From Methylocystis sp. H62 (GTDB taxonomy: Bacteria > Pseudomonadota > Alphaproteobacteria > Rhizobiales > Beijerinckiaceae): a DNA stretch of 64,000 nt. Each line of letters opens with the position of its first letter. Within the stretch, counting starts at the first letter, position 1. The DNA is taken from assembly GCF_015709515.1 (NCBI RefSeq), contig NZ_JADNQZ010000059.1, positions 310,001-374,000 of the forward strand, given 5' to 3'. This document shows, piece by piece, positions 1 to 64,000 of the stretch. The notes below the pieces were generated by a model. That model saw only the letters and a list, made by a program, of their open reading frames with translations, did no database searches and was not told where the DNA came from. Made by a program: the position numbers and the translations under genes.

Positions 1-399
1 CAGGAAACATGGACGGTCGTGCGCCGCACCGGAAATTACATCGGCGGACTCGTCACCGGACGCGAGAGCGCCGATCAGCTTTCCGGACCGATTGGCATCG
101 CGCAAGTTTCGGGGCAAATGGCGCAGGCGGTGTCCAAGGTCGGCATCGCGCCGCTGTTGAGCCTCATCGCGATTCTCTCGGTCTCCATCGGCCTGCTCAA
201 TCTTATGCCGGTGCCGCTGCTTGACGGCGGACATTTGCTGTTCTTCGCGATTGAGGCGGCGCGCGGCCGCGCGCTCAACGAGCGCGCGCAGGAGGTCGCC
301 TTCCGAGTGGGTCTCGCGATGGTCGGCGCGCTGATGATTTTCTCGACCTACAACGACATCGCGCGGCTCATTCACAAGCTCACCGGCTCAGGCTCCTAG
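1..399 (+). CDS. rseP: RseP site-2 zinc metalloprotease, C-terminal part
   Basis: The reading frame is already open at base 1, so this is the last 132 codons of a gene that starts outside the window. It shows the end of a PDZ-type domain followed by the hydrophobic C-terminal core of M50 site-2 proteases. The segment LMPVPLLDGGH (about bases 205-235) holds the conserved Asp zinc ligand of the NxxPxxxxDGGH motif, and a last membrane helix lies near the end. In this family the protein cuts anti-sigma factors inside the inner membrane during envelope stress. Its place just before bamA is the normal alphaproteobacterial order. The TAG stop lies inside a palindromic repeat. Confidence 0.93.
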   Translation, partial: QETWTVVRRTGNYIGGLVTGRESADQLSGPIGIAQVSGQMAQAVSKVGIAPLLSLIAILSVSIGLLNLMPVPLLDGGHLLFFAIEAARGRALNERAQEVAFRVGLAMVGALMIFSTYNDIARLIHKLTGSGS

Positions 400-447
400 A
401 GCGCATCCCGATCACATGGAATCATGTGATCGATAGGAATCGCTCTA
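397..447. repeat. Palindromic intergenic repeat overlapping the rseP stop
   Basis: Outer arms TAGAGCG (397-403) and CGCTCTA (441-447) enclose inner arms GATCACATG (410-418) and CATGTGATC (423-431). The style, AGAGCG flanks around a GATC-rich palindrome, resembles dispersed repeats common in Rhizobiales genomes. The first three bases are the rseP stop codon. It could act as an mRNA 3' end stabiliser or weak terminator, but it has no clear T tract. Confidence 0.6.
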
Positions 448-462
448 AATAAAAACGCTGGG

Positions 463-505
463 GCAGGTTCTCATCGAAAAAGTCCGTCAACTTTTTCGGA
501 CCTGC
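463..505. other. Second hairpin in the rseP-bamA gap
   Basis: GCAGGT (463-468) and ACCTGC (500-505) flank a stronger inner stem GAAAAAGT (476-483) and ACTTTTTC (490-497). This is a second palindrome in the 412-base gap between rseP and bamA. No other recognisable feature is seen between 506 and 811, apart from an in-frame extension of bamA that I do not think is translated. Confidence 0.4.
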
Positions 506-811
506 TTTAGCGCACGCAGCCGTTGCAACGACGTGGCGTGCAGGACGCCGCGTAAGCGCGCGATTCCCGTCGTAATTTGGACATGATGACGCTTGCGGCG
601 CCACGTCTTAACCATGCGCTGACCATGAATCGTGGCTTTAACGTCACGCCTTCGACAAATTGCGGAAACAACATTTATTCTGCATTTGCAGGGTCGGACA
701 AACCTTGTAGAAGGAATCGCTCAACGTTGGCGAAGCGCCGATCGTCAGCGCATTTACATGAGTTTCGTGCCGCGGCCCGGGCGGCGACGTTGCGACGAGG
801 ACCTGCACTTT

Positions 812-3130
812 ATGCGCTCAATCAGCGGCATTTGGAAATCATCGTTCCTGTTCGCGGTTGTGGCCGCTCTGCTGGCGTTTAGCGCTCCGGCGTTCGCCGC
901 GCCGGACATCAATCGCATCGCGTTCGAGGGCAACAGCAAGGTCAAGACTGACATCTTGCAGGAGCAGGTGCGCTCGCGCGCCCGCACCGAATTCAACCCG
1001 CAGATGGCCGAGGCCGACGTCGCGCGATTGACGGAAGTCTATCGCCGGTCGGGACGCGCTGCGGCGAAAGTGAGCTTTCGGACGGTTGATCTGCCGAACG
1101 GACGGGTCGACCTGGTCTTCAGCATCGTTGAAGGCGACAAGACCGGCGTCAAGGAGATCCGTTTCATCGGCAATGAGGTCTACTCCACACGCCGTCTCGT
1201 CGGCATGATGGAGACGACGGAAATGAACTTCCTGTCGTTCCTCAAGACAAGCGACGTTTATGATCCCGACCGCATCGCCGCGGACCTCGAACTCATTCGT
1301 CGATTCTATCTCAAGAACGGCTACGCCGATTTCCGCGTGATCAGCTCCGACGTGCAGTTCGATCCGACGGCCGGCGGCTACATCATCACCGTCGTGGTGA
1401 ACGAGGGCCCGCAGTATCGGGTGTCAACCGTTGGCGTCGAATCCCATCTTCCCGACGTGGACGGCGCCGCGTTGAATGATTTGCTGCGGCTTGCCCCGGG
1501 CGACGTCTACAACGGCGATGCGGTTGAGAAGACCGTCGAAGCGCTGACCCGCGAAATCGCTCGGAAGGGCTATGCCTTCACCCAAGCGCGCCCGCGCGGC
1601 GAACGCAATCCGGCCGATCAGACGGTCGCGATCCAGTTCCTGCTCGAGGAAGGGCCCCGGGTCTATATTGAACGCATCAACATTCGCGGCAACACGCGAA
1701 CGCGCGACTACGTCATCCGCCGCGAGTTCGATATCGGCGAGGGCGACGCCTATAACCGCGTCCTGATCGACCGCGCCGAACGCCGGCTGAATGGCCTCGG
1801 CTATTTCAAAAAGGTGAAAGTCACCAATGAGCCGGGCTCAGCGCCGGACCGCGTGATCCTCAACGTCGACGTCGAAGACCAGCCCACCGGCAACTTCGGC
1901 ATCTCGGGCGGCTATTCGACCAACCAGGGCTTTATCGCCGAAGTGTCCGTGTCGGAAAGCAACTTCATGGGTCGCGGCCAAGCGGTGCGCCTTTCGGTGC
2001 AGGGCGGCCAGATCGCCCGCGGCGTGACGTTCAGCTTCACCGAGCCTTATTTCCTCGACCAGCGCATCGCCGCCGGCTTCGACGTCTTCGTGCGTCAACA
2101 GGACGCTTATAACTATTCGATCTACAGCTCGACGTCGTACGGCGGCACATTGCGCTTCGGCATACCGATCACCGAAGAGCTCAGCTTCTCGCCGCACTAC
2201 TCGATCTATGAGACGACGATTTCAATCCCGAACGACAAGAATCGTCCTTACAACGACTGTTTGGTGCCGGTGTTTGGCTACACGCCTGGTTTCAGTCCGT
2301 TCTACCCGCAGCCCGACTATCCGAACCTCCTGGTGAACTGCCAATCCAACGGCGAAGCGTCGCTCGCGATCAAGTCGTCGCAGGGAGGGCTGCTGACGTC
2401 GCTCGTCGGCTATTCGATGAATTACAGCACGATCGACAACTTCAAGAACCCGCATAATGGTTGGCTCGCCTCGCTCAATCAGGACGTCGCGGGTCTCGGC
2501 GGCGGCACGCGCTATCTGCGCACGACCGGCGACATTCGCTACTTCCGTGAGATTCCCTATCTCGACGATGTGGTCGGCATCGCCCGACTGCAGGGTGGCG
2601 ATCTGTCGACCTTCGGCGGCTACAAGCCGCGCATTCAGGACAACTTCAACCTCGGCCCCAGCCTGGTGCGCGGCTTCGCGCCGGGCGGCATCGGCCCACG
2701 CGACTCGAACATTCTGACGAGCTTCAACAACAACCGCGGCAACTCGCTGGGCGGCTCCAACTATGTCGGCGCGTCGCTCGAAGTTCAGTTCCCGTTCTGG
2801 TACCTGCCCAAGGATTTGGGGTTGAGAGGGGCGCTCTTCGCCGACGCCGGTTCGCTGTGGAATTTCAGCGGCCGGACAAACTACGCCAACAATCTGCCGA
2901 CAATCCCCGGCGTGACCTGCATCGGCGCCTACACGCCGCAGGCGGGCTTCGGCCAGGGCAATTGCGTTGTGCCGATTGCGAACAAATTCGCCATCCGCTC
3001 GTCGGTCGGCGCCTCGGTGTTGTGGAATTCGCCGATGGGGCCGATCCGCTTCGACTATGCGGTCGTGACCTCCAAGGTCTATGGCGACATCACGCAGAAT
3101 TTCCGCTTCAGCGGCGGCACCAACTTCTAA
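812..3130 (+). CDS. bamA: Outer membrane protein assembly factor BamA
   Basis: A 772-residue Omp85-family protein, the core of the BAM complex that folds beta-barrel proteins into the outer membrane. The ATG at 812 is chosen because it begins a clear Sec signal peptide (basic start, hydrophobic core, SAPAFA-A cleavage site). The frame is open further upstream to 632 but that part looks non-coding. Residues 30-350 hold the POTRA repeats and the rest is the 16-strand barrel. The conserved VRGF motif of loop 6 is present as LVRGFAPGGIG near residue 620, and the C-terminus ends in Phe (FSGGTNF), the usual barrel signal. It lies between rseP and lpxD as expected. Confidence 0.96.
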   Translation: MRSISGIWKSSFLFAVVAALLAFSAPAFAAPDINRIAFEGNSKVKTDILQEQVRSRARTEFNPQMAEADVARLTEVYRRSGRAAAKVSFRTVDLPNGRVDLVFSIVEGDKTGVKEIRFIGNEVYSTRRLVGMMETTEMNFLSFLKTSDVYDPDRIAADLELIRRFYLKNGYADFRVISSDVQFDPTAGGYIITVVVNEGPQYRVSTVGVESHLPDVDGAALNDLLRLAPGDVYNGDAVEKTVEALTREIARKGYAFTQARPRGERNPADQTVAIQFLLEEGPRVYIERINIRGNTRTRDYVIRREFDIGEGDAYNRVLIDRAERRLNGLGYFKKVKVTNEPGSAPDRVILNVDVEDQPTGNFGISGGYSTNQGFIAEVSVSESNFMGRGQAVRLSVQGGQIARGVTFSFTEPYFLDQRIAAGFDVFVRQQDAYNYSIYSSTSYGGTLRFGIPITEELSFSPHYSIYETTISIPNDKNRPYNDCLVPVFGYTPGFSPFYPQPDYPNLLVNCQSNGEASLAIKSSQGGLLTSLVGYSMNYSTIDNFKNPHNGWLASLNQDVAGLGGGTRYLRTTGDIRYFREIPYLDDVVGIARLQGGDLSTFGGYKPRIQDNFNLGPSLVRGFAPGGIGPRDSNILTSFNNNRGNSLGGSNYVGASLEVQFPFWYLPKDLGLRGALFADAGSLWNFSGRTNYANNLPTIPGVTCIGAYTPQAGFGQGNCVVPIANKFAIRSSVGASVLWNSPMGPIRFDYAVVTSKVYGDITQNFRFSGGTNF

Positions 3131-3212
3131 TGATTGGAGACGATCGCCGGGCGAACTGCGCCCGGCGGACGGCTGAAGGTTTGGCTTGGGCTGCCGGACA
3201 GGATCTTGCAGG

Positions 3213-4283
3213 GTGAGCGCCGCAGCCTTCTTTCCCTTGGCGCGACCCGCCCCTTTGAGCGAAATTGCGCGGATCGCCGGGGCAAAAATTCGCGGCGGCC
3301 CTGACGGCGAGCCAGCGTCCAGCGAGCGTGCGCCGCCGCCCCTTATTCTCGGCGTCGCGCCGCTCGATTGGAGCAGGCCGGGCGACCTCTGCTTCTACGA
3401 CAACCCGCGCTATCGCAAGGCGCTCTCGGAGTGCCGAGCGACCGCCTGCTTCCTGCGCGAGCGCCATCTTGACCTGCTGCCTAACGCCGTCGTCGCGCTC
3501 GTCGTCGACGATCCGCAGAGGGCGATGACGCTTGCGGCCGCGCATCTCTTTCCCGACGCGCTGCGGCCCGGCTCCTTATTCCAGTCCAGCGGCGTTTCTC
3601 CGGGAGCGGCGGTGCATCCGCAGGCGCGACTCGAACCTGGCGTGGTCGTCGATCCCGGCGCCGTGATCGGGCCGGGCGCCGAGATCGGCGCCGGAACGAT
3701 TATCGGGCCGCAGGCGGTGATCGGCCCGAATGTGCGCATCGGCCGCGACTGTTCGATCGGCGCGCATGCGAGTCTCACCCATACGCTGATCGGCGACCGC
3801 GTCGTCATTCACCCGGGGGCGCGGCTTGGGCAGGATGGCTTCGGCTTCGCGCCAACGGGCGAAGGCTATCTCAAGACGCCGCAGGTCGGTCGCGTGATCG
3901 TGCAGGACGATGTCGAGATCGGCGCCAATACGACGATTGATCGAGGCGCGTCGCGCGACACGATCATCGGCGAGGGAACCAAAATCGATAATCTCGTGCA
4001 GATCGGCCACAATGTGGTGATCGGCCGTTTTTGCGCCATTGTCGCCCAATCGGGCGTCGCCGGCTCCTGTGAGATCGGCGATTTCGTCGCGCTTGGCGGA
4101 CAATCCGCCGTCGCCGGCCACCTCACGATCGGCGAAGGCGCAGCGGTTGCGGCCAAGTCCGGGGTGATGCGCGACCTGCCGGCCGGGGCGCGGGTCGGCG
4201 GCGCGCCCGCGCGACCGTTGCGGCGGTTCTTGCGCGGCGCGGCGCTGCTCGACCGACTCGCGCGCAGGGACAAGCCGACGTAA
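3213..4283 (+). CDS. lpxD: UDP-3-O-acylglucosamine N-acyltransferase LpxD
   Basis: Third enzyme of lipid A synthesis: it adds the N-linked hydroxyacyl chain to UDP-3-O-acyl-glucosamine from acyl-ACP in the cytoplasm. The N-terminal uridine-binding domain (about residues 1-100) is followed by a long left-handed beta helix of hexapeptide repeats ([16 protein letters not shown] and similar). The catalytic His lies in the IGHNVVIG segment. The GTG at 3213 follows a purine-rich GCAGG and gives a normal N-terminus of 356 residues; a TTG at 3186 in the same frame is the alternative. It is probably cotranscribed with bamA and fabZ. Confidence 0.94.
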
Positions 4284-4349
4284 GACAAGCCGGCGAAAAC
4301 AAGCAAAAACTGGGATGGCGCTCGCCATGCCCTCGAGAGGGAGGAAGAA

Positions 4350-4814
4350 ATGCCCGAGGCCGCGGACGGCGCGACTCTGGAGAGCGCCGACATATTGCAG
4401 ATTATGAGCCAACTGCCGCATCGATACCCATTCTTGCTCGTCGATCGCATCTTCAACATCCGCGGCGACGAATCATGCGTCGGCGTGAAGAACGTCACGG
4501 TCAACGAACCGCAGTTTCAGGGACACTTTCCCGAGCGTCCGATCATGCCCGGCGTCCTGCTCATCGAGGCGATGGCGCAGACCGCCGGAGTCATCGCCAT
4601 CCGCGCGCTGAAAGGCGGGGACCGGTCGCGTCTCGTTTATTTCGTCACGATCGACAATGCGAAATTCCGCAAGCCGGTGACGCCCGGCGACCGTGTCGAA
4701 TTCCACATGGCCAAAACCGCGCAGAAGCGAAACATCTGGTGGTATTCCGGGCGCGCGATGGTCGACGGCGCGCTGGTCTGCGAGGCGCAGATCAGCGTCA
4801 TGATGGGCGCCTAG
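4350..4814 (+). CDS. fabZ: 3-hydroxyacyl-ACP dehydratase FabZ
   Basis: A 154-residue hot-dog-fold enzyme that dehydrates 3-hydroxyacyl-ACP during fatty acid elongation. Its substrate pool is shared with LpxD and LpxA, which explains the gene order. The catalytic His is in [11 protein letters not shown] and the catalytic Glu in [11 protein letters not shown] strong ribosome binding site (GAGGGAGG) precedes the ATG at 4350. Length matches the family (about 150 residues). Confidence 0.96.
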
Positions 4815-4836
4815 CGTCGGAGCGGCGAGTGCGACA

Positions 4837-5634
4837 ATGAACCCATCGGTTCATCCGTCCTGTGTCGTCGAAGACGGCGCGCGGCTCGGCGCCAACGTCG
4901 CCATCGGCCCCTTTTGCCACATCGGCGCCGGCGTCGAGATTGGCGACGGCGCGACTCTCCTTTCCCATATCGTCGTCGGCGGCCGCACGCGCATCGGCGC
5001 GCGCGCCCGGATTTTCCCCTTCGCCGCCGTGGGACTGGCGTCGCAAGATATCAAGGCTGCGCTCGCGAAGGGCGCGCTGACGATCGGCGACGACTGCGTC
5101 ATTCGCGAAGGCGTGACCATCAATGCAGGCGTGGGCGAGGGCACGCGTATCGGGGCGCGCTGCGTCTTTCTTGCCGCTTCGCACGTCGCTCATGACTGTC
5201 GGCTGGGCGACGACGTGATATTGTCCAATCAGGTTCTGCTGGGCGGCCACGTCGAGATCGGGGACCATGCGATGATCGGCGGCGCCACGGCGGTGCATCA
5301 GAATGTGCGGATCGGCGCGCACGCCTTCGTCGGCGGCCTTTCGGGCGTTGAAGGCGACGTCATTCCCTTTACGCTCGCGTCGGGCAACCGCGCCCATCTT
5401 TTCGGCCTCAACCGGGTCGGCCTGCAGCGGCGCGGTTTTGCGCCGGAGCGCATTGAGCGGCTACGCCGGGCGTATCGCCTGCTCTTCGCGCAAGAGGCGC
5501 GCGCGCTGAGCGAACGCATCGACGGTCTGTCGCGAGATTTCGCGGACGACTCGGACATTGCGGCGATCGTCGAATTCTTGCGGGCGCCCTCGACGCGGCC
5601 GCTTTGCGCGCCTCGCGCACGCGCCGAACCATGA
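4837..5634 (+). CDS. lpxA: UDP-N-acetylglucosamine O-acyltransferase LpxA
   Basis: First committed enzyme of lipid A synthesis, 265 residues. It moves a 3-hydroxyacyl group from ACP to UDP-GlcNAc. The N-terminal two thirds is a hexapeptide-repeat beta helix. The catalytic His is in the SHVAHDC segment, and the C-terminal helical domain has the usual LNRVGLQRRGF motif. It starts 22 bases after fabZ and its TGA overlaps the lpxB ATG by four bases, so translation is probably coupled. Confidence 0.96.
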   Translation: MNPSVHPSCVVEDGARLGANVAIGPFCHIGAGVEIGDGATLLSHIVVGGRTRIGARARIFPFAAVGLASQDIKAALAKGALTIGDDCVIREGVTINAGVGEGTRIGARCVFLAASHVAHDCRLGDDVILSNQVLLGGHVEIGDHAMIGGATAVHQNVRIGAHAFVGGLSGVEGDVIPFTLASGNRAHLFGLNRVGLQRRGFAPERIERLRRAYRLLFAQEARALSERIDGLSRDFADDSDIAAIVEFLRAPSTRPLCAPRARAEP

Positions 5635-6773
5635 GCGCGCCGCGCATCTTCGTTGTCGCTGGCGAAGCCTCTGGCGATCAGCTCGGCGCGGCGCTGATGC
5701 GGGCTTTGCGCGCCGCGCGTCCCGAGGCCGTTTTCACCGGCGTCGGGGGCGAGGCGATGGCGCGCGAAGGCCTCGTTTCCCTGTTTCCGCTCGAAGACAT
5801 CGCGGTGATGGGCCTCATTCCGGTCTTGGCGCGGCTGCCGCGCCTTGTGTGGCGCATCGCTCAGACGGCGCGGGCGATCGTCGATCAGGCGCCGGACTGT
5901 CTCGTCATCATCGACGCGCCAGATTTTACCCATCGCGTCGCGCGCCGGGTCCGGGTCGCCCGACCTGACCTGCCGATCGTCGATTACGTCAGCCCGACCG
6001 TATGGGCGTGGCGGCCCGGCCGCGCGCGCGCGATGCGCGACTACGTCGATTGCCTGCTGGCGCTGCTGCCCTTCGAGCCGCAGGCGCATGATCGGCTCGG
6101 CGGGCCGCGATGCGTCTATGTCGGCCATCCGCTGGTCGAGCGGCTCGACGAGCTGACGCGGCCGTCTCACGATCGCGGCGGCGCGCGGTCGCTGCTCGTT
6201 CTGCCCGGATCGCGTCTTGCGGAAGTGCGGCGCATGACGCCGATCTACGGCGAGGCGCTCGAGCTTCTTTTGCGCGAACGCGCCGACTTCGAGGTCGTCA
6301 TTCCTGTCGCGCCGAATGTTGAGAAGACATTACTACGCGAATTGCGGGGATGGCCGATGACGCCGCGTCTGATTGGCCAGGCGGAGAAATTCGCCGCGTT
6401 CCGAAATGCGCGCGCCGCACTTGTGACGTCCGGCGTCGCGACGCTGGAGCTTGCGCTCGCCGGCGTTCCCATGGCTGTCGCCTATAAGGTCTCGCGCGCC
6501 GAATCGCTGCTGCGCTTTCTCGTCAAAGTCGACTCGATCGTACTGCCCAATCTCGTCATCGGCGAGAATATTGTACCGGAATTCCTGCAGGAGGCGGCGA
6601 CGCCGCACGCGCTCGCCGAGGCGCTGAGGCCGCTCTTGCGCGAGAGCGCCGCGCGCGACGCGCAGCTCGCGGCCTTTAAGCGCGTTCGCGCGCGTCTGCT
6701 CGAGGCAGGCCGAACGCCGAGCGTTCGGGCGGCTGACATCATCCTCGAATATGCGTCGCGCGGTCGGGGGTAG
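5631..6773 (+). CDS. lpxB: Lipid A disaccharide synthase LpxB
   Basis: A 380-residue GT19 glycosyltransferase that joins UDP-2,3-diacylglucosamine and lipid X to give the lipid A disaccharide at the inner face of the membrane. Recognised by the N-terminal VAGEASGDQLGA motif, SPTVWAWRPGRA near residue 120 and VGHPLVE. The ATG at 5631 overlaps the lpxA stop (ATGA) and gives the standard N-terminus. In many alphaproteobacteria lpxI lies between lpxA and lpxB; here there is no room for it. Confidence 0.95.
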   Translation: MSAPRIFVVAGEASGDQLGAALMRALRAARPEAVFTGVGGEAMAREGLVSLFPLEDIAVMGLIPVLARLPRLVWRIAQTARAIVDQAPDCLVIIDAPDFTHRVARRVRVARPDLPIVDYVSPTVWAWRPGRARAMRDYVDCLLALLPFEPQAHDRLGGPRCVYVGHPLVERLDELTRPSHDRGGARSLLVLPGSRLAEVRRMTPIYGEALELLLRERADFEVVIPVAPNVEKTLLRELRGWPMTPRLIGQAEKFAAFRNARAALVTSGVATLELALAGVPMAVAYKVSRAESLLRFLVKVDSIVLPNLVIGENIVPEFLQEAATPHALAEALRPLLRESAARDAQLAAFKRVRARLLEAGRTPSVRAADIILEYASRGRG

Positions 6774-6789
6774 CCGCGCCGTAGTGGGA

Positions 6790-7299
6790 TCAGAAGGGGA
6801 TGTCGTCGTCGAGCTGGTCGGAGAGCTTGCCGGCCGGGGCGGGACGCCGTTCGGCGGGACCGCGCTCCATCGGCGAGGAGCGGCCGAAGGATCCGCCGCC
6901 GCTCTGGCTGTAGCCGCTGTCGTAGTCGCCTTCGCCGCGTCCGCCGCCCTTGCTGTCGAGCAAGGTCAGCTCGCCGCGAAAACGCTGCAGCACGACATCG
7001 GTCGCCTTGCGCTGATTGCCGTCCTTGTCGGTATATTCGCGGGTCTGCAGCTGACCCTCGATATATATTTTTGAGCCCTTGCGGCAGTATTGCTCGGCGA
7101 TCTTCCCGAGATTTTCGTTGAAGATCGACACATTGTGCCACTCGGTGCGATCTTTGCGCTCGCCGGTGTTCTTATCGCGCCAGGACTCGGTGGTCGCCAC
7201 CGAGAAGGAGACGACGCGATCGCCGGACGGCAGCGTCCGCACCTCCGGATCGCGGCCGAGATTGCCGATCAGGATCACCTTGTTGACGCTGCCCGCCAT
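6790..7299 (-). CDS. ssb: Single-stranded DNA-binding protein
   Basis: A 169-residue SSB that protects single-stranded DNA and recruits replication and repair proteins. The OB fold occupies about residues 1-110 (SVNKVILIGNLGRDPEVR, WRDK, IYIEGQLQTR). A Gly/Ser-rich linker follows, then the conserved acidic tip LDDDIPF that binds partner proteins. ATG at 7299 gives the standard MAGSVNK start; an upstream GTG in frame at 7329 is less likely. It converges on lpxB from the opposite strand. An SOS box lies about 110 bases upstream. Confidence 0.96.
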   Translation of the reverse strand: MAGSVNKVILIGNLGRDPEVRTLPSGDRVVSFSVATTESWRDKNTGERKDRTEWHNVSIFNENLGKIAEQYCRKGSKIYIEGQLQTREYTDKDGNQRKATDVVLQRFRGELTLLDSKGGGRGEGDYDSGYSQSGGGSFGRSSPMERGPAERRPAPAGKLSDQLDDDIPF

Positions 7300-7408
7300 G
7301 TCGCTCTCCGCTTGCTTGACGCGTGGCACTCTAGTGCAAAGGCCGGTCCTGGGGCGCGCCGGCTCGGCTTGTCCACAGATGATGTGTTGCGCCGCTCGAC
7401 CCCGGAAC

Positions 7409-7423
7409 GTTCGATTTTTGTTC
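7409..7423. promoter_or_regulatory. LexA (SOS) box upstream of ssb
   Basis: GTTC GATTTTT GTTC matches the alphaproteobacterial LexA consensus GTTC-N7-GTTC exactly. It sits in the gap between ssb and the 3' end of the dicarboxylate carrier gene. In many relatives the box lies between divergent ssb and uvrA genes; here uvrA starts 2.4 kb away. Confidence 0.75.
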
Positions 7424-7504
7424 TAGCAGCGGTCGTAAGATCGCGCAAGCACAGCGGAATTTTGTTCTCTTTTTCCGAAGCTTAGCGCTTGCGGGCTCCT
7501 TGCC

Positions 7505-8833
7505 TCACTCCGTCGTGACGCCGATCGCGACATCGGAAGGATCAATCTTGCGTGCAAGCCCCGCCGTCAGCCGAGCGCGATCCAGCTCGCCCTCCCAGGC
7601 GGCGACCACGATGGTGGCGACGCCATTGCCGATAAAATTCGTCAAGGCGCGGCACTCGCTCATGAATTTATCGACGCCGAGCACAAGCGACATGCCCGGC
7701 GCCAGTTGCGGATCGACCGCCATCAAGGTCGCCGCCAGGGTGATGAAGCCCGCGCCGGAAACGCCGCTCGCGCCTTTCGACGTCAGCATGGCGACGATGA
7801 GGATGGTCGCCTGATGTGACAGATCCAGCTCGACGCCCATCGCGCGCGCGATGAACAGCGTCGTCAGCGTCATATAGATGTTGGTGCCGTCGAGATTGAA
7901 GGAATAGCCGGTCGGCACGACGAGTCCGACGACCGACTTCGAGCAGCCGAGCCATTGCAGCTTCTCCATCAGCGCGGGCAGGGCGCTTTCCGATGAGGAC
8001 GTGCCAAGCACGATAAGCAGCTCGTCGCGCAGATAGGCGATAAGGCTGAAGATGTTGAAACCGGCCGCGCGCGCGATGGCGCCTAGCACGAAGACGACGA
8101 AGAGCCCGGCCGTGAGATAGAACAGACCGACGAGTCCGGCGAGCGACAGAAGCGCGGCCGAGCCGTATTTCGCCACCGTATAGGCCATGGCGCCGAAGGC
8201 GCCGATCGGCGCCGCCTTCATAATGATGGCGATGACGCCGAACATGGCGTGGCCGACGTCGTCGATGATCACCCGCAGCGCGCGGCCGCGTTCGCCCAGC
8301 GCCAAGAGCGCGAAGCCGAAGAGCAGCGAGAACAGCAAAACTTGCAGAATGTCGCCCTTGGCGAAGGCGCCGATCGCGCTCTCGGGAATGATGTCGAGAA
8401 GAAAATCGACGCCGCCGCGCTTTTCCGCGAGCGCCGTATATTTGGCGATGGCGGCAGGGTCGGGTTTGCCGGCGAAGCCAGCGCCGACCTGCGCAAGATT
8501 TCCAATCAGCAGGCCAAGCGCGAGGGCGAATGTGGAGACGATCTCGAAATAGAGGAGCGCCTTGAGCCCGACGCGGCCGACTTTGCGCGCATCCTCGATA
8601 TGGGCGACGCCGGAGACGACCGTGCAGAAAATGATCGGCGCGATCGCCATCTTGATGAGCTTGACGAAGCCGTCGCCGAGCGCCTTCACCCAGTCCTGCG
8701 CGGCGGCGTGCGGCGCCAGCCAGCCGAACAGCGCGCCAAGCGCAATGGCCGCGAGCACCTGGACATAGAGGTGCCGGTAAAGTGGCTTCTTCGGCGTCGT
8801 CGCGCCATCGCGCCTCATTGCATCGAGCGGCAA
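7505..8833 (-). CDS. dctA: Dicarboxylate/proton (DAACS) symporter, DctA type
   Basis: A 442-residue inner-membrane carrier of the dicarboxylate/amino acid:cation symporter family, expected to import C4-dicarboxylates such as succinate or malate. It shows about eight hydrophobic helices, the serine-rich re-entrant loop ([13 protein letters not shown]) and the [12 protein letters not shown] substrate-binding motif. The start is taken as TTG at 8833, because GAGGAG lies eight bases before it. The ATG at 8818 would be 23 bases from that site. It separates ssb from uvrA, and a palindromic repeat lies between it and the toxin gene upstream. Confidence 0.92.
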
Positions 8834-8886
8834 TTCAATAGCTCCTCAATAGGGCGTGATGCTCTTTACCTTCTGAACAGCTCCGA

Positions 8887-9001
8887 TGTCATTCCCGACG
8901 CTTCGCTTTAAGCGAAGCGATCGGGAATCCAGAGTAGATTCCGAAGCTTTGAGTATTTGCACTGGATTCCCGGTCAGGCCTCCGGCCTGCCGGGAATGAC
9001 A
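8887..9001. repeat. Dispersed double-hairpin repeat, copy 1
   Basis: The element begins TGTCATTCCCGA and ends TCGGGAATGACA-like. It has a left hairpin (GCTTCGCT / AGCGAAGC between ATTCCCGA and TCGGGAAT arms) and a right hairpin around CAGGCCTCCGGCCTG. A second copy with the same plan is at 23810-23914. The right third covers the last codons and stop of the vapC gene. Confidence 0.8.
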
Positions 9002-9429
9002 GTCTCCCATTCGACCGCGAAGGGATTGACGACAGCAAGGTCTAAATCGCTAAAGTCTGCAACATTGCGCGTCGCGAGCGTCATTGCGTGGGCGGCGGCG
9101 ATGCTTGCGACCATCGCATCCATGACGGCGAGCGGCTTGCCTTGCGTTTTGCGTCTGCCACGCAAACGGGCGAAGGCGTGCGCCGCGCGATGATCAAACG
9201 CCAATATGCGGCCAGCGAAAATCTCATCTTCGATCGTGTCGCAGGCTTTGGTCAAAACATCCTTCTTTCGCCCCTCAGGCAGCAGCGCCAGACCAAAACG
9301 AAGCTCCGCGATGACTGGCGTCGGGATGAAGAAATCGAGCTCAGAATAGGAGTCCATCCATCGCCGCACGTTACCGTCGCCCGTCGGCTTCATCATTTCA
9401 GAGACGATGTTCGTGTCGAGCAAGATCAT
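8974..9429 (-). CDS. VapC/FitB-type PIN-domain toxin ribonuclease
   Basis: A 151-residue PIN-domain protein, the toxin of a type II toxin-antitoxin pair, expected to cleave RNA with a Mg2+-binding acidic cluster. The first acidic residue is in MILLDTNIVSE, the Glu in VIAELRFGL, and later Asp residues are in LAVMDAMVASIA and TRNVADFSD. The start overlaps the antitoxin stop (ATGA). The last residues, VIPGRPEA, are read from the palindromic repeat at 8887-9001, so the natural tail was probably replaced. Confidence 0.9.
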   Translation of the reverse strand: MILLDTNIVSEMMKPTGDGNVRRWMDSYSELDFFIPTPVIAELRFGLALLPEGRKKDVLTKACDTIEDEIFAGRILAFDHRAAHAFARLRGRRKTQGKPLAVMDAMVASIAAAHAMTLATRNVADFSDLDLAVVNPFAVEWETVIPGRPEA

Positions 9430-9689
9430 TCGAAATCTGGCGGGGCGCGGTCGCTTTGATCACGAGGCTGAATGAAATCGTCCGTCCAATCTTCTTGCGA
9501 CACGAGACTTTTGAGCCGCGTTCCAAGTCCTCCAGTCGCTCGGGCGCGCTCTGGCCGGACAGCCTGTGATAAAGCGCGTTCGAGCAATAATTTGGCCTGG
9601 CTCGAAATGCTGCGCTTATGCCCGTGCGCTAGATCCTCGATCTGGCGCTTCATTTCCGGGGGAACGTCTCTCAACAGAATGTCAGGCAC
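9426..9689 (-). CDS. FitA/VapB-type ribbon-helix-helix antitoxin
   Basis: An 87-residue antitoxin with an N-terminal Arc-type DNA-binding fold (PDILLRDVPPEMKRQIEDLA) and a C-terminal tail that would wrap the toxin. The start is placed at GTG 9689: GGAGG lies five bases upstream and the protein then begins MPDILLRD, as in relatives. A longer frame to a TTG at 9713 would run into the putative operator. It is translationally coupled to the PIN toxin. Confidence 0.85.
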   Translation of the reverse strand: MPDILLRDVPPEMKRQIEDLAHGHKRSISSQAKLLLERALSQAVRPERARATGGLGTRLKSLVSQEDWTDDFIQPRDQSDRAPPDFE

Positions 9690-9703
9690 GCCTGCCTCCG
9701 CGT

Positions 9704-9741
9704 TTGATATCAATGATATCGCTATGCGGGCGCGATATCAA
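9704..9741. promoter_or_regulatory. Putative operator of the toxin-antitoxin pair
   Basis: TTGATATC (9704-9711) and GATATCAA (9734-9741) form an inverted repeat, with a third GATATC at 9715-9720 between them. The site starts about 15 bases upstream of the antitoxin GTG. Ribbon-helix-helix antitoxins normally repress their own operon from such repeated short palindromes. Confidence 0.6.
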
Positions 9742-9866
9742 GGCCGGCATGCAAGGGAGCTGATCGTGCATCGGATAGGCGTTCCGATGGATTTATGCGG
9801 CGGCGCGTGGCATTTGCCTTGCTCAGCGCCTAAATGACGCTTCCACTCTCCTTCCGGCCTTTATGA

Positions 9867-12902
<3,036 letters not shown>

Positions 12903-12931
12903 AAAGCCCGTCGCGGCCACGTCTTCTCCTC

Positions 12932-12968
12932 AAAAAAAAGGCCGCCTCGCAGCGCATGCGAAGCGGCC
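12932..12968 (-). terminator. Rho-independent terminator after clpA
   Basis: On the minus strand the stem GGCCGC-TTCGCA pairs with TGCGA-GGCGGCC around a five-base loop, followed by eight Ts (A run at 12932-12939). It lies just beyond the clpA stop. A stem of 11 pairs with one mismatch makes this convincing. It may also help end uvrA transcripts from the other side. Confidence 0.85.
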
Positions 12969-12999
12969 CATGTTTGTTGTGCGCGCGCCCGTTAGGCGT

Positions 13000-15438
13000 T
13001 TAGCTCTTCAGCGGCGCCGGACGTTCGTCGCGTTCCGCTTCGGCGCTGCGAATCGCCGAATCATCTCCGGATGCGGCTTCCTCCGCCGCGCGCTTCTTGC
13101 CGGCCTCGAAGATATCGCGCTCAGGCCGCGGCAACACCGGTCCCTCCGGGAAGACGAAGCCCAGCGACTTCGTTCCGCTATCGTCGCCGACGACGACGAC
13201 GCGCACGGCGCCGCCGTTCTTCAGACGGCCGAACAGCACCTCGTCGGCGAGCGGCGTCTTGATGTGCTGGTGAATGACCCGCGACATCGGTCGGGCGCCC
13301 ATGGCTTCGTCATAGCCGTGCTCGACGAGCCAGCTGCGCGCTTCGTCGGTGAGCTCGATCGTGACGTTGCGGTCGGCAAGCTGCGCTTCGAGCTGCATGA
13401 TGAATTTGTCGACGACGCGCTTGATGACGTCGACCGGCAGATGACCGAAAGGCACGATGGCGTCGAGACGATTGCGGAACTCCGGCGCGAAGAGCCGATT
13501 GATCGCCTCGCTGTCGTCGAGATCGCGGCGCGTGCGCGTGAAGCCGATCGGCGTGCGGGCAAGATCCTGCGCGCCCGCATTCGTCGTCATGATGAGGATG
13601 ACGTTGCGGAAGTCGATGGTCTTGCCGTTATGGTCGGTCAGCTTCCCGTGGTCCATCACCTGCAGCAGGATGTTGTAGAGATCGGGATGCGCCTTCTCGA
13701 TTTCGTCGAGCAGCAGCACGCAATGCGGATGCTGGTCGATGGCGTCGGTCAGCAGTCCGCCCTGATCGAAGCCGACATAGCCGGGAGGCGCGCCGATCAA
13801 CCGGCTCACCGTATGACGCTCCATATATTCCGACATGTCGAAGCGCACGAGTTCGATGCCGAGCGATGTCGCGAGTTGGCGCGCGGCTTCCGTCTTGCCG
13901 ACGCCGGTCGGTCCGGAGAAGAGATAGCAGCCGATCGGCTTCTCTTGATCGCGCAGGCCCGCCCGCGCGAGCTTGATCGCCGACGTCAGCGCCGAGATCG
14001 CCTTATCCTGCCCATAGACGACGCGCCGCAGCGTCTCGTCGAGATGCGCGAGAACTTCGGCGTCGTCCTTGGAGACGGTCTTCGGCGGCACGCGCGCCAT
14101 GGTGGCGATCGTCGTTTCGATCTCTTTCAGTCCGATGGTCTTTTTGCGTTTGTTTTCCGCGACCAGCATCTGCGCCGCGCCGGTTTCGTCGATCACGTCG
14201 ATCGCCTTGTCCGGCAGCTTGCGGTCATGAATGTAACGCGCCGAGAGCTCCACCGCCGCCTTCAGCGCGTCGTTGGTGTAGCGGATCTTATGGAACTCCT
14301 CGAAATAGGGCTTGAGCCCCTTCACGATTTCGATCGCGTCGGGGATCGAGGGTTCGTTGACGTCGATCTTCTGGAAGCGGCGAACGAGCGCGCGGTCCTT
14401 CTCGAAATACTGCCGGTATTCCTTGTAGGTCGTCGAGCCGATGCAGCGCAGAACGCCCTGCGCCAGGGCGGGCTTCAGAAGGTTCGAGGCGTCCATCGCG
14501 CCGCCCGAGGTGGCGCCCGCGCCAATCACCGTATGGATCTCGTCGATGAAGAGGATCGCGTTCTTGTGATTCTCGATTTCCTTCACGACCTGCTTCAGGC
14601 GCTCTTCGAAGTCGCCGCGATAGCGCGTGCCGGCGAGCAGCGCGCCCATGTCGAGCGCGAACACCGTCGCGCCGGCGAGAACCTCCGGCACTTCGTTCGA
14701 AACAATCTTACGCGCGAGGCCTTCGGCGATCGCGGTCTTGCCGACGCCGGGATCGCCGACGAGCAGGGGATTATTCTTTTGCCGGCGGCACAGGACCTGA
14801 ATCGTGCGCAGCACTTCCGGCTCGCGGCCGATCAGCGGGTCGATGCGGCCGTCGCGCGCCTTCCTGTTGAGATTGACGCAATAGGCCTCGAGCGCGCCTT
14901 CCTTCTTGCGGCTCTCGCCGTCGCGGCCCTCGCGGCCTTCGCTGCGCTCGCCATCTTCCTCGACGCCGCGCGGACTCCGGCTGGCGTCCGAAAGCCCCGG
15001 ACGCTTGGCGATGCCATGGCTGATGAAATTGACCGCGTCATAGCGCGTCATGTCCTGCTCCTGCAGGAAATAGACGGCGTGGCTTTCGCGCTCGGCGAAC
15101 AGCGCGACAAGAACATTGGCGCCGCTGACGTCTTCGCGGCCGGACGATTGAACGCTGATAATCGCCCGCTGCACGACCCGCTGGAACCCGGCGGTCGGCT
15201 TGCATTCATCCGCGTCTTCATTGACGAGGTTGTCGAGCTCTCGATCGATGTAGTCGCGCAAATTCTTCGTTAGCACGTCGAGATCCACGGAACAGGCGCG
15301 GAGCACCGCCGATGCGTCGACGTCCTCGACGAGGCTCAGCAGCAGGTGCTCGAGCGTCGCATATTCATGGCGCCGCTCGCGGGCGGACGCGAGCGCACGG
15401 TCGAGGGTCTGCTTGAGATTGCGCGAGAAGGTCGGCAT
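13000..15438 (-). CDS. clpA: ATP-dependent Clp protease ATP-binding subunit ClpA
   Basis: An 812-residue AAA+ unfoldase that feeds proteins into the ClpP chamber. The N-domain (residues 1-140) binds ClpS. Two AAA modules follow with Walker [14 protein letters not shown] (near residue 225) and [13 protein letters not shown] (near residue 507), Walker B ILFIDEIH and [13 protein letters not shown]. An extra charged, Gly/Glu/Arg-rich stretch lies between the N-domain and the first AAA module (about residues 150-185). The gene starts nine bases after clpS and they form an operon. Confidence 0.96.
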
Positions 15439-15447
15439 GCGCTCGTC

Positions 15448-15831
15448 CTATTTCTTTTCCATGATGCATTGCAGAGGATGCTGATGCTTCCTTGCAAAAT
15501 CCATGACCTGGGTGACTTTGGTCTCAGCGACCTCGTAGGTGTAGACGCCGCATTCGCCGACGCCGTGATTGTGGACGTGGAGCATGATGCGCGTGGCTTC
15601 CTCCACGGATTTGTTGAAATATTTCCGCAGCACGATCACCACGAACTCCTGCGTCGTGTAGTCGTCATTCAACAAAAGCACCCGATACATATTAGGCTTG
15701 CGCGTCTGAGGACGCGTTCGAGTGACGAGCGCGGTTCCGGCCCCGGGACCGACGTCGCCTCCCTTGCGCGGCTCTTTGGCCGCTCGCGGCCCATTGGCCG
15801 CCATCGCTCGCGTTAAATCCTCCGCCGCCAC
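15448..15831 (-). CDS. clpS: ClpS adaptor protein of the N-degron pathway
   Basis: A small adaptor that delivers proteins with N-degron residues to ClpAP. The core (about residues 45-125) has the [17 protein letters not shown] and [19 protein letters not shown] motifs that form the N-degron pocket. The flexible N-terminal tail is long. A GTG at 15831 gives 127 residues; an in-frame ATG at 15804 gives 118 and is equally possible. It is directly upstream of clpA. Confidence 0.94.
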
Positions 15832-16071
15832 GTCTTCACCCTTTCGATCCTTTTCATGTAGGTCGGCACAGTGGTTCTTTTAGGGTCGACTCGCAGAATC
15901 TGGGCCATTTCCACGATGAGGGAAATCAAGAACATCGCTAGTTTTGAGCTTTCCCACCGGCTTGGCAAGGGGTCGCGCGACGCGCCGTCGCCGAGTTTTG
16001 TCGAAAGTCGCATCAATAAAAAATTTACCTACGCAAGATTAGCGTCACACCGCTAACCTTCAGGCATTCAA
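15832..16071. other. clpS upstream region, no gene recognised
   Basis: About 240 bases upstream of clpS on the minus strand. It should hold the clpS-clpA promoter. Short open frames occur on both strands but have neither protein-like composition nor a convincing ribosome binding site. No clear operator was seen. Confidence 0.4.
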
Positions 16072-16428
16072 GTGCGTCGACCCCTCGAGCATCGCCGTTT
16101 AAGCCACCGCCGCGCCGGCCTTCCGGCGGGTGTTTGGAGTCTTGCGGCGCTGTCGATCGCCGCTTGTTTGTGCAGCGTGCTCGGCGCCAAGCTGCTCTCA
16201 AATATGTTTGAGCCTCCCGAAGCGCTGGCGCCCGCAGGCTTTTCCCGGGGAGCAGAAACCGATCTGCCCGGTCTTGCCAAGGCGGCGCCGCAAACCGAGG
16301 CGCCGCCGCCGACAGGACAACGCGAGGCCGACATCGACCGTTTGCCGACAGGTACGATCCCAGACAGGCGCAAAGGGCGGAAGGCGTTGACGCCTTGCGG
16401 CGAAGCTGGCGAAATCGCCGATCATTAG
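16072..16428 (+). CDS. Possible small membrane-anchored protein, unknown
   Basis: A possible 118-residue protein with a GTG start, a basic N-terminus, one hydrophobic helix (about residues 20-42, SLAALSIAACLCSVLGAKLL) and a Pro/Ala-rich tail with a single Cys near the end. No family is recognised. The ribosome binding site is weak. The charge pattern around the helix supports a real single-pass protein, but in a high-GC genome an accidental ORF is also possible. Confidence 0.35.
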   Translation: MRRPLEHRRLSHRRAGLPAGVWSLAALSIAACLCSVLGAKLLSNMFEPPEALAPAGFSRGAETDLPGLAKAAPQTEAPPPTGQREADIDRLPTGTIPDRRKGRKALTPCGEAGEIADH

Positions 16429-16668
16429 TTTTTTTGCGGCCAGCCCTCGCGCGCGCGACGCCTTGCGCATATATTTATTGACAATTCGGCAATTGCCCGT
16501 AAAGCATTCCCGTGGCTATCGCCCGCGCTTCTTTGCGGCGGACCGTCGGCGGGCCAAATAGCTGTTGCGGCGACGACGGCGACTTCTCTCAACAATCCAC
16601 GCGCGCTTCTTTACGGCTGGCGCGCAAGCGGAATTTCCGCATATGCGAGCCGTAATTCAGGATAATTA
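16429..16668. other. Leader region of the RNA helicase gene
   Basis: No coding signal. It is 240 bases long and somewhat AT-richer in its first part. Long 5' leaders are common for DEAD-box helicase genes, but I could not draw a stable conserved structure here. Confidence 0.3.
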
Positions 16669-18249
16669 ATGACATTCGAAGTACTGGGCCTTTCCCAAAA
16701 GGTTCTCGCAGCCGTCCAAACGTCCGGCTATACGACCCCCACGCCCATTCAGGCGCAGGCCATTCCACCCGCCTTGCAGGGGCGCGACATTCTCGGCATC
16801 GCCCAAACGGGCACCGGCAAGACCGCCGCCTTCACCCTGCCGATGCTGAGCCGTCTCGAAAGCGGCCGCGCCCGGGCCAGAATGCCGAGGACGCTTATTC
16901 TCGAGCCGACGCGCGAACTCGCCGCGCAGGTCGAAGCAAGCTTCGCCAAATACGGCAAGAACCATCGTCTCAACGTCGCGCTGCTGATCGGCGGCGTCGC
17001 CTTCGGCGAGCAGGAAACCAAAATCATGCGCGGGGCCGACGTGCTGATCGCGACGCCGGGCCGCCTTCTCGACTTCTTCGATCGCGGCAAGCTGCTGCTC
17101 ACGGGCATCGAAATTCTCGTCATCGACGAGGCCGACCGTATGCTCGACATGGGCTTCATTCCCGACATCGAACGCGTCTGCAAGCTGGTGCCGTTCACGC
17201 GGCAGACGCTCTTCTTCTCTGCGACCATGCCGCCTGAAATCACGCGGCTGACCGAAGCCTTTCTGCATAACCCGATCCGTTGCGAAGTCTCGCGCGCCGC
17301 GTCGACGGCGACCACGATCCGGCAAGTTCTCGTCGCCTCGCGGGGGCACGCCGACAAGCGTGAGACGTTGCGCAAGCTCATTCGCGACGCCGATAACTTC
17401 AAGAACGCGATCATCTTCTGCAACCGCAAGCGCGACGTCGCGACCCTTCATCGCTCGCTCGTCAAGCATGGCTTTTCCGCCGGCGCCCTGCACGGCGACA
17501 TGGATCAGCTGGCGCGCATGGCCTCGCTCGACGCGTTCAAGAATGGCGATGTGTCGCTGATCGTGTGCTCGGATGTGGCGGCCCGCGGCCTAGACATTCC
17601 GGACGTGAGCCATGTGCTCAACTTCGACGTCCCGACGCACAGCGAGGATTACGTGCACCGGATCGGCCGCACCGGCCGCGCCGGCCGGTCGGGCGTGGCG
17701 ATCACGCTCGTCACCGGCGACGACATGAAATACATCGATCAGATCCAGAGCCTGATCGGCAAGGCAATCGACTGGGAGGGGCCGGGCTTCGACGCCTTGC
17801 CGCCGCCCATGGAGACGAGCCCGCAAGAGCGCCGCGGCGAGCGCGACGAACGCGGACCCCGCCGGGAGCGCGGCCGCCGGCCAGCCGCGCCCGCCGACCG
17901 GGAAGCGTCCGTCAACCGCCGCTCCGCCGCCGCCGCCGAGCGCGAAGCGCCCGTCAGCCGCCGCCGTCCAGCCGCCGCCGAACGCGAAGCGCCGGTCAGC
18001 CGCCGGCCCGAACGCGAAACGCCGGTCAGCATGGGCCGGCCGCGCGGCGGCCGCGCCAAGGCCGAGGGAGAAGGTCTCCGGACTCCGGCCTATGGGGCGC
18101 CGGCGGGGCCGCCGGCCGCAGAGGGGCGTGAACGCCGTCCGCGCCATCATGAAGACGATGGGCCCCCTGTCATTGGACTGGGCGACCATGTGCCGTCCTT
18201 CCTGCTGCGCCCGGTGGCGCTGAGGCCGGCGAAGGTCGGCGAAGAATAG
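16669..18249 (+). CDS. DEAD-box RNA helicase, RhlE-like
   Basis: A 526-residue ATP-dependent RNA helicase. All core motifs are present: Q motif, AQTGTGKTAAF, PTRELAAQ, TPGRLLDF, VIDEADRMLDMGF, SATMP and HRIGRTGRAGRSG (by about residue 345). The C-terminal 140 residues are basic and low complexity, with three or four copies of an EREAPVSRR-type unit. Tails of this kind bind RNA. It stands alone, preceded by about 240 bases without a gene. Likely roles are ribosome assembly or mRNA decay at low temperature, by family analogy. Confidence 0.93.
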   Translation: MTFEVLGLSQKVLAAVQTSGYTTPTPIQAQAIPPALQGRDILGIAQTGTGKTAAFTLPMLSRLESGRARARMPRTLILEPTRELAAQVEASFAKYGKNHRLNVALLIGGVAFGEQETKIMRGADVLIATPGRLLDFFDRGKLLLTGIEILVIDEADRMLDMGFIPDIERVCKLVPFTRQTLFFSATMPPEITRLTEAFLHNPIRCEVSRAASTATTIRQVLVASRGHADKRETLRKLIRDADNFKNAIIFCNRKRDVATLHRSLVKHGFSAGALHGDMDQLARMASLDAFKNGDVSLIVCSDVAARGLDIPDVSHVLNFDVPTHSEDYVHRIGRTGRAGRSGVAITLVTGDDMKYIDQIQSLIGKAIDWEGPGFDALPPPMETSPQERRGERDERGPRRERGRRPAAPADREASVNRRSAAAAEREAPVSRRRPAAAEREAPVSRRPERETPVSMGRPRGGRAKAEGEGLRTPAYGAPAGPPAAEGRERRPRHHEDDGPPVIGLGDHVPSFLLRPVALRPAKVGEE

Positions 18250-18331
18250 GTTTTTTCGGCAAGGTTCGTCTGGTCAAAGGCTCGCCTGGTCAAAGGCTTG
18301 CCCGATCAGGCAAGCCGTCGCCGCGGCGGCC

Positions 18332-18766
18332 TCATCCTTCGAAAGGCGCCATGGCGGCGCGAATTTTCTCCGCCTGTTCAGCGAGCTTTGCGTCCTCGGC
18401 CATGGTCCCCGGAGGCCGCAAGGCGACACCCTCCCAACGCGGCAGCAGGTGGAAGTGCAGGTGATAGATCACCTGTCCGCCGGCGCTTTCGTTGAATTGA
18501 TGCAGCGTCAGGCCGTCCGCCGCAAACGCCTTTTCGATCGCCTTCGCGACATGCTGCACGCGCTTCATCAATTCGCCGAGCGTTTCCGGCGAGACGTCGA
18601 GGAGTCCGCGCACGCCTTCCTTTGGAACGACCAGAACATGGCCCTCGGCGCGCGGCATGATGTCCATGAACGCGAGCGAGACGTCGTCCTCAAAGACCTT
18701 ATGCGCGGGGATTTCTCCGCGCAGAATCTTGCCGAAAATATTGTTGGGGTCATAGGCGACGGCCAT
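18332..18766 (-). CDS. HIT-family nucleotide-binding hydrolase
   Basis: A 144-residue histidine-triad protein. The hallmark HxHxHxx motif is HLHFHLLPR near residue 105, with the helical AFMDIMPRAEGHVLVVPK segment before it. Such proteins hydrolyse nucleotide-phosphoramidate or dinucleoside polyphosphate bonds. A normal ATG start at 18766. The exact substrate cannot be told from sequence. Confidence 0.92.
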   Translation of the reverse strand: MAVAYDPNNIFGKILRGEIPAHKVFEDDVSLAFMDIMPRAEGHVLVVPKEGVRGLLDVSPETLGELMKRVQHVAKAIEKAFAADGLTLHQFNESAGGQVIYHLHFHLLPRWEGVALRPPGTMAEDAKLAEQAEKIRAAMAPFEG

Positions 18767-18933
18767 TGGCTGTTCCCTTCGAGCGCTTGCTCCTTAAAAT
18801 CATTTTGGCCGTTTCGACGGGCGCTTGCGTCTCGAAGGACGTCGCTCATGGCGCGAACGAAGCGTCGCTTGGGGCGACAGTCCCGTTTCCGCTGAAGAAG
18901 GCCGGCAAGGAAAGCAATTGCGCTTGAGGCCTG

Positions 18934-19797
18934 TCAATCCCCAAAGGCGAAGGCGCGGATATTGGTGAGGCGGAATTCGCTCGCGGGATAGACGCCGAGA
19001 ATCTCCACTTCCTTGGAGAAGAACTGCAGTTCTTCGAGCGCCCGCGCCATCGCCGGCTGTTCGGGATGTCCGTCGGCGTCGGCGAGAAAGCGCGTCGCGG
19101 CGAATTCGCCGTCAACCATGTAGCTTTCGAGCTTGGTCATGTTGACGCCATTCGTCGCGAAGCCGCCGAGCGCCTTGTAGAGCGCGGCCGGCACGTTGCG
19201 CACGCGAAAGATGAAGGTGGTGATGGTCGAACCGGCGTTCGGCGACGCCCATTGCCTGGTCTTCGACAGCACGATGAAGCGCGTCGTGTTATGCGCCTCG
19301 TCCTCGATATTCTCCGCCAGCACGTCGAGATCGTAAATGTCGGCGGCGAGTCGCGGCGCGATCGCGGCCTTCGTCGGATCGCCCCATTCGGCCACTTCGC
19401 GCGCGGCGCCGGCGGTGTCGCCGGCGGTATGCGCCGCGAGGCCGAGTTCGCGGATCGCGCGTCGGCACTGACCGAGCGCATGGACATGGCTGTAGACGCT
19501 CTTGAGCCCCTGCCGCGTCGCGCCTCTGGGCGCCATCAGATGAAAATGGATCGGCAGGAAGTGCTCGCCGAGGATATGCAAACCGGAATGCGGCAGGAAA
19601 TGGTGAATGTCCGCGACGCGTCCGGCGATCGAATTTTCGATCGGGATCATGCCAAGCGCGGCGCGCCCCTCGGTCACCGACGCGAAGGCGTCCTCAAAGC
19701 TCGCGCAAGGAAGCGGCGTCAGTTGCGGAAAGGCCTGACGGCAGACGAGGTCGGAATTCGCGCCCGGCTCTCCCTGATAGGCGATATATTGCGTCAC
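18934..19797 (-). CDS. pheA: Prephenate dehydratase PheA
   Basis: A 287-residue monofunctional prephenate dehydratase that makes phenylpyruvate in phenylalanine synthesis. The catalytic domain fills residues 1-185 and ends with the conserved NTTRFIVLS (catalytic Thr). The C-terminal ACT domain (about 195-280, GALYKALGGFATNGVNMTKLES) senses phenylalanine. Start GTG 19797 overlaps the kdsB stop (GTGA). There is no chorismate mutase domain, as usual in alphaproteobacteria. Confidence 0.95.
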   Translation of the reverse strand: MTQYIAYQGEPGANSDLVCRQAFPQLTPLPCASFEDAFASVTEGRAALGMIPIENSIAGRVADIHHFLPHSGLHILGEHFLPIHFHLMAPRGATRQGLKSVYSHVHALGQCRRAIRELGLAAHTAGDTAGAAREVAEWGDPTKAAIAPRLAADIYDLDVLAENIEDEAHNTTRFIVLSKTRQWASPNAGSTITTFIFRVRNVPAALYKALGGFATNGVNMTKLESYMVDGEFAATRFLADADGHPEQPAMARALEELQFFSKEVEILGVYPASEFRLTNIRAFAFGD

Positions 19798-20540
19798 TTC
19801 GGGTCCTGTTCGCGCGCCGCGGCGCGCAGCGCGGTCAAATCGCGTTCCGTATCCACCGATGGGGCGCCTTTGTCCAGCAGCGCGGCGTCGATGCGCATGC
19901 CGGCCTCAAGCCCGCGCAGCTGCTCAAGCCCTTCGCGCCGTTCAAGCGGGGAGGGCGGCAGCGAGACGAATCGTTCCAGAGCGGCGCGGCGAAAGGCGTA
20001 GACGCCGATGTGCTTCAATCGTGGCCCGTCGCCATGGGGGGCGGGCGCTCGGGTGAAGTAAAGCGCGCGAACCCGCCCAGGCGCGAGCGGAGTTCCCACG
20101 AGCTTGACGGCGTTGGGATCGCCGGCGTCTTCGGCGCGCGCCGGGCAGGCGAGGGTGCCGATGTCGACGGCCGGATCGTCGAGAAGCGCGAGCGCCGCTT
20201 CAAGCGCCCCCTCAGGAAGCAAGGGCTGGTCGCCTTGCAGATTGACGACGGCGCCATGCCGGCCCTGTGGGTCGAGCGCCCGCAAGACTTCGCCGATACG
20301 GTCGCTGCCGCAGGCGTGAGCGCCGCAGGTGAGCGCCGCGTGTCCGCCGACCGACTCGATCGCCCGCGCGATCTCGGGAGAGTCGGTCGCGACCACGACA
20401 GGTCCGAGCGCTGCGGCGCATGCGCGCTCCCAGACGTGGACGATCATGGGCCGACCGTCGATGTCGGCGAGCGCCTTGCCGGGCAGACGCGTCGAGCGTA
20501 GACGCGCCGGAATGATGACGATCGGCGCGAGCGCCTGCAC
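19794..20540 (-). CDS. kdsB: 3-deoxy-manno-octulosonate cytidylyltransferase (CMP-KDO synthetase)
   Basis: A 248-residue enzyme that activates KDO with CTP for transfer to lipid A, so it serves the same pathway as the lpx genes earlier in the window. Motifs: PARLRSTRLPGKAL for CTP binding near the start and NLQGDQPLLP near residue 100. The start is GTG 20540, five bases after the lipoprotein gene stop. It is coupled to pheA by a four-base overlap, giving the operon lipoprotein-kdsB-pheA. Confidence 0.94.
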   Translation of the reverse strand: MQALAPIVIIPARLRSTRLPGKALADIDGRPMIVHVWERACAAALGPVVVATDSPEIARAIESVGGHAALTCGAHACGSDRIGEVLRALDPQGRHGAVVNLQGDQPLLPEGALEAALALLDDPAVDIGTLACPARAEDAGDPNAVKLVGTPLAPGRVRALYFTRAPAPHGDGPRLKHIGVYAFRRAALERFVSLPPSPLERREGLEQLRGLEAGMRIDAALLDKGAPSVDTERDLTALRAAAREQDPK

Positions 20541-20544
20541 GGCG

Positions 20545-20958
20545 CTAATAGGCGTTGCTATCCTCGGCCATCCAGCCCTTTTCGCTCTTCACGAAATGCA
20601 GCGTGCCTTCGCTTGTGTGCACTTCCGCCTTGGTGAATGTCCGGTCGTTGTCGAGGCCGAGAAAGGCGCATGTTCCGCGCTCGCGCTCATCGGCGCATTT
20701 GGCTTCGAAACCCTCGGGAAACAGAATTTCAGCCTCATACATCAATTCGTATGCGTCGACGTTCTCGCGCTTCACTTCGCGGCCCTGCACCTTCTTGAAG
20801 GACACGAGCTTGGCGTCCACGCCGTTCTTCTCCAGAAGATTGCGCAAAACCTTCGCGCCCGTGGCGTCGCCGGGCATATGGTCGCCGCAAGCGGAAAGCG
20901 TCAGGGTGATTGAGACGCCGGCCACAAGCCCGAGAACAAAGCGGAATCGAGATGTCAT
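20545..20958 (-). CDS. Predicted lipoprotein, unknown function
   Basis: A 137-residue exported lipoprotein. A type II signal peptide ends in the lipobox LSAC (Cys 24), followed by Gly-Asp, which in enterics would hint at inner-membrane retention. The mature part is charged with two further cysteines near the C-terminal half (KCADERERGTCAF) that could form a disulphide. GGAGG precedes the ATG by five bases. It heads the kdsB-pheA operon, but its role is unknown. Confidence 0.8.
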   Translation of the reverse strand: MTSRFRFVLGLVAGVSITLTLSACGDHMPGDATGAKVLRNLLEKNGVDAKLVSFKKVQGREVKRENVDAYELMYEAEILFPEGFEAKCADERERGTCAFLGLDNDRTFTKAEVHTSEGTLHFVKSEKGWMAEDSNAY

Positions 20959-21435
20959 CTATTCCTCCGGCGCCGCGTTCATCGCAGCGCGATGTTATTT
21001 GTTACGCTGTTGCACAAACGCTTCACAACTCCGCGTCTGTGAAAATTCATATCAGATAGTTGCATTTTTGTGCAGCCGGAGTAACGTGAGTGCGCCAAAT
21101 GAGTTGCGCGTCTGGCGGCGTCGAAGGGCCTGCAACAAGACCCATGGCGTGCGTAAGCGTTTGATGCGTATTCGGCACAACTTTGAATACCCTGCGGAGT
21201 GCTCAGGTCCGCCGCATCTCCTGGGTCCGTGGGGTTGGCCGACTGGCGGTGGTTGGAGTGGCCTCCTTGAAGCCATCGTCAGTCGGCCGCCTTCCCCAAA
21301 GCGGTTCCTCATCCAGCCAATAAGTTTGCAGCCAATAAAGTTTGGAAGCGTCCCTTGCGGCGACGCTCCTTCCGGCTAGACCAGCGATTGTGACGAACGC
21401 CTTGGCAAGGCGCGCGCGCCTTTGTCCGCGCGCGC
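20959..21435. other. Gap between lipoprotein gene and rpmG
   Basis: About 480 bases with no recognised gene. Short GC-rich palindromes (for example GGCGCGCGCGCC near 21409) lie just after the rpmG stop and may form the mRNA end, but there is no T tract. The part next to 20958 should hold the promoter for the lipoprotein-kdsB-pheA operon. Confidence 0.35.
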
Positions 21436-21603
21436 TTACTTGATCTTGGTTTCCTTGAATTCCACGTGCTTGCGCACGACGGGATCGTATTTCTTGAAAA
21501 CGAGCTTTTCCGTCTTCGTGCGCGCGTTCTTCTTGGTCACGTAGAAATAGCCCGTATCCGCCGTGGACAGGAGCTTGATCTTGATCATGGCGGACTTGGC
21601 CAT
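21436..21603 (-). CDS. rpmG: Ribosomal protein L33
   Basis: A 55-residue protein of the large ribosomal subunit. It begins [18 protein letters not shown] and ends with [13 protein letters not shown], matching L33 along its full length. It has no cysteines, so it is the zinc-independent form, like the E. coli protein. ATG at 21603 and TAA at 21436-21438. Confidence 0.95.
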
Positions 21604-21972
21604 TGCTCATCCCAGTCTATCAGAGAAATGAAATCGTCCCGGTAGCTGAGCGCGCCGGGAGCGAATTGGCCGGCAACATACGTGCGGCGCGAACGATGTC
21701 AAGAAGGCGCGCCGGGCCAGCCTGAGTCCAGCGCGATTCGCGCCTCGTCAAGAGGATACGGCAAAGAACAGCCATAATTTTGTTGGTTAATCCACAAGAG
21801 GAGCAGCGTAGGGCCGGGACGACTTCGGCGAATTGCGCGGCAATACTCGGGCGGGGAGAAATATCTCGTAAGCAGCCGATGCGCACGCGCGTCGTCGAGC
21901 GCAGCGCCTGCATGTATCGACGTGAAGAAGTGCTTCCTTCGCCTTCACGCGAACGCGCTTGGAGTGAGTAGT
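21604..21972. other. Gap between rpmG and a divergent gene
   Basis: About 370 bases between divergent genes, so both promoters should lie here. No gene, terminator or operator was recognised. Confidence 0.35.
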
Positions 21973-22959
21973 ATGAGCGTAACACTCGAAAAGCGGCGCA
22001 AAGTCGCGGAGTTGGAGAATTTTGAACGGCGGATACTTCAAGAGAAGCGGCGCCTTTTAAGCGAGCTGGAAAGCTTGGAGAGGCCCTTCCGCAACACGCG
22101 CGCGATGGGCTGGATCAAGGATTTTTCGAGCGACGTCGCTGGCGCGTGGCGCGCGGTCCAGGGCGCCGCGTCAATTAGAGCGCCGGTCTGGTTTTATGTC
22201 GTCGCCGGGGCCATCCTGCTCGGAGGCGGCGGCTTCGTCGCACAATTCGCCTCGAGAGGCGCGCCGCGCGCCGATGGCGCGACGCTGCGTCAGGTCGAAA
22301 CGCCGACGACGCCTGTGCGGATCGAGCAGCCGGCGCCGGCGTCCGTGACCGAGGCGGCGCAAGCCGCCGACGTCGCGTCATCCTCGGCGCTTAGCGCCCC
22401 GCCGGACTCAATTGCGCCTCCGACGCCGTCGACGCCCGACTCCAAGGAGCTAAAGCAGCGGCTTCTGGAGGCCCAGGCCGCGTCGGAGCCCTTGCCCGAG
22501 CCGCTGGCGCCGCCCCAAAAAGCCGTCGTTCCCGCCGCCACGTCAACGCTCGGCGCGGCGACGGTTCCGCCGCTCGGCGCGGCGCTGCCGAACACCGCCT
22601 TCGACGACGCGCCGCCAGTTGATGCGGCCGCGACGGCGGCGCCGGACGACGCGGCGCCAGCGGCACGGACCGCGGCGCGCGAAAGCCAGCGCGAGGACGA
22701 GCCCGCGGACGAAGGCCGCCGCGCAAAATGCTTCGTCAAGATCGATGGACGGGTTCTCTTCGAGCGCAGCTGCATGCTCCGCCAGCCCAGGCGCTCAACG
22801 CTGACGCTCAACGCCGGAGACGACGCGGTCGTTCTGACGCAAGATCATGGACGGACGTGGACGGCGAGCCTCGGCGGCCGCAGCCTCGGCAAGGTCTATC
22901 GAAGCGGCGAGTGCTGGGGCCGTCGCCGACAGGTCTTCATCTGCGCGAGGGGCGCGTGA
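21973..22959 (+). CDS. Membrane protein with N-terminal coiled coil, unknown function
   Basis: A 328-residue protein. Residues 1-40 are a charged Glu/Lys/Arg heptad-like coiled coil (VAELENFERRILQEKRRLLSE). One membrane helix follows (about 72-92, WFYVVAGAILLGGGGFVAQF), then a long Ala/Pro/Thr-rich linker (about 95-250). The compact C-terminal 75 residues contain four Cys (KCFVKID...SCMLRQ...GECWG...FICARG). The ATG at 21973 is preferred, since GGAG lies upstream. Topology suggests a cytoplasmic coiled coil and a disulphide-bonded periplasmic head. No family recognised. Confidence 0.7.
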   Translation: MSVTLEKRRKVAELENFERRILQEKRRLLSELESLERPFRNTRAMGWIKDFSSDVAGAWRAVQGAASIRAPVWFYVVAGAILLGGGGFVAQFASRGAPRADGATLRQVETPTTPVRIEQPAPASVTEAAQAADVASSSALSAPPDSIAPPTPSTPDSKELKQRLLEAQAASEPLPEPLAPPQKAVVPAATSTLGAATVPPLGAALPNTAFDDAPPVDAAATAAPDDAAPAARTAARESQREDEPADEGRRAKCFVKIDGRVLFERSCMLRQPRRSTLTLNAGDDAVVLTQDHGRTWTASLGGRSLGKVYRSGECWGRRRQVFICARGA

Positions 22960-23044
22960 AGCGCGCCGGGCCTATCGGCTTTTCGCTCGCGTAGAATCAT
23001 TGGAGGGCGCGGCGCGCCCGCTGGCAGCTGCGGATACAATGGCA

Positions 23045-23074
23045 GCCCCGCCGATCGTTAGCGGCGGGGCTTTT
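23045..23074 (+). terminator. Rho-independent terminator
   Basis: Stem GCCCCGCCG (23045-23053) and CGGCGGGGC (23062-23070) around an eight-base loop, followed by TTTT then GCGTTTT. It lies about 85 bases after the coiled-coil membrane protein gene and ends that transcript. Confidence 0.85.
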
Positions 23075-23120
23075 GCGTTTTCTCGAAGGCGTGAATTCAA
23101 CTTTTTCGATGGAGGCCACG

Positions 23121-23771
23121 TTGAGATTCAAACATCTTATCGCGACCGCTTTGGCGCTCGCCGGGATATTGTTTTCAGGCGTCGCTCTGGCGGAGAAGTC
23201 AGAGGAGCGGGTTGTGAAGGAGGCGATCGCGCTCTTTCGCGCTTATGGAGTCATGCACCCTAAAGTGGCTCGCAATTCAGTGCGGCGCTGCTTCTATTCG
23301 GCGAGATGGAGATGGGGGAGCATTCCGGAGGGATACTCGCGCAAATTCTTCGGGATCAGGGCGCTGGCGGGACTGGCCGCGGAAAACCCTTCTGGCTTCT
23401 ATGAGGTCATGAAAATATTCGATCCGGAAGGTCTGCAGCCCGATGCTTTGTGCACCGAGGAAGAGGATAAGGAGAAATTGGAAGAGTGGCGCGAAGTATT
23501 CGAGAACAAAACCAAATCGCTGGATAAGCGTGAGATCGAAGATTCTCCTTATTCTCCGTACTTTGTGCGGATAGAGTATACATTTCCGGTTTTCGACACC
23601 AGATTTCGCAAGGCGGCGTTCATAGAAAATGTTGTAGTAAGGCAATTCAGACGATGGCCCGATGGCAGGGTGACGCCCTTGCCCCTCGAACTTACCCACA
23701 CGGTGGTAATTTTTGAAAAGCGCAACGACGTTTGGCGCGAAATTGAGAGAGGGATTCTCGGGCAAACATAA
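23121..23771 (+). CDS. Exported protein of unknown function
   Basis: A 216-residue protein with a Sec signal peptide (FKHLIATALALAGILFSGVALA-E). TTG 23121 is taken as start because GGAGG is five bases before it; an in-frame ATG at 23109 is the alternative. The mature part is rich in Glu, Lys, Arg and aromatic residues, with two Cys. No known domain is recognised. Its codon use is slightly less GC-rich than its neighbours, which may mean later acquisition. It lies behind a terminator, so it needs its own promoter. Confidence 0.7.
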   Translation: MRFKHLIATALALAGILFSGVALAEKSEERVVKEAIALFRAYGVMHPKVARNSVRRCFYSARWRWGSIPEGYSRKFFGIRALAGLAAENPSGFYEVMKIFDPEGLQPDALCTEEEDKEKLEEWREVFENKTKSLDKREIEDSPYSPYFVRIEYTFPVFDTRFRKAAFIENVVVRQFRRWPDGRVTPLPLELTHTVVIFEKRNDVWREIERGILGQT

Positions 23772-23809
23772 GCCTTGACCGTGATACGCATCTCTTTGAA
23801 CGGCTCGCC

Positions 23810-23914
23810 TGTCATTCCCGACGCGCGCAAAGCGCGCGATCGATCCAGAGCAAACCAGCGTTCTTGGAATCGGCTCCGGATTCCCGATCAGGCCTTCGGC
23901 CTGTCGGGAATGAC
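23810..23914. repeat. Dispersed double-hairpin repeat, copy 2
   Basis: Same plan as 8887-9001: TGTCATTCCCGACG at the left, a GCGCGC-type hairpin, a GATCCAGAG box, then a right hairpin CAGGCCTTCGGCCTG flanked by ATTCCCGA and TCGGGAAT, ending GAATGAC. It lies between two convergent genes, a usual site for such elements. Confidence 0.8.
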
Positions 23915-23956
23915 CGCGGTCCAAGCGAACTCATCAGCCGGACCCGTATCAGACTA

Positions 23957-26239
23957 TCATTTGCGGCGCGCGGGCTTCCGCTCACGTTCCTTTTTCGCCC
24001 GCGGCGGCGGGGCGCGGCGTTCGCCGCCGCTCACCACCTCGAAGCGCAGGGCGCCGGCGATCGGCGCCGCCTCGATCAGCTTCACTTCTATAATATCCGC
24101 CAGCCGGTAGCTGACGCCGGAGCGCGAGGTGAGCGCATGCGCCGCCTCGTCATAGGCGTAATATTCACGGCCCAGCGTCGCCGCCGGCACGAATCCATCG
24201 GCGCCTGTCTCGGCGAGGCGCACGAACAGACCGGATCTCGTGACGCCGGAAATGCGCGCCTGAAAGCGCGCGCCGATCTGGTCGGCGAGATGATGCGCGA
24301 TGAGCCGATCGACGGTCTCGCGCTCCGCCGCCATCGCGCGTCGCTCGGCGGCCGAGATGCGGGCGGCGATCTCCGCGAGTTCGCCGACCGGCATCTCCGG
24401 CAAGGCGCCTTCGCCGAATTTCAGTGCGCGAATGAGCGCGCGATGCACGATCAAATCGGCGTAGCGACGAATCGGCGAGGTGAAATGCGCGTAGCGGCGC
24501 AGATTGAGGCCGAAGTGCCCGTAATTTTCATGCGTATATTCCGCCTGCGCCTGCGTGCGCAGAATGATCTCGTTGACGATGTTCTCGTGCTCCAGGCCCT
24601 TCACGCGACCCAGGATCACATTGAAATGCGCGGGGCGCAGCGCCTGGCCCTTGGCGAGCTTGACGCCGATCGTCGCAAGAAATTCCGAAAGCGCCGTGAC
24701 CTTTTCGCGCGAAGGTTCGTCATGGGCGCGATAGATCAGCTGCTGGCGATGCTGCTCCAAGGTTTCGGCCGCCGCGACATTCGCCAGAATCATGAATTCT
24801 TCGATCAGCCGATGCGCTTCGAGCCGCGGCGGAATGATGACGCGGTCGAAGGTGCCGTCTGTCTTCAACAGGATCTTGCGTTCGGGCAGATCGAGATCGA
24901 GCGGCGCGCGCAGATTGCGGGCGTGCCGCAGCGCTTCATGCGCGGCGTAAAGCGTTTGCAGCACCGGGGCGAGCAGCGGCTTCGTGGTTTCATCCGTGCG
25001 GCCCTCGATCGCGTCCTGCGCCTGCGCATAGGCGAGCTTGGCGTGCGAGCGCATCATCACGCGATGAAAACTGTGATCGATCTTCCTGCCCTTGCTGGTG
25101 ACGCGCATGCGCACGGCGAGCGCCGGCCGATCTTCATTGGGCCGCAGTGAGCACAGGTCGTTGGAGATGCGCTCGGGCAGCATCGGCACGACGCGGTCGG
25201 GGAAATAGACCGAATTGCCCCGCTCCAAGGCGTCGCGGTCGAGCGCCGAGCGCGGCGTCACATAATGCGCCACGTCGGCGATCGCGACCGTCAGGACGAA
25301 GCCGCCGTCATTATCCGGCGCGCTGTCGAGCGCGGCGTGCACCGCGTCGTCGTGGTCCTTGGCGTCCGGCGGATCGATCGTGACAAGCGGCAGATCGCGC
25401 CAGTCTTCGCGGCCGTGCAGAGACGCGGGCTGCGCGCGCTCGGCCTCCGTTGTCGCCTCGGCGCGAAACACGTCGGGAATGTCATGCGCCCGCAGCGCGA
25501 TGAGGCTCACCGCTTTTTCGCCCGTCACCGAGCCGAGCGTTTCGCGCACGCGGGAGCGCGGCGCGCCAAAGCGCGTCTTGCCGACGAGATCGACCGAGAC
25601 GAGGTCGCCGTGCTTGCCGACGCCGAGGTCGGCCGCCGCGACGGCGAGTTCGCGTCCGGCCTGCTTCTTGTCGATCGGCTGGATACGGCCGGCGCCATTC
25701 GCTTCGATATGCAGCACGCCGAGCACGCGTTGCCGCTGGCGCGAGAGGAGTTTGACGACGCGTCCGACATAGGGCGGCTCGTTTGGTCCGGCGTCGCGGT
25801 CGGGCTCGGCGCGCACCAGCGCGCGATCGCCGACGCCGGGCAGGGGCTCCCCCGGCCGGGCGTGGCGCGGCGCGTGGATGCGGATGCGAGGGGCCGGGCC
25901 CAGCTCGTCCTCGTCCCATTCGACCGGCGCGGCGATCATCTCGCCGTCGCGGTCGCGCGCGATGATGTCGACGAGCGCAACTGGCGGCAGCGTCCCCTTG
26001 CGGTTCACGCGCTTGCCGCGCTTTTCCAGGAGGCCCTCGTCCGCCATCTCGGCGAGCAACCGCTTGACGGCGATGCGGTCGTCGCCGGCGACGCCGAAGG
26101 CGCGGGCGATTTCGCGCACGCCGATCTTGCGCGGGCCGCCCGCCTCGGTTTCGCGGGTGATGAAGGCCAGGATGTCTTCGCGAGAGGGCGTGTGTTTTGC
26201 TGTGTCGTCTTTCGCCAAGGGCTCGCTCAATAGAGGCAA
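23957..26239 (-). CDS. rnr: Ribonuclease R
   Basis: A 760-residue 3'-to-5' exoribonuclease that degrades structured RNA. Order of domains: N-terminal winged helix (residues 15-85), cold-shock-type OB domains, the RNB catalytic domain with the acidic motif IDPPDAKDHDDAV (near residue 290), and a C-terminal S1 domain ending in a basic tail (KKERERKPARRK). The start is uncertain: the longest frame begins with TTG 26239, and other TTG codons follow within 25 bases. It lies downstream of topA, a common alphaproteobacterial pair. Confidence 0.94.
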   Translation of the reverse strand: MPLLSEPLAKDDTAKHTPSREDILAFITRETEAGGPRKIGVREIARAFGVAGDDRIAVKRLLAEMADEGLLEKRGKRVNRKGTLPPVALVDIIARDRDGEMIAAPVEWDEDELGPAPRIRIHAPRHARPGEPLPGVGDRALVRAEPDRDAGPNEPPYVGRVVKLLSRQRQRVLGVLHIEANGAGRIQPIDKKQAGRELAVAAADLGVGKHGDLVSVDLVGKTRFGAPRSRVRETLGSVTGEKAVSLIALRAHDIPDVFRAEATTEAERAQPASLHGREDWRDLPLVTIDPPDAKDHDDAVHAALDSAPDNDGGFVLTVAIADVAHYVTPRSALDRDALERGNSVYFPDRVVPMLPERISNDLCSLRPNEDRPALAVRMRVTSKGRKIDHSFHRVMMRSHAKLAYAQAQDAIEGRTDETTKPLLAPVLQTLYAAHEALRHARNLRAPLDLDLPERKILLKTDGTFDRVIIPPRLEAHRLIEEFMILANVAAAETLEQHRQQLIYRAHDEPSREKVTALSEFLATIGVKLAKGQALRPAHFNVILGRVKGLEHENIVNEIILRTQAQAEYTHENYGHFGLNLRRYAHFTSPIRRYADLIVHRALIRALKFGEGALPEMPVGELAEIAARISAAERRAMAAERETVDRLIAHHLADQIGARFQARISGVTRSGLFVRLAETGADGFVPAATLGREYYAYDEAAHALTSRSGVSYRLADIIEVKLIEAAPIAGALRFEVVSGGERRAPPPRAKKERERKPARRK

Positions 26240-26360
26240 GAAAATCGCCGTTCGACGCGGCGGGCGTGCGCTTCAACCGAACTCGGCATCACACATATAG
26301 GACGCCGGCGGCAAAGTTGAAACGCTGCTTCAAGCTCGGCGAATTCGAGAGCGCGTTCCT

Positions 26361-29285
26361 CTACTTCGCCGCAGCTTTTTTCGTCGCCAGCTTTTTGGCG
26401 GGCGCCTTCTTGGCCGCAGGTTTCTTTGCGACCGTCCCGGCGACCTTTACCGGCTGGGACTCGTCGAATGGCGCCTCATCGCTGTCTTCGATTTTCTTCT
26501 TGGCGTTGGTCGGCGTTTTCTTACCGGCTGCTTTCTTGGCCGGCGCTTTTTTCGCCGATTTCTTCGGCGCGCCGCCCTTGGCTTCGATCAGTTGCAGGGC
26601 CTCTTCGAGAGTCACGTCCTCGGCCGAAGCGCCCTTGGCCAGCGTCGCGTTGATCTTGCCCCAGTTGACGTATGCGCCAAAGCGGCCGGGGCGCACCGTG
26701 ACCTTGCCGCCCTCGGGATGCTCGCCGAGCAAGCGTCCCCCGCCGCCCGTCGCGCCGCCGCCGCCGGCAGCCTTTTCGGCGAGAAGCTCGAGCGCCTGTT
26801 CGAGCGTCAGCGACGCCTGATCGATGGCGCGCGGGATCGTCGCATTGATCTTGCCCCAGTTTACATAAGGACCAAAACGGCCAGCCTTGACGGTCACCGA
26901 ACCGCCTTGAGGGTGATCGCCGAGCACGCGCGCCGGCTCCGAGGACCCGCGCGAGAAGCGGGAGCCCCCGCCGCCCGACTCCTTCTGCACGATGAGATCG
27001 ATGGCGCGGTTGGCGCCAATGCTCAGCACGTCGTCGTCGCGGCCGATATTGGCGTAGGTCTTGCCGTGCTGGACATAGGGCCCGAAGCGCCCGATGCCGG
27101 CGACGATGGGTTCGCCGCTCGTCGGATGTTTCGCGACTTCGCGCGGCAGCGCGAGCAGGGCGATGGCCTGCATCAGCGTCAGATCGTCAGGCCTGATGCT
27201 TTTGGGGAGCGACGCGCGTTTGGGCTTTTCGCCGCCTTCTTCCTGCTCGCCTTCCTGCACATAGGCGCCGAAGCGGCCATCCCGCAGGGTGACCTCCGCG
27301 CCCGTCTCGGGATTGACGCCCAGGACCTTCACGCCCGGTCTCGCCGCATCGGCGGCGTCGCCCGTCGGCGGCGACAGGGTGCGCGTGTAGCGGCATTCGG
27401 GATAGTTGGAGCAGCCGACGAAGGCGCCGAACTTGCCGATCTTGAGCGAGAGCTGACCGCTGTTGCAGGCGGGGCAGAGCCGCGGATCGCCTCCGTCTTC
27501 CTTCGCCGGGAAGACGTGTGGACCCAGCAGTTCGTTGAGGCTGTCGAGCACCTCGCTGACGCGCAGATCCTTGGTGCCGTCGACGGCCGCCGAGAAATCT
27601 TTCCAGAAGTCCCGCAGCACCTGCTTCCAGTCGATCTCATTATTGGAGACGAGATCGAGCTTTTCTTCGAGGTCCGCGGTGAAGTCGAATTCGACGTAGC
27701 GCGAGAAGAAGCTTTCGAGGAAGGCGACGACGAGGCGTCCCTTGTCCTCGGGCACGAGGCGCTTCTTGTCGATCCGCACATAGTCGCGGTCGCGCAGCAC
27801 GGCGAGCGTCGAGGCGTAGGTCGACGGGCGCCCGATGCCGAGCTCCTCCATGCGCTTGACCAGCGTCGCCTCGGTGAAACGCGGCGGCGGCTCGGTGAAA
27901 TGCTGGGTGGCGTCGATTTTTTCGCGCGTGCACGTTTCGCCTTGCGCCATCGCCGGCAGGCGACCGCCGTCCTCGTCCTCGCCGTCGTCGCGGCCTTCCT
28001 GATAGAGCTCGAGGAAGCCCGGGAAACGAACGACCTGACCCGTCGCGCGCAGCTCCAGCGCGTGGGCGCCGGCTTTGGCGTCGATGTCGACGGTGGTTCG
28101 CTCCATCTCGGCCGACTCCATCTGGCTGGCGATGGTGCGCGTCCAGATCAGCTCATAGAGCTTGGCCTGTTCGGGTTCGAGATATTTGGCCACGTCCTTG
28201 GGCAATCGCGCCGGGTCGGTCGGGCGGATCGCCTCGTGAGCTTCCTGCGCGTTCTTGGCCTTCGTCGTATATTTGCGCGGAACCTTGGGAACGAAACGGT
28301 CGCCGTATGTCTTTCCAATCACGCCGCGCACGCTCGCGACCGCCTCGGGCGCCATGTCGACGCCGTCGGTTCGCATATAAGTAATGAGACCCGCCGTCTC
28401 GCCGCCGATGTCGACGCCTTCATAGAGCCGCTGGGCGATGCGCATGGTGATCGCCGGCGCCAGCCCGAGCTTTCGCGAGGCCTCCTGCTGCAGGGTGGAG
28501 GTCGTGAAGGGCGCGTAAGGGTGGCGCTTCACCGGCTTTGCTTCGACCGAGCGGACAACGAAGGCGGCGGTCTCCAGCGCCTTCTTGAAGTCCTCGGCCT
28601 CCTGGCCCGCGCCGATGTCGAGCCGCGAAATCTTCTTGCCGTCGGCGCCGACCAGGCGGGCCGTAAAGGGTTCGCCCGCCTTGGTCTTCAGATGGGCGAC
28701 GAGCGACCAATATTCGCGTGCGACGAATTTTTCGATTTCGAGCTCGCGGTCGCAGACGAGGCGAAGCGAGACGGACTGCACGCGGCCGGCCGAACGGGCG
28801 CCGGGGAGCTTGCGCCACAGCACCGGCGATAGGGTGAAGCCCACGAGATAGTCGAGCGCGCGGCGGGCGAGATAGGCGTCGACCAGCGCCTGATCGATCT
28901 CGCGCGGATGCGCCATCGCCTCTTGGATCGCCGACTTGGTGACCGCATTGAAGACCACGCGCTCAATCTTCTTATCCTTGAGCACGCGCTTCTTGTTCAA
29001 AATGTCGAGCAAGTGCCAGGAGATGGCCTCGCCCTCGCGGTCGGGGTCGGTCGCGAGGATGACTTTGTCGGCGCCCTTCACCGCCTCGGCGATGGCGGCG
29101 ACGCGCTTTGCGCCCTTGGCGTCCATTTCCCAGACCATGAGAAAATCCTGGTCGGGGTCGACCGATCCGTCCTTGGCGGGAAGGTCGCGAACATGGCCGT
29201 AGCAGGCCAACACATTGAAGTTCTTGCCTAAATATTTGTTGATCGTCTGCGCTTTGGCCGCCGATTCGACGATAACGACATTCAT
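26361..29285 (-). CDS. topA: DNA topoisomerase I
   Basis: A 974-residue type IA topoisomerase that relaxes negative supercoils. The Toprim domain starts at once (VIVESAAKAQTI; ATDPDREGEAISWHL). The active-site Tyr is in GLITYMRTDGVDM near residue 300. One true Cys4 zinc ribbon (CPACNSG...CSNYPEC) is followed by four cysteine-free RFGxYV repeats. The tail is a lysine/alanine-rich histone-like segment of about 60 residues. ATG 29285 gives the standard MNVVIVES start. Confidence 0.96.
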   Translation of the reverse strand: MNVVIVESAAKAQTINKYLGKNFNVLACYGHVRDLPAKDGSVDPDQDFLMVWEMDAKGAKRVAAIAEAVKGADKVILATDPDREGEAISWHLLDILNKKRVLKDKKIERVVFNAVTKSAIQEAMAHPREIDQALVDAYLARRALDYLVGFTLSPVLWRKLPGARSAGRVQSVSLRLVCDRELEIEKFVAREYWSLVAHLKTKAGEPFTARLVGADGKKISRLDIGAGQEAEDFKKALETAAFVVRSVEAKPVKRHPYAPFTTSTLQQEASRKLGLAPAITMRIAQRLYEGVDIGGETAGLITYMRTDGVDMAPEAVASVRGVIGKTYGDRFVPKVPRKYTTKAKNAQEAHEAIRPTDPARLPKDVAKYLEPEQAKLYELIWTRTIASQMESAEMERTTVDIDAKAGAHALELRATGQVVRFPGFLELYQEGRDDGEDEDGGRLPAMAQGETCTREKIDATQHFTEPPPRFTEATLVKRMEELGIGRPSTYASTLAVLRDRDYVRIDKKRLVPEDKGRLVVAFLESFFSRYVEFDFTADLEEKLDLVSNNEIDWKQVLRDFWKDFSAAVDGTKDLRVSEVLDSLNELLGPHVFPAKEDGGDPRLCPACNSGQLSLKIGKFGAFVGCSNYPECRYTRTLSPPTGDAADAARPGVKVLGVNPETGAEVTLRDGRFGAYVQEGEQEEGGEKPKRASLPKSIRPDDLTLMQAIALLALPREVAKHPTSGEPIVAGIGRFGPYVQHGKTYANIGRDDDVLSIGANRAIDLIVQKESGGGGSRFSRGSSEPARVLGDHPQGGSVTVKAGRFGPYVNWGKINATIPRAIDQASLTLEQALELLAEKAAGGGGATGGGGRLLGEHPEGGKVTVRPGRFGAYVNWGKINATLAKGASAEDVTLEEALQLIEAKGGAPKKSAKKAPAKKAAGKKTPTNAKKKIEDSDEAPFDESQPVKVAGTVAKKPAAKKAPAKKLATKKAAAK

Positions 29286-29394
29286 CTCATGATCATTCCA
29301 GGAGGCGCGCCGGCTTGGCGAGCGGCGGAAGATGGTCAAAATGGGCGCCCCCTGTCAAATTGGCTAGTCCAGGGGCCTGAAGGAAAGCTGCGCC

Positions 29395-29880
29395 ATGGAA
29401 AAGCCGATCAGGTCCGTTTCAGCCGCAGTCGAGGCGACGGATGTCGCCCCTCGCGCCAAGCGCTCGAGCTACCCCGACCCGTTCTCGGCGCGGGTTCGCG
29501 GCCGCGAGAAACGGTCGCTTGGCGACTTTTTTGGCCTGACCAATTTTGGCGTCAATCTCACGACGCTCGCCCCCGGCGCGCAGTCCGCGCTGAAGCATCG
29601 CCACAGCCGGCAGGACGAATTCGTCTTTATCCTGGAGGGAGAGCCGACGCTGCTGCGCGACGATGAAGAGATCCTCCTGCGCGCCGGCATGTGCGCGGGC
29701 TTCCCCGCGCAGGGCGCAGCCCACTGCCTCGTCAACAGAACCGATGGCGACGTCGTCTATCTGGAAATTGGCGACCGGTCGGCAGGCGACGCGGCGACCT
29801 ATCCCGACGACGACCTCGCCGCAGCGCTCGGCCCGGACGGGCACTGGATCATGACGCACAAGGACGGCCGTCCCTATTGA
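29395..29880 (+). CDS. Cupin-domain protein
   Basis: A 161-residue single cupin. Metal-binding motif 1 is KHRHSRQDEFVFILEG (about residues 65-80) and motif 2 lies near AHCLVNRTDGDVVYLEIG. The last part holds DDDL...HKDGRPY, typical of proteins annotated as cupin/transcriptional regulators without a DNA-binding domain. Substrate unknown. It is divergent from topA with a 109-base gap. Confidence 0.88.
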   Translation: MEKPIRSVSAAVEATDVAPRAKRSSYPDPFSARVRGREKRSLGDFFGLTNFGVNLTTLAPGAQSALKHRHSRQDEFVFILEGEPTLLRDDEEILLRAGMCAGFPAQGAAHCLVNRTDGDVVYLEIGDRSAGDAATYPDDDLAAALGPDGHWIMTHKDGRPY

Positions 29881-29973
29881 TGCGCGGACGCGCGCGACTT
29901 GGCTCGTGCGACTGGCTTGCTCGCCATGACGCCCTCCTGTATGAGCGGTCGCACGCGGCGCACGCCGTGCCAA

Positions 29974-30044
29974 GGCCTCGTGGCGGAGTGGCTACGCAGA
30001 GGACTGCAAATCCTTGTACGGGGGTTCGATTCCCTCCGAGGCCT
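29974..30044 (+). tRNA. tRNA-Cys (GCA)
   Basis: Acceptor arms GGCCTCG and CGAGGCC with discriminator T73, as expected for tRNA-Cys. The anticodon loop CTGCAAA gives anticodon GCA, flanked by AGGA/TCCT. The T loop TTCGATT is standard. The CCA is not encoded. Confidence 0.96.
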
Positions 30045-30203
30045 CGCCTTTCTCACACGAGAATTTGGCGCCATAATTTGAAGGCGCGCACTTAACGATA
30101 GCGCAGAAGAAGCGGGCCGCGCGGTCAATACGCGCTGCATTTGGGTTCGTTTTCTTCGCAGTTGCGGTATAGTTGGGGCGACATCACATCGAAGAGGGTA
30201 ACG

Positions 30204-30407
30204 ATGCTGAATGCGTTGATTGCGGATGCGCAGGCGCGGCTGGACCAGGCGCGCCGCGAGTTGAAATCCGCCGTGCTTGATTTCGACGTCTCAGACGACA
30301 GGCTTCTGGAATTGCGGGCCTCGGCGCGCCGCGTCTACGACGAACTCAGCGCGCTCGACCGCAAGAAGCTCAAGAGAGGCTTTTTGGGGTTTTTGAAAGT
30401 CTGGTGA
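30204..30407 (+). CDS. Small conserved-looking protein, unknown
   Basis: A 67-residue charged, mostly helical protein (NALIADAQARLDQARREL; RKKLKRGFLGFLKVW). ATG 30204 follows GAGGG by five bases. Heptad-like spacing of hydrophobic residues suggests a short coiled coil. No function can be given. Confidence 0.6.
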   Translation: MLNALIADAQARLDQARRELKSAVLDFDVSDDRLLELRASARRVYDELSALDRKKLKRGFLGFLKVW

Positions 30408-30503
30408 CCGCTCTGCGGCGCGTCGGCTCTTTTGCCCGCCGACGCGCGCTCCATAATTAATTTAGGAGCGCGCGTTCATCGCGCCGCAGAACGAGGTCGC
30501 CAA

Positions 30504-30797
30504 ATGATTAGTCCTGAAACGCCTCCTGGCGCCGAGGTAGTTTGCGTAGACGCGACTGCGGGCCCCTATGGCCGTTGCGAGGGCTTGGCCCGTGGCGGGA
30601 TTTACACGGTCGCGCGGATCGCCCGCGGCATCGATGGCGGTCACGTCGTCATTCTGGGGGAAGTTTCGCCCTGGCGGACCTATGCGCCGCCCTGGGGCGT
30701 CGTGGAGGTTGGTTTTGAGCTTCGACGCTTCCGCTACCTCGATATCCCTGACGAACTGACAAGGCTGCTGCACGAGACGCAGTTGGAGGACGTCTAA
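30504..30797 (+). CDS. Small protein of unknown function
   Basis: A 97-residue protein with beta-rich composition (GAEVVCVDATAG, GGIYTVARIARG, VVILGEVSP). It looks like a small SH3- or OB-like barrel, and proteins of this look are often found in prophages and rhizobial chromosomes. GAGG seven bases before the ATG. Function unknown. Confidence 0.6.
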   Translation: MISPETPPGAEVVCVDATAGPYGRCEGLARGGIYTVARIARGIDGGHVVILGEVSPWRTYAPPWGVVEVGFELRRFRYLDIPDELTRLLHETQLEDV

Positions 30798-30807
30798 CCT
30801 TCTCGCG

Positions 30808-32685
30808 TCATCGCGCCGCCGGTCCGTCCGGGGGCGGCGGGTCCATGCGCGGCAGCAGCGGCGCGGCCGCGTCGGAGCGGCGGATGAAGGCTTGCGCGTC
30901 CAGCCCCAACGCCAATTCATCCCAGGGGCCGGCGAGTTCGAGGGCGATGCTTGGCGCTGAATCGGCGGTCTGACCGGCGCTGTCAGCTTCGCGCGCAACG
31001 GCCCTGACCGCGAGGCTACGCTCCGGCAGGCGCGCCGAGCCGCCGAAGGCAAGCGTAAACCCAGGACCGCGCGCGACGCCCTTGGCGATGTCGGCGACGC
31101 CGTTCTCTATCTTTACAGTGGCGCTGGCGGCGTCGAGCGTCGAGCGGCCCGAGCGGATGTCGATGGCGCTCGATAGAGGCCGCGTCTCCAGTCGGCGCAG
31201 CGCTTTCTCGAGGTCGACGCCGGAAATCTCCCCGTCGACAAGAGCGACGCTGGCGCGCCCGTTCAGGCTTTGCATCAGCGTCGCCATCCGGTCGCCGACG
31301 CCGTCGACCGCGAGAGTCGCGTTAAGCGCTCCCGCCAGAACAGGTTTTCCATAAGCGTCCCAGAGCAGCGGGCCCGCTTCGACCGCCGTCATTTGCGCAT
31401 TGGCCCGCAGCGCCAGCCCGTCGGGCGAAGGCGCGATCGAGGCCCGAAACTTCACTCCGCCGCGATAGGCGTGCGCCTGCGTTATCGCGAACTCGGCGGC
31501 GCCGTCGCGCAACGTGACTTCGATGGCGGCGTCTTCGACCTTCAGCCGGCCAAGTCTGGCGTGGCCGACGGCGAGATGCAGATCGACGTCGGCGCCGGAG
31601 AGGTCCGGGAGATCGAACGGCTGCTTGCTCCACTGTCCGTTCGCGGCGACAAGCGGCGGCGCGTCGGCGAGAAACGGCCGCAGGGAGAGGAACTCGCTCT
31701 GGAGCGCAGCCGTCAGCGTCGGGCGGCCATCCTCCTTCTGAAGGTCGATATCGCCGCGAAATTCGTTTCCGTCGACAAATAGACGTGCGCCCTTGAAATG
31801 CGCCTCTCCGGGCGCGAGCGTCGCCTGCGCGGAGAATTGCGCGTCAGTGAAGGGGCCGGGCAGTGGCGCGGCGACGCCGAAGAGCCGCAGCGCCTGCTGC
31901 GCCGAAGGCGCGCTGGCCGCCGCGCGCCCCTCGAAGCGGGCGTTGGCGCCAAGTTGTCCCACGCCTTGCGCCTCAGCCCGAAGGCTCTCGCCGTCAAGCC
32001 GGCCGGTCACGACGGACGGTTCACCACGCAACAGCGCTCCCGGACGCGCGACCCAGAAGATCGCCTCGAGCCGTTCGCCGTTCAAATCGAACGCGCCCGT
32101 CAGAGCCGCCGCCTCGCCGATGCGGCGCCATTCAAAATTCGCGTTGATTCGCTCCAGCGCGTAGACGCGGCTGCGGTAGGTGATCCGTGCGTCGCCGTCG
32201 ACGATCGACACCACGCCAAACCGCACATTATCGGCCGCCGCAGCTTCCAGCGTCGCCGGCTTTGCAGCGGCCGCTCGGGCGGCTGCGCCGGCCACGCCGG
32301 CCGGCTTTTTGTCAAGATCGATGCGGGCGCGCGCCCGGACGAGCTTCACCGACGCGACCTTGAGGCGCCCTGCGATCAGCGGCAGAACGTCGACGTCGCC
32401 GCGAAGTTCGCTCGACTCGATAAGCAGCGCGCCGTTCCGGTCGGCGAAGGCGACGCCTTCGACGGCGATGCTCGGACGCGGAAAGAGCGAGAAGCTCGTC
32501 CGGCCGCGCGCGGCGACATAAAGCCCCGAAGAGCCTTGGAGCTGGTCGGCGACGGCGTCCATGAGCGCGCCGGGCGAGAACAGCCACGGCGCGACGACGG
32601 CGGCGGTCGCCGCCAGGGTTGCCCCCGCCGCCAAGGCCGTCGCCAATAGCCGAAGCGCCGCGCCCGAAGGGCGGCGCGCTTTCAA
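30808..32685 (-). CDS. AsmA-family envelope protein
   Basis: A 625-residue protein anchored by one N-terminal membrane helix (LLATALAAGATLAATAAVV) with a long periplasmic part. The N-terminal AsmA-type segment (LFSLFPRPSIAVEGVAF, IESSELRGDVDVLPLIAGRLKVASV) and the C-terminal AsmA-like region (SLNGRASVALVDGEISGVDLE) are typical. AsmA-family proteins are beta-groove proteins linked to phospholipid transport to the outer membrane. The only available start in frame is a TTG at 32685 without a clear ribosome binding site. Confidence 0.85.
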   Translation of the reverse strand: MKARRPSGAALRLLATALAAGATLAATAAVVAPWLFSPGALMDAVADQLQGSSGLYVAARGRTSFSLFPRPSIAVEGVAFADRNGALLIESSELRGDVDVLPLIAGRLKVASVKLVRARARIDLDKKPAGVAGAAARAAAAKPATLEAAAADNVRFGVVSIVDGDARITYRSRVYALERINANFEWRRIGEAAALTGAFDLNGERLEAIFWVARPGALLRGEPSVVTGRLDGESLRAEAQGVGQLGANARFEGRAAASAPSAQQALRLFGVAAPLPGPFTDAQFSAQATLAPGEAHFKGARLFVDGNEFRGDIDLQKEDGRPTLTAALQSEFLSLRPFLADAPPLVAANGQWSKQPFDLPDLSGADVDLHLAVGHARLGRLKVEDAAIEVTLRDGAAEFAITQAHAYRGGVKFRASIAPSPDGLALRANAQMTAVEAGPLLWDAYGKPVLAGALNATLAVDGVGDRMATLMQSLNGRASVALVDGEISGVDLEKALRRLETRPLSSAIDIRSGRSTLDAASATVKIENGVADIAKGVARGPGFTLAFGGSARLPERSLAVRAVAREADSAGQTADSAPSIALELAGPWDELALGLDAQAFIRRSDAAAPLLPRMDPPPPDGPAAR

Positions 32686-32800
32686 CGATGCGGAAGGCTT
32701 GTCGGTTATGGCGGAGGGCAGCAGCCGTGCTCCTGAAGCAAAGTCTTCGGACGTTGCTTGTCGCGGCCAAGGGCGGCGATATAGTGGCGAAAGGCCGAGC

Positions 32801-33238
32801 CTAGCGCGCTTCCGCGCGCGACAGTTCGCTGCGGAGCGCGGTCAGGATCTCCTCGACGTAAAACGGTTTTTCGACCATGGCGTGCTCAAGATGCGCCTCG
32901 GGCAACCCTGCGCGCCCGCATCCCGTCGTGAAAATGAAGGGGCAGCCGCGGGCGGCGAGCGCGTCGGCGACCGGATCAATCCTTTCGTGGCCGATATTGA
33001 CGTCGAGCAAGGCCAGATCGACGCCATCCTCGCGGGACAGCCGCACCGCTTCGTCGACGCTGCGCGCCATCCCCGCGATAACTAAGCCGAATTCCGCGAG
33101 CGTCTCTTCGAGCGCCAGCGCGATATAGGGATCGTCTTCGACAATCAGCAGCCGTCGCCCGAGCAAAGGATCGCTCGTGCGCTGGGAGTCATCTCTCTGA
33201 GCGGCCGAGGAAGAAAGGCCGGAGCTTGAAACCGACAT
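32801..33238 (-). CDS. Single-domain response regulator
   Basis: A 145-residue protein that is nearly all receiver domain: LLIVEDDPYIALALE (acidic pair), phospho-acceptor Asp in LALLDVNIG, and Lys in MVEKPF. ATG 33238 is chosen; the frame runs upstream but is not protein-like. There is no output domain, so it would pass phosphate or bind a partner. No kinase gene is adjacent. Confidence 0.88.
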   Translation of the reverse strand: MSVSSSGLSSSAAQRDDSQRTSDPLLGRRLLIVEDDPYIALALEETLAEFGLVIAGMARSVDEAVRLSREDGVDLALLDVNIGHERIDPVADALAARGCPFIFTTGCGRAGLPEAHLEHAMVEKPFYVEEILTALRSELSRAEAR

Positions 33239-33270
33239 GAGTAAATGGTGGGGCGGAATGCCACAGTTGT

Positions 33271-33672
33271 CTAGCTTTCGGGCGGCTTTTGCAGCGAATT
33301 TGCTGCGAACATGGCGAATGCCGCCCAGACGGCGAGAGCGCACCAACTCAGGATCGTCAGCCCGCCGCCGATCGGCGCGGCGAGAGGAAACAGTCTTCCC
33401 GATAAGAAGACCCGCGCCGCCAGGTCGCTCGCGAACAGCGTGCCCCCCGCCTGGAGCGCCAGCGCGATCGCGGCGAGCCAATTCGCTTTTGGTCGCGGCG
33501 TCGTGCGGATAAGCGCCGCGAGGCCGACGCCGGCGGCGGCGTGGATCATTAGAAATTGGCTGGCGGTCGCGAGAAAAGGACTCGCGTCGGCATGGGCCGC
33601 GGCGGCGGCGAGAGACACGCCGGCCGCTCCTTGAAGAGCGGCGATCGTGGCGATGGCGAACGACAGTCTCAA
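33271..33672 (-). CDS. DUF423 family membrane protein
   Basis: A 133-residue protein with four hydrophobic helices. The pattern with AAAAHAD near residue 27, FLMIHAAAGVGLA, and a last GGGLTILSWCALAVWA fits the DUF423 (YgdD/YwdK) family of inner-membrane proteins. TTG 33672 is preferred: GGAG lies seven bases before it. Function unknown in the whole family. Confidence 0.82.
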   Translation of the reverse strand: MRLSFAIATIAALQGAAGVSLAAAAAHADASPFLATASQFLMIHAAAGVGLAALIRTTPRPKANWLAAIALALQAGGTLFASDLAARVFLSGRLFPLAAPIGGGLTILSWCALAVWAAFAMFAANSLQKPPES

Positions 33673-33710
33673 TGGCAAACTCCGTTTCGCGCAGCTAGAT
33701 GGCGTTCTCA

Positions 33711-33744
33711 GCTTAAGGAGAGTCGCAGCTTAAGGAGAGTCGCA
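33711..33744. repeat. Perfect 17-bp tandem duplication
   Basis: GCTTAAGGAGAGTCGCA occurs twice back to back (33711-33727 and 33728-33744) in the 315-base gap between the divergent DUF423 and M48 protease genes. It looks like a recent slippage duplication. The rest of the gap shows nothing else recognisable. Confidence 0.8.
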
Positions 33745-33987
33745 GGCGTCGCCAAATTATAGACTTCGAGCAGAATCGACAGCGTTCTTCATCGCGGATC
33801 GACCCCCTGCAACCGTCGTGTTGCAGGCGATTGAGATAACTGTGTCCAGGCTTTGGTTTTACTGCAACGGCCAAGAGAAAGATGTCGTCTGCACCAAAGT
33901 CGAGATCAGCGGCGACATAAGGCGGCGCTCTCGCAAAGCCGGGCGCGCTTTCCTATATTGGCGCATGAAAGTTTGCGGGAGAGAAGA

Positions 33988-35223
33988 ATGAGCGCAATGG
34001 GCGTCGTGATTTGTCTGGCGATCGCCGCCTCGGCCGCCCTCGGCGTGTATCTGCGCATGCGGCAGACGGCGACGGTCGAGGCCCATGCCGATCGGGTGCC
34101 GGCCGATTTCGCGCAGGAAGTCACGCTCGACGAGCATCGCCGCGCCGCCGAATATACGATCGCAAAAACAAAATTTTCCGTCGCCGAAACGATTTTCGAC
34201 GCCGCGATGTCTATCGCGTGGCTGGCGCTGGGGCTCGCGCCGCTTTACGCGGCGATCGCCGCCTTCGTCGAACCTGGCCTGGTTCGCAGCGTTCTGTTCG
34301 TTCTCGTCTTCGGCGTGATCGGCAGTTTGATCGACATGCCCTTCGCCGCAGCGCGCGCCTTCTGGCTCGAAGACAGGTTCGGATTCAATCGGCTGACGCC
34401 GCAAAAGTTTCTCGTCGACCAAGCAAAGTCCGGCGCGCTGGAACTCGCGATTTCGACGCCCTTGCTCTTCGGCATGTTCTGGCTTCTGGGCGCCGCCCCC
34501 GACACATGGTGGCTCATCGCTTATGTCGTTTTCATCGCCATCGCGATTGCGATGACAGTGATCTATCCGACCGTCATCGCGCCGCTGTTTAACAAATTTT
34601 CGCCGCTTGAAGACGGCGCCATGAAGCGGCGCATGGAGTCGCTGCTCGCCAGATGCGGCTTCGAGTCGAAAGGCCTCTATGTGATGGACGCCTCGACGCG
34701 CTCCACGCATGGCAACGCTTATTTCAGCGGCTTCGGCAAGGCCAAGCGCATCGTCTTTTTCGACACGCTGCTCGAGAAACATTCGCCGGACGAGATCGAA
34801 TCGATTCTCGCGCATGAACTCGGCCATTTCAAATTCGGCCATGTGCGGCAGATGCTGGCGCTGGCGGCCGCGATCGCCTTCGTCGGTTTCGCGGCGCTGT
34901 GGTGGGCCTTCGGCTCGGATGTCTTCGCCGGCTGGTTCGGCCTGCCGAACGACCCTGGCGTGGTGCTCGTCGCGCTGCTGCTTGCCCGAGAGCCGATCTC
35001 GCATGTCCTGTCGCCCTTGCTTGCGTGGCGGTCGCGCCGGGCGGAGTTCGAAGCCGACGCCTTCGCCCGCGAGATCGTCGGCAAGGAGCCGATGATCTCG
35101 GCTTTGACCCGGCTGACGCGCGACAACCTCGCAACGCTGACGCCCGACCCGCTCTACGCCACCTTCTATTTCTCGCATCCGCCCGTGCCGGTGCGGGTCG
35201 CGCAACTGCGCGCCGCGGCGTAG
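33988..35223 (+). CDS. M48 (Ste24-like) membrane metalloprotease
   Basis: A 411-residue zinc protease of the CAAX-prenyl-protease/Ste24 type. The zinc site HELGH is in ILAHELGHFKFGH near residue 275, and the third ligand Glu is in FEADAFARE. It has about seven membrane helices on both sides of the active site. ATG 33988 follows GGGAGAG. In bacteria these act in membrane-protein quality control; prenylation is not expected. Ends with the family SHPPVPVRV motif. Confidence 0.92.
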   Translation: MSAMGVVICLAIAASAALGVYLRMRQTATVEAHADRVPADFAQEVTLDEHRRAAEYTIAKTKFSVAETIFDAAMSIAWLALGLAPLYAAIAAFVEPGLVRSVLFVLVFGVIGSLIDMPFAAARAFWLEDRFGFNRLTPQKFLVDQAKSGALELAISTPLLFGMFWLLGAAPDTWWLIAYVVFIAIAIAMTVIYPTVIAPLFNKFSPLEDGAMKRRMESLLARCGFESKGLYVMDASTRSTHGNAYFSGFGKAKRIVFFDTLLEKHSPDEIESILAHELGHFKFGHVRQMLALAAAIAFVGFAALWWAFGSDVFAGWFGLPNDPGVVLVALLLAREPISHVLSPLLAWRSRRAEFEADAFAREIVGKEPMISALTRLTRDNLATLTPDPLYATFYFSHPPVPVRVAQLRAAA

Positions 35224-35429
35224 CGGGCGCGAGGCGCGTCAACCGCGGTTTCTTCGCAGGCGCGCGATCCCTTCAGTGCGATCGACGACGGCGATAGCGC
35301 CGTCGCAATCGTGCGAACCCATCGCGCGAAGCGCTTACGGCGACTGCATCGTCCATTTGGTCGGATGATCTGCGGGAGAATGGCGCCTGTAAAGACCAGG
35401 GCGCGGAGAGCCGAGCTTGCTGGCGATCT

Positions 35430-38267
35430 ATGCCCGTGCCAATGAAAGCATCGCCGTTGGCGGTCGCCGAGGTGGAACCAAGAGGTCGGAGCGTGAAGGC
35501 TTCTCGACGCGAGTTCGCCAAACTGGTCACCGCGAGCGGCATTGCGCTCAGCCTGTCGCGTCTCGCCCTCGCGAATGAACCTGGATTCGCCGCACGCGAG
35601 ACGCTGCCTGGAAGGCAGCGTTGGAACCCGGCCGCCACAGGCATGGGCCGGATTGATGGGGTGGCCAAAGTCACAGGGGCGAAGCTGTACGCGTCCGATT
35701 TCCGCGCCGCGGATCTCCCGGGATGGCCGACGCATACCGCGCACGCCATGCTCATCCGGACGGCGAACGCCACGCATATCTACGAGGGCGTTGATCTCGC
35801 GCGCTTGAGCGGCGCGTTAAAGCCTTCCGTGGTCGTCACCGCAGCTGATCTCGCGCGCATCGGCGCTCGCGTTCCAAAATTTTATTCCGGCGACCTGTTC
35901 TGCCCCGTCGGCAAGACGCCCTTGTATCTTGGTCAGCCGGCGGCTCTGTTGATCTATGAAAGCTTCGACAATTTCGATCAGGCGCGGCTTGCCTTACGCA
36001 ACGAAACGCTCCTGAAATTCGGCGCGGAAACTGGCCCCGTCGTCGAGCGCGACTACGGCGCGTTTCGATTCACGCGCGTCGCCGGCGCGACGCCAGACGC
36101 GCCCGACGTGTACTCGCCGGTCAAGGATGGCTGGGTCAGTCCAGGGTTCTTTCAAGACGGGGGCGGCCCAATATGGGCGCGGCTCCCCGTGCCGACAGGG
36201 GCCGCCTACGCCAATGCGGCGAGCTACGGCGAACAGATCCGCGCTGAACTTGAGGCCGACAATCCAAGCCTTCTCGTTCTTGATCGCGAATTTGAGACCC
36301 AGTCCGTTGATCCAATGTTTCTCGAGCCCGAATGCGGTCTTGCCTGGTATGACGCCGATCGCAAGAACCTGGAGCTCGTGCTCGGCGTGCAGTCGCCGTA
36401 CGACGCCGCAACCTCAGTCGCAACCCTGCTGGGCAACGCCCGCGCCAACTTCAAGCCGGCGCATATCAACGCGCATTTCGCTTATATGGGCGGCGGATTT
36501 GGGGGACGCGACCACACGCCATTCCCGCTTTACGTCGCGCTGGCCGCGATGTTCCTTCCCGGTCGCCCCGTGCGGCTCTCCCAAGATCGTTATCAGCAGT
36601 TCCAGGGGGGAATTAAGCGGCATGCGTTCAAGATGCGCACACGCATCGGCGTCGATCGAGCGACAGGCAAAATCTCCGCCTTCGCCGCTGACCATGTGCT
36701 GAATGGCGGCGGCCTCGCCAATTATTCGGCGAGCGTGGCGGCGGTTTCCGCCAATGCCGCGATCGGCATCTACGATGTTCCAAAAGTCGACGTCACTACC
36801 GTCGCGCTGCATTCACGCGGCGTGACGGCAGGGTCGATGCGCGGCTATGGCACGCTGCAGACGATGACGGCGCTGGAAGTGTTGATTGATGAGGCGGCGT
36901 CGGCGCTGGCGATTGATCCGATCGAATTTCGCCGACGCAACGCGCTGAAGACCGGCGGTAGGACGATGGCGGGAAACACCTATGACGTCGTGGTTCGCAC
37001 GCCCGAGATCCTCGACAGACTGGAAAAGCATGCGATCTGGCGACAGCGCGCCGAAGAGAAAGCGCGCGGACGGCGCCCGGGAAGCGTTGTCGGCACGGGA
37101 GTGGCTTGCGTCACCAAGGATTACGGCAGTGGAGCCGACACTTCTTTGTCGTCAGTTGAGGTCGATCCAAAGGGTCGGATCTCCATCCATTGCGATCACG
37201 TCGAGATGGGGAACGGCATAGGGACGGCGCTTGCGAACCGGGTCGCGGCCCATCTCGGCGCCGTGGCCGACGAAGTCGCCGTCGCGGAAGTCGACCGCTT
37301 CGGCGCGCTCGGGCTCGTCACCTCCGGCGATTCTTACACGATGGACCAGGCGACGCAGGACGCCGCGCAACGCGATCCGCGCTGGGTTCCGGCGATCAGT
37401 TCGCCAACGAGTTCCTCGATTGGCGCGCACGTCGGAACTCATTCGGCGTCGGAAGCCGCCCGCGTCATCTTCCGGTTCGGGCTGTGGCCCGCGGCGCTCG
37501 AACTATGGGGACTCGCGCCAACCGATCCGAGAGCCGCGAAATGGGACGCGGCGCGTTGGGAGCAGGGGCGGCTCACGATGCCGGAGTTGAGACCTTTGCC
37601 GCTGTCGGAGATCGCCGCAAGGGCCCATGCGCGCAAAGGCGTGACAGGGGCGATGGCGCACAGCTTCTCTCGCTGGTCGTGGTCGAAAGCGACGTTTGCG
37701 ATCGGCGGACAACCGTGGACGGCGGAGATCGATGCGCTGGCCGTGCGAAAGAGTTCTGGAAAATTCGTTCGGTTGGATCGCGCCGATGTCAAATATCCGC
37801 CCACCGTGTTCAACCGGATCGGGACCTCCTACACATCGCTATGCGGCGCGCTGGTCCGTGTCGAGATCGAGCGAGACACCGGCGCCTTGCGCATCGACAG
37901 GGCATATACCGTCCTCGAATGTGGTCGCGCGCTGACGCCTGAAATCGTGCTTGGCCAGGCGCAGGGCGGTTTCGCGATGGGCGTCGGCTACGCGCTCCTC
38001 GAATCGCTGCCGCTTTATGAAGACGGACCCGGCAATGGCCAATGGAATCTCGGACAATATTTGATCGCGCGCGGGTCGGACCTGCCTCGGCAGGGGCTCG
38101 AGATCGACGTGTTGCCCCCGCTGCCGAACGATCCGCCAAAGGGCATGGCTGAGGTCGTTATGATTCCCATCGTTCCAGCGTTGTTAAACGCGATCTTCGA
38201 CGCGACGGGGCGTCGCTTCCATGCCCTGCCGGTGACTCAACACGTGCTCAAGGGAGCGCTCACGTGA
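35430..38267 (+). CDS. Molybdenum hydroxylase large subunit (xanthine dehydrogenase/isoquinoline oxidoreductase type)
   Basis: A 945-residue molybdopterin-binding subunit. A twin-arginine signal lies at residues 25-50 ([16 protein letters not shown]), so the enzyme should be exported folded to the periplasm. The aldehyde oxidase a/b hammerhead domain follows ([19 protein letters not shown]). The cofactor motif [12 protein letters not shown] is near residue 350. The C-terminal [11 protein letters not shown] carries the expected active-site Glu. The lack of a FAD subunit and the adjacent cytochrome match the periplasmic IorAB-like group. Substrate unknown. An ATG at 35442 is an alternative start. 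Confidence 0.92.
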
Positions 38268-38325
38268 CGACTGTGCGCATGAGGATCAAGGGAGCGCTCA
38301 CGTGACGACCGTGCGCATGAGGATC
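38250..38325. repeat. 38-bp tandem duplication at the subunit junction
   Basis: Two head-to-tail copies (38250-38287 and 38288-38325) differ at one base (ACT/ACC). Each includes the large-subunit end and the small-subunit start (AAGGGAGCGC ... GTGACGAC ... ATGAGGATC). Because 38 is not a multiple of three, the first GTG (38264) opens a 13-residue frame that ends at TGA 38303-38305, overlapping the real GTG start at 38302. Confidence 0.95.
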
Positions 38326-38817
38326 AATGGCCGCGCATATGGCCCGGTGAAGGTGCGCGACGAGCTGACCATGAATGATTTTCTGCGCGAGCGCCTCGGA
38401 CTTACCGGCACCAAATTTGGCTGCGGCGCCGGGCAGTGCCTCAGTTGCGCAGTGATCATCGACGATCCGGACGGGACGAGCCACACCAGTCCAACCTGCA
38501 TCGTTCCGGCGGCGAGCTTCAACGGGAAATCCATTCGGACCGTGGAAGGCCATGCGAAGAACGGCGAACTCACTGCGCTGCAAAGATCGTTCATCGAGCA
38601 TTTCGCGTTCCAATGCGGCTATTGCACAGCCGGCTTCTTGAACGAGGGACAGGTTCTGCTGGAGCGTCTGGCGAAGACGCCGGTGGCGCGCGCCGATCTC
38701 GAGAAAACAATCGTTGATGCGTTTGACGGACATCTGTGCCGTTGCACGGGCTACTTCAAATATCACGAGGCTGTGCGCGACGTCATTCTCGCCGATCCGG
38801 GACGATATCTGACGTAG
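38302..38817 (+). CDS. Molybdenum hydroxylase small subunit, two [2Fe-2S] clusters
   Basis: A 171-residue iron-sulphur subunit. The N-terminal plant-ferredoxin cluster has CGAGQCLSC and a later Cys in SPTCIVPA; the C-terminal helical cluster has [10 protein letters not shown] and [11 protein letters not shown]. It passes electrons from the Mo cofactor. It lacks its own signal and would be carried out with the large subunit. GTG 38302 lies in the second copy of a 38-bp duplication. Confidence 0.94.
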
Positions 38818-38863
38818 TGAAAACGGCGTTCCGCAGGAGCGCGGCGCAGGAGGGGGACCGAGG

Positions 38864-39451
38864 ATGAAATTTGCGGTTCTCGCAGGGGTCGTGGGGCTAA
38901 CGACATGCGTGACGTCCGACTGCCAATCGGCGACGCTCGCGACTCCAGAAAGTTTTGCCGCCATTAGCGACGCCGCGGCGCGGTCCGCGGCCTTGTTTGC
39001 CGAACTCGGCAAAGTCCTGACCAGTCCACGCTGCGTCAATTGCCATCCCGCCGGCGATCGCCCGCATCAGGGTGAACTGGGCCGGAGTCACCAGCCGCCG
39101 GTCGAGCGCGGGCCGGATGGCCGAGGCCTCACGGCGATGCGCTGTCCGATCTGCCATCAGGACGCCAATTTCGACCCCGGCCGCGTTCCCGGTCACCACG
39201 AATGGCGTCTCGCGCCGCGTGCGATGGGCTGGGAAGGCAAAACGCTCGGTGATATCTGTGCGCAGATCAAAGATCAGTCGCGCAACGGCGGCCGTTCGCT
39301 GGACGCGCTTGCACGCCACATTGGCGGCGACACGCTCGTCGGCTGGGCGTGGTCGCCCGGATTTGGCCGTCAACCCGCGCCGGGAACGCAGAAGGAGGCG
39401 GGGGCGCTCGTCGAAGCATGGATCAACACCGGGGCGGTATGCCCGAATTAG
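38864..39451 (+). CDS. Diheme cytochrome c-type electron carrier
   Basis: A 195-residue exported protein with two CxxCH heme sites, CVNCH near residue 57 and CPICH near residue 93, and a conserved middle part ([17 protein letters not shown]). The N-terminus carries a short signal that also contains Cys ([10 protein letters not shown]), possibly a lipobox. GGAGG lies upstream of ATG 38864. Position after the two hydroxylase subunits suggests it takes their electrons to the respiratory chain; this is inference from context. Confidence 0.88.
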
Positions 39452-39573
39452 CGGAGGATAAGCGAACCCCGCGCGGCTTCCGGCGGCGATCGCACGACGC
39501 CCCCGCATCTATCGTCGAGACAATTGGCCGTCCACGCCGCGCCTTTGCTGTCCTCATCTCACTGGAGAGTCTC

Positions 39574-40686
39574 ATGATGCCCACCACGCTCACGACGAGC
39601 GGTCTCCGCAAGCTGCTGTCGTCGGTTGTCGTCTTTGGATTATCGGTTTCGCCCGCGTTCGCGACGGAGTCGCCAAGCTACTTCACAGGACTTGTCGGCG
39701 CCGAGACGGCCAGCCCCGCCGACATCGCCAACAAAAACCTGCTGCAGCTGAATACGTCGATGTTCCAGCTGTATGGCGACGCCGCACAGATCTTCAAGAA
39801 AAACATCCTCGCGAAGCATCCGATTATTCTGGGACTGTTTTCCGGCGCCGGCGGGCGATTTATCCTTTATCGTCCCGGCATGGCGCCGATTGAGGCGCCG
39901 CAGGCGCCGATCGTCTATCAGTTGCTGAAATCGGTTGGCCACAGCACGATGGCGTTGGCCGAAGTCGTCGTTCCGTATCTGAACAGTCCCAAGGACACGA
40001 CATGGCGCGGCGCGTTGGCGGCGTATCGGAGCCGCATGCAATCCGCGCTCGACACGCTTGATGCGAGCGGCATGCAAAAAGACTGGCGAACAAACAATCG
40101 AAGCATTCTGCGAAACAATATCGCGTTCATGGACGAGTGCCTGAAAAATAATGCGATCTCAGCGGAAGGCCTGCAGAAATTCGCCAAGACGCAGTCGCCG
40201 CTGCTGAAGAAAAATATCGCTTGGGCGGCGCAAACTCAGGTCGCCCATTGGATGGATGTCCTCGGCGGTTGGAAAGAGATGCTTGGCGCCGACTGGGACA
40301 AAACCTATGCGGCCAGCAATACGATCTACGTCGCCCGCCAGAACAATGTCCTGTTCAGCGTGCTGGCGCAGTTCTTCGGACCTGAGGCCATCAATGATCG
40401 CCTGATGCTGATCGAGACAATCTCATTCACTACGACGCCCGACGATATGCTGGAATCGCTGACGCGCATCATCGCCGACCGATCGGTGGGCGCCGCCTTC
40501 TTTGGCGACTCCCATCTCATGGATTTTGAATTGATGGGCGGTGACGCACGGCAAGCGATCATCGATGAAGACGCGAAGCGCAAGATGAATGTGGTCCTGC
40601 CGCCGCAAGTGCCGTTCGGCTCGCATCAATGGCCGACGTTGATCACGCCGGGGCCCGGCGCGAAGAGCTTGAGCGACCTTCCGTGA
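39574..40686 (+). CDS. Exported protein of unknown function in the molybdenum hydroxylase operon
   Basis: A 370-residue protein with a signal peptide (LLSSVVVFGLSVSPAFA-T). The mature part is mostly helical (NKNLLQLNTSMFQLYGDAAQIFKKN...). No catalytic motif or domain is recognised. GGAG lies six bases before ATG 39574; ATG 39577 is the alternative. Its stop overlaps the next gene start (GTGA). Tight packing with the hydroxylase genes suggests a shared substrate or maturation role. Confidence 0.8.
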   Translation: MMPTTLTTSGLRKLLSSVVVFGLSVSPAFATESPSYFTGLVGAETASPADIANKNLLQLNTSMFQLYGDAAQIFKKNILAKHPIILGLFSGAGGRFILYRPGMAPIEAPQAPIVYQLLKSVGHSTMALAEVVVPYLNSPKDTTWRGALAAYRSRMQSALDTLDASGMQKDWRTNNRSILRNNIAFMDECLKNNAISAEGLQKFAKTQSPLLKKNIAWAAQTQVAHWMDVLGGWKEMLGADWDKTYAASNTIYVARQNNVLFSVLAQFFGPEAINDRLMLIETISFTTTPDDMLESLTRIIADRSVGAAFFGDSHLMDFELMGGDARQAIIDEDAKRKMNVVLPPQVPFGSHQWPTLITPGPGAKSLSDLP

Positions 40687-41678
40687 AGTTGAATCCTGTA
40701 GCCAGGATCACGGCGCGAAAGGCTCCTGAATCTCGTTTTATCGTCGGAGTTGCGCTCGTTCTTGGCGTTCTGCTTCCGCTTGAGACTCACGCGCAAGATC
40801 GCATTGATCGCGTCACGGGTTTCGAGCGCGAAGCGATCCACACCGCCGCCTGGCCGGCCGGCAAAAAGGTCGCGGTCAGCTTCGCGTTTTTCGTGGAGGA
40901 GTTCGGCTTCGGCCAAGGTCCGATCTTCCGTCCAGATCTTGCCTCGCGCAATCCTGACCTCGTGAACGAAGCGTTCCGTCAATATGCGATCGACTGGGGC
41001 GTTGTCCGCGTCGGCCGGCTATTTCAAGAACTGAATGTGCCGCTCACCATCGTGGTGAACGCGGAGTTTTTCGGCAAGCATCCATCGGTCTGGAAGGAGT
41101 TCCGTTCGATGCTGCCGAACGCGCCGATCGTCGCGCACGGCATGAACAACACAAGCCGCATGTTGCCGCTTCGGAGCGGGATCGCCGCGCAGAAGGCCTA
41201 CATTCGCCGAACATTGGATCTCATCGCCGAAGCCACGGGCGTCAGGCCGACGGGCTGGTCGAGTCCGAGCGTCTACGCCAATCGCGACACGATGCGTGCG
41301 TTGGCCGCCGAAGGCGTCGCCTATACGCTCGACCAGATGGATTCGGATGTCATTTCACGTTTGAAGACGCCGGAAGGCTCGCTCATTCTGCTGCCCTATC
41401 CGGCCGTAACCGTCGACATGGGCCAATATCTCGCTCGGATGAAAACGACGAGAGAGATCGAGACGCTCTGGTTGGACTATGTCTCGGAACTGACCATCGA
41501 GGCGCGCGCAGATCCGGCGCGAGGCGCCACGACCGTGGTCATCGGCATACATCCCTTTGTCGTCGGCACGCCGGACGGCGCCCTCGCGCTGCGGCGCGTT
41601 CTTTTGCGCCTCAAGGAAGACGACGCTGTATGGCTGGCGGACGCCGACGCCCTTTTGAAGGCGGCTGGCCTGAGATGA
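40683..41678 (+). CDS. Exported polysaccharide-deacetylase-like (NodB-fold) protein
   Basis: A 331-residue protein starting at GTG 40683 in a four-base overlap with the gene before it. A signal peptide ends near residue 37 (LPLETHAQ). The fold is the carbohydrate esterase 4/PuuE-allantoinase type: FFVEEFGFG, LFQELNVPLTIVVNAEFF, IVAHGMNN, TGVRPTGWSSPS, and a late VVIGIHPFVVGTP. The His in AHGMNN and in GIHPF could bind metal, but the classic Asp-Asp pair is not obvious. It may act on amide or N-ring bonds rather than on sugar. Confidence 0.8.
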   Translation: MKLNPVARITARKAPESRFIVGVALVLGVLLPLETHAQDRIDRVTGFEREAIHTAAWPAGKKVAVSFAFFVEEFGFGQGPIFRPDLASRNPDLVNEAFRQYAIDWGVVRVGRLFQELNVPLTIVVNAEFFGKHPSVWKEFRSMLPNAPIVAHGMNNTSRMLPLRSGIAAQKAYIRRTLDLIAEATGVRPTGWSSPSVYANRDTMRALAAEGVAYTLDQMDSDVISRLKTPEGSLILLPYPAVTVDMGQYLARMKTTREIETLWLDYVSELTIEARADPARGATTVVIGIHPFVVGTPDGALALRRVLLRLKEDDAVWLADADALLKAAGLR

Positions 41679-41771
41679 GCGAAGCCGTCGATTCCGACGA
41701 CTTTCACCGGTATTCGCGCGCTTGATCCCGACGGATCGCCTGGAACAGGCCAACGCCGTTTGGCGCGCCGG

Positions 41772-41970
41772 TCAGGACAAAGATGTGAATGTCGCGCCGC
41801 CTCCGAGCGTTTCCTGCACTCCAATAGAGCCCCCCAGGGCGTCCATAATCTCCTTCGCGATCGCGAGCCCAAGTCCTGTTCCAGGCTCCGCCTCGTTCTT
41901 GCGCCAAGTCGCCTGGAGCAGATTACCGAGTCCTGCGTCAGTGCGCGATTGAGCGTCGACGTCGGTCAGC
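41772..41970 (-). pseudogene. Histidine kinase C-terminal fragment
   Basis: Reading minus from about 41970, the frame gives a kinase ATP-binding end: EPGTGLGLAIAKEIMDALGG then QETLGGGATF and a stop. This is the G2 box and the end of a HATPase domain without any other part of a kinase. It lies just after the intact kinase gene and overlaps its last codons in another frame. It is related to, but not identical with, the intact copy, so it is probably the remnant of a second kinase. Confidence 0.75.
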
Positions 41971-43359
41971 TCGACAGCCGCCCGACCCGAATTCTTCCAG
42001 CTCGATCCTGAATGTCGCGCCGCCGCCCGGCGTATCCTTGACGAGGATCGATCCTCCCATCCGCTCGACGAGTCGCTTCGAAATCGACAGTCCGAGGCCG
42101 ACGCCAACGCCTTCCCTGTCTCGGCGCCAAAAAGGTTCGAATATCTTTTCGCGATCCGAAGGCGCGACGCCCGGGCCATGATCGATTACTTCGATCGCCG
42201 CCCCTGAAAGGACGCGAACCCGGACGACGTCGCCCTCCGGCTCGGCTCGAAGCGCGTTGTCGAGAAGATTGGCGACGACGCATTCAAGCGCCCATCGCGC
42301 GCACCTTACTTCGGTCGGCGATTCGGGCTCTTCGAACGCGATCCGCTTTTTGTTTTCGATCATCAGCGGCGCATAATCGGCGACGAGATGCAGAACGGTC
42401 GTTCCCAGATCAATGCGGTCTTGTTCGCATTCCTTGCGAACCGAAAATCGCGCCGTCGCCAACAGCTGTTCTACGATCGTCTGAATGCGCCGAATGTCGC
42501 GCCGGATATTGCGACGAAACGCAACGTCGTCGGGATTATCTGCATGGGCGCGCATAATTGCGATGGGCGTGCGCAACTCATGGGCCGCGTTGGCGGTAAA
42601 GCGGCGTTGCGCGGCGACTCCGGCGTCGAGACGCGCCAGCGCGGCGTTGACCGCGTCGATGAAGGGGACGACCTCCTTCGGCGCGTCGTTGGCCGCGACG
42701 CGCTGGTGCAAAGTGTTCATGTCGATGGCGGCGATGTCAGCCGCGGCGGCGCGCAGCGGCGCAAGCCCGCGCTGAACGACGAACCATGCAATGGCAAGCG
42801 CCCCCAACATCGCGGGGGCAGTGACGATAGCGGTATGCAGCGTCAAGAACAGTCCGGCGACTGCAACGAGATCGCTCCACGCAAATCTATATCCATAGGC
42901 CGCTATTGCGTACGGCCCGAACGCGGTCTGCGCCTGCCGCAAATAGCCGCGCGCTTGGCTTGTCTCATTACCCGGAATCCGAAACTTTATCGCCGAGGCC
43001 TCTATTTGATTGAAACCGCCGAGCGCTGCGACGAGTTCCGGCGATGAGCCACGCAGGGCCTGACCGCTTCGTTGATCAAATGCGGCATAGCGAACCTGCG
43101 GATTGGCGTCGTTATAGGCGCGCAAAGCGGCTGTCGGCTCCAGAACCACGGTCCCTTCGGGAGCCTGCATCAATGAGTCGACGACAAGCGAATGAATACG
43201 ATATTCGCCCCAATCGTCTGGCGCGATTTCCCAGTTCGGGCTGACGCCCGATATGGAGACGAAGAAGTCGGTGATTGGGATCAGGAAAAACAGCGCGGCG
43301 AATTGTGCGAGCGCGAGATAGACGATCACCCGAGCTGATAAAGATTGGCGCTTGTTCAT
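41938..43359 (-). CDS. Two-component sensor histidine kinase
   Basis: A 473-residue inner-membrane kinase. Membrane helices at about residues 10-32 and 170-195 bracket a periplasmic sensor of about 135 residues. A HAMP-like linker follows, then the phospho-acceptor His in FTANAAHELRTPIAIMRAH (near residue 265), the N box, and VGVGLGLSISKRL. The normal end is GGGATFRIELEEF. The last 18 residues run into remnant sequence. Start overlaps the regulator stop, so the pair is one operon. Confidence 0.92.
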   Translation of the reverse strand: MNKRQSLSARVIVYLALAQFAALFFLIPITDFFVSISGVSPNWEIAPDDWGEYRIHSLVVDSLMQAPEGTVVLEPTAALRAYNDANPQVRYAAFDQRSGQALRGSSPELVAALGGFNQIEASAIKFRIPGNETSQARGYLRQAQTAFGPYAIAAYGYRFAWSDLVAVAGLFLTLHTAIVTAPAMLGALAIAWFVVQRGLAPLRAAAADIAAIDMNTLHQRVAANDAPKEVVPFIDAVNAALARLDAGVAAQRRFTANAAHELRTPIAIMRAHADNPDDVAFRRNIRRDIRRIQTIVEQLLATARFSVRKECEQDRIDLGTTVLHLVADYAPLMIENKKRIAFEEPESPTEVRCARWALECVVANLLDNALRAEPEGDVVRVRVLSGAAIEVIDHGPGVAPSDREKIFEPFWRRDREGVGVGLGLSISKRLVERMGGSILVKDTPGGGATFRIELEEFGSGGCRADRRRRSIAH

Positions 43360-44033
43360 GACGGCTCTCGCGCGAGCATGTAGCCAATTCCGCGCGCTGC
43401 ATGGATCTCGACGCCGGCGTCGAGATCATGCAGGCGCCTGCGCAATCTCGAAACCAGAATGTTTAGCGCATTGCCGTCAACGTCGTCATCGAATCCGTAA
43501 ATCTCTTCGAGAAGCTTGTCGCGCAATACGACGCGGCCGGCGTTTCGGATAAGCGCTTCAAGCAGCGCGAGCTCTCGCCGGTGGAGCACGATGGGCCGGC
43601 CGCCGACGACCACCTGATGGGACGCCAGATCGAACGACAAGCGGCCAAGCGCGACAGGGGGAGGCGCGTCTCCGCCCGAACGCCGGAGACACGCCCTGAT
43701 TCGCGCCATCAGTTCATCGAGATCGCAAGGCTTCGCCAGATAATCATCAGCGCCGGCGTCAAGCCCGCAGATGCGATCGGCGACCGACTCACATGCGGTC
43801 AGAATCAAGATCCGGATTCCGGGCTGAAGCGCCCGCATCCCGGAAAGGAGCTCAAGTCCGTCCCCATCGGGCAGACGCCGATCCACGAGGGCGAGCGCGT
43901 ATTTGTGGCACGTCAGGGCCGCACGCGCTTCATCGAGCGCGCTGACATGGTCTGCAATAAATCCAGACCGTCCCAATCGTACGCTAAGCGCGCGCGCCAA
44001 CTCCGGCTCGTCCTCGACTAGCAGAATGCGCAT
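43356..44033 (-). CDS. OmpR-family response regulator
   Basis: A 225-residue regulator. The receiver domain has LLVEDEPELA, the phospho-acceptor Asp in ALVDRRLPDGDG and Lys in YLAKPCDL. The C-terminal winged helix has LTPR-type recognition sequence RRELALLEALIRNAGRVV and NILVSRLRRRL. It overlaps the kinase gene by four bases and is transcribed away from the TonB receptor gene, which is its likely target. Confidence 0.94.
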   Translation of the reverse strand: MRILLVEDEPELARALSVRLGRSGFIADHVSALDEARAALTCHKYALALVDRRLPDGDGLELLSGMRALQPGIRILILTACESVADRICGLDAGADDYLAKPCDLDELMARIRACLRRSGGDAPPPVALGRLSFDLASHQVVVGGRPIVLHRRELALLEALIRNAGRVVLRDKLLEEIYGFDDDVDGNALNILVSRLRRRLHDLDAGVEIHAARGIGYMLAREPS

Positions 44034-44288
44034 CGAGCGTGGCCAGTCGTCGCGCTACCCGCCCGCGTCCGATGGGACGCCAGGGACAAATTTGAAAGTT
44101 GAGACATTTATCAATCGCTCCGCCGCAAGCGAATGCGCGAGGGTAAGGCGAAGAATGATAAAAATGCAACAGTTTCGATAAGTCGAAGTCACGACCCTCC
44201 ATGTTACCTCCATGAAAGTTTCGCCTCATAGACAGGCTTCCTGAATCGCGGCGGCGACTTTTCGACAGTTGAGCAGCAGGAGGCCACC

Positions 44289-46661
44289 ATGCTCACTCAC
44301 AAGCTATTTTGGGGCGTTAGCGTACAGGTGTTGGCGATTGGCTGGGTGAGCGGCGCGGCGCTCGCGCAGCAAAGCCTGCCGACGATCGACATTGGCGCGA
44401 GGGCCCCACGCTCGTCTCAGCGGTCGATCCCGTCGACGACCGAGGCGCCATCGTCTCTCTCGTCAGCGCAGGATGGTCCGCCGATCGAGCAGACCACCGC
44501 CGGACCGGTTCGGGGCTATCAGGCGCTCACGACGCGCGCCACGCGATTCCAAACCCCCATCCAAGAATTGCCGATGTCGGTGCAGGTGATCCCACGCAAG
44601 CTGATCGACGATCAGCAGGCCATTTCGCAAGCCGAGGTCTTTCGCAACGTTTCCGGTCTACAGCCGGTAAGTCCGTTGTTCCCCGGCGGAATCGGCCCCA
44701 GCCTGCGGGGTATGCGGGCGGAGCGCTATATCGACGGTTTGCCGAATTACTATGATCTCGGCGTGCGCGACCTCCTCGTCAATGTCGAGCGCATTGAAGT
44801 GATCAAAGGGCCGGCAAGCATTCTCTTTCAGGGCGGACAAAGCCCGGTCGGCGGCGTCGTCAACATCGTCTCAAGGCTTCCGACGCCGGATCGCTTCGCC
44901 GAAGCGGGCGTGCGCGGGGGCGGCTACAGCTACGTAAGCCCTTACATCGACGTCAATCAGCCGCTGACCGAGGATAAGAGCGTCTTGTTCCGTCTCACGG
45001 CGCAATATGAGACGACGCGTTCGAACATCGATGTCGTGCATCGACGCAGCTATACGATCAACCCGACCATCAAGATCGCGCCGACCGACGCCACCTCGCT
45101 GATCGTGCAGGGAATTATCACGCGGCGGGATCAGCCGGACTATGCGGGACTTCCGGCCGTTGGAACGATCGACCATTCGCTTTTTGCGATCCGTCCCACC
45201 GCCTTTTTGTCGACGCCCGGCCTGCCCAGCACCGGGACCTCATCGTCCGGCGTGACGCTGCGTTTCGATCACAAGTTCGACGAAACATTCTCCACTTTCA
45301 CGAGCGCGCGCTTTTCTTCGTCGGGCATTTACGAGCCCTCGCAAATACCCTTCGGCAACACGCCGACCTTCTATGCCGATCCTTTCCTGCCCCTGCTTGG
45401 CGGCCCGGGAGTCATCGGCGGCCCAAGCCAGTTCTATATGGCGAACACGATCCTCAAACAGCAGGTGAAGGAGGTGTCGGTCACGTCGAACGTCATGGCC
45501 AAATTCGACGCTGGGCCGACCAAAAACAAATTGCTGCTTGGCGGCGATTTCAACCGCGTCTGGGAACTCGGCTACCTTGCCGGCGCCAACGCCACCGCGC
45601 CGGATCCCGCTATCCAAAGCGTCCTTGACTTTTGGGGACTGGGAGCCTTCGCGCCGCTCTACCCGATCTTCACCGACTTCAGAGCGCCGGTCTTTCCGCC
45701 CTATCTCTACCCGCTTCCGGGCCAGGGCAATTACACAATTTTCAGTCGCGTCAACAACGCCTATCAGAACGCCGGCGTCACCTTGCAGCTGCAGTCGACG
45801 ATACTCGACCGTTTGCACATTCTCGCGGCGGGCCGGGTCGCCTTCATCGACATCAACTCGGAGGAGGCGGCCCTCGTCCCGCCTACGAGATTTAACTCCA
45901 CCCGAACCGCATTCCTGCCGCGCGTCGGCGCGCTTTTCGACGTGACAGACTGGCTCTCAGTCTACGGCAGCTATGCGCAAGGCCTGCGTCCGGTGACCTT
46001 CTTCAATGGCGCTGGCGGCGCCGCGCCAAAGCCCGAGGGCTCGGAGCAGTGGGAGGCTGGCATTAAGCTCAACGGCCCGATGGGTCTTTCCGGCACGCTT
46101 GACTATTTCGATCTCAAACGCACCGGCGTGCCGGTGACTCCGGCGGGCAGCCTGACGCAGCGACAGTCCGGCGAATGGCGTTCCACCGGTTTTGAGGCGG
46201 ATCTCATTTGGCAGCCGACGGCGGAACTGTCCGTTCTCGCAAGCTATGCGCATATCGACGCAAGAGTGTCGCGCGACGAAAACCCGAGGCTGGTGAACGC
46301 CACGCTCAATCTTGCGCCGCGCGATTCCGGGCGCCTGTGGGGACACTATGCCTTCGACGGCGCGCTTTTCGACGGCGCGCTCAGAGGGTGGTCGGTTGGC
46401 GCGGGACTTTACGCCGCATCGGGGACCGTGATCGAGATCGGCCAGCCGCAACCCTGGGCGCTGATCGGGCGCCCCTGGAGCACCAGCAGCTATGTCACCT
46501 TCGACGCCACGCTCGCCTACAAGCACGAGAATTTTACATTCGCGATCAATGGCAAGAATCTCGGCGGCCAACAGTATTTCGTTCAATATCCCTATCTTTC
46601 CGGAAGAGTTGCGCCGGGAGAGGGACGCACGGTCTTCGTGTCGTTCTCGGCGCGGATGTAG
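44289..46661 (+). CDS. TonB-dependent siderophore-type receptor
   Basis: A 790-residue outer-membrane receptor. Signal peptide ends at SGAALA-Q. The plug domain (about residues 90-210) has the RATRFQTPIQELPMSVQVI TonB/plug entry, VERIEVIKGPASILFQGG and GGVVNIVSRLP. The rest is the 22-strand barrel, ending in an aromatic-rich last strand (VFVSFSARM). Siderophore-receptor type by plug sequence. A GGAGG site sits five bases before the ATG. The 255-base gap to the divergent regulator should contain both promoters. Confidence 0.93.
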   Translation: MLTHKLFWGVSVQVLAIGWVSGAALAQQSLPTIDIGARAPRSSQRSIPSTTEAPSSLSSAQDGPPIEQTTAGPVRGYQALTTRATRFQTPIQELPMSVQVIPRKLIDDQQAISQAEVFRNVSGLQPVSPLFPGGIGPSLRGMRAERYIDGLPNYYDLGVRDLLVNVERIEVIKGPASILFQGGQSPVGGVVNIVSRLPTPDRFAEAGVRGGGYSYVSPYIDVNQPLTEDKSVLFRLTAQYETTRSNIDVVHRRSYTINPTIKIAPTDATSLIVQGIITRRDQPDYAGLPAVGTIDHSLFAIRPTAFLSTPGLPSTGTSSSGVTLRFDHKFDETFSTFTSARFSSSGIYEPSQIPFGNTPTFYADPFLPLLGGPGVIGGPSQFYMANTILKQQVKEVSVTSNVMAKFDAGPTKNKLLLGGDFNRVWELGYLAGANATAPDPAIQSVLDFWGLGAFAPLYPIFTDFRAPVFPPYLYPLPGQGNYTIFSRVNNAYQNAGVTLQLQSTILDRLHILAAGRVAFIDINSEEAALVPPTRFNSTRTAFLPRVGALFDVTDWLSVYGSYAQGLRPVTFFNGAGGAAPKPEGSEQWEAGIKLNGPMGLSGTLDYFDLKRTGVPVTPAGSLTQRQSGEWRSTGFEADLIWQPTAELSVLASYAHIDARVSRDENPRLVNATLNLAPRDSGRLWGHYAFDGALFDGALRGWSVGAGLYAASGTVIEIGQPQPWALIGRPWSTSSYVTFDATLAYKHENFTFAINGKNLGGQQYFVQYPYLSGRVAPGEGRTVFVSFSARM

Positions 46662-46669
46662 GAGTGACG

Positions 46670-47509
46670 ATGAGTGAGATCGACCGCCGTCAGTTCGGCG
46701 ACGGCGTCGCCGCCTTCGCCATGCTGCTCGCAAGCGGCGCTTTGGCGGCCCCGAGCCCGTCGCCGGACGACGGCAGGGCGCCGCATAAGATGCCGGACAT
46801 GCCTGCGTATTGGCGCGGCAAGGAGAAAGTCGCCTTTCTGATTTACCCCGGCTTCACCGCGCTCGACATGGTCGGGCCGCAATATATGTTCGCCAATCTG
46901 ATGGGCGCGACGATAGAGATCGTCGGCAAGTCGCGCGATCCCATCCGCAGCGATACTGGCGTCGTCTTCACGCCGTCGGCAAAATTCGAGGACGCCGCGT
47001 CGAACCTCGACATTTTGTGTGTTCCTGGAGGCTCGGCCGGAACGCTCGCCGCGATGCGCGATGAAGAGACCCTCGCCTATATTCGCGCCGCCGGACACGG
47101 CGCGCGTTACGTCACGTCGGTCTGCACCGGCTCCATGCTGCTGGGGTCCGCAGGCATGCTCGACGGCTATCGCGCCACGTCTCATTGGGTCACCAAGCCG
47201 CTGTTGCCCGTTTTCGGCGCGACGCCGGCCGAAGGCCGTTTCGTGCGGGATCGAAACAGGATCACGGCGGAAGGGGTCACCGCCGGTCTGGACTTCGCGC
47301 TCGCCCTCGTCGCGGAATTGCGGGATCGCAAATATGCCGAGGGCGTTCAGCTGCTGGCGCAATATGCGCCAGCGCCGCCCTTCAACGCCGGCGAACCTGG
47401 AACGGCGCCCGCGGCGGTCACGACAATGCTCGACACTATGTTTGCCGGTTTCAAAGAGGAAATGCGCGCCGCTGCTGCGGCGGCCTATACAAGATCGAAA
47501 GGGCTCTGA
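46670..47509 (+). CDS. DJ-1/PfpI-family protein, isonitrile-hydratase-like, exported
   Basis: A 279-residue protein. The DJ-1/PfpI domain (from about residue 45) starts KVAFLIYPGFTALDMVGP and carries the nucleophile Cys in TSVCTGSMLLGSAGML, the pattern of isonitrile hydratase and GlxA N-domains. There is no AraC DNA-binding half. The N-terminus has RRQFGDGVAAFAMLLASGALA, a possible twin-arginine signal. GGAG overlaps the receptor stop and precedes the ATG by five bases, so receptor and enzyme are coupled. An enzyme acting on an imported ligand is a plausible but unproven role. Confidence 0.85.
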   Translation: MSEIDRRQFGDGVAAFAMLLASGALAAPSPSPDDGRAPHKMPDMPAYWRGKEKVAFLIYPGFTALDMVGPQYMFANLMGATIEIVGKSRDPIRSDTGVVFTPSAKFEDAASNLDILCVPGGSAGTLAAMRDEETLAYIRAAGHGARYVTSVCTGSMLLGSAGMLDGYRATSHWVTKPLLPVFGATPAEGRFVRDRNRITAEGVTAGLDFALALVAELRDRKYAEGVQLLAQYAPAPPFNAGEPGTAPAAVTTMLDTMFAGFKEEMRAAAAAAYTRSKGL

Positions 47510-47821
47510 CGCGAAATCGGCGAACACTTGCATCCCGCCTTCGAAATTATCATGCATGAAGGTGTTGTGAATCGCACGACGTCGAAGGGCCGGACGATGA
47601 TGGCGGGGTTGGCGCCGCTAGACGAGCGGCGGTCGCCGCTCGATAAACCGATTTAGGCCACAACAATTCCGCGTTGGAGAACAGCATTTCGCTCTCCTCG
47701 GCGATATCTCGAAAAAGCGGAATGTGACCGTGCATCCCGAGCGCCGTAGTGATGCAGCCGCAATGCGCCAACCGAGCGTATCGGCGAGGCTGATTGAACC
47801 GAGCGCACGCCGCGCAAGCAG
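47510..47821. other. Gap after the DJ-1/PfpI gene, nothing recognised
   Basis: 312 bases between convergent genes. A minus-strand frame of 73 codons (47550-47771) is present but has no family match in my knowledge and no ribosome binding site. No terminator hairpin with a T tract was seen. Confidence 0.35.
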
Positions 47822-48895
47822 TCAGTTCCTGAGTCCAATAGCAGCTTCATCCCAATCAAGGCCTGTTCCGGCCACAGCGGGAATATGCAACATCCCGTCT
47901 ACGACGTCATAGGGCTGCTTCAGGATTGGATTGACCCAATTCTGCCACTCAAGCCAATGCGACGTTTCGGATACCCGCATGACGTGGGCGCCGACCTCTG
48001 GATAGAGATGCGTAGAAATGGGCGCCCCGAACGCCGCCGCAATCGCTGCCGATTTTAGCCAGCCGGTTACGCCGCCGATCCTCATGAAGTCGGGCATGAC
48101 CAGGTCGCACGCCTTCATTTGAAGCGCACGGTGCAGATCCCGATGACCGTAGAAGTTTTCTCCTATCTGCAGCGGCGTTTTCAGTTGCGAAGCGAGGCGC
48201 GCATATCCATCCAGATTGTCGTAAACGATAGGTTCCTCGATCCAATCCAGGCCCAAGCCGTCGACCGACTGGCACCTCACGAGCGCTTCAGCAAGATCGA
48301 GCCCTTGATTGAAATCCGCCATCAAACGAACGCCGGGGCCAACTGCCGCGCGCACAGTCTCGATCGCGCGCAAATCCTGATCTGCGGTTGCGCGGCCTAG
48401 CCGGATTTTCAGTCCGGCGAATCCTCCTTCTTGGATGAGCCTCGCGGCTTCCTCCCCTAATTGCGCTGGATCGCTCAGCCAAAGACCGTTGCTGTTATAG
48501 GCCTTCACCGGCCCAACCGTTCCGCCGAGGAGCACGCACAAGGGTAGATTCGCGGCCTTCGCCAAGGCGTCCCACGCCGCCATATCGAGGCCCGAAACGG
48601 CGATCATGCTCAATCCCTGATAGCCAACGAAATGGAGAGACTTGCGGGTCAGCTCGAAGATCTCGGTCGGCGCGACGGCATGACCCTCGAGAAGTTCGCC
48701 AAAATCCTCCAAGGCGGCAATGATGTATTTCATCGCCTTCGCCGTGTACGGTTCGAGGTAGCTGCGCCCAACGATTCCTTCGTTTGTGAAAAGATCGATG
48801 AGGATCACGGGCCAGTCGGAGATCGTCGCTATTCTGGCGACGATCGGGCGTTCCAATTTGAGGATCAAGGGCCGCGCCGCGACTCTCAGGGCGCG
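47822..48895 (-). pseudogene. Mandelate racemase/muconate lactonizing enzyme-like gene, 5' end lost
   Basis: About 357 codons of an enolase-superfamily enzyme, nearly full length for the mandelate racemase group (about 360). Metal and catalytic residues are intact: KxR in GLKIRLGRA, Asp in MADFNQG, Glu in WIEEPIVYD, Glu in IGENFYG, and His in STHLYPEVG. Homology begins only at about 48895, where it meets primase/helicase-type sequence on the other strand. No ATG, GTG or TTG fits the natural start; the frame stays open to 49270, which would add about 125 antisense residues. Probably inactive or expressed as a chimera. Confidence 0.8.
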
Positions 48896-49240
48896 ACGCT
48901 CTATGGGCGCGGGCGCGACATTCCCGATTTCGACGTCGCCGTCGTCTTCGACAAGGAGGCTTGTAAATGGCGCGCGCTCGGTGAGGCGGCTGAAGTCAGG
49001 CGAACGGACGAGCGCAACACGATTCTCACGGCTCTCAAGGCTGCGGGCGGAGAGGGAATGACGCCGCGAGAGATCGCCGCCGAAACGGGCATGAAAGACG
49101 CCAACGTGCGCAAGTTGATCGGCAAAATGGTGACGGCCGGCGAGGCGTTGAAGGCGGGACGCGGTCGCTATTTGCACGCTGAGCACGCGGAGAAGCTGGC
49201 CGCAGAGGACAGCGCGACGGAGCTGTTTAAGGAGGGTTGA
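48886..49240 (+). pseudogene. 3' fragment of a primase/RepA-type helicase gene
   Basis: About 118 codons that match the C-terminal end of phage/plasmid AAA ATPases linked with DNA primases: TLYGRGRDIPDFDVAV, FDKEACKWRALGEAAEVRR, then a winged helix (MTPREIAAETGMKDANVRKLIGKM) and a short tail. The ATPase core is absent. Upstream sequence on this strand is antisense to the racemase-like gene. It marks the left edge of the accessory region. Confidence 0.75.
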
Positions 49241-49267
49241 GGCGGTTTCAGCGGCAAGATTCGCTCT

Positions 49268-49540
49268 CATTGTGACCGTTGTGACTTTGGCGTTCACAAT
49301 GAGCGGTCACAATGGCGGCGGAGCGCCAGACGCCAAAAATCGGCTTTTTCTCTACCACCCATCACAATGATCACAACGATCACAACGGCCGATCACGCTG
49401 CCCAAGCGCTTGATATACAAGGTATTTATCGTCCGTCAATTGTGACCGGCATTGTGATCGCTCCTTATATGCCCAATCACAATCCGACCCTCTGACTCTC
49501 TTCCTGAGTCCTCATTGTTACCGTTGTGACCATTGTGATC
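49268..49540. repeat. Array of 13 TTGTGA-type repeats (iteron-like)
   Basis: Thirteen copies of TTGTGAYS or its complement occur in 273 bases, in both orientations. Positions include 49270, 49279, 49294, 49307, 49362, 49371, 49380, 49440, 49452, 49477, 49515 (variant TTGTTACC), 49524 and 49533. The extended form is CATTGTGACCGTTGTGAC. Spacing is often 9 to 12 bases but not regular, and there are no unique spacers, so it is not a CRISPR array. It could be a replication or partition site of the element that carried the helicase gene. Confidence 0.75.
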
Positions 49541-50052
49541 GGGTTTGAGAGAGTATGCGCGCGCGAGCCCTGGACCTGATTTTTGAGCTGGACGCGTCCT
49601 TCAAGTGCCCCCTGGGCGGCCGAACGTTTTCCCGTCGTCGGCGAAATTGAGCTCCCGTTCCGAACACGCTGGCAAAACCCTTGGCGGCGGCAATGCAGCC
49701 TAAGCGCCCGACATCTCGGACGCGCGCCTTGACGAGTCGGCAATGAGCACGGGGAGCAGGAATGAAGCCGACGCTCCAGTGAGCACGGCGAGAACGATCA
49801 ACGGGCGGCCTGAGCCGGGATTTCTCCTCCCTTCTGTGAAAGACGCTCCTGCGGGCTCCGCTGTCGCGTTACACGGCGGTTTGAAAGCTGTGAGGGCGAT
49901 GAGGACGGCAACAAGCTCGCACAATGGCCTATGAGGAATATTGGCGACAGTGCCTGACCGACCGTCATCAGTCGTGATTGACTACGCTGGCTCTGCATGA
50001 TCGGATTCAAAATCGTGGATTTCCGCGAAGCTGGACGCGGCGCGGTGGTAAA
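49541..50052. other. Gap between the repeat array and the TPR protein gene
   Basis: About 510 bases. A 63-codon plus-strand frame (49743-49934) has a plausible composition but no ribosome binding site or recognised family. The last 60 bases should carry the promoter of the TPR protein gene. Nothing else is seen. Confidence 0.3.
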
Positions 50053-51954
50053 ATGCAACGGATTTGGAAACAACTTTTCGCCGCTGTCTTGCTCGTCTCC
50101 CGGCCGGACTTAGCCTGTGCAACGACGACTGGAAGCGCATTCGATTTATGTCTAAAGGCTAAGGCGGCGTTAGAAAAAATCGACCGCTGCTCGACCGTCA
50201 TTTCAACATCGCGCAAACGCGCGCAACTGGAACGGGCATATCTTCGGCGTGGCAATGCTTATAAGGAAATAGATCGTCTTGAAGAAGCAGCTAAGGATTT
50301 TACTGAGATCATTCAGCTGAATCCAAAAATTGCCGGGTATTATGATAACCGGCAAAATGTGCTGAAGTTGCTTTTCCGATTTAATGAGGCCCTGGAGGAC
50401 GCCAATCGCACTGTTCAATTGGCCCCCAATCAATCGTTTGTATATCTCAGCCGGGCGATCCTCTATGAAACGATGCAGCGCTACGACGAGGCGCTTCAAG
50501 ATTACACGAGCGGCATTTCCATCAATCCAGGTGATGCTGGCCTTTACGTCGCCCGAGGGAGAATTTTTGCAAGAGAAGGACAGGCCAACGAGGCTATCGC
50601 GGACTTCGCCAAAGCCTTGGATATTGAACCAGAGAACCGGCTCGCGCTGCGGGAACGCGGTTTTTCCTTTAGGAGCGTTGGCCAAATTGATGCCGCTATT
50701 CGCGATTTGGAGGCATTTGCCAGATTAGAACCAGGAGATAAGGAAGCGATTGATGCCCTGAACCAGATAAAGCCTAAGGTGTCGGCTGCAGCGCCGGCTG
50801 AGAATCTATCTCCATCAGAGCAAGCCAAAAAAAACACGATTCACCCTGGCACAACACCGAGCTCGCCGCCGTCGAAAGCGACCGCGTTACAAACGAATAA
50901 CCAGTCGAATGGTCCATTTGCTTTGGCCGTGCTGTATTCAATAACCGTTCTGGCGGCTCTGGCTCTCTTTGGTATAATATTGAACGGCTCGCAAGCCGCG
51001 CCAAAATTGAAAACGCTTCTCTTCAGCTTCAAGGGACGTTTAAACCGCCTCCATTTCCTGTTTGTTCAGCTGGGTATCATTGCTTGCTTATTTGTAATAA
51101 ATACAAGTATTATTATTTTGCTTGTCACATCGCCTCCAAGTGTCTTAGCCGCAGGTCTCTTGATTTGTGAGCTCTTAATGCTCTTGCCATTACTTTGGAT
51201 TGTCGCGGCAACAACGGTAAAGCGTCTTCACGACCTAAATAACAACGGTTATTACGTAATAATTTTCTCTATCCCTACTTTCTACGTGCTTCTTCTTTTG
51301 TTCGGCATTTTGAATCCTTTTCTCGATTACCGATTTACAGGCTATGCCTTTTTCTTTTCATTGGCCTTTATATTGTTCTACGTGGCAGCGCTTTTGCTCG
51401 TTCCGGGGACCCGTGGGGCGAACCGTTTCGGAGCAGACCTCTTGCCTAAGAAGCCAGGGCCTGAAGGGATGCAGGCAGACATAGTGCAAACCCCGCTAGA
51501 GCAAGTCGAACAAACAGCCCGCTTGATCGAGGAGAAACTTGTAACTGCAGCGAAGAGTGCTGAGGAGAAACTTGCACTTCTCGACGAGATTGCAACAAAC
51601 CGTATCACGGAGTGGATGAGCGGTCCCCCACCCGAAAAATGGCCGCCAATCGTTGTTAAGACCTATACAGGGCGGGAATCCAGGGCCATCGCGCAGTTTC
51701 AATCTGAGGCCAATGAAATGGCGGCGGTAGGCTATTTTCCTGTTTCTCAGAGTTGGACCCCCGGCCACTGGGGTTGTGGGTCCTTTATCGTGGCTCTTCT
51801 GCTATGTTTTTTGTTCGTCGGTTTTTTCGTTTTTCTTTACATGCTTATCGTCCCGCCTGAAGGCACGTTGACGGTGACGTATCAGAGGAGGTCGTTAGAA
51901 AACGAACAAGTCGAGGCAAATACAGGCCCGACGACGCGGACAAACGCCCCCTGA
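50053..51954 (+). CDS. TPR protein fused to a DUF805 membrane domain
   Basis: A 633-residue protein. A signal peptide or signal anchor (KQLFAAVLLVSRPDLACA) precedes about five TPR units (residues 45-240; YLRRGNAYKEIDRLEEAAKDF and similar). After a Ser/Thr/Pro linker and one helix comes a DUF805 domain (FKGRLNRLHFLFV, VKRLHDLNNNGYY, VPGTRGANRFG) with several helices. The end is another module with the QSWTPGHWGCGSF motif and one more helix, then EGTLTVTYQRR. GGTGG precedes ATG 50053. The gene is clearly AT-richer than the window average, a sign of transfer. Confidence 0.82.
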   Translation: MQRIWKQLFAAVLLVSRPDLACATTTGSAFDLCLKAKAALEKIDRCSTVISTSRKRAQLERAYLRRGNAYKEIDRLEEAAKDFTEIIQLNPKIAGYYDNRQNVLKLLFRFNEALEDANRTVQLAPNQSFVYLSRAILYETMQRYDEALQDYTSGISINPGDAGLYVARGRIFAREGQANEAIADFAKALDIEPENRLALRERGFSFRSVGQIDAAIRDLEAFARLEPGDKEAIDALNQIKPKVSAAAPAENLSPSEQAKKNTIHPGTTPSSPPSKATALQTNNQSNGPFALAVLYSITVLAALALFGIILNGSQAAPKLKTLLFSFKGRLNRLHFLFVQLGIIACLFVINTSIIILLVTSPPSVLAAGLLICELLMLLPLLWIVAATTVKRLHDLNNNGYYVIIFSIPTFYVLLLLFGILNPFLDYRFTGYAFFFSLAFILFYVAALLLVPGTRGANRFGADLLPKKPGPEGMQADIVQTPLEQVEQTARLIEEKLVTAAKSAEEKLALLDEIATNRITEWMSGPPPEKWPPIVVKTYTGRESRAIAQFQSEANEMAAVGYFPVSQSWTPGHWGCGSFIVALLLCFLFVGFFVFLYMLIVPPEGTLTVTYQRRSLENEQVEANTGPTTRTNAP

Positions 51955-51997
51955 TCTTTTTTTTGCGCTCCTCGCTGCAAAGCCTGCTTTCTTGAAG

Positions 51998-52105
51998 GCA
52001 TGCGCGAAAACGATCGGTTGCGCACATGCCTGATGCGCATTGCGCAGAATATAGCTGTTGCGACTTTACGCGCATGTGCGAAAATGAAGGCTAGTCACGC
52101 ACATC
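51998..52105. promoter_or_regulatory. Candidate res site for the serine recombinase
   Basis: An imperfect inverted repeat GCATGCGCGAAA ... TTGCGCACATGC spans 51998-52029 (32 bases). A second, GCATGTGCGAAAA ... CACGCACATC, spans 52072-52105. The GCATGYGCGAAAA arms are direct repeats of each other. Two such dimer sites ahead of a resolvase gene fit res subsites, which also contain the gene promoter and allow autorepression. Confidence 0.65.
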
Positions 52106-52115
52106 AGGACCAGCC

Positions 52116-52697
52116 ATGCCACGCGTTTACGCCTATTGTCGCGTCTCGACGAAGGAGCAATCGACGCAAAATCAGGTCGAAGAAATCAAGATCGCCGGCT
52201 TCGACATTGCGCCGCATCGGATCGTTGAAGAGGAGATCAGCGGCGGCGTGGTCGCCAGTCAGCGTCCGGGCTTTGCTCGCTTGATGGAGCGTTTGGAACC
52301 GGGCGACATGCTGGTTTGCACGAAACTCGACAGGCTCGGCCGGAATGCGCTCGACGTGCGGCAGACTGTTGAAAACCTTGCTGCGCGCGGCGTTAAAGTG
52401 GCGTGTCTCGGACTTGGCGGCGCTACCGATCTAACGTCCAGCGCCGGCAAGATGTTGATGGGCGTCGTCGCCGCCATGGCTGAATTCGAGCGCGATCTCT
52501 TGATTGAGCGAACGCAAGCCGGGCTCGCCCGCGCCAAGGCCGAAGGCCGAGTGACGGGGCGGCCGTGGCGGCTTACGGAACAAGAGCGAAGGAGCGTCCG
52601 CGATCGGCTCGGGGCCGGGGCGACAGTCTCTCAATTGGCGCGAGAGTTCGGTGTCGATCGTCGTCTGATCCAACGGGCGAGAGCGGCTGCGCCCTGA
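52116..52697 (+). CDS. Serine recombinase (resolvase/invertase family)
   Basis: A 193-residue small serine recombinase. The nucleophile Ser is in VYAYCRVSTKEQ (residue 11), with conserved Arg residues in TKLDRLGRNALD. The long E helix (GKMLMGVVAAMAEFERDLLIERTQAGL) and a C-terminal helix-turn-helix (GATVSQLAREFGVDRRLIQRAR) are complete. AGGA lies six bases before the ATG. It could act on the repeat pair just upstream. Such enzymes invert or delete DNA, which is of interest given the inversion at 58447-58710. Confidence 0.93.
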   Translation: MPRVYAYCRVSTKEQSTQNQVEEIKIAGFDIAPHRIVEEEISGGVVASQRPGFARLMERLEPGDMLVCTKLDRLGRNALDVRQTVENLAARGVKVACLGLGGATDLTSSAGKMLMGVVAAMAEFERDLLIERTQAGLARAKAEGRVTGRPWRLTEQERRSVRDRLGAGATVSQLAREFGVDRRLIQRARAAAP

Positions 52698-52787
52698 CTC
52701 CCGGTCGCACCGTCCCGCCTCGAACTTAGCGGGCGACTAATGTTAATGCTATTCACATTGTATTAGGATCGCCTTATATTAGCCGGT

Positions 52788-53333
52788 ATGAAATCTAAAG
52801 GTGATCCACATACCGGGCTCATGAAGGCGACCGCCCGTTCGCGGATCACCAACCGACGGCTTAAACACAAGCAGCTCGGCGTCCGAAGCCTGCTCCTTGA
52901 GGGCAGTGGCAGATCGGCATGGTCGAGGCATTACCGTGATTTGACGCAGTTGCTGGTTGAGGATGCTGGAGGCATCGAAGCGATCAGCGAACTTAAACTC
53001 GGGCTTATCCGCAGGGTTGCGGCGCTGACCGTCGAAGCCGAGCGCCTTGAATGCCAACTCGCCGACGGTCAGCCGGTCGATATCGACGTTTTGGCGCGCG
53101 TTTCGAGCCATATTCGGCGAATCAGCGAATCGATCGGCTTAAATCGCGTGTCGCGCGACGTTTCGCCCACGCTCCAGCAAATCATCGCCGCCCACCAGTC
53201 CAAAGCGCCTGAGAAGCCCAACAGAGCGCCGGAAGCGTCTGAGGCGACTACCGCCGCAGCCGACGCCGAATCACGCACGAACGCGTCCTCTCCGTGCAGC
53301 GACGACGTCATCGCCGAGGAAGAGGCGACATGA
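52788..53333 (+). CDS. Phage-type protein, possible small terminase-like
   Basis: A 181-residue protein: a basic N-terminus, a helical core (LTQLLVEDAGGIEAISELKLGL; VAALTVEAERLECQLADG) and an acidic, Ala/Glu-rich tail. Position ahead of a large terminase gene suggests a DNA-packaging partner, but the helix-turn-helix of small terminases is not certain. The stop overlaps the next ATG (ATGA). Confidence 0.6.
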   Translation: MKSKGDPHTGLMKATARSRITNRRLKHKQLGVRSLLLEGSGRSAWSRHYRDLTQLLVEDAGGIEAISELKLGLIRRVAALTVEAERLECQLADGQPVDIDVLARVSSHIRRISESIGLNRVSRDVSPTLQQIIAAHQSKAPEKPNRAPEASEATTAAADAESRTNASSPCSDDVIAEEEAT

Positions 53334-53563
53334 GCCATCTTCAACCGCGCCCGGAGCCGTCTGACGCCCTGGTTCCCTGGTCCGACGAGGATATCGGCCG
53401 CGCTGTTCTGGTCTATGCCCGCGTCAGAGACGAGGGCCGCCGCGCCGCCGCGCGATGCGAAGTCTGGCGAGTCTTGGCGCGAAGCGTATGGCGAGAGTCG
53501 GTTGCCGGCGAGACGCTTCGTCAGAGACGCAACGCGCGCCTGACGCTCAGTTTGACGCATTGA
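53330..53563 (+). CDS. Small phage-type protein, unknown
   Basis: A 77-residue basic protein translationally coupled to the gene before it. It is rich in Arg and Ala (RVRDEGRRAAARCEVWRVLA). No function is recognised. It ends 40 bases before the terminase gene. Confidence 0.55.
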   Translation: MSHLQPRPEPSDALVPWSDEDIGRAVLVYARVRDEGRRAAARCEVWRVLARSVWRESVAGETLRQRRNARLTLSLTH

Positions 53564-53603
53564 TGGCTCACGACGGCGCTCGCCGAGTGGCGGTCATCGT
53601 TCA

Positions 53604-55118
53604 ATGCCCTCCGCCGACTTGGCCTTGCTCACCATTGTCGATGCGATGGACAGCCCGGCGCTATTCCGGCCGTGGTTCGATGGTCCGTCATGGGACGGCT
53701 GGCGGGCAGTTCTCAAGGCCGCCTACGCCTTGCCGATGAGCGCTGCTGAGATTGATTTCTTCCGCAGCGTCGCCGGCCGTGATCCGCCCAAGCGGCCGGT
53801 CAAGGAAATGTGGTTCGTCGTCGGACGCGGCGGCGGCAAAGACTCCATCGCCAGTTTGATCATCGCGCATACCGCAATGTTGTTCGATCGCAAGTGCAGC
53901 GCATTGCGGCCGGGCGAACGAGCGTTGGTCGGTTGCATCGCAGTCGACCGAGAGCAAGCCGCGATCATCAAAGGTTATGTGCGCAGCTTCTTTCACGACT
54001 GTCTGCCTCTTCGCGAGATGGTCGAGAACGACACGGCCGACGGGCTTCGACTGAGTAACTGCGTCGATGTTTCGATCTTAACGAACAGCTATCGCAGCAT
54101 TCGCGGCAGATCGATGTTGGGCTGTGTGCTCGACGAATGCGCTTTCTATCGCGACGAGAACAGCGTTTCGCCTGATGAAGAGACCTATCGCGCAATTCGC
54201 CCGTCGCTGGCGCGCGTGCCCGGCAGCGTCGTGATTGGCATTTCCAGTCCTTACCGAAAAAGCGGTCTGCTCTATCGCAAATTCACCAAGCACTTCGGCA
54301 AGAACGATGATGACGTGCTCGTCATTCGCGCCGCTAGCAAGATGCTCAATCCGACATTGGACGATGCGGAAATCGAACGAGACCTCGCCGATGATTACGC
54401 CGCCGCAAGAGCGGAATGGTTCGCCGAATGGCGTGACGATGTCGCCGGCTGGATGCCGTTGGAGATCATCGAAGCGGCGCGCGATGGCGGCGTTACGGTC
54501 CGGCCGCCACATCTCAATTCAAGCAAACGCATCTTTTACAGGAGCGGGTGCGATCCAAGCGGGGGCCAGAAAGATTCCTTCACTTGCGCGATTGCGCATG
54601 ACGAAGACGGCGTCTCAATTCTCGATTGCGTTGTCGAAATCAAAGCGCCGTTCGATCCATCCGTAGCGACAAAGCAGATTGCGCATGTTCTCAAGAGCTA
54701 TGGTCTACATTCAACAACCGGCGATAAATATGCTGCGTGATGGGTCGTCTCCGCTTTCCAGAAGGAAGGCATTCGCTACATGCACAGCGAGCGCGATCGC
54801 AGCCAAATCTATCTTGACGCAATGCCCTTGTTCACCTCTGGCAGAGTGCGGCTTCTCGACAGTCAGCGGCTGATTACGCAGTTCGCGCAACTGGAGCGGC
54901 GCACAAGTTCGCTTGGTCGGGATCGAGTCGACCATCCCGCAGCCGGCCACGACGATCTCTGCAATGCAGCAGCGCTGGCCCTTATCACCAAACGCAAATC
55001 TTCCTTCAAAGTCACGCCGAAAATGATCGAACTCGCCGGCATGCCCGGTCCGCCGCGTAACCGCTTCGGGGATAGTCCAGCACCGACGCCGGGGCATCCT
55101 CGCATCGTCCCGTTTTAA
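53604..55118 (+). pseudogene. Phage large terminase subunit, interrupted by an in-frame TGA
   Basis: The frame encodes a large terminase (packaging ATPase and nuclease). ATP-binding residues are in FVVGRGGGKDS and the Walker B region is GCVLDECAFY; the nuclease part starts SGCDPSGGQKDSFTCAIAH. After TTGDKYAA a TGA (54738-54740) stops translation at residue 378. The same frame then goes on with WVVSAFQKEG, SERDRSQIYLDAMPLF, RRTSSLGRDRVDHPAAGHDDL, which is the normal C-terminal end. One base change (for example from CGA or GGA) explains the break. Readthrough or recoding is possible but unsupported. No portal or capsid genes are nearby. Confidence 0.85.
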
Positions 55119-55142
55119 ATCGCAGAAGAAGGAACAAAAGCC

Positions 55143-55715
55143 ATGCAAGTCCGCAATCAGAAAACCGAAAAAGTCCATCGCGCGTTGCGTCAGTTTCTCG
55201 CTCCGAAGTTGCGACCGGGCGTCCACTTCGACGCTACGCCGTTCCTCATCGGCGTGCATGACGGAAATCTCGCCGACCGTATCGACGACGTCATCGGCGC
55301 TGTCTGTCGCGCAACATCTGGCGATCTCGTTTTTGACGCTGTCGTTCCCGAATTGCGCAGAAACCTGAAAAAGGCTGTCGACGAGCCGCAACCCGATGGA
55401 ACTACGAAAGGTGGTGAAGTCGACGAGGACATTGTCGCCAAGGTTTTGGCGCTGCTCGAAATGCGACTGACGCCAAGCGAATTGTCGGCTGTCAAAACTA
55501 TCTTAATGTCGAAGCCGTCGAAGGGCGGTCGATACGATCCCGGCAACGATACGGCGGAAGATGCAAGAATCGCCTACGATCAGCGCTGGCCGGACGCCGC
55601 GCGAATTCGCGTCGAGCCGTCATGCACGCCAGCGCCGCAGCGACAATCCCCGCCCGCGTCAATGTCCGACTACGCCAAGCGTTTTCCGAACGCTATGCGC
55701 ATCGGGCAAGCCTGA
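55143..55715 (+). CDS. Phage-type protein, unknown
   Basis: A 190-residue protein with AAGGA before its ATG. It has an acidic middle with a repeated Asp/Glu pattern and a C-terminal SDYAKRFPNAMRIGQA motif that resembles RIAYDQRWPDAARI earlier in the same protein, so the protein holds two related short units. No family is recognised. It is probably cotranscribed with the terminase. Confidence 0.6.
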   Translation: MQVRNQKTEKVHRALRQFLAPKLRPGVHFDATPFLIGVHDGNLADRIDDVIGAVCRATSGDLVFDAVVPELRRNLKKAVDEPQPDGTTKGGEVDEDIVAKVLALLEMRLTPSELSAVKTILMSKPSKGGRYDPGNDTAEDARIAYDQRWPDAARIRVEPSCTPAPQRQSPPASMSDYAKRFPNAMRIGQA

Positions 55716-55748
55716 TCGGCGAGCGCTATAAGGAAGGGACGTAAGAGA

Positions 55749-56387
55749 ATGACCGCATCAGCCGAACGTGCCCGCCTTCGCGAAGCAGTCGAAGCGGCGA
55801 AGGACGCACAGCAAGCCGTGGACGAAGCGCGACGCGCGCAGCACAATGCAACCCAGCGCTGGAGTGACGCCAACAGCAAGGTCGCGGCGCTTACGAGAGC
55901 GCTAGAAGAAGCCGAAGACGCGCCGCCGGATCGCTTCATCACTGAGCTTGCCGGCGACGTCGCCACTCTCTTGGAAAACCCCACCGACGAACTGCGCAAG
56001 GCGCGAGACGACGCGCAAGCCGAGTCCGCCATATGGGCCACCGGCCGCACCATCGCCGAAGAAAGCGTCATGGCGCGCGAACGGGCGCTCGATCTAGCGC
56101 GCTCCCGCGTCGATGAAGCCGCTCGTCGTGTCGCCGAAATCGAGCTGGACGTCGCGGCGATGCTCGCGCGCGCTGAAGCTGCCCGGCAAGCGACGCTTCA
56201 CGAGTCGGCGGAGCTGATGACGGTTATGCGCATGCTGCCGCAATCGAGCATGCGCCGCCACGAGATCGAACTCTTCATGCAAAGAGGCTGGCATTCACCA
56301 AATGCGGTCGAGCGCGCTGCCGGCAGCGAGGCCCATCGCAAATGGTTCGCCGCGCTGTGCGCCGACGCTGGCGCGACGATGAGTTGA
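55749..56387 (+). CDS. Coiled-coil protein, unknown (phage-type cassette)
   Basis: A 212-residue protein, almost all helical, with long Ala/Glu/Arg heptads (LREAVEAAKDAQQAVDEARR; RVDEAARRVAEIELDVAAML) that should form a parallel coiled coil. The last 50 residues are different (MRRHEIELFMQRGWHSPNAVERAAG). GAAGGGA precedes the ATG. No function can be assigned; a scaffolding role is only a guess. Confidence 0.6.
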   Translation: MTASAERARLREAVEAAKDAQQAVDEARRAQHNATQRWSDANSKVAALTRALEEAEDAPPDRFITELAGDVATLLENPTDELRKARDDAQAESAIWATGRTIAEESVMARERALDLARSRVDEAARRVAEIELDVAAMLARAEAARQATLHESAELMTVMRMLPQSSMRRHEIELFMQRGWHSPNAVERAAGSEAHRKWFAALCADAGATMS

Positions 56388-56778
56388 AGGAATTCCCTCC
56401 GCGTTCGCGCAAGAGGGAGCGCCGCACGTCATGCCCACGCGCCGCGAAGTCCGCCTCGGGGCGCTTTCTTGTGGGCGCAAGCGTGCTCCGGGGCGGGCGA
56501 CTTTTGAAAGAGCTTCGCGCGTGTCGATCTCCGTACTCTTCTGTCTGATTTTCACCGCTAGGGCTCCTGACGCTATATCCGCCTCCTGGAAAAAGTCGCG
56601 TTCCGTCTCCTAATCATCCGATATTCCCGGAACATTTGTCGGCTGGGCGAACTGGTCGCTGGCCTCGGCGTCTGTCACCGCAAGCTAACCGGGGCGGCCT
56701 GCAATTGGACAGGATCAACGGAAGACCCTAGAAAAGTTATATTATGACAGAAAAAGGTGGTTGATTCGGCGGGGAAAT
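56388..56778. other. Gap between phage-type cassette and nuclease-DGQHR gene
   Basis: About 390 bases. A short CGCC-TCGG-GGCG stem with flanking GAAG/CTTTC at about 56446-56468 may end the upstream transcript (weak). From about 56700 the sequence becomes AT-rich (GTTATATTATGAC at 56736) and probably holds the promoter for the next gene. No coding sequence is recognised. Confidence 0.35.
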
Positions 56779-59550
56779 ATGAAGCTGACGAACCTTGTTG
56801 TCACGGCAGCTGACAGGATAAACGAGTTCAAGCAGCGCAACCGTGATTATGATGAGCAGTCCGTAACCCCGGGGGCGATCCAGGACTACGAGCCACACGG
56901 CTGGTCAGTAGCTCGCGAACTGAAGACTAAATTCAAGCTTCGCAAGCCGAGAACTGATGACCACAATTTGGAGAATCGCTTTTGGTGTTGCATGTACCGG
57001 CTTGGCTATCCTGAACTCGATGCCGGGCGTCACTTCAAAATTCCGACTGCCGAGAATGTAGAGAAACAAATCGACGTCTTTGCCAAGGACGCAGAGACGG
57101 TGGTGATTGCTGAATGCAAGACTGCGGAAACCTATAAGAAAAAATCGTTGCAAAAGGACCTTGGTGAATTTGATTCAAATAAGCGCTTGATAGCGAGTGC
57201 GCTGCGCAACCACTATGGGCGCAACTTTAAGCCGAAGATCATCTGGCTGTTCGTGCTGTCAAACGTCGTCGTAACGCAGCAGGATTTAGCGCGTGCGCGC
57301 GAGTTGAAAATTCATCTCCTTAGCGACAGGGAACTCACTTACTTCGAGGAGATCGCGAAGGCGCTTGGCCCTGCTGCGCGGCAGCAATTCAAAGCAGAAT
57401 ACTTAGCGGGGCAGGACATCCCGGCACTCGATAATGTTTCCGTGCCGGCCGTAAAAACTAAGCTCAACAACAAACCGGCTTATGTATTCTCATGTAAGGC
57501 ATCTGACATGAGCCGCATCGGTTTTGTCAATCACCGCGACCTTCGAGATCCCAATTCGGCTCCCACGTATCAACGTCTTGTGAATCCAAACCGCCTCAAG
57601 AAGGTTGCCGAATTTCTCAGGGGCGGCGGCTATTTCCCAAACTCAATCCTAGTCAACTTCCAATTTCGCCCTCGGTTCGATCTCGCTCTTGCTAGCAACG
57701 ACAAGGACATTCAATTCGGTCACCTGTATCTTCCTAAAAAATACAAGAGCGTAAAAATCATTGACGGCCAACATCGGCTTTATGGGTGCGCGCTGCTCGA
57801 TGAGGAGGATAGGGACCCAAATCTCTTCTTCGTAGCGTTCGATGGGATCTCCGGCACCGAAGAAGCGAACCTGTTCGCGACCATCAATAAAGAGCAGCAG
57901 AAGGTTCAGAAACGCCTCCTGGACGAATTGGACGGCGAGTTGAAGTGGGATTCCGAGGTAGTGAGCGAACGCGTGCAAGCAATCTGCTCGCGAGCGATAG
58001 ACCTGCTTAACGCCGCCTACGGCAATCCGTTCGAAGACAAAGTTGTTTCGCCTGGCATCAACGCATCGGAGGATCGGCCTCTAACGCTGCCAGAAATTCG
58101 CAAGACAATAATTTCAGCGAATTTGGTGTGGCGCATAACTAACAGGGAGTCTTGGGCACCGGGGCCCTTTTGTTGTCTGAAAAAAGGGCAAATCGACAAT
58201 AAGGCAACGCTAGATCGCCTCATGGATGGCCTCACTTGGTACTTCAGCGAAATTCGTTCATTTGAACGTGACAGATGGGAACAGGGTAAGGCGGGCCGAA
58301 TTTGCAACAACTTTGGCGTCCCAGGCTACATCAGATTGTTGTCGGAAATAATCCGCCACGTCGAGAAGACTGACGGGATTAGCGCGACTGACTTGGCGCT
58401 CAAGGACCTTGAGAAGGCGATCAGTCCGTTTCTCGAGCCGGTAGAATTTTTCGCCGTACTCGCTTTTGAGCGTTTCTACGACGTGCTTATGCACTACGTC
58501 CTGAATCCACTTGGCTGTTCTGTCTGCGTGCGCCTGCTGTTCCTTGTTCAGTTCAGACAGCCACTGCTCAAACCCGGTCGGCTTGAACTCCGGCAACGAA
58601 GCGTTCGTAATTTTCGAGAGCGCGAAATAATACTGCTTGACGCCGCCACTACCGAGTTTGACGTTGAACTGCGCCTCGAACTCCTCGTCCGTTGCGTCTT
58701 GAACGAATTTTCACTGTTTGAAACGCCATACGAGAGATACGTTGAACCGTTCCTCGGCGGCGCGGCCGCCTTCTTCGCGTTGCAACCCAAAGGGGCTCTG
58801 CTGTCAGACCTCAATACGGAATTGATCGCGACCTATCGCGCGATCCGCGCCGAGCCAAAGGAGGTTTACGCCAAGCTGCGAGTCCATCAGTGCAAGCATC
58901 TGGAATCCGGCGACTATTATTACAGGGTAAGGTCTAGCAACCCTTTCACGGAGTCGTCGCGTGCTGCGAAATTCGTCTACCTGAACAGAACCTGCTTCAA
59001 TGGCCTGTACCGAGTGAATCTGCGCGGCGAGTTCAACGTGCCGAAAGGAAGCAAGGACTCTGTGATCTTCGGCACAGATGATTTCGATGGCGTATCGCGC
59101 CTGTTCAAACGGGCCACGCTGGTCGATACGGATTTTGAAGATGTTCTGGACCAATGCGACGCTGGTGACTTTGCGTTTGTCGATCCGCCCTACACGGCGA
59201 AACACAACGCGAACGGCTTCCTTAAGTACAACGAGAAGATATTTTCTTGGGAAGACCAGCGTAGGCTGGCAGCCTGCATTCGTCGGTTTAGGAAGCGCGG
59301 CGGCAAGGCCCTCGTTACGAATGCGGCGCACAAGTCGGTGATCGAATTATATCGGGATTTCGGCGAGATTGGCCTTGTTTCGCGAGCGAGCGTGCTTGCA
59401 TCCGAAACGAAACGACGCGGGAGCGTCGAAGAATTGATCGTTACAGTGGGATACCGTGCAGAAGCTGACGGCTTGGTCAGAGAAGCGCCACCACCACATC
59501 GAGAGTCCGCTTTTGGCGCGAAGCAGCCGTCCGCGAGTGGCCGATCCTGA
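56779..59550 (+). CDS. Nuclease-DGQHR protein joined by rearrangement to a Dam-type methylase end
   Basis: A 923-codon open frame made of parts. Residues about 65-200 look like a PD-(D/E)xK nuclease: Asp in QIDVFA (99) and ECK (112-114). Residues about 225-556 are a DGQHR domain (IIDGQHRLYG, Asp 329), as in DndB-related proteins. Residues 557-644 are meaningless on this strand but protein-like when read from the minus strand. Residues 645 on are a D12-class adenine methylase lacking its first 25 or so residues. ATG 56779 follows GGGGAAA. Lower GC than the core genome. As it stands the product is probably a broken chimera; the nuclease-DGQHR part may still fold. Confidence 0.75.
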   Translation: MKLTNLVVTAADRINEFKQRNRDYDEQSVTPGAIQDYEPHGWSVARELKTKFKLRKPRTDDHNLENRFWCCMYRLGYPELDAGRHFKIPTAENVEKQIDVFAKDAETVVIAECKTAETYKKKSLQKDLGEFDSNKRLIASALRNHYGRNFKPKIIWLFVLSNVVVTQQDLARARELKIHLLSDRELTYFEEIAKALGPAARQQFKAEYLAGQDIPALDNVSVPAVKTKLNNKPAYVFSCKASDMSRIGFVNHRDLRDPNSAPTYQRLVNPNRLKKVAEFLRGGGYFPNSILVNFQFRPRFDLALASNDKDIQFGHLYLPKKYKSVKIIDGQHRLYGCALLDEEDRDPNLFFVAFDGISGTEEANLFATINKEQQKVQKRLLDELDGELKWDSEVVSERVQAICSRAIDLLNAAYGNPFEDKVVSPGINASEDRPLTLPEIRKTIISANLVWRITNRESWAPGPFCCLKKGQIDNKATLDRLMDGLTWYFSEIRSFERDRWEQGKAGRICNNFGVPGYIRLLSEIIRHVEKTDGISATDLALKDLEKAISPFLEPVEFFAVLAFERFYDVLMHYVLNPLGCSVCVRLLFLVQFRQPLLKPGRLELRQRSVRNFREREIILLDAATTEFDVELRLELLVRCVLNEFSLFETPYERYVEPFLGGAAAFFALQPKGALLSDLNTELIATYRAIRAEPKEVYAKLRVHQCKHLESGDYYYRVRSSNPFTESSRAAKFVYLNRTCFNGLYRVNLRGEFNVPKGSKDSVIFGTDDFDGVSRLFKRATLVDTDFEDVLDQCDAGDFAFVDPPYTAKHNANGFLKYNEKIFSWEDQRRLAACIRRFRKRGGKALVTNAAHKSVIELYRDFGEIGLVSRASVLASETKRRGSVEELIVTVGYRAEADGLVREAPPPHRESAFGAKQPSASGRS
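58447..58710 (-). other. Inverted 264-bp segment: displaced C-terminal piece of the DGQHR gene
   Basis: Read on the minus strand from 58710, this encodes 88 residues: KFVQDATDEEFEAQFNVKLG, then SGGVKQYYFALSKI, PEFKPTGFEQWLSELN and VVETLKSEYGEK. In sense, the upstream plus-strand part ends LEKAISPFLEPVE. Turning the segment round gives FLEPVE-KFVQDATDEEFEAQF in frame, a natural continuation. TGA lies directly upstream of the segment on the minus strand, and beyond 58447 the minus frame is antisense to DGQHR. Runs of T (58447-58451 and 58708-58711) mark both joints. Confidence 0.75.
58711..59550 (+). pseudogene. Dam/D12-class N6-adenine methylase lacking its N-terminus
   Basis: From LFETPYERYVEPFLGGAAAFF onward the sequence follows D12-class methylases: motif I region EPFLGGAA, SDLNTELIATYRAI, the catalytic DPPY in FAFVDPPYTAKHN (residue 802 of the joined frame), and a C-terminal SETKRRGSVEELIV. 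The N-terminal KWAGGK-type motif needed for S-adenosylmethionine binding is missing, replaced by the inverted segment. The last 25 residues after VTVGYRAEAD are non-family sequence. Probably inactive. Confidence 0.8.
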
Positions 59551-59664
59551 CCCTGGCTGTGTGAAAACGGGATGGCCAAATTAAATTCAGCCGAAAATGG
59601 CGGCTCTCAGCCGCATCTTTTGAGATTTCCCATCTTCTGATCGACGTGAGGCGCACACCAAGTC

Positions 59665-59812
59665 GTTCAGGCTCGATTAGCGCCGTATCGTCATCGCCGA
59701 CACCAGCGCGATTCACGCGCAGCAAAACGATCCAATCCTGCAAAGCGTCCTCAGGCGGTGGGCGCAGCAATGCGCCGGGATCGCTGCCCGTCATCCAGGG
59801 CCTGCGCCGCGC
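59665..59812 (-). pseudogene. Remnant of a YedK/HMCES-type SOS response-associated peptidase
   Basis: Minus-strand frame with the C-terminal pattern of this family: GSDPGALLRPPPEDALQDW, LRVNRAGVGDDDTALIEP. Only about 50 codons remain; the catalytic N-terminal Cys part is absent. The intact enzyme crosslinks to abasic sites in single-stranded DNA. The rest of the 470-base gap between the methylase fragment and the TIR gene shows no other feature. Confidence 0.6.
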
Positions 59813-60020
59813 CAATGTAAGATGATCGGCAATGCGATTATGGAAGCGGGATCGATGGGTGGTCGTGCCATTGCTCCTGCCTCCTAATGATGGTCCACGA
59901 TTTCCACGTTCGACGGCCCGTGCGACCGACCGCAAACTTGGCAAAGATGTGCAATTCAGGTTTCATGAACTCGCGCGAAGCGCAATCGACATGCCATTAC
60001 AGTTTTGAGGGATACGAACC

Positions 60021-61091
60021 ATGATGAAGGCTAAAATTTTTGTCAGCTACGCGAGCATTGACAAAGAGTTTGCAGAAGCTCTCAAGAATTTCATAGAGAG
60101 CACCTTCGCTGGAGGCGTTACTGTTTTCGTGTCATCCGAGTCTTTGCTCCCAGGAGATCATTGGTCTGCAAAGATAGTGGAGCACTTGCAAGGCGCAAAG
60201 ATACTGGTTTCAATCCTGACCCCACAATCGCTTAGCCGTCCATGGGTGATCTTCGAGTCAGGCGTTGCACTTGGAAAAGGGATTCGGGTCATTCCTGTCT
60301 GCACAAAGGGGCTTGCGAAGGACCATGTCGGCCCCCCCCTAAACGTTATGCAATTATTAAACATCGCCGACGAAGAGGGGCTAAAACGCCTTATCAAGAA
60401 TATTTCCTCTGAAATAGAATTCGACAAACCGAACATAGACGAGCGGCAAAGCGCAGAAATAATTAAGCTGGCGGCGGTCAGCGATATGCCGGCCCCACTT
60501 AGTCCCGCCGCAAAAGAACAGGAACATGTCCATCTCCACAAGATGCGCTTAGAATGGGACGAATTAGCTGATGAGCGGAAGATTTTCTGGGAGGCGTTAA
60601 ACAAATACTATGGAGCTAAGTACAGAGCGGCCAAAGGTTATACTAACACGATTGAGCAGTTAGTGGATCTCTCGGAGCCCCCTTACGGCCTTCCGCTGAA
60701 GGACAAAAACGAGCACTTGCTAAATTACCAAGTCAATTATGCAAGATATTTGACCGGCGATAGCGTTAAGTTACGGAATATTTGTAATCTCATTTATCCC
60801 CCAAAGGACAGTTCTAAGCTTCTCGCCGATTGTAGTGCGATTCCTCGTGACATGTTCGACGCCTTTCATAGCGCACGTAAAAAGCTGGCAACGTTTTGGA
60901 ACCGTTGGGCAGAAGATGCCTACGATAATCGGATCATTGGCCTTGATACGATTGCGAGAGCATTCGACAACTCACATCGAATAATGAAAATACTTAGTTA
61001 CCTTGAGACATCGTTAGTGCTTTGGACCGAGGACAAAGGGCAAGGTAAGCGTTATCTATTTCGACTTACAAAAGATTTCCCGCGCCTTTAA
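60021..61091 (+). CDS. TIR-domain protein, candidate anti-phage effector
   Basis: A 356-residue soluble protein. The TIR domain is N-terminal (about residues 1-140): IFVSYASIDKEFAEAL, VFVSSESLLPGDHW, ILVSILTPQSLSRPW and the likely catalytic Glu in VIFESGVALG, as in NAD-cleaving bacterial TIR proteins. The C-terminal 200 residues are helical and charged, with no domain I recognise; they may sense the trigger. GAGGGA lies eight bases before the ATG. Low GC compared with the core, next to a tRNA gene and near the nuclease-DGQHR gene: a defence-island setting. Confidence 0.88.
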   Translation: MMKAKIFVSYASIDKEFAEALKNFIESTFAGGVTVFVSSESLLPGDHWSAKIVEHLQGAKILVSILTPQSLSRPWVIFESGVALGKGIRVIPVCTKGLAKDHVGPPLNVMQLLNIADEEGLKRLIKNISSEIEFDKPNIDERQSAEIIKLAAVSDMPAPLSPAAKEQEHVHLHKMRLEWDELADERKIFWEALNKYYGAKYRAAKGYTNTIEQLVDLSEPPYGLPLKDKNEHLLNYQVNYARYLTGDSVKLRNICNLIYPPKDSSKLLADCSAIPRDMFDAFHSARKKLATFWNRWAEDAYDNRIIGLDTIARAFDNSHRIMKILSYLETSLVLWTEDKGQGKRYLFRLTKDFPRL

Positions 61092-61345
61092 GCGGGTTTT
61101 GACTGGCGGCGGGGATCGTCGCTGTGGTGGGCGGGCAGGTTACAGACGAATGGGCGCGATCGCGCCAGTGCGATGAATGGCGAAGGCGATCCTACCGTGA
61201 TGCGCGCGCCCCAGCCCAATGCACCAGTCCCATGCGCCAGCGACGCCCTCAGCGCGCGAAGATCGGCGACGGTCGGCGGGACGGGGTGCATCGATAGGTC
61301 AGTCCGTGCGACTGCACATTTCTGCGCCACGTTCCATACAGGCTT

Positions 61346-61367
61346 ATTGGACAAATATTGGACAAAT
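61346..61367. repeat. 11-bp tandem repeat near tRNA-Glu
   Basis: ATTGGACAAAT occurs twice back to back (61346-61356, 61357-61367), 50 bases from the 3' end of tRNA-Glu. Short direct repeats beside a tRNA 3' end can be integrase arm sites. The rest of the 325-base gap from 61092 holds no recognised gene. Confidence 0.6.
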
Positions 61368-61416
61368 GCCGAATCTGCCCGCAGCGATATTATTCGCAAC
61401 TTATTGAATTTAAAGG

Positions 61417-61492
61417 TGGCGCGCCCAAGGGGATTCGAACCCCTGTTTTCGCCGTGAAAGGGCGACGTCCTAGGCCTCTAGACGATGGGCGC
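61417..61492 (-). tRNA. tRNA-Glu (TTC)
   Basis: Minus-strand acceptor GCGCCCA pairs with TGGGCGC, discriminator G, and CCA is encoded. The anticodon loop CTTTCAC gives TTC. D arm CGTCTAGAGGCCTAGGACG and T loop TTCGAAT are standard for tRNA-Glu. The 3' end faces the accessory region, so it is a possible integration site. Confidence 0.96.
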
Positions 61493-61634
61493 GGCTGCGC
61501 GGCCGCATTGCGGCGGCGCGAGGGCGTGTATAGAGGCGCGGGCGGCGCAAGACAAGGCCGTCCGGCGGCGCCAGATCGCCGCGCATGGCCTCGCGTTTGC
61601 ACCCCTTCGGGCGAGGCCCTAAAGCATCGCAGCA

Positions 61635-63509
61635 ATGCTCACGATCAACGATCTCGTCTACCGGCTCGGCGGCCGGCCGCTGTTCGACCACGCCGGGGTT
61701 TTCCTGCCGGGACGCTCCCGCGCGGGCTTTGTCGGCCGTAACGGCGCCGGCAAGACCACGCTGTTCCGGCTGATCAGCGGCGAAATCGCCCCGGAAAGCG
61801 GCGCGATCTCGATTCCCGCCCGTACACGGCTCGGGCGCGTCGAGCAGGAGGCGCCGGGCGGTCCGACGGCGCTGATCGACTTCGTGCTGGCGGCCGACCT
61901 TGAGCGCGCCGACCTGCTGGCGCGGGCCGAGGCCGCGCATGATGCGCATGACATCGCCGACATTCAGACGCGGCTCGCCGACATCGACGCCCATTCGGCG
62001 CCCGCCCGCGCCGCCGCCATCCTGCACGGGCTGGGCTTCGACGCCGCGGCGCAGCGCCGGCCGCTGTCGGAATTCTCAGGCGGCTGGCGCATGCGCGTCG
62101 CGCTGGCGGCGGTGCTGTTCGCGCAGCCCGACCTGCTGCTCCTCGACGAGCCGACCAACTATCTGGATCTCGAAGGGACGCTGTGGCTCGTCGATTATCT
62201 GTCGCGCTATCCGGCGAGCGTCGTCGTCATCAGCCATGACCGCGATCTGCTCGACGACGTCGCCACGCATATTCTGCATCTCGAGCGGGGAAAGCTGACG
62301 CTCTACAAGGGCGATTATTCCTCCTTCGAAAAGCAGCGGCGCGAGGCGCAGCTCCTCGCCATCAAGGGCGCCAAGAAGCAGGAAGAGCAGCGCAAGCATC
62401 TGCAGGCCTTCGTCGACCGCTTCCGCTCCAAGGCGACGAAAGCGCGCCAGGCGCAGTCGCGCTTGAAGCTTCTCGCCAAAATGGAGCCGATCGCGGCGAT
62501 CGTCGACGATTCCGTCCTGCCGATTCGTCTGCCGTCGCCCGAGAAGCCGCTATCGCCGCCGATCATCGCGCTGGAGAAAGCGGCGGTCGGTTACGGTGAT
62601 CGGGTCGTGCTGTCGCGGCTCACGCTGTCGATCTCCAACGACGATCGCATCGGCCTGCTCGGCGCCAATGGCAATGGCAAGTCGACCTTCGCCAAATTGC
62701 TCGGCGGGCGGCTTTCGGCCTGCGCCGGCGAGATGGTGCGCGCGCCGAAGCTGGAGGCGGGATTTTTCGCGCAGCATCAGGTCGATGATCTGAATGAGGG
62801 CGAGACGCCTTACGCCGTCTTCGCGCGGCTGATGCCGGGCGCCCCCGAGGCGCGCATTCGCGGTCGCGCGGCGCAGACCGGATTTTCCGGCGCGCGCGCC
62901 GAAACCCTCATCGCCAAGCTTTCGGGCGGCGAAAAGGCGCGGCTGCTGCTCGGCGTCGCCACCTTCAACGCGCCGCATCTCCTCATCCTCGACGAGCCGA
63001 CGAACCATCTCGACATCGACAGCCGCGCCGCGCTGATCGAGGCGATCAACGATTACGAGGGCGCCGTCGTTCTGGTCTCGCATGACCGCTATCTGCTCGA
63101 GGCCTGCGCCGATCGCCTGTGGCTGGTCGACGACGGAACCGTGCGCGCCTTTGACGGCGATATGGACGACTATGCGCGGCAGGTGCTCTCAAAATCGCGC
63201 GATGAAGAGCCGAGGCGCGCGCTTGCGACGCCGGCGCAAGAGGCGGCAGAGCAGGGGGCGGCAAAGCAGCAGGCGCCAAGGCGCCGTGACGCCGGGCAGA
63301 CGCGGCGCAAGCTCGCCGCCGCCGAGGAACGCGTCGAGAAGTTCACGCAGCTGATCGCCCGCGTCGACGAGGCGCTCGCCGCGCCCGACGCCTTCGCGCG
63401 CAATCCGCAGGAGGCGGCGCGGCTCGCGTCGCAGCGCGAGGAATTGGCGCAGGCGCTCGCCGCAGCCGAGGAACAATGGCTGGAGCTCGCTGCGGAGGCG
63501 GAAGTTTAA
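61635..63509 (+). CDS. ABC-F family ATPase, YheS-type
   Basis: A 624-residue soluble ATPase with two ABC modules: Walker A GRNGAGKTT (near residue 35) and GANGNGKST (near residue 347); signatures EFSGGWRMRVALA and LSGGEKARLLLG. The linker (FVDRFRSKATKARQAQSRLK) is the ABC-F interdomain arm that reaches the ribosomal P site. The C-terminal coiled coil follows a Glu/Ala-rich stretch. The GGWRMR signature and overall length match YheS more than EttA or Uup. Role in translation by family. Confidence 0.92.
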   Translation: MLTINDLVYRLGGRPLFDHAGVFLPGRSRAGFVGRNGAGKTTLFRLISGEIAPESGAISIPARTRLGRVEQEAPGGPTALIDFVLAADLERADLLARAEAAHDAHDIADIQTRLADIDAHSAPARAAAILHGLGFDAAAQRRPLSEFSGGWRMRVALAAVLFAQPDLLLLDEPTNYLDLEGTLWLVDYLSRYPASVVVISHDRDLLDDVATHILHLERGKLTLYKGDYSSFEKQRREAQLLAIKGAKKQEEQRKHLQAFVDRFRSKATKARQAQSRLKLLAKMEPIAAIVDDSVLPIRLPSPEKPLSPPIIALEKAAVGYGDRVVLSRLTLSISNDDRIGLLGANGNGKSTFAKLLGGRLSACAGEMVRAPKLEAGFFAQHQVDDLNEGETPYAVFARLMPGAPEARIRGRAAQTGFSGARAETLIAKLSGGEKARLLLGVATFNAPHLLILDEPTNHLDIDSRAALIEAINDYEGAVVLVSHDRYLLEACADRLWLVDDGTVRAFDGDMDDYARQVLSKSRDEEPRRALATPAQEAAEQGAAKQQAPRRRDAGQTRRKLAAAEERVEKFTQLIARVDEALAAPDAFARNPQEAARLASQREELAQALAAAEEQWLELAAEAEV

Positions 63510-63520
63510 CGGATATGGCG

Positions 63521-63925
63521 TCAGTCTACTCTCCGGTTTTTGGCTTTTTTACCCGTGAGGTCTGACGGCTTCAGCGAGAGAAACTTATCCGGCGTTTTCC
63601 ATGTGTCGGGCAGATGCTTATTCGCCCATTTGCAAACGGCTTGCAGCACGGGCAGCAATTCGGCTCCTTTCTGCGTCACCGCATAGTCGTACCTGATTGG
63701 ATGTTTTTGATAAGCGCTTTTCTCGATGAGGCCGAATTCCTCCAATCGTAAGAGTCGATCGGTCAGCACGTTCGTCGGGATGCGTTCAGGAGATTGGCAA
63801 AAATCTCCAAACCGGGTTTTCCCCATTGCAAGATCGCGCATGATGACGAGCGTCCATCGGTCGCCAAAAATATCGAGAGCGGTGGCTATCGGGCATCCCG
63901 ACCTGAGTTTTTTCAAGGCGCGCAT
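63521..63925 (-). CDS. HxlR-family transcriptional regulator
   Basis: A 134-residue winged-helix regulator. HxlR marks: an early Cys in RSGCPIATALDIFGDRWTLVIMRDL, RIPTNVLTDRLLRLEEFGLIEK and YAVTQKGAELLPVL. The single N-terminal Cys suggests redox or electrophile sensing, as in HypR/QorR-type members. It faces a divergent gene that starts at the right edge of the window, its likely target. Convergent with the ABC-F gene. Confidence 0.92.
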   Translation of the reverse strand: MRALKKLRSGCPIATALDIFGDRWTLVIMRDLAMGKTRFGDFCQSPERIPTNVLTDRLLRLEEFGLIEKSAYQKHPIRYDYAVTQKGAELLPVLQAVCKWANKHLPDTWKTPDKFLSLKPSDLTGKKAKNRRVD

Positions 63926-63937
63926 CGTTGGCTGATG

Positions 63938-63960
63938 GTGACTTGTGATTCACAAGTCAC
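63938..63960. promoter_or_regulatory. Perfect palindrome, likely HxlR operator
   Basis: Arms GTGACTTGTGA and TCACAAGTCAC are perfect 11-base inverted repeats around one T. It lies 13 bases upstream of the regulator start. To the right, an ATG at 63980 and a GAGGAGG at 63994-64000 mark a divergent gene whose body is outside the window. The position suits control of both genes. Confidence 0.75.
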
Positions 63961-64000
63961 TGTTCTAATCTCGTGCGGCATGAACGCACAATCGAGGAGG

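Follow-up and report, generated by a model that had tools for sequence, protein, structure and literature searches.

Short coding pieces that lie inverted within bacterial genes, with a recombinase gene nearby, are known from site-specific inversion and from intragenic invertons, the latter reportedly described by Chanin et al. in 2024. Invertible sites are bounded by terminal inverted repeats, typically of 10–20 nt and sometimes mismatched (PMC5903667, in its description of such sites). Short template-switch mutations also place a reverse-complement copy of a short local stretch where the switch occurs and drop the sequence bypassed; they have been explained by a four-point model in which synthesis leaves its template, copies backwards and resumes further on; the mutations presented in this part of the account come from great apes (PMC7954356). 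For Dnd systems, HEPN and nuclease associations have been shown, and the sections of PMC10853773 that deal with them do not show a nuclease-DGQHR gene paired with a Dam-type methylase gene.

The locus described here, from Methylocystis sp. H62, shares with invertons a short inverted coding piece and a nearby recombinase gene, and with template-switch mutations a local reverse-complement copy next to a loss of sequence. It lies in a stretch of 64,000 nucleotides (the window; contig NZ_JADNQZ010000059.1, positions 310,001 to 374,000) and consists of one ORF on the plus strand, from 56779 (alternative start 56761) to 59550, which has no internal stop. Its parts are the following.

56779..58446, plus strand: nuclease-DGQHR front part, the first 556 residues, in an intact frame (TIGR03187, PF14072, PADLOC DpdB, eight aligned homologues)
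58447..58710, minus strand: segment X, the 88 DGQHR residues that directly follow the front part, read as inverted (translation and 8/8 homologues)
58710..58711, no strand: site of a deletion, about 397–448 bp by comparison with four homologous loci, L004, L005, L013 and L014 (lengths in relatives)
58711..59550, plus strand: Dam-type (D12) N6-adenine methyltransferase part, without N-terminus or start codon of its own, in frame with the ORF (TIGR00571, PF02086)

The front 556 residues matched TIGR03187 (DGQHR) with an E value of 6.4e-34 and 118 bits, above the curated cut-off of 58.85, as well as PF14072 (DndB, E 1.7e-9) and PADLOC DpdB (E 1.1e-16). Residues 90–190 gave a weak match to PADLOC CARF_PDDEXK (E 7.3e-4), and a pattern search of our own points, weakly, to a PD-(D/E)xK-like motif, IDVFAKDAETVVIAECK, at residue 98, N-terminal to the DGQHR/DndB-like domain. 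The methylase part matched TIGR00571 over model positions 26–266 of 267 (E 2.3e-58, 198 bits, above the curated cut-off of 114.85) and PF02086 (E 2e-43). The motif set of the Dam family is KWxGGK, EPFxG and DPPY. EPFLG and DPPY are present in the methylase part, while KWxGGK, which we take to be the SAM-contacting motif X, is missing from the fused ORF and stands N-terminally in 5/5 homologous methylases of relatives. Segment X matched no family at E 0.001 in its plus reading and none in its minus reading, so that homologues were needed to decide its orientation.

At E 1e-20 the front part was found in 3 of 385 genomes of the class, the source included, and X alone in 2 of 297 genomes of the order, again including the source; the front part, run once against genome contigs, hit two loci. 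Phages gave no match, and in viral contigs neither the front part nor X nor the junction pattern was found. Among plasmids, 28 records had the front part; five covered at least 80 % of it, all at less than 60 % identity, and two of these full-length homologues were used (H1 and H4). In the matches listed, H2 looks almost identical to H1, while H3 and H5 look like duplicates of H4. The remaining 23 plasmid records matched the query in part and were left out of the alignment. With X as the query no plasmid matched at E 1e-5, yet both plasmid-borne homologues carry X by direct alignment, and the empty search is explained by a short and divergent query. These searches returned no close relative from which the event could be dated or its breakpoints read.

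Eight DGQHR proteins were aligned with three pieces taken separately, namely the front 556 residues, X in each reading and the methylase part. The contig scan supplied L004 (Aquisalinus luteolus) and L005 (a Flavobacteriales MAG), L008 and L009 are plasmid-borne, L013, L014 and L015 come from genomes of the same class or order, and L021 from a genome of the same phylum. In L005 the DGQHR gene is frameshifted, divided between two overlapping frames (447–2739), and its second ORF alone was aligned. The minus strand of 58447–58710 encodes 88 residues without a stop, and these matched all eight homologues with scores of 74–168, none of 200 shuffles being as good in any of them. Read on the plus strand, as residues 557–644 of the ORF, the same segment did little better than chance against any of the eight (between 9 and 187 of 200 shuffles scored as well), and the lowest count, that for L013, came from a match at an unrelated place. 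The X match began at the residue adjoining the partner of window residue 556 in five homologues (L005, L009, L013, L014 and L015) and was displaced by 1–2 residues in the other three (L004, L008 and L021), local alignments that did not begin at residue 1 having been extended ungapped. The initial annotation, made from the window alone, had proposed a 264-bp inversion at 58447..58710 with DGQHR-like residues on the minus strand and had expected homologues to continue through the re-inverted residues; both proposals agree with the alignments, in which 8/8 homologues continue within 0–2 residues of the end of the front part.

A profile built from six of the homologues divided over opposite strands of the source genome, with model positions 2–118 at 58078–58443 on the plus strand and positions 120–210 at the abutting 58447–58710 on the minus strand; model positions 211–323 had no match in the source genome. 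The flipped orientation was seen in 0/8 aligned homologues. From the minus-strand match in all eight and the split of the profile, we conclude that the assembled sequence does contain the inversion. Its length of exactly 264 bp is a codon-aligned choice, both ends lying in A/T runs where the breakpoints are fixed only to within a few bases. The openness of the re-inverted frame follows from X being coding and from its ends having been set on codon borders, and is therefore not separate evidence. Identity of X to four homologues was 0.27–0.36, as against 0.29–0.38 for the preceding 88 residues; this lack of decay, together with the absence of stops, suggests that the event was recent.

The methylase part had been taken for the natural continuation of the DGQHR gene, a reading that we abandoned because a separate, neighbouring Dam-type methylase gene adjoins the nuclease-DGQHR gene in five relatives. 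These pairs, in which the front part, X and the methylase part are all homologous to the window, lie at 5986–9166 in L004, 447–3685 in L005, 3241–6151 in L013 (G588), 3852–7054 in L014 (G438) and 1143–4311 in L021 (G867). The two genes are on the same strand, with the DGQHR gene ahead of the methylase gene in the first four and the methylase first in L021, and they overlap by 14 (L004), 17 (L013) or 4 bases (L014); the start of the L005 methylase is uncertain. In L004, L005, L013 and L014 the DGQHR gene runs 111–123 aa past X, and a methylase gene that has its N-terminus comes next; about 397–448 bp separate the end of X from the codon that pairs with the second residue of the methylase part. 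Whereas the relatives' pairs have X in its normal orientation, a C-terminal tail and a methylase with its N-terminus, the window has X flipped and neither the tail nor the methylase start. The part lost comprises the DGQHR C-terminal tail (111–123 aa in relatives) and the first ~25 methylase residues. The initial picture of an inversion within a single gene was right about the flip, but had overlooked this loss of ~0.4 kb and the fusion of two genes.

A profile of the tail had no match in the source genome at E≤10, while it recovered its positive controls G086 (independent and distant, 5.3e-11), G588 (7.5e-52) and G438 (3.8e-54), the last two being in the profile themselves. A single-sequence search of the source genome with the tail, run without a positive control, was also empty. 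The L005 methylase matched the source genome in one place only, starting at L005 residue 28, and its first 38 residues gave no match there at E≤10, although the same query matched the methylase gene in 3/3 control genomes (E 2.2e-10, 5.0e-8 and 5.9e-6). In agreement with the genome-wide search, tblastn did not find the methylase N-terminus in the window. Judged by these comparisons, the ORF is a fusion of two genes, a DGQHR front and a headless methylase.

Tails of the lost type showed weak similarity to HEPN_Swt1 in three of seven proteins (L008, E 1.7e-4; L021, E 3.2e-4; L014, E 0.035), all tail scores being below the Pfam curated cut-off and Abi_2 (E 0.004) outranking HEPN_Swt1 in L014; the Pfam scan gave no HEPN_Swt1 similarity in the tails of L004, L005, L009 and L013. 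An R-x4-H element was invariant in 6/6 aligned tails. In L015 (4281–6293, minus strand, G086) a stop codon stands just before the HEPN-like tail, which goes on in frame beyond it; either this tail was lost here too, independently, or the stop is read through.

We consider it likely that the locus arose by a recent, one-off inversion and deletion of the template-switch type in a two-gene locus. The relatives show the ancestral order: a DGQHR gene made up of front part, X and tail, with a Dam-type methylase gene of its own behind it. In the window X lies flipped in place, the tail and the start of the methylase gene are gone, and one open frame holds the DGQHR front, X in antisense and a methylase without its head. 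The flipped piece is the reverse complement of a stretch that belongs at the same place in homologues, and a single template switch during replication could account for both flip and deletion if synthesis left its template at the end of the front part, copied X backwards and resumed ~0.4 kb downstream; a three-break repair that put X back reversed and dropped the tail would reach the same outcome by another route. On the minus strand, the residues past the end of X read GEK-FY, resembling GEK-FW at the equivalent place in L021, which makes microhomology of a few bases plausible, though unproven, at the left junction; since the closest homologues found were 39–45 % identical in the front part, they offer no ancestral DNA at the breakpoints from which the switch points could be fixed or microhomology proven. 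After such an event the methylase would be inactive and the whole system probably so, and the simultaneous loss of both genes could let the cell survive the loss of the methylase from a nuclease–methylase pair. What counts against an accident is the open frame, as inverted inserts of similar length taken at random allowed reading to continue to the end of the methylase in no more than about 4 % of 20,000 simulated trials.

The initial annotation had left the choice between an illegitimate one-off event and a switchable segment, and the former is the better option. A live invertible segment, with a recombinase flipping X between two fusion proteins, would have a candidate enzyme in the serine recombinase at 52116–52697 (PF00239; PHROG 'DNA invertase'), 5.7 kb upstream of the fused ORF, whose proximity had been pointed out correctly, and X keeps an open, in-phase frame whichever way it lies. 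That openness had also been read correctly, but it carries little weight as a sign of a switch, because 661 of 2225 88-codon windows in seven nearby ORFs have an open antisense frame, as do 151 of 661 such windows in the two parts of the fused gene itself; a frame open both ways is a mild coincidence and says little for any reading. The ends of X were found to be poor inverted repeats, as had been stated: the best 26-base inverted match between them was 13/26, equalled in 943 of 2000 random placements, and the longest exact one was 6 bases, equalled in 640 of 2000. A repeat search of 58350–58800 returned three inverted pairs, none of which linked the two ends. Unlike an inverton, moreover, the locus would hold no intact gene with X either way round, and no homologue among the eight has X flipped; as the assembly yielded no trace of the missing ~0.4 kb of the two genes, flipping X back restores neither. 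We therefore rejected the switch, which has no end repeats beyond chance and whose missing part was not found in the genome, as scarcely credible.

An artefact of amplification or assembly, in which a chimeric molecule brought together an inverted piece and a deletion, seems unlikely to us, though less so than the switch. Chimeras formed in Phi29 amplification have a similar anatomy, being mainly inverted sequences with intervening deletions (more than 85 % of 475 chimeras, in the data set reported in PMC1855051). The draft assembly comprises 59 contigs, neither viral contigs (exact pattern, 0) nor plasmids (no match to that part) yielded the junction a second time, and the front part is present in 1 of 39 genomes of the genus, namely the source itself. 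Such an artefact would nevertheless require two junctions in a window that has no N, at a site ~368 kb into its contig, and no remnant of the lost part turned up in the assembly, although a discarded 0.4-kb contig is conceivable. It is quite improbable that the fused 923-residue protein is functional and under selection with antisense X as a linker. In favour of this reading, nothing interrupts the frame between the DGQHR start and the methylase stop, as was so for few of the simulated inserts; against it, the methylase lacks the KWxGGK of its relatives, plus-strand X is like no homologue and hit no family at E 0.001, and a recent event would look identical without selection. We give very little credence to the broader proposal that the inversion and deletion built a new bifunctional protein from a nuclease-DGQHR module, an antisense-X linker and a methylase core.

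The one-off inversion and deletion is an event of a known kind, of which this instance is new. It documents cleanly, by homology, how an inversion of less than a kilobase and a deletion struck within bacterial genes, at a locus that ordinary annotation would call one intact fused ORF. It also carries two warnings: behind a long uninterrupted ORF with two well-matched domains there may be two neighbouring genes that have been broken, and a reading frame that stays open either way round is no evidence for a switch. The DGQHR/methylase pair of distant bacteria is possibly a little-described restriction or defence pair; our searches of the literature on DGQHR, on DndB, Dam and HEPN and on defence turned up no description of a nuclease-DGQHR gene with a weakly HEPN-like tail paired with a Dam-type methylase.

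Elsewhere in the source genome, a second, distant DGQHR-like protein (L002 1003–2943, minus strand; G000:C58:477399–477776) has 32 % identity over residues 255–393. Within the window, a terminase-large-subunit-like ORF (phrog_2, E 7.5e-20) accompanies the serine recombinase in the region 52116–54740, and the two together hint that remains of a prophage, or an island of phage origin, lie close to the locus. The end region (51–65 bp) of a tRNA-Glu at 61400–61492 matches three Methylocystis rosea plasmids at 92–96 %, with no annotated feature there; it is a possible attachment site, and no convincing second copy was found within the window. Downstream of the fused ORF, at 60021–61091, lies a gene for a TIR-domain protein (PF13676), possibly another defence gene.
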